Source of the DNA: a virus | Reading direction: 5' to 3' (one strand) | IMG/VR virus record: IMGVR_UViG_3300042384_000091 | Coordinates: 1 to 24,645 of that record | Length of the DNA stretch: 24,645 bases | In this document: positions 1-24,645 of the stretch, piece after piece | Numbering within the stretch: the first letter of the stretch is position 1 | How the letters are laid out: each line of letters opens with the position of its first letter | Notes under the pieces: model-generated | Told to the model about the DNA's origin: nothing | The model's input: the letters and a program-made list of their open reading frames with translations, nothing else | The model's database searches: none | Program-made: the position numbers and the translations under genes

Positions 1-123
1 ACATATAATAGCTCTTTCATTAATTATATTGTCAGGGCTTATGTTTAAGTTGTAGCCAATCCTCCAACTAGTAACTATGTTCGGGCTTGTCTCAATGTCG
101 AAAAACAATCTTTTGCGGGTCAT
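1..123 (-). CDS. 3'-5' exonuclease (DnaQ/RNase H fold), N-terminal fragment
   Basis: This gene runs off the left edge, and only the first 41 codons are visible. The protein begins MTRKRLFFDIETSPNIV. The FDIET segment (residues 8-12) is the exonuclease I motif (DxE) of the DnaQ-like, RNase H-fold 3'-5' exonucleases. The stretch after it (SWRIGYNLNISPDNI) resembles the family of free-standing phage nucleases related to the DNA polymerase B proofreading domain. The likely role is DNA degradation or proofreading during replication. The start codon overlaps the endolysin stop (ATGA, 120-123), so translation is probably coupled to the endolysin gene. The start and motif are seen directly; the family call rests on one motif because the rest lies outside the window. 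Confidence 0.72.
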   Translation of the reverse strand, partial: MTRKRLFFDIETSPNIVTSWRIGYNLNISPDNIINERAIIC

Positions 124-683
124 GGTCTAAAGGTTTTTGTATAGTCGGTTAATCTATTCAACCAACCCTTTCTAAATTTAGCGTTTTTCATACCGGGCTT
201 TGAGATGGCAATAAAAAAAGCGTGTCTAAGTCGGATTAACTCGTCGAATAGAATAGTATCATCTAACTCATTCGCAGCTGCCAAAGTTTTTGGCCCAATG
301 TTTCCGTCAATGGCTACGTGTTTACCTAAGTTATTAACCGCTTGTTGAAGGGTTATTATTGCTCGGTGTTGACCCGAACCCCATGCCATACCCGTGACGA
401 TTACACCAATGGAAAAACATTTGAATTCGTCAGCTCGACATTTGTCCCAATAGCCTTTACGAAAGATTTTAAACCAATCCTCATTACTCATGTTTAAGAA
501 CCTGACGTTGTTGTCGTGTCCGAACTGACCTACCCAAGACGAGTAACATATCCCCATGTTAGTATGGTATTTCTTTCCGTCTTTGAGTACTGGGCAGTAC
601 ATAGCAGAACAAGAGTCCGAAGGGTCACCGCTTAAGCCACCTTCCCACTTCTTAATAAATTTTACGTAAGTTTCTAAGTTCAT
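120..683 (-). CDS. Endolysin, glycoside hydrolase family 108 with C-terminal peptidoglycan-binding domain
   Basis: A 187-aa lysis enzyme predicted to cleave the glycan strands of peptidoglycan (muramidase activity is usual for GH108). The N-terminus has the family EGG motif (KKWEGG, residues 11-16), with Glu14 as the expected catalytic acid, followed by SGDPSD. Residues about 115-140 (LGKHVAIDGNIGPKTLAAAN) match the PG_binding_3 domain that normally follows GH108. The length is normal for the family. No signal peptide is visible, so release should depend on the holin encoded upstream. It lies 13 nt after the spanin gene and overlaps the next gene by 4 nt, closing the lysis cassette. Confidence 0.9.
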   Translation of the reverse strand: MNLETYVKFIKKWEGGLSGDPSDSCSAMYCPVLKDGKKYHTNMGICYSSWVGQFGHDNNVRFLNMSNEDWFKIFRKGYWDKCRADEFKCFSIGVIVTGMAWGSGQHRAIITLQQAVNNLGKHVAIDGNIGPKTLAAANELDDTILFDELIRLRHAFFIAISKPGMKNAKFRKGWLNRLTDYTKTFRP

Positions 684-696
684 AAGGTTTTTTTTG

Positions 697-1158
697 CTAA
701 AGTAAAACTTTTCTTAACAAAATAAACATTAAAATTATGAGTAGAATAAATAGTGAAATGAGTAAATAGTTCTTAATTTGATTAAGTGGTGACTTGCGTT
801 GCACTACTCGTTCACGTTTAAGGTCGTTTTTAGCCGATTTAAGCGCACTTTGTAGTGAGTCCTTATACATTAATCGAATTGTACGCAAAGAGTCGTTAAA
901 ACGCTTGTATTCGAATCTAGTTTCGTAGCGTGTTTTTGGATAGTAGGAAGTATTGTAATAGATAATAGTATCTTTTGACGTTAGTACCTTCACCCAGTAA
1001 GTGGTGTCGTGTTTCCATACAAGGAAACTATCTACTTTAGTTACTCGGATTGTGTCGGCTATGGTGTCGCACCGATAACCCTTTTTAATTGCTTTGTTTA
1101 GGTGGTAATTAACCGAGCAAGACGTTAAACATAGGGCAAACATTATACGTAAAAGCAT
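697..1158 (-). CDS. Unimolecular spanin (lipoprotein with C-terminal membrane anchor)
   Basis: A 153-aa protein with the architecture of a u-spanin, which links the outer and inner membranes and disrupts the outer membrane in the last step of lysis. The N-terminus is a short hydrophobic segment ending in a lipobox (LTSC, residues 11-14), so Cys14 would be lipidated after signal peptidase II cleavage. The middle (residues 15-125) is polar and charged, and probably partly coiled. Residues about 130-153 form one strongly hydrophobic helix (NYLLISLFILLIILMFILL) anchoring it in the inner membrane. It lies between holin and endolysin genes. The h-region is short for a signal peptide (n-region MLLR), which is the main weakness. 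No separate o-spanin gene is seen nested or nearby. Confidence 0.78.
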   Translation of the reverse strand: MLLRIMFALCLTSCSVNYHLNKAIKKGYRCDTIADTIRVTKVDSFLVWKHDTTYWVKVLTSKDTIIYYNTSYYPKTRYETRFEYKRFNDSLRTIRLMYKDSLQSALKSAKNDLKRERVVQRKSPLNQIKNYLLISLFILLIILMFILLRKVLL

Positions 1159-1188
1159 ACAAATAGTATTTAATGAAAATTATACGTG

Positions 1189-1196
1189 CAAACATA
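1189..1196 (-). promoter_or_regulatory. Possible host-type -7 box upstream of spanin
   Basis: The minus strand reads TATGTTTG, an exact match to the Bacteroidota -7 consensus TAnnTTTG, 31 nt upstream of the spanin start and in one of the few lysis-region gaps. No clear TTG element is seen at the expected -33 distance, so it may be chance in AT-rich DNA. If real, it would give the spanin, endolysin and exonuclease genes their own transcript. Confidence 0.35.
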
Positions 1197-1216
1197 TTAA
1201 AAGTCGGATTAAACCG

Positions 1217-1630
1217 TCAGAAACTATCTTTTATCTTCTTTGCGTTGGAAATAAACCTCTTAAACCGAGCAATAAAACCTTTGTCATCTCCGTATTTAAC
1301 TCTGATTTTTTCGTCAATGCTTACTACTTCAATACTAGCAAGAAACAATCCGACCAATTTAGTAAGTGTGTAGTCCACTGAGAACACGGTCTTTACCATG
1401 TCGTTAACCATGGCGTAATCGATGAGGAAGAATAGAATCACAGCACTTTGATAGGTAATCATTTTACCTACTAGCCCCTTTCGTAATCTCCGACTGCTAA
1501 ACTTTTCAGTCGTGAGCCGAATAGCTACAATCGTGTCTACAAAAATAGCAAGTCCAATGACTAATAAAATAACTTGGATAGGTGCAAAAAACGAATAGAT
1601 AGCTACGAGTGCCGTGATTAAATACTTCAC
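1217..1630 (-). CDS. Holin
   Basis: A 137-aa membrane protein with at least three hydrophobic segments: residues about 3-36 (probably two helices split near Pro17), 58-75 and 89-104, followed by a basic cytoplasmic-type tail (residues 110-137, rich in Lys and Arg). This layout resembles the phage holin_4/toxin-secretion holin group, which has similar length and a charged C-terminus. Its neighbours, the spanin and endolysin genes downstream, support the role of timing lysis by opening the inner membrane. The start overlaps the end of the upstream small structural gene by 4 nt (1627-1630). Holin sequences vary greatly, so the call rests on topology and context. Confidence 0.75.
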   Translation of the reverse strand: MKYLITALVAIYSFFAPIQVILLVIGLAIFVDTIVAIRLTTEKFSSRRLRKGLVGKMITYQSAVILFFLIDYAMVNDMVKTVFSVDYTLTKLVGLFLASIEVVSIDEKIRVKYGDDKGFIARFKRFISNAKKIKDSF

Positions 1631-1938
1631 ATCTCAATAGTTACATTGTAACCCATTTGTTCAAATGCTTCCTTTCCGTAAATCAGTGCAGTTTCGATGC
1701 CTTGCACTTCGCCCGGTTGAAGTTCAACGGTTAGATTACCTTGAGGCACGTCCGTAAAGATTTGACCGCTTCCGCTTTCAAAGGCTGCATAACTTGCATA
1801 AGTACCTACGGCAATTTCTAAAGTTGTTCCGTTTGCCCGTGCTGCAAATTCTAATCTTCCGTAAACTGACGGCAAAGAGATTTCAGTCCCCGTGATTAAG
1901 ATTTTTTTTTCTTTCGTTGAATTGATTTGTAAACCCAT
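1627..1938 (-). CDS. Small protein between fibre and holin genes, probable virion or fibre-associated protein
   Basis: A 103-aa soluble protein with no signal peptide or membrane segment. It is predicted to be mostly beta strand and hydrophilic (for example TGTEISLPSVYGRLEFAAR and NLTVELQPGEVQGIETALI). I do not recognise a domain. Small proteins of this kind often lie directly after tail-fibre genes in Bacteroidota phages and may be fibre chaperones or minor virion proteins, but that is positional inference only. A 19-nt gap separates it from the fibre gene, and its stop overlaps the holin start by 4 nt, so it is in the same transcript. Confidence 0.7.
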   Translation of the reverse strand: MGLQINSTKEKKILITGTEISLPSVYGRLEFAARANGTTLEIAVGTYASYAAFESGSGQIFTDVPQGNLTVELQPGEVQGIETALIYGKEAFEQMGYNVTIEM

Positions 1939-1957
1939 TTTATTTTTATTTGTAAAG

Positions 1958-4024
1958 TTAAGATAAAAGTCCTAAATTCTGCAAGACTGCGACAAGTTGA
2001 GGCACGGTCAAAATTCCCGTTGAAGATTGTCTGTATAGTTTAATCACATCACCATTCTCAGTCCTAAAATGTGGTGCTGCATTACCTGCTGTTATATCTG
2101 CTGAGTATTGTTGGAATGAATCAGTAATATTTGTAGATGGTACTGATGTATGATTTCTTACTACTAATGTATTTCCACCATCTCCCATAAATGTAGTTAC
2201 ATTGGCATCTGTTAATATAGTATTGTTTTTCCCACTTAATAATAAGCTACCATTACCTCTAAACATTTGGCTTTGGCGATAATCATTAAAGAATACATTA
2301 AATACTTCATTTGCACTATAATTTATAAAACCACCATTACCTGATTTTCCTAAATGAATTGAACTATTACCACCATAAGTATCCTGAGCAGCATTACCAA
2401 TTCTAATTGATGAGTCACCAGATGTTGTATTATTAATACCCATGACTATATTCCTCATCCCATTTATAGAATTAGAAGAACCAACAACAACATAATTATC
2501 AACGGAACCACTTAAAGTATTTGAATTACCGAATACTGTATTTGTATAATTAGCAATGGATGTATTTCCTGTTCCTACATACAACGAACCAAATGTATTT
2601 GTTTGTATAAAAGTTCCTGCTGTTGTATCTATTTTTGGATTAGATGGAATTACTATTGTGCCATTTCCTTGCACAGTTAAAATATTCGCACTATCAGCAC
2701 TATTCCTTACTCTCAAAGCAATGTCAGTAGATAGCGCTCCTGGTGATTTGATGTCAAGTCTTGCACTATTGGTGCCTACAGCACCCAAATTTAATCGGCC
2801 ATTGGTATTGTCCCAAAACAAAGAAGCTGATTGCTGCACTACGTTACCCGTACCTTGAAAAAATACTCGTCCAATAGTTCCCGAAGTTACCGCAGTTGTG
2901 CCTACGGTTATACCTCCACCACCGCTGATGACTAAATCACCACTACCGAGTAAAGTGTTTCCGTTAATAGTTTTGATATTTGTACCACTTACAAGTGCAG
3001 CTTGCTTTCCGTTAAATGCGCTCCAATCAGTTGTACTCAATGCGCCTCTATTAGATGCTGATGCAGTTGGTAAATTGAATGTGTGTGTATTTGTAGCCGA
3101 TGATATTGCGAAGTCAGTGCCACTGGTGCCTACTGCTAAGTTTTGAACTTGTGAAGTCAAGCCATTTAATGCAGTTAAGCCAGTTGAAAATGTTGTGATT
3201 ACTTGACAAAGGTGACTGTTTTCAGTGTGCAGTGTGATTGTTCTGCTGCTATGAATTACATATACTCTGATTGCGAGTCTATCCGCTGCAAGAAGCACTG
3301 TGCTTGGTACAGCTAATGCTGTTGTATAAAGGTCAATCTGAGTGCCATTGGTGATAAATTCTGGAGTTGCAGAACTTGACGCAAGTAGTGTTAATGTACC
3401 TCCGCTCAGTTTGTACAGCTCAAGGTAGAATCTTGGTGTTCCGCCGTTGCTTGATGCAGAAAAATACATCTCAAAGTTCCAATTTCCACCAGGGATGGCT
3501 AATTGATTAGGTACACTAGCGTCCGTGATAAATGACTGAATGTAACCATCAGCATTGATAGTAAAATCTGTACCTGTACCAATTACGGGCGTGCTGCTCA
3601 TCTGCTTAAATGCCACACCGCCAAGTGTACCCTGTGCAACTGAACCATTGAGGTAAAAGTTAACACTTGACCCACCACCGCTAGATGTCGGAAAGTTCGC
3701 AAGCTGTCCATCACCTCGAATGTATTGACTACTAAGTCCTGCGGCTGCAACGGCTAATGTGCCGCTAGATGTTACAGGATTCCCACTTACCGAAAATGCA
3801 GGTGGCATAGTTAAATCTACTGATGTAACCGTGCCATTGTTTAAAGTTGGCAAGTTGTCTAAGTCGTTGTAATCTCCAGTTGTCGCTACAAGTGCAAGGT
3901 CTGCGCTGTTAGCTTTTAAAGCCAACGCATCAAATACCGCATTTTCAGAAGGTGCTGTTGTAGTTACTCCGTCAGTGATTGTTTGAGTTACCTCAGAAGG
4001 TATGTTTATGTTTACGTTTGCCAT
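1958..4024 (-). CDS. Tail fibre / receptor-binding protein
   Basis: A 688-aa fibrous protein predicted to bind host-surface receptors. The N-terminus (residues 1-110) has repeated fibre-type segments such as TTGDYNDLDNLPTLNNGTV and YIRGDGQLANFP, seen in many phage fibres. A globular beta-rich region follows (about 130-290), then more shaft (ASNRGALSTTDWSAFNGKQ, common in fibres). Around residues 480-550 are Asn/Gly-rich short repeats (GNSNTLSG, GSSNSING, GINNTTSG) like the beta-roll of trimeric adhesins. The C-terminus (HFRTENGDVIKLYRQ) is a common fibre ending. No chaperone peptidase domain is seen. The start overlaps the previous gene by 13 nt. The DNA encoding the C-terminal part (about 2030-2760) is strikingly poor in CpG compared with neighbours, which suggests recent exchange of the receptor-binding part. 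Confidence 0.88.
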   Translation of the reverse strand: MANVNINIPSEVTQTITDGVTTTAPSENAVFDALALKANSADLALVATTGDYNDLDNLPTLNNGTVTSVDLTMPPAFSVSGNPVTSSGTLAVAAAGLSSQYIRGDGQLANFPTSSGGGSSVNFYLNGSVAQGTLGGVAFKQMSSTPVIGTGTDFTINADGYIQSFITDASVPNQLAIPGGNWNFEMYFSASSNGGTPRFYLELYKLSGGTLTLLASSSATPEFITNGTQIDLYTTALAVPSTVLLAADRLAIRVYVIHSSRTITLHTENSHLCQVITTFSTGLTALNGLTSQVQNLAVGTSGTDFAISSATNTHTFNLPTASASNRGALSTTDWSAFNGKQAALVSGTNIKTINGNTLLGSGDLVISGGGGITVGTTAVTSGTIGRVFFQGTGNVVQQSASLFWDNTNGRLNLGAVGTNSARLDIKSPGALSTDIALRVRNSADSANILTVQGNGTIVIPSNPKIDTTAGTFIQTNTFGSLYVGTGNTSIANYTNTVFGNSNTLSGSVDNYVVVGSSNSINGMRNIVMGINNTTSGDSSIRIGNAAQDTYGGNSSIHLGKSGNGGFINYSANEVFNVFFNDYRQSQMFRGNGSLLLSGKNNTILTDANVTTFMGDGGNTLVVRNHTSVPSTNITDSFQQYSADITAGNAAPHFRTENGDVIKLYRQSSTGILTVPQLVAVLQNLGLLS

Positions 4025-4647
4025 ACTATGTTTATATCAAAATCTGCTAAAGTTACTCCCGTTTCCGTGGCTACAAGAACCTCGTTTAAATACACGTTAT
4101 ACGTTGTGTCTGGTAATATAAGTAAACCACCGCTAGGTACGGTTGCCGTATAACTTCCGTCCGAGTTTTCAACGGTACCCGGTTCACATATTACTTCAAC
4201 GGGCTCAATTGGGTTCATTGGTATTTCACAAGCTCCGTAAGTCGAGACCTCAAAAGTTATACTCATCACCCACCCCGCTACATAGTCGCTGTCAAAATTG
4301 TTAACGGGTGTCATGGTAGACGTTCCTACAACGTCAAGTTGAGCGTCCATGTCGTTAATGTAATAGACGTAAAGGTCTTTTAGGATTAACTGACAATCTG
4401 AAACTATTGTGTTTAGGTTTGCTCGGTCTTTTTGTATAATGTCAACGCAATAAACGTTAATAGAAAATTGATTCGTGTTTAGGTCTTCCAAGTCGCTAAC
4501 GGGTTCAACAAATACCACTGGGTACTTTTCATTCTTAGTACTAAAGTTCGGCATCTGCTCCCGAAATTCACCCCCGTACTTTTTGATTTGCAAGTGAGCG
4601 TTACAAAACTGCTCAATCTTACTAAGTAGTGTTATATAACTTGTCAT
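4012..4647 (-). CDS. Tail completion/terminator-like protein with added C-terminal beta domain
   Basis: A 211-aa protein. Residues 1-138 form a mixed alpha/beta domain (helix ITLLSKIEQFCNAHLQIK, then FSINVYCVDIIQKDRANLN and a helix with SDCQLILKDLYVY), as often found next to tape-measure genes in Bacteroidota siphophages and proposed to be a tail terminator or neck protein. Residues about 150-211 are a separate beta-rich extension (ENSDGSYTATVPSGGLLILP) resembling the small domains carried on virion proteins of this phage group. It overlaps the tape-measure gene by 4 nt and the fibre gene by 13 nt. The exact virion role is inferred from position and fold impression, not from a diagnostic motif. 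Confidence 0.6.
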   Translation of the reverse strand: MTSYITLLSKIEQFCNAHLQIKKYGGEFREQMPNFSTKNEKYPVVFVEPVSDLEDLNTNQFSINVYCVDIIQKDRANLNTIVSDCQLILKDLYVYYINDMDAQLDVVGTSTMTPVNNFDSDYVAGWVMSITFEVSTYGACEIPMNPIEPVEVICEPGTVENSDGSYTATVPSGGLLILPDTTYNVYLNEVLVATETGVTLADFDINIVWQT

Positions 4648-6626
4648 AGTGTAGCGTTTTCTTGCATTTTCTTAACCTTGTTTTGGGTGCTTGTTACGTC
4701 ACTTTCGACTACGATAGCTTTAACCGTGAGTTGGTTTGTATTGCTTTGTACGTCTTGCGCTGCACTTGTCGTGTTTTGGTTATTACCTTGTCCGAATAAT
4801 GAGAACGAAGGCGCACCACCTCCCACAGTTGCATTTCCTGCCATGCTTGTAACGTCAGTACCACCACCGCCACCACCGCCCGAACTTTTTGAGCCGTATT
4901 GAGTACTTGCAATTTTTGCAACGTTAGCAACCGATGCGGAAATAGTAGCAACGAGCGCAGCAATACCCAAAGGTGTAACGGGTGGCATTTGTGCAATAGA
5001 TGCTTGAGCCGCTTTGAACCCGTCAATAATAGCAAGTGAAAGTTGCATTGCTTTTTGAACTGCAAACATACGCTTTGCTCGTTTCTCTTTGCTGATTTCG
5101 TCTTGCTTTCCGAACCTATCCGATAAAGTAAATACCGTTTCTGCAAGGTTATTAACTGCACCTGCGTATTGTTCAGCCATTTGTATTTTTTCCGCTTGTT
5201 CTTTTAGACGTTTTTGTCGTGCTTTTTCTGCGGCATCTTCTTCAATTTTAGCTATTTCGTCTTCCTGACGTTTCTTAAGTTCTGCACTGTCAAGTCCGTA
5301 TTGTTCGGCTAAAGTAATTAGGTTAAAATATTTTTCACGAACTGCGTCTTCTTCAAGTTGTGCTGCGCTTCGTGTGTTTTGGTCGTATAGTGCGGCAAAA
5401 TCTTCCTCGTCTTGCGCCCGTAAAAGTTGAGCGTCTTTGATTACTTTGTTAAGTTCGTCTTGTTTCTTTTTTTCTTCTTTAACGTATTTTTTAGTAATTT
5501 CCTCAGCAGCATCTATACTTTGTTGAACGTATAGTGCATCAAGTTTAATTCGCTCAGTATCGGTAAGTTTTTTGTTGGTTAACAAATCTTGACGCATTCG
5601 GTCGTACTTGTATTTATTGGCAAGTAGTTCCTTTTCTATTCCGTCTTTTGCCACACCGAGTTCAATGTCTTGGATTAAACGTCTTGCGGCTAACCTCTCC
5701 GATAAAAATTGTTCGTAGTCTGCGGCGGCTTTTGCTTGTTCGGCTTTTACTTCTTGATTGAGTTTGATTTCTTCGACTTTGATTTCTTGCGTCTTGCTTT
5801 TATTTGCTTTGACCGTTTCTTTATATAGTTTGGTTTGGTTCAAAAACGAATTGTCCATAAACTCCAAGAGTTTAGTTTGGTTCGCTATTTCTTCCTGCAT
5901 GTATTTATTACGCTCAATTCGAAGTGCAACGGTGCTTTTCCCTTCGGCTTCCATCAAGGCAATTTTGTTGTCCATCTGACCCAAAATCTGCTCTCGCTTT
6001 TCTTTTTCCTCTTCGAGTGAAGCGGTAGTTTTCGCCATTGATTCCTCAGCTGCAAAGTTGGTTAAACCTAGCAAGTCAAGAAAACTTTTAATCAAGTCCA
6101 CTAAAGGTTTAAATACCGCAGTTAACATTTTGACAATTCCGTCAAACCAACCTAATTTATTACCTAAGTAAACGAATGCAGCAACCACCGCACCAATAAT
6201 AGTTACAAGTAAAAAAATAGGGTTAAGTAAAAGTTGCGCCCCAAGTTTAAGGAACGCACCGCCCACTGAAGCAATAGTTGAACCCAACCCTTTTAAAGAT
6301 GCAGAAATAGTTTTACTATCTATTTTGCCAAGGCTTCCAGCGAACAACTTTGCCGAAGTTGCAGCCCCTTCAAAATCCATGTCCATCAACTGCGACTTCA
6401 TCAACCCGAAAGCGTTACTCGTCTGCTCGAAGCGTGAACCCGAAGCAAAGATAGCCGCTTGTTCGTTTGCGTCTTTTAGTTGGTCACTTAATGCACCCGC
6501 CTTTTCACCGAGTGCAGCCATTTGTTTGGGGTCTGTTGCGTTGGCAAGTTCCCCCTTTAAGGCTTTAAGTTCCGAACGGATTTGTGCAATCCCGTTGAGT
6601 TTTATATTTATTTCTTGGTCTGCCAT
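4644..6626 (-). CDS. Tape measure protein
   Basis: A 660-aa protein that would set tail length and enter the cell with the DNA. The N-terminal third has helical segments and an Ala/Gly region (TISASLKGLGSTIASVGGAF, from about residue 106). Long hydrophobic stretches follow (about 130-155, LLLNPIFLLVTIIGAVVAAF, and further ones to 190). Residues 195-480 are a long charged coiled coil rich in Glu, Lys and Gln (many EEEKEKREQ-type repeats). Another hydrophobic region (about 535-570) follows, then a Gly run (seven Gly) and a Ser/Asn/Gln-rich tail. At roughly 1.5 angstrom per residue, 660 residues would fit a tail near 100 nm, so this is a small to average tape measure. It overlaps the connector gene by one base and the next gene by 4 nt. 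Confidence 0.9.
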   Translation of the reverse strand: MADQEINIKLNGIAQIRSELKALKGELANATDPKQMAALGEKAGALSDQLKDANEQAAIFASGSRFEQTSNAFGLMKSQLMDMDFEGAATSAKLFAGSLGKIDSKTISASLKGLGSTIASVGGAFLKLGAQLLLNPIFLLVTIIGAVVAAFVYLGNKLGWFDGIVKMLTAVFKPLVDLIKSFLDLLGLTNFAAEESMAKTTASLEEEKEKREQILGQMDNKIALMEAEGKSTVALRIERNKYMQEEIANQTKLLEFMDNSFLNQTKLYKETVKANKSKTQEIKVEEIKLNQEVKAEQAKAAADYEQFLSERLAARRLIQDIELGVAKDGIEKELLANKYKYDRMRQDLLTNKKLTDTERIKLDALYVQQSIDAAEEITKKYVKEEKKKQDELNKVIKDAQLLRAQDEEDFAALYDQNTRSAAQLEEDAVREKYFNLITLAEQYGLDSAELKKRQEDEIAKIEEDAAEKARQKRLKEQAEKIQMAEQYAGAVNNLAETVFTLSDRFGKQDEISKEKRAKRMFAVQKAMQLSLAIIDGFKAAQASIAQMPPVTPLGIAALVATISASVANVAKIASTQYGSKSSGGGGGGGTDVTSMAGNATVGGGAPSFSLFGQGNNQNTTSAAQDVQSNTNQLTVKAIVVESDVTSTQNKVKKMQENATL

Positions 6627-7141
6627 CAGATTACCATCATGGTATTGTCATAATCACCTCTATTGCCGCAACCACCTACGGGTTTAATGTCCGAATCTCT
6701 ATTGAGGTCGCTCGTGAATTGTGGATAAAGTGCTTTGTATTCTAGCAAATAGTTAATCAATCTTTTCTCGTAGAACGCTGCCATTTGTCCGTAATGGTCC
6801 ATAACGAAAGCCGTCTCACTTTGACTTACTGAACTTGAGTAGTCACCGCTTTGTTGTTGAATACCTTTATTTTTTAGTTGGTATGTCAGTCCGAAGGCTG
6901 CTTGTTCCGCTGCTCTCCATGCAACTACAAATTGAATTTTTTCTACTAGCGTAACTTCGTCAGGCGTTAGTAGTTCGTCGTTGTATTGAGTGAGTAAATA
7001 GTTGTAGAAATAACTGCCTAGGATAGCTTGTAAGCGCATATCTGACGCAGGTTTAACGTATGGGAAGACATCCGTCACATCGACGTTACGAGTGATTGGT
7101 GTGTTTACTTTTAGAAAGTTCTCGGTTACGAAATAAATCAT
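6626..7141 (-). CDS. Head-tail connector-like protein (DUF6712 type)
   Basis: A 171-aa, mainly helical protein. The region MRLQAILGSYFYNYLLTQYN (residues 36-55) and VEKIQFVVAWRAAEQAAFGL (residues 66-85) fit the DUF6712 family found in Bacteroidota phages and prophages, which resembles gp6-like head-tail adaptors. It would sit under the portal ring and join the head to the tail. It lies directly after the portal gene (4-nt overlap, 7138-7141), the normal place for an adaptor, and directly before the tape-measure gene. The C-terminal tail (CGNRGDYDNTMMVI) is low in structure. The family assignment is from memory of the conserved pattern and is moderately sure. Confidence 0.72.
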   Translation of the reverse strand: MIYFVTENFLKVNTPITRNVDVTDVFPYVKPASDMRLQAILGSYFYNYLLTQYNDELLTPDEVTLVEKIQFVVAWRAAEQAAFGLTYQLKNKGIQQQSGDYSSSVSQSETAFVMDHYGQMAAFYEKRLINYLLEYKALYPQFTSDLNRDSDIKPVGGCGNRGDYDNTMMVI

Positions 7142-8454
7142 AGTGCAGGTGGTATTAATCCGATTTGTGACTTAACTACATCCCCGTCAGGTACGGGTGC
7201 AAGTGCTGCCATTGCTCGTATTTCGTTTATTGTCATTGACTCAAGTACTTTTGTAGCTACGAGTGGACTCATTGCATTAAGTGCGTTGGTTACTTCGCTA
7301 CCTTGTTCGTCTACGCTTGTAATAGTTTCATTTACGATTTGGTAGTTCGTGATTTCAACGTGTGCATTGATACCAACGGCTCTCAAAAGTCCGTTAACTA
7401 CGTCCGTAATGGTTTCACGTAAAGGAATAATCGTATTCTTTTCAAAGATAACGTAGGCTTGTTTAATGTCACTACCCGAACCCAAAGCCCCCGAAGTACG
7501 AACCCCCAAAAGTATAGGGTCAATGGTGTGAGCAAAACAAATCTGCTCCGTGTTCAATTCACTTACCCCCCTAAACAATTCATCGTTTGAGTTTGTAGGT
7601 ACGTTTACCAAGTCGGGCAAACTTTCCTTATTATTAGCAAAAAAGGCAACCGCTTTTCCTGCGTTCTCCGCACCTTTTAGCTTGTTAACCGTGTCTTTTA
7701 TCAACTGCATCTCTTCAGGCCCTTGAGGCTTCTTAGGAAACATCATTGCAAACGACGGGAAGATTGAATTTTGTATGTTTGATTTCTGCAAGTAGCTAAG
7801 TTCACCACTTAAAAAGGCGAAGTTTAACGCACTGGTGTACTGCGGAAGGGGATAGTAGTCTTGACCTACGCTCTTTTGTTCGTAAGCGTATAGATAAGTT
7901 CCGTCTTTACATTCCGGGTGGTATGGTTCAAAGGTTCTAATTTGCATTCCAAACTGCCAATCTTCATTAACAGCGTACAAAGTTTTTGCTTGGTTTATTC
8001 TTACCTTCTCAGGGGCTACTCGTTTCACGTTATACGTCTTCCCACCTTTCAACTCAATTAAAAAGTAGCAACGTCCGTGAAGAATAACGTCTTTTGTGAT
8101 TGTCTTAAGCGTGTCTTTAAAACCTATCTTTTTACCGAAGGCATAAAGCACTACTTTTTCCATGTCAGTCAACTTGCTCTCGTCAAATGTATAGCCCCCT
8201 CCAATAGTTGCGTTGGTCTTAAAATCTACAATTGACCCGTGTAAGGGACTCATATAGTACATTTGGTTCATGTACTGCGGATAAAGGTTGTCACTTCCGA
8301 AACGAACGTAACCTTGCACAGTGTAACGTACATCTACAAACGGCAACGACAAATTTCCTTCAGGCACACGCAAAAATGGTGTACTAAATGTTTGGTAACC
8401 CGTGTCCACCACGCTTACACTTTCGTCTTTTTTAAACTTTCCAAATAAACCCAT
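7138..8454 (-). CDS. Portal protein
   Basis: A 438-aa protein of normal length for the SPP1/PBSX-like portal class. It would form the dodecameric ring at the head vertex through which DNA is packaged and ejected. Diagnostic features are GSDNLYPQYMNQMYYMSPLH (residues 53-72), followed by KTNATIGGGY, then a helix-rich stem region and the clip-like segment FAHTIDPILLGVRTSGALGS (about residues 309-328), where portals of this class have an IP(P/L)xLLG motif. The protein begins MGLFGKFKK, a typical basic start. It is unusual here that the portal gene lies downstream of the capsid and tail-tube genes rather than beside the terminase. Confidence 0.88.
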   Translation of the reverse strand: MGLFGKFKKDESVSVVDTGYQTFSTPFLRVPEGNLSLPFVDVRYTVQGYVRFGSDNLYPQYMNQMYYMSPLHGSIVDFKTNATIGGGYTFDESKLTDMEKVVLYAFGKKIGFKDTLKTITKDVILHGRCYFLIELKGGKTYNVKRVAPEKVRINQAKTLYAVNEDWQFGMQIRTFEPYHPECKDGTYLYAYEQKSVGQDYYPLPQYTSALNFAFLSGELSYLQKSNIQNSIFPSFAMMFPKKPQGPEEMQLIKDTVNKLKGAENAGKAVAFFANNKESLPDLVNVPTNSNDELFRGVSELNTEQICFAHTIDPILLGVRTSGALGSGSDIKQAYVIFEKNTIIPLRETITDVVNGLLRAVGINAHVEITNYQIVNETITSVDEQGSEVTNALNAMSPLVATKVLESMTINEIRAMAALAPVPDGDVVKSQIGLIPPAL

Positions 8455-8801
8455 TAGTCATAAATTGAATTTGATATACCTTCAACCACCATGCGCCCCT
8501 CTTCAACTAACGTTAAGCCGTTAGCGTTCGTGTTTGGGTCAACTATAATTGGGTCAGGACTTTCGTAAATCTCGTATCGGTATTGTCCTATCCTGAACGT
8601 AACGTCTACACCTTCCTCCAAAAAGAAAAGGTTGTATCTATTTACATATTGTGAATAGTCAACACCAACCCAGTAAACGGGTGCAAGTGTCTCGTCCATT
8701 TCCCACACGAATTTAAACAACCATGTCGGCGCTTCAATAGTTGCACTTTCCGTTAGCGTTAATGCTATTGTATTGTTTTCGTTTTGTTCGAGGTATATCA
8801 T
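8454..8801 (-). CDS. Small virion-block protein upstream of portal, function unknown
   Basis: A 115-aa acidic, beta-rich protein (EQNENNTIALTLTESATIE, RIGQYRYEIYES). No membrane segment, signal peptide or cysteine motif is present. The pattern of an N-terminal Asn-rich strand followed by LTLTE and a region with many aromatic residues recurs in small genes among Bacteroidota phage structural genes, but I cannot name a function. It is the first gene of the transcription unit that starts after the tail-tube terminator, and a copy of the conserved 30-bp element ends 5 nt before its start codon. It overlaps the portal gene by one base. Confidence 0.7.
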   Translation of the reverse strand: MIYLEQNENNTIALTLTESATIEAPTWLFKFVWEMDETLAPVYWVGVDYSQYVNRYNLFFLEEGVDVTFRIGQYRYEIYESPDPIIVDPNTNANGLTLVEEGRMVVEGISNSIYD

Positions 8802-8806
8802 ACTAT

Positions 8807-8836
8807 CTTAATAAGTACAAATTGAAAAAGTTGGTT
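8807..8836 (-). promoter_or_regulatory. Putative phage late promoter element, copy 4 (before 115-aa/portal unit)
   Basis: On the minus strand: AACCAACTT, ten bases, TACTTATTAAG, then five bases to the ATG. The box spacing is the same as in three other virion-block gaps, and the second box is identical to the copy at 11331. It lies just after the terminator at 8841-8868, where a new promoter is needed. The function as a promoter is inferred. Confidence 0.55.
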
Positions 8837-8840
8837 AAAT

Positions 8841-8868
8841 AAAAAAGGGGGCTAATTAAAACCCCCTT
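8841..8868 (-). terminator. Rho-independent terminator after tail-tube gene
   Basis: The minus strand has AAGGGGG, a 10-nt loop, CCCCCTTTTTT: a perfect 7-bp stem with a U-tract, 20 nt after the 168-aa gene. It should end the tail-tube transcript and separate it from the portal unit. Confidence 0.88.
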
Positions 8869-8888
8869 CTAAATTCGTGTTTATCTTA

Positions 8889-9395
8889 TTAGATAATGTT
8901 TGGAATTTCAGCAGCCGCAACCTCGTAAGCAAGGTTTTCCGCTTCCGCTACAAAAGTAATTGAATACTTTGACCCGTCCGCTTTAGCAGTTCCAGAACCT
9001 TCAGCAACCGCAGTAAGTTGAGCCGTTGGAAAATACCAATACTTTCCGTTTGCGTCACCAACTACAAGCGCAAGGTCTCTTTGACCTTCACCAAGAATTT
9101 TGATTGCTTTAGATTTCGCAGCCTCACGTCGGTGAAAAATCAAAGTAACGGTCTGAGTGTAAAAAGACGAACCATTTACCAAGTCAATAGCCGCTTCCTC
9201 GGTGTACATTCCTGTGTTACGTCTGAACTCAAACTCAACAAACTGGTCAGTAAGTGTACCGAAGTCAGTTACAACATAAGCCGTTACGTCAACAGGCCCT
9301 ACTACGTTGTCTTGGTCATTAATATAAATCGAAGTTATCCCTCCGATATTTGAATCACATCCTTTAAGGATTGTTTCTAAAGTTGTACAAGCCAT
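8889..9395 (-). CDS. Probable major tail (tube) protein
   Basis: A 168-aa protein predicted to polymerise into the tail tube. It is beta-rich, with a central helix (HRREAAKSKAIKILGEG, about residues 88-104) and a C-terminal segment (GKYWYFPTAQLTAVAEGSGT, then DGSKYSITFVAEAENLAYEV) that has the style of tail-tube proteins in Bacteroidota siphophages. It is a single-gene unit bounded by strong terminators on both sides, consistent with a protein made in large amounts. A head-decoration protein is the main alternative, because it directly follows the capsid gene. The start was chosen as the only ATG after the terminator that gives a full ORF. Confidence 0.7.
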   Translation of the reverse strand: MACTTLETILKGCDSNIGGITSIYINDQDNVVGPVDVTAYVVTDFGTLTDQFVEFEFRRNTGMYTEEAAIDLVNGSSFYTQTVTLIFHRREAAKSKAIKILGEGQRDLALVVGDANGKYWYFPTAQLTAVAEGSGTAKADGSKYSITFVAEAENLAYEVAAAEIPNII

Positions 9396-9404
9396 ATTAT
9401 TTAG

Positions 9405-9433
9405 TTTTAAAGGTATATAAAAAGGGGGCGGTT
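9405..9433 (-). promoter_or_regulatory. Degenerate copy of the late element before tail-tube gene
   Basis: The minus strand has AACCGCCCC, nine bases, TACCTTTAAAA, then nine bases to the ATG. It keeps AACC and TAC-TTTAA but has spacing one base shorter than the other copies, and its first box overlaps the terminator hairpin. It is a weak call, made because this gene lies after a terminator and needs a promoter. Confidence 0.3.
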
Positions 9434-9441
9434 AAACCCCC
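9419..9441 (-). terminator. Rho-independent terminator after major capsid gene
   Basis: The minus strand has GGGGG, an 8-nt loop (TTTAACCG), CCCCC and TTTTT, starting 9 nt after the capsid stop codon. The all-GC 5-bp stem plus U-tract should end most capsid transcripts. Confidence 0.82.
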
Positions 9442-9449
9442 GTTATTAT

Positions 9450-10388
9450 TTAGCAATATTGTGCTCCTCCGTACCAAACAACTTGTGGCGTGTTAACAAC
9501 ATAGAAACCTGCTTTGAAGTCAGCACGTGCGCCAATTCGACGGTCAAGTGTAGTTTTGCTGAAGTCAACGATTTGTAGGTTATCTTGGTCACCTTCTGCA
9601 TCCAATGCGTAGATGAAGTTTGTATAATCAGACAAGATGATAGTTGAAGCAGGAAGACCGTACTCGACAACAACTGCAATATCCAAGTAAGTCAAAGCCA
9701 AACCAGTAGTTACGTTTGTTGTAGTGTTGTTTGCAGCAGTAGCAATACGATAAGCAGCAGCCACGTTAGGCGCTACTTTGAATTGCATTTGAGCAGGGTT
9801 AACCAACATCTCAGCAGTTGCAGCTGTCAAAGTTGCAGCCATTTTGTCAAGTACGTTAGCCGAAGTAATAGCAGCGTAAGTTCCTGCAGGAGTAATGAAG
9901 TCGTTAGCAGTACACAAACGCAACAACCAACCATCACACAAAGTCAATGCAGGAGTAGCACTTGCCGTGTCACCTTTCCACATCAATTGTGCAAGTTCTT
10001 GATGACCTTTCTTCGCCATTTGTGAATAAAAGAAATTCATAAAAGACGCAACGCTGAAATCAGAGTTTGAACCTTTAGCCATTTCCAATGCAAGGAAAGA
10101 TTGCTCAAGGTCGAACTGACAAACAGACGCTTGAGAAGTCAAAGCACAAACATCGATTTCTACTGCGCTTAGGTCAGCATCTTGAGCTGAAAAGTTACAT
10201 CCGCTTTCTGCAAGTACTTCAGAAAACACAACCGTCGCAATTTTCGTTTTGTTTTTAATACCCGGTAACACTCGGTAGTTGGTTACTGCGTTTTCCATTC
10301 CGTAAAGAATAGAAAAATATTCACTTGGGTTTGCTTGCAATAGAGCCGATGCGTCTACCGTCAAGTCGAATTTTAATTTTTTAGCCAT
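9450..10388 (-). CDS. Major capsid protein
   Basis: A 312-aa protein that would form the icosahedral head shell. It directly follows a protease/scaffold gene (3-nt gap), which is the standard arrangement for HK97-fold capsids. Its length is in the normal range, and its sequence is mixed alpha/beta, rich in Ala and Thr, with no membrane or coiled-coil parts. A long helix is likely at about residues 95-135 (DLEQSFLALEMAKGSNSDFS onward), as the spine helix, and the C-terminal strand (FKAGFYVVNTPQVVWYGG) resembles capsid P-domain endings. No N-terminal delta domain rich in coiled coil is seen; the scaffold function is instead in the upstream gene. It is the last gene of its unit, before a strong terminator. 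Confidence 0.8.
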   Translation of the reverse strand: MAKKLKFDLTVDASALLQANPSEYFSILYGMENAVTNYRVLPGIKNKTKIATVVFSEVLAESGCNFSAQDADLSAVEIDVCALTSQASVCQFDLEQSFLALEMAKGSNSDFSVASFMNFFYSQMAKKGHQELAQLMWKGDTASATPALTLCDGWLLRLCTANDFITPAGTYAAITSANVLDKMAATLTAATAEMLVNPAQMQFKVAPNVAAAYRIATAANNTTTNVTTGLALTYLDIAVVVEYGLPASTIILSDYTNFIYALDAEGDQDNLQIVDFSKTTLDRRIGARADFKAGFYVVNTPQVVWYGGAQYC

Positions 10389-10391
10389 TTC

Positions 10392-11327
10392 TTATTTTTT
10401 TAAGAAGTTAATTACATTACTGAATTTTTGCGCTGTTGACATTTCGATTTCTTCAACGGAGGCGACTTCTTCCGTTTCAGTTAATTCGTTTTTGAGGTCT
10501 GCAATGACTTGCAAAATTTCGCTTACACGCTGCTCTAAAACAGGGTTAACAATTGCAAGAATAGCCTCCGCATCTGCCGCAGGGTCAATAGCCGCCTCAA
10601 CTTCAACAACCTCTTCAGGTGTTTCTGTCTCCGTTGCCATCTCCACCTCCGTAGACGCTTCAACTTCCATCGCTACTTCCTCGGCTTGTGGCTCTTGAAC
10701 TTCTACGACTACACCGTCTTTTACAACGATTACCGTACCATCTTCGAGCGTGTGTTTTCCGTCTGGTAACATATATGTTTGTTTTTGATTACTTAGTTTA
10801 AGACCTAAAAAGCCTTCAATAGAAAAGCCGACTTGACCCGCTTCGACTAACTTATTGTAGTACTCCGTGTCGGTTACTTGCGCAGTCATCATTAGCGTAC
10901 CTTTAGGGACTGAAATACCAAACGTACTCATTGCCTTGTCCGCTTCGGGATTGTCAACTAGCCACGCTTCAAGAATATAGGCAGGAACTAATTTGTCTCC
11001 TTCGTGTTCGAGGTTAAATAGATTTTGGTTGTTTAAATTCAACATGAACTCTTTGAAGATAGTATCTATTTCGGTCTCGGTAAATTGAACGTAATACTCG
11101 CCCATGTCATCGTCGTTACGATAAATGTCCATAGGAATCATGGCGGGTGCAGTTATTCTATATTTCTTTTCGTCTGCGAAGTGGCTTTTAGCTTGGGACT
11201 TGAACGCAACACCCTTAACCAAAACGGCAGGGTTTGACGTGAACGCAATAGCATCTACACCTAGCGGTTGTTCGCCATCGTTATACGCTTCGTCTATTGT
11301 AATTTTGTAAGTCGGTAGTCCTTCCAT
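10392..11327 (-). CDS. XkdF-like prohead protease fused to a scaffold domain
   Basis: A 311-aa two-part protein. Residues 1-175 are an XkdF-like serine protease: FNLEHEG around His108, the conserved stretch AYILEAWLVDNPEADKA (from 116) and GFSIEGF around Ser169, with Glu171 beside it. His108 and Ser169 are the expected catalytic residues. Residues about 205-275 are extremely acidic and low in complexity (many Glu, Val and Thr), and residues 245-311 form a helical segment ending NVINFLKK, like a capsid scaffold. In HK97-like systems, such a fusion drives shell assembly and then digests itself. It is the first gene of its unit, with a 30-bp late element ending 3 nt before the start, and lies 3 nt before the capsid gene. 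Confidence 0.85.
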   Translation of the reverse strand: MEGLPTYKITIDEAYNDGEQPLGVDAIAFTSNPAVLVKGVAFKSQAKSHFADEKKYRITAPAMIPMDIYRNDDDMGEYYVQFTETEIDTIFKEFMLNLNNQNLFNLEHEGDKLVPAYILEAWLVDNPEADKAMSTFGISVPKGTLMMTAQVTDTEYYNKLVEAGQVGFSIEGFLGLKLSNQKQTYMLPDGKHTLEDGTVIVVKDGVVVEVQEPQAEEVAMEVEASTEVEMATETETPEEVVEVEAAIDPAADAEAILAIVNPVLEQRVSEILQVIADLKNELTETEEVASVEEIEMSTAQKFSNVINFLKK

Positions 11328-11330
11328 TGA

Positions 11331-11360
11331 CTTAATAAGTACACTAAATCTCTTTTGGTT
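11331..11360 (-). promoter_or_regulatory. Putative phage late promoter element, copy 3 (before protease/capsid unit)
   Basis: On the minus strand: AACCAAAAG, ten bases, TACTTATTAAG, three bases, ATG. The first box is identical to the copy at 17244 and the second box to the copy at 8807. No good host TAnnTTTG box is found in this orientation in the gap. Confidence 0.6.
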
Positions 11361-11381
11361 AATTTTTCAACATTATTTTTA

Positions 11382-11389
11382 TACCTTTG
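11382..11389 (+). promoter_or_regulatory. Host-type -7 box for plus-strand tail-chaperone-like genes
   Basis: TACCTTTG on the plus strand fits TAnnTTTG exactly and ends 15 nt before the ATG at 11405. A TTTG (11354-11357) lies 24 bases upstream, slightly far for the -33 element. This is the only candidate promoter for the two plus-strand genes. Confidence 0.55.
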
Positions 11390-11404
11390 GTTAAAATCTA
11401 AGCA

Positions 11405-11953
11405 ATGATACAAATGTTCGGGGTCGAAATACCCAACCACCTAAACGAGTTAACCGTCCAGCAGTTTGACGAACTCAACAAAATTGAGAATAACCAAGAA
11501 CTAGACACCATTGAAAAGTGGATTGAAAAGTTTATCTATTTAGGAGTGCCAGAAAAGGCGTTTGACAAAATGGAACTTGACGAGTTTACAAATTATATCA
11601 AAGAGTTTAACAAGTCCGAAATTCCGCAAGGTGAAAAAGTGACCGAGTTAGTCATTGACAAATATACATACCAAGCAAACGAGACCATCTGGGTGAAAGA
11701 CTTGGGGCTAATTGAGAAAATATACCGAGGACAAGACGATAATTTCTGCGCTCAAACGTTAGCTATACTTTTCAAACGTACTGACCTTACCCGTACCGAA
11801 CACTACGCACCTGCTCATCTTAAAGTGAAGGTAGCTTTAATGAAGAAACAAAACGCAGAAGTTGCCTTCCCGTACATTATGGAAATTCTGCAAAAGATAG
11901 CCGTTATTTCGGAAAATAAACTCGAAGAGGCTAACGAAGAAGTAACGGAATAA
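11405..11953 (+). CDS. Tail assembly chaperone-like protein, paralogue A
   Basis: A 182-aa acidic helical protein, one of only two plus-strand genes in the window. Residues about 10-26 (PNHLNELTVQQFDELNK) align with the start of the next gene (PRNWNEVTVNQWLELNT), and both carry a later FxxxLxILxKR-like segment (here CAQTLAILFKR), so the two are distant paralogues. The pattern resembles small proteins in Bacteroidota phages thought to be tail assembly chaperones, which bind the tape measure. The C-terminus is acidic (EEANEEVTE). Only 2 nt separate it from the next gene. No slippery heptamer is seen near the junction, so the usual programmed frameshift between chaperone parts is not supported here. 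The function is inferred; the gene itself is sure. Confidence 0.7.
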   Translation: MIQMFGVEIPNHLNELTVQQFDELNKIENNQELDTIEKWIEKFIYLGVPEKAFDKMELDEFTNYIKEFNKSEIPQGEKVTELVIDKYTYQANETIWVKDLGLIEKIYRGQDDNFCAQTLAILFKRTDLTRTEHYAPAHLKVKVALMKKQNAEVAFPYIMEILQKIAVISENKLEEANEEVTE

Positions 11954-11955
11954 AG

Positions 11956-12690
11956 GTGAATTTACCACGAAATTGGAACGAAGTAACGGTTAACCAATGG
12001 TTAGAACTTAACACCATTGACGAACTCGAATATAACTCCGTGTTCCTGCAAACAATAGAGGCACTTTCCATACTTTCCGATACAGACCCCGAAGAGTTTG
12101 AAGACCTCGACCCCGAAGAACTAATTGACCTAGCACGGAAGGTTAGTTTTATTCAGCGTGAGCCATCCAATAAGCCAAAAGAACTGGTAAAAGGCTTAAA
12201 GTTAAAGCCGTTGGGTGCGCTTACGTTAGGGGAGTTCATTGACCTCGAACATTATGCTGTGCAATTTGTACAAAATTTCGATATTTTGCTTAGTATATTA
12301 TACAAAAGATTTAAATCGGACGAGTGGGGCAACCTAATTTTTGAGCCCTATTCGTATAGTATAATGAGCCGCAAAGAACTATTTCACGAAGTAAGTATAA
12401 ACGAGGTTTATGGCGCAGTAAAGAACTACATCGACTATTCAAACGACTTTAAGAAACGCTACGAGAATCTATTTAACCCAGTCATTGAGGAAGAGGAAAC
12501 CGAACTAGACGAAGACGACCTCAAAGCCGAAGCCGAAGAAAAGGTATTTAGTAAATGGTCGTGGGAAAAACTACTATACGACTTGTCGAATCAAGACCTA
12601 ACAAAAATAGACGCAGTTACTGACCTTAATTTAATCTTTGTGTTTAACATGCTGTCAATGGTCGAAGAGTTACAACTCAATAAGGATTAG
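11956..12690 (+). CDS. Tail assembly chaperone-like protein, paralogue B
   Basis: A 244-aa acidic helical protein starting with GTG, 2 nt after paralogue A. The N-terminus repeats the NE(V/L)TVxQ(W/F)xELN pattern, and the middle has FDILLSILYKRF. The C-terminal part (KWSWEKLLYDLSNQDLTKID, about residues 201-220) is like the W-rich helical region seen in tail-chaperone-like proteins of related phages. A very acidic linker (EEEETELDEDDLKAEAEEK) precedes it and is absent from paralogue A. Its stop codon lies one base from the stop of the convergent gene at 12692, leaving no room for a terminator between them. GTG is the only sensible start; the frame is closed by TAA at 11932. Confidence 0.68.
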   Translation: MNLPRNWNEVTVNQWLELNTIDELEYNSVFLQTIEALSILSDTDPEEFEDLDPEELIDLARKVSFIQREPSNKPKELVKGLKLKPLGALTLGEFIDLEHYAVQFVQNFDILLSILYKRFKSDEWGNLIFEPYSYSIMSRKELFHEVSINEVYGAVKNYIDYSNDFKKRYENLFNPVIEEEETELDEDDLKAEAEEKVFSKWSWEKLLYDLSNQDLTKIDAVTDLNLIFVFNMLSMVEELQLNKD

Positions 12691-12691
12691 T

Positions 12692-13168
12692 TTACCAGTT
12701 CCACCAATTTTTATCGTACTCGTATTTACCGTCCCAATTCTTAATACCATCCGAACCGAATAGATTGTAAGTAATGTTTAGCTTTACGTTGTCAGGTGTT
12801 ACGTTTATCGTAGCCACATCTAAGATAGGATAGTTGGCTTGCATCCAAACTAAGTACTCACCTATTGCATCAGAAATAAATTGTTGACCTAGTGGTGAAT
12901 CAATTGCTTTTTGTGTTATGAAGTAAGGACGAATCTCGCCCCCGTTGGTTAGCTTTGCACCTTTATCCAAAAACATGTAATAAAAGATGGCATTGATTGT
13001 AACGTAAAGTTGGTTAAGGTCACCCGTTGCCGCTGAAATTCTAATTGAGTCGTGCATCGTTCCCGTTCCCTCACCGCTCTCATTAAAACTGATTTGAGTA
13101 ATGGTTTGTTGTATAGCCTTTTGTAGCTTAAAACGGGTTTTGTACTTTATCTTGAATGAGCCTTCCAT
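12692..13168 (-). CDS. HK97 gp10-like head-tail/tail completion protein (tentative)
   Basis: A 158-aa protein. The middle segment TGTMHDSIRISA (from about residue 37) followed by FYYMFLDKGAKLTNGG and IRPYFITQKAID recalls the HK97 gp10 pattern: a 'G-x-L-x-x-S-I' strand, then a strand ending in a Gly-containing turn, then RPF-like and a helix. Such proteins complete the tail or neck. The C-terminus is short and aromatic (YDKNWWNW). A 30-bp late element ends 3 nt before its start, and it is alone in its unit. It is transcribed toward the plus-strand chaperone-like genes and ends one base from the last of them. The function is tentative. Confidence 0.6.
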   Translation of the reverse strand: MEGSFKIKYKTRFKLQKAIQQTITQISFNESGEGTGTMHDSIRISAATGDLNQLYVTINAIFYYMFLDKGAKLTNGGEIRPYFITQKAIDSPLGQQFISDAIGEYLVWMQANYPILDVATINVTPDNVKLNITYNLFGSDGIKNWDGKYEYDKNWWNW

Positions 13169-13171
13169 AAT

Positions 13172-13200
13172 CTTTAAAGTAGTGTGTTCGTGTTTTGGTT
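13172..13200 (-). promoter_or_regulatory. Putative phage late promoter element, copy 2 (before gp10-like gene)
   Basis: On the minus strand: AACCAAAAC, ten bases (ACGAACACAC), TACTTTAAAG, three bases, ATG. The spacer also resembles that of the copy at 17244 (ACGGACACAT), so these two share similarity over about 28 bp. The first box overlaps the stop codon of the 879-aa gene. Confidence 0.6.
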
Positions 13201-15838
13201 AAATGATAAGCCAATTAGACCCGTCACTTGCTACAGTTAACACATCGTATTGATTTAAAGTAATACTTGAAGAACCATCTATTGTTTCGCTTCCGTCAGG
13301 TTTTATCGTTTGACTTCCCGATGAAATAGATTTGATTATGAATACTTGACCTAATAAATTTACTGACGAAGGCAAAGTAATTACATAACTTCCCGCACTC
13401 ACGTTCATTAAATAATCGTTAGTTGTAATGAAGTAGTTTGAATCAATTGGTGTATAATTATATACCACACCACCCGACAAGTTTAACGCTCGGATATTTG
13501 CCACGTCCGCAGCTATTCGCTCAGTACTTATTCCAGTTTGGTCGAGCATCTTATTGTTACCTACAATGATTCCGTTTACACCCGGTTGGATGACGTTACC
13601 TTGTCCGTAGATGGCACTGACTGACGTACCGGGTACTACGTTACCAACGAAACTATTGTCCCAATGAATACTGCCCGTATGACTTGACAAGTCGCCTACG
13701 GTTGTAGGGGTCACGTTACCTTTTTTAAACGGGGCTAAATCTATTTCAGTGTCCGCACTCATTAACTCGACTTTAGTCAAGTTTTGAGCGTTGCAGTCGT
13801 AATCAATTACTTTGTTAATTGTCCACCAACTATTGTCTATTCGTATTTTCGAGTTTAATTTGAGGCTTTGGATATCGTCTTCCCGTAGGTTAAAGTAAGC
13901 CGTCAACATTTTACCTACGTTGATTTGGTTAACGGTTCGTCGCCAGTACAAATTGTAAAGGTTGTTATTCGTTATGCTGTAACCTTCATAAAACATGTAG
14001 TCAGGTTGTGCGAATAAAATATCAAACGTCGGGTTTGTCGGGTTGTCCCAATGGTGGAAAATTGGGTAAGTCGTTACGTTGGTCTCGCCCGTAGTGCCAT
14101 AATTGTATAAATTGTAAGCGTCACAAACTCCCTCCCCTCCGTCTTGTAGTATTCGTATGTTTACTTTTGGCGCACCTGATAACAAAGGTAGGTAAGCGTT
14201 AAACGTGCTTTGTCCAATTGGCGTAGGTGAGAAGGTTATTTCTTTGGTGTCTATTCCCTTCACATACTCGTTGTCGAAGATAAATTCTAACTGCCCGTAG
14301 ATTTCTTTAGTAGCTTCAAAGTAGATTTTGTTCGGGTCGTCGCTGTCGTTTTTGTAAGTGAGTATTAATTTCTTCGCACTCAGCTCGGGCAAAAATTGTA
14401 ACGCTTGGTCTTTGTCCTTTGCTAATTTGTACGTCCAATCAATCTCCGCTCCTGCGTCGTAATAATCATCTCGGTGCATTAACACCAAATTGTTAGGCAC
14501 TTCGTTGTCTTGCTCGGTATAAAGGTTGTACATCGTAAAAATTGACTTAATGAAGTCCGCTTGTTTCACCTTATTTGGCACTGCGTTATTCATGTCAATC
14601 TGCGCACCATAGCCGAGAATATTTGACGAAGGTAGCACACGAACTTGTAGTGAAGTAAAATCTATTTCTAAACCTATTTGAGCGAACACACCGCCAACAG
14701 TCCAATAGTCCAAAGTAAACGAACCGCCTTTGATTGTAAATTCATCGGTAGTAATTACGTTACTTGCTAACATCGTATAAGTTCCCGTTAACGTTCCTAT
14801 TGAAGTATTGCCCACTGGGATAGTTGTTCCAAAAGGTACGCTTATTCCCGCAGGTGAACCGCTCGTTGTTGCGTATGGTGTTCCGTTTAGGTCAAGTTGA
14901 AAGTACGGCTTGTAAGATAGGTTATTCGATTGTAGGGTTGCCGTTCCTGCGTTGCCATTTGTAAGCGTTAAATCTGCGCTAAACGTAAACTCAAATACTA
15001 TGCTTTCACCGCCTTGTAAGTTCAACGGCACATCGTATGCACCCGTAGTTGGATTGAATAAACCGAAATTGTCTAAGGTCTCAGTCCACCCCGTAATTGG
15101 GTTAATAAAAACGGCAGGTGTTCCCGAATCAGTGAATGAAGTTTCCGCTTCAACTAAATAGTCATTGTAATCTACGAGCGAACCTTCCCCGTTAAATGGT
15201 ATTATGAGTTTGTCAAAGTGTGCTGCTGCTAACGTGTCCCATGTGTAGCTAAATCCTGCGTTGCTAAATATCCTATCAAAGTACGTCTTTGCATAAATAG
15301 CAGGCTTCATATCCTGCAATAGGTAGCTATTAGAATCCTTAAAGGGTAGGAGGTATTTGTACCCATCCCCTTGCGTGTGTGCGTAAGACGCTATTACATT
15401 GTCTGCCCGGTACTCGTGGTTAAGGTCGCTAAAGTCAAGGTTAGTAAGTTCGTTATTTCCTAGCCTAGTAAAGAATTCAGAACTTTCGTCTTTTATTAGC
15501 ACCTCGTATTCGACCTCGTTTTCGTAGTCAGCTGTGAGTTGGGTTTTATTAACAGCAATAAGTTGAAGGTAACCCGCTTCGAGTACTGGTATTCCGTTTT
15601 GAATAATCGAACATCGAGTGAGCGTGTTTATGTTGAAAGTCCCCGCTTGGATATTTACATCGTAGTAATGGTTGAGTAAGTTGTGATTATTATCCGTACC
15701 CGTCAGTGTGATTGTCTTACTAAACGCACCCGACTTTTTACTCACGTCACGAATATCAGCTACACCAAAGTTAAGGGGAAATGCCGTGCCATCCTTTACG
15801 TCTAGGTAGCCCGTCTCAAGTTGTATTCTTACGCTCAT
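13199..15838 (-). CDS. Large tail tip/baseplate-type structural protein
   Basis: An 879-aa virion protein. The N-terminal region (LNFGVADIRDVSKKSGAFSK, residues 23-42, then TITLTGTDNNH) is a pattern I recognise from large tail proteins of Bacteroidota siphophages, probably forming the distal tail or baseplate. The middle (about 100-690) is beta-rich with many aromatic residues. The last 110 residues (YVITLPSSVNLLGQVFII, SGSQTIKPDGSETIDGSSSI, VASDGSNWLII) match a small beta module often found at the ends of fibre-like proteins, so the tip may carry a surface-exposed domain. It overlaps the 468-aa gene by 4 nt. No peptidase or lysozyme motif was noticed. Confidence 0.75.
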   Translation of the reverse strand: MSVRIQLETGYLDVKDGTAFPLNFGVADIRDVSKKSGAFSKTITLTGTDNNHNLLNHYYDVNIQAGTFNINTLTRCSIIQNGIPVLEAGYLQLIAVNKTQLTADYENEVEYEVLIKDESSEFFTRLGNNELTNLDFSDLNHEYRADNVIASYAHTQGDGYKYLLPFKDSNSYLLQDMKPAIYAKTYFDRIFSNAGFSYTWDTLAAAHFDKLIIPFNGEGSLVDYNDYLVEAETSFTDSGTPAVFINPITGWTETLDNFGLFNPTTGAYDVPLNLQGGESIVFEFTFSADLTLTNGNAGTATLQSNNLSYKPYFQLDLNGTPYATTSGSPAGISVPFGTTIPVGNTSIGTLTGTYTMLASNVITTDEFTIKGGSFTLDYWTVGGVFAQIGLEIDFTSLQVRVLPSSNILGYGAQIDMNNAVPNKVKQADFIKSIFTMYNLYTEQDNEVPNNLVLMHRDDYYDAGAEIDWTYKLAKDKDQALQFLPELSAKKLILTYKNDSDDPNKIYFEATKEIYGQLEFIFDNEYVKGIDTKEITFSPTPIGQSTFNAYLPLLSGAPKVNIRILQDGGEGVCDAYNLYNYGTTGETNVTTYPIFHHWDNPTNPTFDILFAQPDYMFYEGYSITNNNLYNLYWRRTVNQINVGKMLTAYFNLREDDIQSLKLNSKIRIDNSWWTINKVIDYDCNAQNLTKVELMSADTEIDLAPFKKGNVTPTTVGDLSSHTGSIHWDNSFVGNVVPGTSVSAIYGQGNVIQPGVNGIIVGNNKMLDQTGISTERIAADVANIRALNLSGGVVYNYTPIDSNYFITTNDYLMNVSAGSYVITLPSSVNLLGQVFIIKSISSGSQTIKPDGSETIDGSSSITLNQYDVLTVASDGSNWLII

Positions 15839-17241
15839 ATATTTACCTTGTCTTGGTTGGCCAACTTAATTGTTACCGTCTTTTTAAATAGGTTCTTGTT
15901 GCGCTTCTTTTCGACCTCAAACGTTGAGTCCATAACCTGACAAGCAAGGTACTCACTCCCGTTGTAAAAGTAAACCGAAGGCGAAGTAATCAACTCTTGA
16001 AAATAGATAGCCATTTCCTCGCTCATCCAGTTCGTGTTTAGGGTGAACATTTTATCCACCGTACTTGAGTAGGTAGTTAGCCCCGCTTCCGTGTTTCCGT
16101 AAGTCCACTCCGTACCACTTACAAACCCTTCAACAACTTTATTAAACGACTGCTTAACTGCCGTGCCATTCTCGGTAAATCGAAGTTGAAAAGCAAACGA
16201 ACCCCAAGACCCCATCCTATCCAAGAACACTAAATGAAAGTCATTAATAGCACATCGTTGGTCAATGGTAAAAGTGTACGTCGTTGAGTCAGTCGGTGCA
16301 GACGCATCAATAAAATAAACCTCGTAGTATGTAGTGTCGGATTTAATAAGTGGCGCAGTCCCACTAATAACTGTTAGGTTAAGGCTCGGGCTTGCCACGC
16401 ATAATTGAGTAGTTATTTCGGTGTTGTTTACTGCGTAGTTAAATGTGTCTCCGTTTGAGTTAGAAAAGACCATGCGCCCCGTCACCCCATTGTTAAATCC
16501 GTTGAACCAAATTTCTTGCGTTGGTGTTATGGTTATTCCCGAAGTAGGAAAAGACGTAAGGAACAAAGCGTTTACATCGTCTAGTAAATAGGTGTTTAAG
16601 TCGTAGCCATTAAACTGCGCCCATGGTAAAGCCCCGTTAAATACATACTTGTTTAGTTCCTGCTCAATGTCACGTGTAACCGTCTTTCGCTTGTCCGCAT
16701 AAGTCACCGTGCCGTCAGCTGTTGCGTCCGTTACGTTCGACCACAAAGCCGAAATTGTAAAGTCAGTCGTTCCCGTAATTGCGAGAACCGTCCAAAGTCC
16801 AGTAATCAATAAATTCGTTCCTGCGTCCACTACTACTTGGTCGCCTACCTGAAACGTGTGAGCCGTGGTTGGTGTTATCTTCACGTTGCCCCCGTTGTCT
16901 ACGAGTGAGGCGGTGTAACTATAAGTGACTATGTACTCTTCCCCTACTTGAACATCGTATTTGTATCTAGTGTTTGGGGTGTCAATTTCAGAATAGTTAG
17001 TCGGGTCAAAATCGATTAAGACCTTTGAACTTAACAACTTGCTTAGGTCAACTTCCCCGTAGCCCGTGCCGAAGGTTGGCAGTACCCGGTACTCGGCTAT
17101 CTTATTCGCCGTGCCACTTTCGTAAACGTCGAAGATATATCGAAACCCCTCGAGGTTTTTGTTCGTTGAGTCAAAGATAAACTTGCAAGGGTTGTACGCT
17201 GGTGTGAAGTCTTGCGGTGCTGCTATTAGTGTCATTGCCAT
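15835..17241 (-). CDS. Tail structural protein (distal tail-like), function not precisely known
   Basis: A 468-aa beta-rich protein, the first gene of the virion block after the terminase. It starts MAMTLIAAPQDFTPAYNPCK, with ATG at 17241; a second ATG two codons later is possible. A segment at about residues 100-180 (HTFQVGDQVVVDAGTNLLIT, TVLAITGTTDFTISA) looks like an inserted beta-barrel module. DRMGSWGSFAFQLRFTENG (about 333-351) and the basic C-terminus (KKRNKNLFKKTVTIKLANQ) are conserved-looking. Coupling to the 879-aa tail protein by a 4-nt overlap suggests that the two assemble together at the tail tip. A 30-bp late element ends 2 nt before the start. Confidence 0.68.
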   Translation of the reverse strand: MAMTLIAAPQDFTPAYNPCKFIFDSTNKNLEGFRYIFDVYESGTANKIAEYRVLPTFGTGYGEVDLSKLLSSKVLIDFDPTNYSEIDTPNTRYKYDVQVGEEYIVTYSYTASLVDNGGNVKITPTTAHTFQVGDQVVVDAGTNLLITGLWTVLAITGTTDFTISALWSNVTDATADGTVTYADKRKTVTRDIEQELNKYVFNGALPWAQFNGYDLNTYLLDDVNALFLTSFPTSGITITPTQEIWFNGFNNGVTGRMVFSNSNGDTFNYAVNNTEITTQLCVASPSLNLTVISGTAPLIKSDTTYYEVYFIDASAPTDSTTYTFTIDQRCAINDFHLVFLDRMGSWGSFAFQLRFTENGTAVKQSFNKVVEGFVSGTEWTYGNTEAGLTTYSSTVDKMFTLNTNWMSEEMAIYFQELITSPSVYFYNGSEYLACQVMDSTFEVEKKRNKNLFKKTVTIKLANQDKVNI

Positions 17242-17243
17242 AA

Positions 17244-17273
17244 CTTAAAAAGTAATGTGTCCGTCTTTTGGTT
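17244..17273 (-). promoter_or_regulatory. Putative phage late promoter element, copy 1 (start of virion block)
   Basis: On the minus strand: AACCAAAAG, ten bases (ACGGACACAT), TACTTTTTAAG, two bases, ATG. The first box overlaps the terminase stop codon. With only 2 nt between the second box and the ATG, a transcript starting after this box would be almost leaderless, or the element acts in another way. Confidence 0.6.
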
Positions 17274-18423
17274 AGAACGCCACATACCCATCGTCGGTGT
17301 AGTACATCTCCTTAATGTAGGTCGTCGCATACCTCACAGCGTCCATGGCATCGTCGTAAAGTTTGATTGGCTCGTCTAGAATCATGTCCCCTACTTTCTT
17401 CCACTTGTAGTTTTCGTATTCCTTTTTGAGGGTTGGTTCTTCCTGACAAAAGACCCCGAAGGTCTTGACGTAGTTAATACCCATCTTTACCGACTTGTTG
17501 GCGTTGTTCACGTTGTAACCTGCGTTTTGCATTTCGGCAATTATTTCGGGTCGTGAGTAATCCGCCATTATGTCAACCGTCTTTTCAATGTCTAGGTCTT
17601 TGAACTTTTGGATGAGTTCGGAAGTGGTTAGGTAGCTTTGATAAATCACGGGTTCGATATAGATGTCCCCGTCAGACCAATAGACCCTCACTAAGGCCGT
17701 CGGGTGATTATACCCGAAGTCCAAGCCGTAGACGAAACTAGTAAACCTCGCAGGTCTCGACTTAGTAAACGTCCAGTTGTTATAGATGTTTGATTTGCTT
17801 ATTGCCTTCTCACCTAACGCATAAATTTGGTAAAGGCTTTCATCCGTCCGCTTCAGGTCTTCAATTTGTCGCTTAATGCTTTCAGGCAGGAACGGGTTGT
17901 CCCGGTACGTCGACTTGATTAACTTACTTTCGTGAGGTGGTAACTCATAAAGCCATGAAGAACTTTCCGAAGGGTTGTAGTCGAAAATCAGTTTATCCTC
18001 GGTACGCATGTTCAGCTGTTGAAAGTCCTCAAACCATAACTCATTTGCTTCGTTGCACCAACCAATATCCCTCTTCCGTCCCCTAATCTTTTGCTCGTCG
18101 TCCACACTGAAGAACTCCACGATTGACCCGTTAGGAAAGCGGTATATATTCTCAGACATATTATGGTTCGTCTTTTCGTAAATGTCAAGGTCTTTAAGTA
18201 TCTCAAAGAAATCCCTCATCACAGTTGCCCTCAAAGCGGGGAAGGTCTTACGCACAATAGACACAACCTTGTTCGGATTTTGTATGCAGTACACAATAAC
18301 CATTTGACAAAGTGAGTAGGTCTTGCTTGAACGTGACCCGCCTTCGTTAATTATGAAACGCACCTCCGAGTTGGTAAGTGCGTCCCAATTACGAGCAAAG
18401 ATATTAGTTGCTTGAATCTCCAT
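17272..18423 (-). CDS. terL: Terminase large subunit
   Basis: A 383-aa packaging motor that pumps DNA into the head and cuts it. ATPase: Walker A GGSRSSKT (residues 28-35); Walker B DIGWCNEAN (119-127), with Glu125 as the catalytic acid; coupling-motif region FDYNPS (147-152). Nuclease (RNase H-like): first acid Asp235 in YGLDFGYNHP, second Asp288 in MADYSRPEI, third Asp361 in DDAMDAVRYA. Both domains are complete and the length is slightly short, typical of the PBSX/Terminase_3-like group. The start overlaps the small subunit by 20 nt. It is the last gene of the host-promoter-driven middle unit; the first late element overlaps its stop. Confidence 0.95.
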   Translation of the reverse strand: MEIQATNIFARNWDALTNSEVRFIINEGGSRSSKTYSLCQMVIVYCIQNPNKVVSIVRKTFPALRATVMRDFFEILKDLDIYEKTNHNMSENIYRFPNGSIVEFFSVDDEQKIRGRKRDIGWCNEANELWFEDFQQLNMRTEDKLIFDYNPSESSSWLYELPPHESKLIKSTYRDNPFLPESIKRQIEDLKRTDESLYQIYALGEKAISKSNIYNNWTFTKSRPARFTSFVYGLDFGYNHPTALVRVYWSDGDIYIEPVIYQSYLTTSELIQKFKDLDIEKTVDIMADYSRPEIIAEMQNAGYNVNNANKSVKMGINYVKTFGVFCQEEPTLKKEYENYKWKKVGDMILDEPIKLYDDAMDAVRYATTYIKEMYYTDDGYVAF

Positions 18424-18832
18424 TAACTATCCGTACAGTGACGGGTTGGTTCAACTTGTCGCCTCCAGTAGTCACGTCCGTTTTTTCGGTGAGGTTGTTT
18501 AGTCGTTGAGTGATTGACGTATTATATTGCCCGACCATTCCGCCCTCGATTTGGTCTTGACGGATTGACTTCTTTACACGTGAACAGATAGTCCCGTAGT
18601 CCGAATAACGCCCGTCCGTATTATCAAAATAATGGTGGCAGTCACTCGCAAACTCTAAGCACCAAAGTTCAAACCCTTCCATTGTAAGGGGTACTCTTAA
18701 CGTCTCTTGAACTATCTTACCGCTTTGTAGGGCTTTGTCTATTGTACGGGGGTTTGAGTGTACGTGTGTCTTGTATTCCGTGAATAACTCCCATAGTCGT
18801 TCTGGTGTCTCTATTCCTTTTGGCTTTCCCAT
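18404..18832 (-). CDS. terS: Terminase small subunit
   Basis: A 142-aa DNA-recognition subunit of the packaging motor. The N-terminus KGIETPERLWELFTEYKTHV (residues 5-24), the central LTMEGFELWCLEF (49-61) and the C-terminal GGMVGQYNTSITQRLNNLTEKTD (97-119) follow the conserved order of the gp3-like/DNA-packaging small terminase family, with an N-terminal helical DNA-binding region and a C-terminal segment that contacts the large subunit. It overlaps terL by 20 nt, the expected neighbour. Whether the phage packages by cos or pac cannot be told from this sequence. Confidence 0.88.
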   Translation of the reverse strand: MGKPKGIETPERLWELFTEYKTHVHSNPRTIDKALQSGKIVQETLRVPLTMEGFELWCLEFASDCHHYFDNTDGRYSDYGTICSRVKKSIRQDQIEGGMVGQYNTSITQRLNNLTEKTDVTTGGDKLNQPVTVRIVNGDSSN

Positions 18833-18833
18833 G

Positions 18834-19025
18834 TTATTTTTCTTTCGTCTTTTTGGTGTAGTGGTCTAAAAATTCATCTTCGCTAATTTCCTCTAAGCAC
18901 ATTAACCCTTCAACGTCGGTAAGGTACATAACGACATGGGCTTCGTGTGCTTTTAGTTCGTCCTCGAGTGCAGCTGCGAACTTGGTCATATTCTTTCCTG
19001 CGTCTAGTAGGTAGTAATTAGCCAT
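18834..19025 (-). CDS. Small protein, function unknown
   Basis: A 63-aa, mostly helical protein (MTKFAAALEDELKAHEAHVV, then VEGLMCLEEISEDEFLDHYT) ending in Lys/Glu-rich residues. No domain is recognised. It ends one base before terS begins, and its start overlaps the end of the 56-aa membrane protein gene by 8 nt (sequence ATGGCTAA), so translation is probably coupled. Its position next to terS suggests a packaging or late-regulation accessory, but there is no direct evidence. Confidence 0.7.
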   Translation of the reverse strand: MANYYLLDAGKNMTKFAAALEDELKAHEAHVVMYLTDVEGLMCLEEISEDEFLDHYTKKTKEK

Positions 19026-19188
19026 TGTGTTCGTTTTCGCCTGTTATGGCAATTAGATAACAAATGTAACTTATGAGTGACCACCCCGAAAATGTCATAA
19101 CTAAGTCGGTTTGGTGGTAAATCAAACTGAGTGCTGCCACAAACGTAAGACAAGCAACTAAAAAAGCGAATACATGGCTTAGTTTCAT
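19018..19188 (-). CDS. Small two-helix membrane protein, function unknown
   Basis: A 56-aa gene that is easy to miss because of its size. It begins MKLSHVFAFLVACLTFVAAL and has two hydrophobic helices (about residues 5-24 and 31-49) with a short polar link (YHQTD), ending GENEHNG. It fits exactly between its neighbours: its ATG overlaps the stop of the 79-aa gene (ATGA, 19185-19188), and its TAA overlaps the start of the 63-aa gene by 8 nt. This double coupling is good evidence that it is translated. The role is unknown; small membrane proteins are common in phage middle operons. Confidence 0.72.
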   Translation of the reverse strand: MKLSHVFAFLVACLTFVAALSLIYHQTDLVMTFSGWSLISYICYLIAITGENEHNG

Positions 19189-19424
19189 TTCTTTTTGCGT
19201 TTAGGTTTGACCTCTATACCTTCGTATGCAATGGTTGGTAGTTGTTCGGTTGGTAGTTCCGTGTTTTCGGTGACCTCATCAAAGTACTTACCCAAGTTAA
19301 TCCCCCATTTCTTAGCGGTCTCGATATCCTTTTCCGTCAACGCTTCAATTTTCTTCGTCACTCGGACAGTGCCTAGTAAGTATTCTACGCTTACCCCCTT
19401 ATATTGGTCTTTTATCTGCAACAT
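19185..19424 (-). CDS. Small basic-tailed protein, function unknown
   Basis: A 79-aa protein starting MLQIKDQYKGVSVEYLLGTV. The first half is beta-strand-like; then comes a helix (TEKDIETAKKWGINLGKYF, about residues 30-48) and a Pro-rich, basic tail (VKPKRKKK). No domain is recognised, though short proteins starting with a similar 'IKxQYKG' pattern occur before terminase genes in Bacteroidota phages and could be head-completion or regulatory proteins. It overlaps the end of the sigma-like gene by 26 nt and the next gene by 4 nt. Confidence 0.68.
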   Translation of the reverse strand: MLQIKDQYKGVSVEYLLGTVRVTKKIEALTEKDIETAKKWGINLGKYFDEVTENTELPTEQLPTIAYEGIEVKPKRKKK

Positions 19425-19902
19425 ATTTTTTAAATTTCGTCTTTATGTCATTTATGTAAATCAAAGCACTCGACGGGTCAATGTTAAAATGTTCCGCAAG
19501 GTCTCTCTTTGTCGTTTTGCCCTTGTTAAAATACACCTCAAAGATTATTTGGTCAGTTCTATTCAACGTATTAACAAAGTCGCTTACATCTATTTTAAGT
19601 ACTAATTGTTCGCTTTGGTTATTCGTGTCTGAAATGTCAAAGTCTAGGTCTACCGGGTTAAGTCGTTCCTTTAGGTTTGTTTGTGAGTTGGTTCGGATAA
19701 GTTCTAATAGGATAAACCCAAACGCAAGGCGTGGTATTTCGTCTTCCGTGATGGTGTCGGCTTTACCTACTACATACAAATAGGAAGAACTTACTAAACT
19801 TTCGGGTTCAATGTTTTTCTTCAGTTGCGTTATTCGTCTTTTCGCAGCTAAAACCAAGGTCTTGTAGTTCTCAGTATAGAATTTATCTATTGTAACTTTC
19901 AT
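19399..19902 (-). CDS. Sigma-70-like transcription factor, candidate late gene activator
   Basis: A 167-aa protein starting MKVTIDKFYTENYKTLVLAA. Residues about 10-70 are helical and recall a degenerate sigma region 2 (LVLAAKRRITQ, LAFGFILLELIR). Residues about 112-160 (FVNTLNRTDQIIFEVYFNKG, TTKRDLAEHFNIDPSSALIY) have the layout of sigma region 4: a leading helix, a short turn, then a helix-turn-helix with AEHFNID...ALIYI as recognition part. This would direct RNA polymerase to phage promoters. The frame stays open upstream to 20001, but that part lies over the 68-aa gene and is unlikely to be coding; the start at 19902 gives a 20-nt overlap. It sits just before the terminase genes, a normal place for a late regulator. 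The family call is from pattern; the sigma role is inferred. Confidence 0.62.
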   Translation of the reverse strand: MKVTIDKFYTENYKTLVLAAKRRITQLKKNIEPESLVSSSYLYVVGKADTITEDEIPRLAFGFILLELIRTNSQTNLKERLNPVDLDFDISDTNNQSEQLVLKIDVSDFVNTLNRTDQIIFEVYFNKGKTTKRDLAEHFNIDPSSALIYINDIKTKFKKYVADKRPI

Positions 19903-20089
19903 ACCATTCGATAAAGTCCTTGCCGTATATCCTACGCTGTACCGAAGAACACATGCAATAGGTGATTTTCCTTGTAGGGTTGTAAACGTTCCAAACGTCA
20001 CGACATCTAACGGCAGTAACCTTGCTCACCTTCCCAGTGTTAAACTCGTCTTTGAGTTGCTCGAACAAGTCTACTTCCTGCGCATCCAT
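19883..20089 (-). CDS. Small Cys-containing protein, function unknown
   Basis: A 68-aa protein with a helical start (MDAQEVDLFEQLKDEFNTGK) and a second half with Cys29 and a CMC pair (residues 45-47) followed by SSVQRRIYGKDFIEWYES. The pattern of CMC followed by Arg and an aromatic-rich helix recurs in small proteins of related phages and could bind metal or nucleic acid, but I cannot name it. It overlaps the membrane protein gene by 19 nt and the sigma-like gene by 20 nt. The competing long reading frame (19399-20001) cannot share this stretch, and this frame looks more protein-like here. Confidence 0.65.
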   Translation of the reverse strand: MDAQEVDLFEQLKDEFNTGKVSKVTAVRCRDVWNVYNPTRKITYCMCSSVQRRIYGKDFIEWYESYNR

Positions 20090-20328
20090 CCTTCATGCAA
20101 TATTTGCAACCCAAAAACAATAAACGACGAGATGACCGCCTTTTCAAACGACCAAGTGACAGCTAACGCAGACCAAAATGTGCAGCACTGCCAACACTCC
20201 AACGAGCCAAAAATATATTCTAAAATTGGTCGTGGTTTAATTCGGTCGTAAACCCATTCGGCAATGTATTTAAACGGTTCAAACTCTTGGATAAACCACC
20301 CTAACGCAATTAAAAAAACGTACTCCAT
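20071..20328 (-). CDS. Small membrane protein with Cys cluster
   Basis: An 85-aa protein with hydrophobic segments at about residues 3-14 and 45-75 and a conserved-looking cluster GSLECWQCCTFWSALAV (residues 41-57). The order of C-x-x-C-C followed by FW and a hydrophobic helix is typical of a small membrane protein family found in Bacteroidota phages; its function is not known to me. It is the first gene of the middle operon, with a host-type promoter 18 nt upstream of its ATG. It ends with a basic tail (GWMRRK). Confidence 0.68.
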   Translation of the reverse strand: MEYVFLIALGWFIQEFEPFKYIAEWVYDRIKPRPILEYIFGSLECWQCCTFWSALAVTWSFEKAVISSFIVFGLQILHEGWMRRK

Positions 20329-20345
20329 AATGATTAGATTTTAGT

Positions 20346-20353
20346 CAAAGATA
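20346..20353 (-). promoter_or_regulatory. Host-type promoter for the sigma-like/terminase operon
   Basis: The minus strand reads TATCTTTG, an exact TAnnTTTG box, with TTG about 18 bases upstream, a normal spacing for Bacteroidota -33/-7 promoters. It lies between the terminator at 20373-20401 and the membrane protein start, exactly where a new transcript must begin. Confidence 0.72.
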
Positions 20354-20372
20354 CAATTATTTATTAACCAAC

Positions 20373-20401
20373 AAAAAAACCCTGACTTATTCCTCAGGGT
20401 T
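20373..20401 (-). terminator. Rho-independent terminator between early and middle units
   Basis: The minus strand has AACCCTGA, an 8-nt loop, TCAGGGTT and a run of T. The 8-bp stem is perfect. The stem overlaps the last codons of the 40-aa gene. Confidence 0.88.
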
Positions 20402-20509
20402 CAAACGCTCAAATGGCGGTAGTTGGCAAATGTAACGGCATAAATCTATTATCTTCCGTCTTTTCGTCCGATACTCTCGGTGCTGTTTATCAATCTTCTT
20501 TCTTCTCAT
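20387..20509 (-). CDS. Small basic protein, function unknown
   Basis: A 40-aa gene, too short for usual ORF cut-offs. The protein starts MRRKKIDKQHREYRTKRRKI and has about one third Lys/Arg, followed by IDLCRYICQLPPFERL. The start codon overlaps the stop of the 117-aa gene (ATGA, 20506-20509), which suggests coupled translation. The stop codon lies in the loop of the terminator hairpin. The strong positive charge would fit nucleic-acid binding, but nothing else supports that. Confidence 0.55.
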   Translation of the reverse strand: MRRKKIDKQHREYRTKRRKIIDLCRYICQLPPFERLNPEE

Positions 20510-20859
20510 AGGTTATTTTTTAAAATCAAATTACCGTTTTTATCTAATTTGGGTTTATTCGATTCAATACAATTACTTTTTCTGTTTATACCATCACAAT
20601 TAGGGTCAAGACATTGCATTTGATAACTTGCTTTAAATTTTTCAAGGTGCATTTTAGTTGTGAAATACTGTGAATGAGTAACACTAAATGAAGCGCAATT
20701 AACCGCTTCGATTGGTAAACGTATAAATAACTCCTTATCAATAGAATAGATTTTAGTTTGTTCAATCTCCATTTCTTTGGCTATTTCTGCCATACTAATA
20801 GAAATACCACCAACTTTCTTGTACTGTTCTACTAACCATTCTACTGCTGTCTGTTTCAT
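20506..20859 (-). CDS. Phage protein with conserved N-terminal helix and Cys-rich centre, function unknown
   Basis: A 117-aa protein. The start KQTAVEWLVEQYKKVGG is a pattern common to small phage proteins of unknown role; residues 20-35 (SISMAEIAKEMEIEQT) could form a helix-turn-helix. The second half has three Cys (in QCLDPNCDG and SNCIE) that might bind metal. The DNA is more AT-rich and poorer in CpG than the surrounding genes, a hint of separate origin. It follows an 84-nt gap with a possible promoter and heads a short two-gene unit that ends at a terminator. Confidence 0.62.
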   Translation of the reverse strand: MKQTAVEWLVEQYKKVGGISISMAEIAKEMEIEQTKIYSIDKELFIRLPIEAVNCASFSVTHSQYFTTKMHLEKFKASYQMQCLDPNCDGINRKSNCIESNKPKLDKNGNLILKNNL

Positions 20860-20924
20860 CTTGTTATAGTTTAAGTCCTAATTTTTGCCACATATCCTAT
20901 ATAGCAATGTAATTAATAGTGCGC

Positions 20925-20932
20925 CAAAAGTA
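20925..20932 (-). promoter_or_regulatory. Possible host-type -7 box upstream of 117-aa gene
   Basis: The minus strand reads TACTTTTG, matching TAnnTTTG, giving a leader of about 60 nt. No clear TTG is found at -33, so the promoter may be weak or need an activator. It overlaps one copy of a 9-bp direct repeat. Confidence 0.4.
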
Positions 20933-20964
20933 TATCTTATTTCCTAGTTTTGGCTAAGTATATC
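20928..20964. repeat. 9-bp direct repeat, possible operator
   Basis: AAGTATATC occurs twice, at 20928-20936 and 20956-20964, with a start-to-start distance of 28 bp. One copy overlaps the possible -7 box; the other lies in the end of the adjacent HTH-protein gene. This could be a binding site pair, but a chance repeat in AT-rich DNA is possible. Confidence 0.25.
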
Positions 20965-21174
20965 CTGCGCTTCGTAGCGTGAGTCAATCAATGCGTGTGC
21001 TATTCTCTCAACGGTGGTCGTGTTTAAGCCGCCTTCGTTGTTTAGTAGTTTCTTCACTTGGCTACACTGCACTTTTGAACGTCTACAAAATGACCTCATG
21101 CTTTCTACCTCAAGCCGTGACTCAACGACCTCCCGAAGAAAGCCGTTGAGTTGGGTTAGTTCTGCTACTCTCAA
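20944..21174 (-). CDS. Small helix-turn-helix DNA-binding protein
   Basis: A 76-aa protein. Residues 25-65 (MRSFCRRSKVQCSQVKKLLN, then TTTVERIAHALID) fit an XRE/Cro-like helix-turn-helix: a helix, a short turn, a recognition helix with SQVKKLLN and a closing helix with 'TVERIAHAL'. It probably binds DNA as a small regulator, perhaps of the unit just downstream. It overlaps the 78-aa gene by 4 nt and is followed by an 84-nt gap with a direct repeat and a possible promoter. There is no oligomerisation domain beyond the short ends. Confidence 0.65.
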   Translation of the reverse strand: MRVAELTQLNGFLREVVESRLEVESMRSFCRRSKVQCSQVKKLLNNEGGLNTTTVERIAHALIDSRYEAQDILSQN

Positions 21175-21407
21175 AATGGAATACCCGTTGATTCAGCAAT
21201 CTTTTCGCTGGTGTTCTGCGGTGTAGGTTGGAAGGGCTCGGATAGTTTCAACGAAAGAAATTGACCTTTGTCCGTCTTTTTAACCCACCCTGCAAGTTCG
21301 TATTCAACTTCGCCTACTTTAATCTTACCCTTGTAGTCAGGGTGATTGTCCGCCTTTTTGTTGTTAGGGAAAAGTGTACCCGTGTTTGCTTTGTGTTCGT
21401 AACTCAT
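21171..21407 (-). CDS. DUF736-like small protein
   Basis: A 78-aa protein starting MSYEHKANTGTLFPNNKKAD. The pattern GTLFPNNKK...HPDYKGKIKV...YELAGWVKK...FLSLKLSEPF follows the DUF736-type family of small beta-rich proteins widespread in phages and mobile elements, of unknown function but possibly nucleic-acid related. The frame continues upstream to 21455, but that part is encoded by the tRNA-like sequence (its first residues read from the T-arm), so the ATG at 21407 is taken as the true start. It overlaps the HTH gene by 4 nt. Confidence 0.68.
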   Translation of the reverse strand: MSYEHKANTGTLFPNNKKADNHPDYKGKIKVGEVEYELAGWVKKTDKGQFLSLKLSEPFQPTPQNTSEKIAESTGIPF

Positions 21408-21428
21408 AATTGTTTGGTTTAATGTTAG

Positions 21429-21517
21429 TAGTCTATACGGGATTCGAACCCGCACACTTTGTTAAAACAAAGAGGCTACCCTAAGGTGGTATTCATTCCC
21501 ACTTACCTCAATAGACT
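21429..21517 (-). tRNA. tRNA-like gene with abnormal internal arms, isotype undetermined
   Basis: An 89-nt minus-strand sequence with a perfect 7-bp acceptor stem (AGTCTAT/ATAGACT), U8, discriminator A and a standard T-arm (GCGGG-TTCGAAT-CCCGT). The length and the hairpin CTTTG-TTTTAA-CAAAG before the T-arm fit a class II tRNA (Leu/Ser/Tyr type) with a long variable arm. However, I cannot fold a canonical D-arm and anticodon arm between them: the best anticodon-like stem (TACC/GGTA around loop ACCTTAG) has no U33. No CCA is encoded. It may be a degenerate tRNA, a tRNA mimic, or a tRNA I have not folded correctly. Confidence 0.5.
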
Positions 21518-21526
21518 AACAATTTA

Positions 21527-21661
21527 TTATTGTTTGTTTTTACCAATTTCGATTTGTAAAATAAGAAATGCAATTCTGATTACCTTGTCTTCAAAGTCGA
21601 TTGCTACCATTGGAGTAAAGCATATTACCCCCCATTGTTTAAACGTGTTGTACACTCTCAT
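21527..21661 (-). CDS. Short protein of unknown function
   Basis: A 44-aa gene below usual size cut-offs. The protein starts MRVYNTFKQWGVICFTPMVA and continues with IDFEDKVIRIAFLILQIEIG, a moderately hydrophobic helix. The start overlaps the stop of the MazG-like gene (ATGA, 21658-21661), as with the other genes in this operon, and its stop lies 10 nt before the tRNA-like sequence. No family is recognised. The tight coupling is the main support for its reality. Confidence 0.55.
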   Translation of the reverse strand: MRVYNTFKQWGVICFTPMVAIDFEDKVIRIAFLILQIEIGKNKQ

Positions 21662-21858
21662 AATTGTTTGTTTTTGATTTGCTCTTTAAGTCGTTCTAAA
21701 TATAGGCATAAGTCCATTGCCTCTTCCTGTGCGTGTTGCAACCAATCCAAGGTCTCTAAATCGGTTCTTTCTAAGTTCGTTCCGTATTTCTCTAGCCCCT
21801 TCTCGCTGCGGTCTGCTATTTGGTTTAGTACTTGGATAACTATTCTATCTACTTTCAT
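21658..21858 (-). CDS. MazG-like small protein (nucleotide pyrophosphohydrolase type)
   Basis: A 66-aa protein with the signature KGLEKYGTNLERTDLETLDW (residues 20-39), then LQHAQEEAMDLCLYLERL (40-57). The EExxD motif (Glu45, Glu46, Asp49) in the second helix is the metal-binding core of MazG-like/all-alpha NTP pyrophosphohydrolases, and the KYGTxLxRxD part is typical of small phage members related to dATP/dGTP diphosphohydrolases. It could change the nucleotide pool during replication. It is very short, so it may have the binding core only and no activity. It overlaps both neighbours by 4 nt. Confidence 0.68.
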   Translation of the reverse strand: MKVDRIVIQVLNQIADRSEKGLEKYGTNLERTDLETLDWLQHAQEEAMDLCLYLERLKEQIKNKQL

Positions 21859-22526
21859 AATTTATTGATTAAGTCGTTGTAGTATTCCCTTGCGTGTAAC
21901 AGCTTTTCTTTTACCTTGTCAATGTCTTCGTCAGTTAACTCTATTAAGTACGCTCTGACACGCTTATTTTCGTTTATATGGGCAAATTCGTGTTTCGCTC
22001 GGACTTCGTTCTCGGTTTCTTCCGTTACGTCAATCTCAAATTTCTTCCATGACGTTCTGCGTATCTCGTCTTGCACGATGTCTTCGGGTGTGTCGACTAA
22101 GCAATACACTACCCGGGCTTTCGTTCGTCCAGTGAGCCAACAATACCCGACCAATTGCCAAAAATAATCCTTATTAGGAAGTTCATCTTCGAACCACGGG
22201 AAGGTAGTACCGTCCCATGAACATTTAATGTCGATTATTTCGTCTTCTAAGATGAGGTCGGGCGTTCCTTTGATAAATTCATTCTCAAAGTATTCCGTGT
22301 TTTTGAGCGCAAAAGGCAAACTCAAAACTTTACTAGCCATTTCGATAGCTGTGTCCTCTTGGATATTACCCTTGTCCGTGTAACGTGACGAGAACTCCTT
22401 ACGAATCCCGAACTTTTCCTCAATGGCAAGTTCTTTTAAATACGTCTTTGCGGTTTGAGAAAGAACCTCCCCCTTTGATTTGGGGGAAGTCATAATCTTA
22501 CCTAACGAGCTGCAGCGAATTTTCAT
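21855..22526 (-). CDS. YqaJ-like viral recombinase/exonuclease
   Basis: A 223-aa PD-(D/E)XK nuclease, the 5'-3' exonuclease partner of a single-strand annealing protein. The core is KGTPDLI (residues 86-92, Asp90) followed by DIK (Asp99 and Lys101), with an upstream Glu57/Glu62 region (GNIQEDTAIEM) as expected in the lambda exonuclease/YqaJ group. The downstream QLVGYCWLTGR (about 123-133) gives the conserved Gln-Tyr pair on the last core helix. It overlaps the ERF gene by 4 nt, which forms a two-gene recombination pair like Red alpha/beta or RecE/RecT. Confidence 0.86.
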   Translation of the reverse strand: MKIRCSSLGKIMTSPKSKGEVLSQTAKTYLKELAIEEKFGIRKEFSSRYTDKGNIQEDTAIEMASKVLSLPFALKNTEYFENEFIKGTPDLILEDEIIDIKCSWDGTTFPWFEDELPNKDYFWQLVGYCWLTGRTKARVVYCLVDTPEDIVQDEIRRTSWKKFEIDVTEETENEVRAKHEFAHINENKRVRAYLIELTDEDIDKVKEKLLHAREYYNDLINKL

Positions 22527-23074
22527 AGTAGTAATAGTGATTTGGTTTGTAAGTCAGTTAATTGAAACCCGCTTAGTGCTTTCTTAAATGCTTCGGGTGT
22601 TAACTTGCCTTCCTCGATTTGGCTTAGTCCGTTCTCGAATCTTACTTGGTCAATGCTTGGTTTCGTGTTTTTAACGGTTGCACTTGCACTATTAGCGTCG
22701 TCGTCTTCCGCTTGTAAACTCAAAAGTGACTGCAAGGTATAACGTCGGTAGTAAGTCACCGCAGAACCTATTTTTTGAGGGTCTTGTATTTCGGGAAGGC
22801 GCATAGTAGAGCACACTTGGTCTCCGTTCTCAATGTCAATTATCAATGTACTTACAAACCCTTCCGAAATTGGTTGTATAAGTAAAAGACCGTGTTCTAG
22901 TAGCACTGGCTCGACTGTCTCAATCAATCCGTTAATGTCGGCGTACTTGTTTTTAAAATGTGGGTTAGTCGAGTTCTTAACTACCTTCCCAATCTTTTGC
23001 TTTGCAGCGTGTAGTTTCGGATAAAGTCCCGTGACCTTAACCAGTTCTTCAACTTTTACTTCTTCTTTTTTCAT
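22523..23074 (-). CDS. erf: ERF-family single-strand annealing protein
   Basis: A 183-aa recombinase that anneals complementary single strands. The family signature is complete: NPHFKNKYADI (residues 37-47), GLLLIQP (62-68), then PQKIGSAVTYYRRYTL (99-114) and an acidic AEDDDA (121-126). After residue 130 comes a linker and a short helical C-terminus. It works with the YqaJ exonuclease encoded next (4-nt overlap). A host-type promoter 24-31 nt upstream makes it the first gene of a recombination/nucleotide operon. Confidence 0.92.
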   Translation of the reverse strand: MKKEEVKVEELVKVTGLYPKLHAAKQKIGKVVKNSTNPHFKNKYADINGLIETVEPVLLEHGLLLIQPISEGFVSTLIIDIENGDQVCSTMRLPEIQDPQKIGSAVTYYRRYTLQSLLSLQAEDDDANSASATVKNTKPSIDQVRFENGLSQIEEGKLTPEAFKKALSGFQLTDLQTKSLLLL

Positions 23075-23097
23075 GTTGTTTTTCTTATTGGTTTATG

Positions 23098-23105
23098 CAA
23101 ATATA
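23098..23105 (-). promoter_or_regulatory. Host-type promoter for the ERF/YqaJ operon
   Basis: The minus strand reads TATATTTG, an exact TAnnTTTG box, with a TTG 16 bases upstream. It lies in the 56-nt gap between the PD-(D/E)XK-like gene and erf, giving a short leader before the ERF ATG. Confidence 0.7.
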
Positions 23106-23130
23106 CGTTTTATTTTTAATACAATACACA

Positions 23131-23490
23131 CTAAGGTAAATTTTTATTTATGAGGTCGTTTAATGGTAGCAAAATTCCTTTACTCGTATTCATGTCACCG
23201 CCTAAAATGTCTCGTTTCGTGTTTAGGTATTCTCTGCAAAGTGTTTTTAATGCTTCGGTTTTGATAAATACACAATGGTCATCACTTAACCAATAGCACC
23301 AAAAATCCGCTTCGGTGGATGCAATTCCGCTAGGCTTATTTCGTGACTCGTATTCGATAAATATATTACCCGTTTCCAAACATCGAAAGTCCCGTTTAAT
23401 TTCTATTTTACTACCTAGTAATTTTGCGAATGCTTGTTCGTAAACTTGACCCACTTGTAAGTCGTAGCGGAAGTCGTTATTAAATTCCAT
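23131..23490 (-). CDS. PD-(D/E)XK-like phage nuclease/resolvase-type protein
   Basis: A 119-aa protein. IEIKRDFRCLETGNIFIEYE (residues 29-48) has an E-x-K followed by Asp and a second strand ending in IEYE, as in a family of small phage nucleases of the Holliday-junction resolvase-like type. KPSGIASTEADFWCYWL (about 52-68) is the expected following helix segment, and ILGGDMNTSKGILLPL (95-110) a conserved C-terminal loop. The catalytic assignment is from pattern only. It overlaps ninG by 11 nt, which fits a role in recombination intermediates. Confidence 0.68.
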   Translation of the reverse strand: MEFNNDFRYDLQVGQVYEQAFAKLLGSKIEIKRDFRCLETGNIFIEYESRNKPSGIASTEADFWCYWLSDDHCVFIKTEALKTLCREYLNTKRDILGGDMNTSKGILLPLNDLINKNLP

Positions 23491-23998
23491 CTTTAATTTT
23501 CTTTTTGTAGGTAGATATTAATTCTTTCAGTTCTTCCTTGTCCCATTTACGGGTTTGGTGGGCTATTGACTCAAGTTCTTCGTACTTAGTAACCCCGATT
23601 TTGCTTAGTAAACCATCTCGGTATATTAATAGATTTCCGTGTTTATGTTGGTTGCAGCTCACACATTGAGCGTGGACGTTGTCAGGGTCAAAGCGCACCG
23701 AAGAGTGACCCCCTGCGCTCCAAAAATGCCCAGCGTCGTATTTGCTTCCGAGCGTGTTACCGCATGAAATGCAACCTTGGTCTTTGTCTCGTAGCCTTAC
23801 CCATTTGTTGAATACTTGTTGCGCCATTTTAAGATAGTCCGAGACGGTTAACAAATCTTCCTTTTGCTTTTTCAACTTGTCCTTTTTCATTTTGGCTAGG
23901 TTCTTCAACGCTTGTTCCGTCTTTTTGCAGACGTAGCACAATTTATCCAACGTCGAAAATGGTGTAAAGATTTCACCGCATTTTTTACATGACTTCAT
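23480..23998 (-). CDS. ninG: NinG/Rap-type recombination nuclease
   Basis: A 172-aa protein matching lambda NinG (Rap), a structure-specific endonuclease that acts on recombination intermediates. The N-terminus has a zinc-binding-like pair (CKKCGEIF and CYVCKK, within residues 4-25), then a basic helix (KKDKLKKQKEDLL). The signature follows: FNKWVRLRDKDQGCISCGN (about 63-81), YDAGHFWSAGGHSSVRFDPD (87-106), NVHAQCVSCNQHKHGN (107-122). This is an HNH-type arrangement with Cys pairs and His. The length is near that of lambda NinG. It overlaps both neighbours (4 nt and 11 nt). Confidence 0.88.
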   Translation of the reverse strand: MKSCKKCGEIFTPFSTLDKLCYVCKKTEQALKNLAKMKKDKLKKQKEDLLTVSDYLKMAQQVFNKWVRLRDKDQGCISCGNTLGSKYDAGHFWSAGGHSSVRFDPDNVHAQCVSCNQHKHGNLLIYRDGLLSKIGVTKYEELESIAHQTRKWDKEELKELISTYKKKIKDGI

Positions 23999-24267
23999 AT
24001 AAATTTCTTTAGTTCCGTGTTTTCATTCCGCAGCCTTAAGTTTTCCTCAAACACCGAATAGTATTTCTTAACGACTTGCTTATGGTCTTCGCAAACTCGG
24101 TAAAATGTGAGCATGGCTTCTTTTAGTTCTATTTGTCGTGTTTCCATCGGCTTAATTAAATCTACCCGGTGAGCGTGTTTTGTCTTTAGGTCGTCAATGC
24201 TCATCGTCAACGCTTGGTCAAGGGTGCGAAGGTTTATTTGTGCGGTTAAAATGTCAAGTTCTTTCAT
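23995..24267 (-). CDS. Coiled-coil protein of unknown function
   Basis: A 90-aa, almost fully helical protein rich in Leu, Glu and Lys, with heptad-like spacing in its second half (YYSVFEENLRLRNENTELKK, about residues 69-88), so a coiled coil is likely. No DNA-binding or catalytic motif is recognised. It lies between the helicase-type ATPase (1-nt gap) and ninG (4-nt overlap), so it belongs to the replication/recombination operon and may be an accessory factor; this is from context only. Confidence 0.65.
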   Translation of the reverse strand: MKELDILTAQINLRTLDQALTMSIDDLKTKHAHRVDLIKPMETRQIELKEAMLTFYRVCEDHKQVVKKYYSVFEENLRLRNENTELKKFI

Positions 24268-24268
24268 G

Positions 24269-24645
24269 TTAAAAAGGTAGGTCGTTAGTATAATCTATTT
24301 TTGGTTCTTGTTTTTGTCGCTTAATTGGGTCAACTCCATTGAATAAAAAACCAAGTCCGTGGTTGTAATAAAATTGTAGGGGTTTGTTGCTCATCGTTTG
24401 CGCTCCCCCCGTGTCTTTGTCCTTAATTTTGTCAATGTCAATAAGCGTGAAGAACTGCATTGATTCTAATTTAGTAAGTCGATGAACGTTTACCCAGTCG
24501 TCGCACATATTTGCGAATAATTTACCACCTTCCGCCATTGATTTGTTCGGAACCATTGGCTGCCCTTCCCATTCGTGACCTATTGGGTACTCCATGCTTT
24601 TACGTCCTGATGCAGTTACGGGGTGCATTGATAAATAAGCCGTCT
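24269..24645 (-). CDS. RecA-fold replicative ATPase/helicase, C-terminal fragment
   Basis: The gene runs off the right edge. The ATG at 24628 is internal: the frame is open up to the edge (…TAYLSMHPVTASGR). The visible 124 or so residues include a HPVTASGR strand, the segment MAEGGKLFANMCDDWVNVHR (EGG, then DDW...VHR) and IDIDKIKDKDTGG, then LQFYYNHGLGFLF. This is the C-terminal pattern of DnaB/Twinkle-like or RecA-type ATPases of Bacteroidota phages, where HR and K-x-K-x-x-x-T-G-G segments line the nucleotide and DNA sites. The Walker A part must lie outside the window. The likely role is unwinding DNA at the phage fork. Family assignment is moderately sure. Confidence 0.68.
   Translation of the reverse strand, partial: TAYLSMHPVTASGRKSMEYPIGHEWEGQPMVPNKSMAEGGKLFANMCDDWVNVHRLTKLESMQFFTLIDIDKIKDKDTGGAQTMSNKPLQFYYNHGLGFLFNGVDPIKRQKQEPKIDYTNDLPF

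Follow-up and report, generated by a model that had tools for sequence, protein, structure and literature searches.

The conserved two-box elements that precede the virion genes of the phage described here are, as judged from their sequence and its comparison across relatives, almost certainly late promoters, and we put at roughly 87% the probability that they are read by the host RNA polymerase together with a phage-encoded ECF-like sigma factor. The window, i.e. the whole stretch of 24,645 bases that was analysed, is an entire IMG/VR record, complete as a virus record; judged on its longest relatives it is probably a piece of a ~ 29-31 kb genome, and it belongs to an abundant group of uncultured phages, probably of Bacteroidota. 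Its minus strand carries genes for NinG, an Erf-like annealing protein, a small operon whose last gene encodes a 167-aa sigma-like protein, TerS, TerL, portal, tape measure and endolysin. The nearest TerL proteins in cultured phages, from Parabacteroides and Flavobacterium phages, are only ~ 33% identical. TerL served as the anchor gene for the comparison from clade to clade. The genes and elements on which the argument turns are the following.

17272..18423 (-), TerL, terminase large subunit (phrog_2, E 1.3e-35)
18404..18832 (-), TerS, terminase small subunit (phrog_606, E 1.2e-10), 3' of element 5
19399..19902 (-), sigma-like protein, 167 aa (AF2 model; Foldseek/VIA matches mostly sigma factors; PHROG_351)
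11405-12690 (+), two opposite-strand genes of 182 and 244 aa within the late block, kept in several clades
8807..8837 (-), element 1 (TAACCAACTTTTTCAATTTGTACTTATTAAG), with the ATG of a 115-aa gene (8801) 5 nt further on; predicted leader 4 nt
11331..11361 (-), element 2 (TAACCAAAAGAGATTTAGTGTACTTATTAAG), preceding a 311-aa gene; predicted leader 2 nt
13172..13201 (-), element 3 (TAACCAAAACACGAACACACTACTTTAAAG), overlapping the stop codon of an 879-aa gene and preceding a 158-aa gene; predicted leader 1 nt
17244..17274 (-), element 4 (TAACCAAAAGACGGACACATTACTTTTTAAG), directly 3' of the TerL coding region, its TAA being the TerL stop codon, and preceding a 468-aa gene; predicted leader 1 nt
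19597..19621 (-), element 5 (TAACCAAAGCGAACAATTAGTACTT, then AAAATAGATG), within the sigma-like gene and without a conserved start codon

An earlier note on this DNA had described four minus-strand copies ending 2-5 nt upstream of an ATG, and both their positions (AACCAA-N13-TACTT at 8836-8813, 11360-11337, 13200-13177 and 17273-17250) and this distance proved correct. The first box reads AACCAA in the window copies as the note had it, but some relatives have AACCAC or AACCAT at one of the sites. A pattern search revealed an exact fifth copy which the note had overlooked, at 19620-19597 on the same strand and within the sigma-like gene. Five copies in the window compare with 0.16 expected by chance, and none of 100 shuffles reached five. 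The invariant core is (T)AACC-N15-TACTT, and the bases 3' of TACTT are loosely A/T-rich. An extra TAACCAA is found just 5' of element 2 (11395-11375, minus strand), with no TACTT at the right distance.

The spacing between the two boxes was examined in 313 kb of sequence, made up of the window and 19 partly overlapping stretches of its close (clade A) relatives. TAACC-N15-TACTT has 75 matches in coding orientation (49 of them distinct) and three on the opposite strand, while each of the spacings N8-N14 and N16-N23 gives between zero and three coding-strand matches. A pattern with N14 in place of N15, which served as an accidental control, found none of the elements. Copies lie at orthologous places across relatives; indeed, there are six on the coding strand in each of two near-complete genomes, namely those of the four gaps, the one in the sigma gene and one ahead of an RNA described below. 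Copies at random positions inside genes would have spoken against a promoter, but within genes the motif recurs at a single place, the conserved site of the sigma gene, and this objection therefore fails.

In the proposed mechanism, TAACCAA would form a -35-type box at about -32 to -26 and TACTT would open a -10-type box, its T matching the T-12 of host promoters according to the promoters mapped in Flavobacterium johnsoniae (PMC6847099). Transcripts would then start 12 nt past the T of TACTT, that is 1, 1, 2 and 4 nt before the ATG in the window, and the predicted start-to-ATG distances are nearly equal in relatives. Given such distances, the late mRNAs would be almost leaderless, compared with predicted leaders of 13 and 19 nt for the host-type promoters of early genes in the window. 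The primary promoter of Bacteroidota, recognised by sigma-ABfr, has the boxes TTTG and TAHHTTTG, with T-12 and A-11, and 87% of the leaders predicted in F. johnsoniae exceed 10 nt (PMC6847099). The late elements resemble it by the TA at -12/-11 and by an upstream box near -33, but differ by AACC instead of TTTG, by TACTT instead of TAHHTTTG and by a predicted leader of 1-4 nt where host leaders mostly exceed 10; the sigma-ABfr boxes were thus not found in the late elements.

Host-type promoters are nevertheless present in the window. The earlier note held that the other units use TAnnTTTG boxes, which stands only in part since convincing boxes were seen at 23105, 20353 and +11382. The features concerned are these.

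20346..20353 (-), host-type -7 box TATCTTTG, with TTG near -33 and a terminator upstream; it probably drives the small operon whose last gene is the sigma-like one
20402-20377 (-), intrinsic terminator just 5' of the 20353 promoter
8843..8870 (-), intrinsic terminator directly 5' of element 1, closing the preceding unit
11382 (+), host-type box TACCTTTG preceding the 182- and 244-aa opposite-strand genes

The 182-/244-aa pair lies between elements 2 and 3 and splits the late unit there. Given that these two elements flank the pair and that element 1 follows a terminator, several promoters are needed in the virion block. A further strong hairpin resembling a terminator (GGGGGTTTAACCGCCCCC TTTTT) is found at 9441-9424 on the minus strand, just before a 168-aa gene, and is not followed by a late element. 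The position of the sigma-gene unit, behind a host-type promoter that follows a terminator, is fitting for an early-to-late cascade. The sigma-like protein would probably be made early from the TAHHTTTG promoter at 20353 and, joined to the host core RNA polymerase, would read the boxes and turn on about six units, which are the terminase unit, four virion units and a structured non-coding RNA. The terminase unit would be switched on from within the sigma gene itself, with element 5 driving small genes, TerS and TerL. What the sequence itself shows are the elements, their fixed spacing and conservation, their co-divergence with the sigma-like protein and the host-type replacement described below; binding by this protein, the start sites and the late timing are inferred.

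The copy inside the sigma gene provides a view of the constraint on the element which is separate from any start codon. Among 21 distinct sigma genes, the rate of synonymous difference is 0.025 in the two boxes, compared with 0.35 for the gene as a whole and 0.46 for the codons of the spacer, and 0.025 is the lowest value among 147 placements of the same two-block layout. The codons of low variation are 94-96 and 101-106 (AAT AAC CAA ... xTA CTT AAA ATA GAT GTA), and codon 101 ends in TA even when the residue is Val, Leu or Ile. Furthermore, the ATG found 3' of TACTT in element 5 is missing in three relatives (L013, L028 and L029) which retain the boxes. Synonymous freezing and loss of the ATG with the boxes kept both indicate that the constraint acts on the DNA and not on a start codon. 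Codons 19-23 (GCT GCG AAA AGA CGA, window ~ 19848-19834) are a second place, close to the 5' end of the gene, where synonymous sites vary little.

A further copy of the element occurs in several relatives 6-8 kb 5' of the sigma gene, where it is followed by an RNA instead of a gene. This RNA of ~ 95 nt is non-coding and conserved, with three mutually crossing helices (pseudoknot), and ends in a terminator-like T-run. In the alignment 95.7% of the pair cells are standard and eight pairs have changed on both sides, compared with 35-52% paired in slid controls; a search against Rfam gave no significant match. At the RNA's place, one relative (L027) has a different sequence of similar topology. 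All copies of the RNA lie outside the window, at the following places among others.

L106, 9555-9645 (+), RNA
L010, 3736-3826, RNA
L064, 3420-3510, RNA
L110, 8385-8475, RNA

In clade G, the RNA is preceded by that clade's own box type, and in four records (L110, L173, L174 and L175) what precedes it is a host-type TAHHTTTG box (TATATTTG or TAACTTTG). The RNA begins 13-19 nt past the T of TA (T-12) in late-element and host-type settings alike. No match to the sigma family was found in the whole records L110 (18.1 kb), L174 (34.4 kb) and L175 (36.6 kb) with a query which recovered the known copies, although this absence is not proof given that some of these records may be fragments. The host-type box in the same register represents a natural promoter replacement, and it is the strongest comparative evidence for a promoter role.

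These observations bear on the possibility that the element is a translation-initiation signal, such as a Bacteroidota-type ribosome binding or re-initiation element, and not a promoter. Indeed, an ATG adjoins four of the five copies, and in two cases the element shares bases with the stop codon of the gene before it. However, conserved copies stand without a nearby start codon in the sigma gene and before the non-coding RNA, and the exact N15 spacing together with the terminator just 5' of element 1 is promoter-like. The presence of the same RNA behind a host-type box in the same register, in records without a sigma match, argues strongly for a promoter. In light of the non-coding copies and the promoter replacement we rejected a translation signal, which we consider very improbable.

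The candidate for reading these promoters is the 167-aa protein. Its AF2 model, built from 31 sequences and with a mean pLDDT of 77, predicts sigma2-like helices within residues 2-70 (2-27, 33-46 and 53-70), a disordered linker (81-104) and a sigma4-like HTH (106-163). As predicted, this order of sigma2, linker and sigma4 without sigma3 would be that of an ECF factor. The best PDB structure matches are mostly sigma factors (SigR, SigL, SigW, RpoE, WhiG), with a few other HTH domains lower, but the VIA Z of 8-9 is within the range reachable by chance for helical models and no Foldseek E is below 0.001. At the sequence level, three of the 31 family members match PHROG_351, 'RNA polymerase sigma factor' (best E 1.2e-5). 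No Pfam sigma domain was found in the window protein or ten relatives, so that a match to sigma-70 region 2/4 profiles is limited to these three PHROG_351 hits; PHROGs gave no sigma family for the window protein itself at default cut-offs, and a PDB sequence search with the family profile returned no sigma chain. Likewise, a tblastn search of 50,697 phage records with four family members gave no match, hence neither a cultured host nor a transcriptome, and a scan of genome contigs found none. Each measure is modest alone, but given that fold, gene position and cognate boxes agree it is likely that the protein acts as a sigma factor.

The cognate boxes were examined by comparison between clades. 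Of 80 TerL relatives examined, almost every one whose flank was long enough has a family member just 5' of TerS. Between clades the sigma-like protein is 18-58% identical, compared with 75-84% for TerL between most clades compared. In the gap 3' of the TerL stop codon the boxes are particular to each clade and similarly arranged, as listed here; further clades exist.

Clade A, TAACC..TACTT
Clade B, TAAACAA..ATACAATTAA
Clade C, AACACGAAT..TTTAATATAG
Clade E, AAACG..CAATATAA
Clade F, TAAACA..TGCAATATAAG
Clade G, AAACACGAA..TATTATAAG
Clade H, ..ACATTATAAGT
Clade J, TAAACA..TTAATATATA

Boxes were learned from this gap only and then sought at the other virion gene starts. For five of the seven clades the top scores came from genomes of the clade itself, at 0.93 of the maximum for A, 1.00 for C, 0.75 for F, 0.74 for G and 0.92 for H, with intragenic controls at 0.29-0.45; E and J did not pass. 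Clade F had failed a first test, probably because short contigs were included, and passed a repeat with longer contigs in which E and J failed again. Furthermore, the TerL of L028 is no nearer to that of clade A than are those of other clades, while its sigma-like protein (58% identical) belongs to the same sigma clade and A-type boxes are found at both visible places. Across relatives the boxes and the fast-evolving sigma-like protein change in step, suggestive of natural lock-and-key switch pairs.

Such co-divergence also bears on which factor reads the promoters. They could be read by a host alternative (ECF) sigma, or by the host primary sigma with a phage activator at the AACC box, the sigma-like protein being this activator or uninvolved; the TA retained at -12/-11 as in host promoters and the lack of a Pfam sigma family match both fit such a scheme. 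However, both boxes vary between clades and not the upstream one alone, a host sigma common to the clades would not account for their changing along with the phage gene, and the predicted fold has a sigma2-like domain besides the HTH. We therefore regard another factor of this kind as unlikely. Reading by an unseen single-subunit or multi-subunit phage RNA polymerase has a precedent in the compact two-block signals of own-polymerase phages (the AR9 late motif AACA-6N-TA/G, PMC5312081), but appears extremely improbable in genomes of only ~ 29-31 kb, with no polymerase gene recognised among the genes annotated and a sigma-like gene in nearly every locus with enough flank. Taken with the exact two-box spacing, the placement on the coding strand, the orthologous conservation, the DNA constraint in the sigma gene, the copy before the non-coding RNA, the host-type replacement and the terminator before element 1, the co-divergence of boxes and sigma-like protein bears out the phage-specific promoter class for virion genes that the earlier note had put forward.

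A phage-encoded sigma factor as reader of these promoters is not new in kind, since phage ECF-type late sigma factors are known. In phiEco32 and SU10, middle and late promoters depend on the phage ECF sigma gp36 and carry the motif tAATGTATAtA 6-8 nt before the start (PMC4281155). As in these phages, an ECF-type sigma of the phage would direct the host polymerase to its genes via a phage-specific motif, and the sigma gene itself is under a host-type promoter. However, SU10 belongs to the 77-kb enterobacterial podophages, for which only one extended -10 box has been described, while here there are two boxes at a fixed N15, no Pfam-level sigma similarity, an element within the sigma gene, almost no predicted leader and many clade-specific pairs. 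Bacterial ECF promoters have AAC in the -35 and CGT in the -10 (PMC4153023). The AAC core is shared by the upstream box of nearly all clades, and a two-domain sigma is predicted here as well, but the -10 box is TACTT, TAATATAG, TTATAAG or TGCAATATA, and never CGT in any clade seen, and AACC and TACTT are separated by 15 nt. The late promoters of AR9 also share a phage-specific motif with an AAC core (PMC5312081), although AR9 is a jumbo phage with its own multi-subunit polymerases and long leaders. No paper on the late promoters of the present phages was found, and the literature searched appears to contain no description of the sigma family, the exact two-box element, its co-diversification, the near-leaderless layout or the RNA.

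Little is known about the timing of late genes in Bacteroidota phages, and the present proposal gives a testable rule, comprising the sigma-like protein, the two boxes and the exact base of the start. It concerns a group that has hundreds of relatives in IMG/VR and whose proteins are not recognised by Pfam as sigma factors. From the comparison of sequences we consider it slightly better than an even chance that sigma and promoters have diversified jointly, far outpacing the rest of the phage (TerL ~ 80%, sigma 18-58%), into at least eight distinct, perhaps mutually orthogonal pairs, each giving late mRNAs almost without a leader and also driving, in at least two clades, a new double-pseudoknot RNA which is driven by a host promoter in other phages. 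Orthogonality, host change and exclusion are candidate reasons for the faster divergence of the sigma compared with TerL. The clade-specific pairs would constitute a natural set of possibly orthogonal switches for Bacteroidota, where tools are few, and near-leaderless late mRNAs would probe initiation by ribosomes which do not use Shine-Dalgarno signals.
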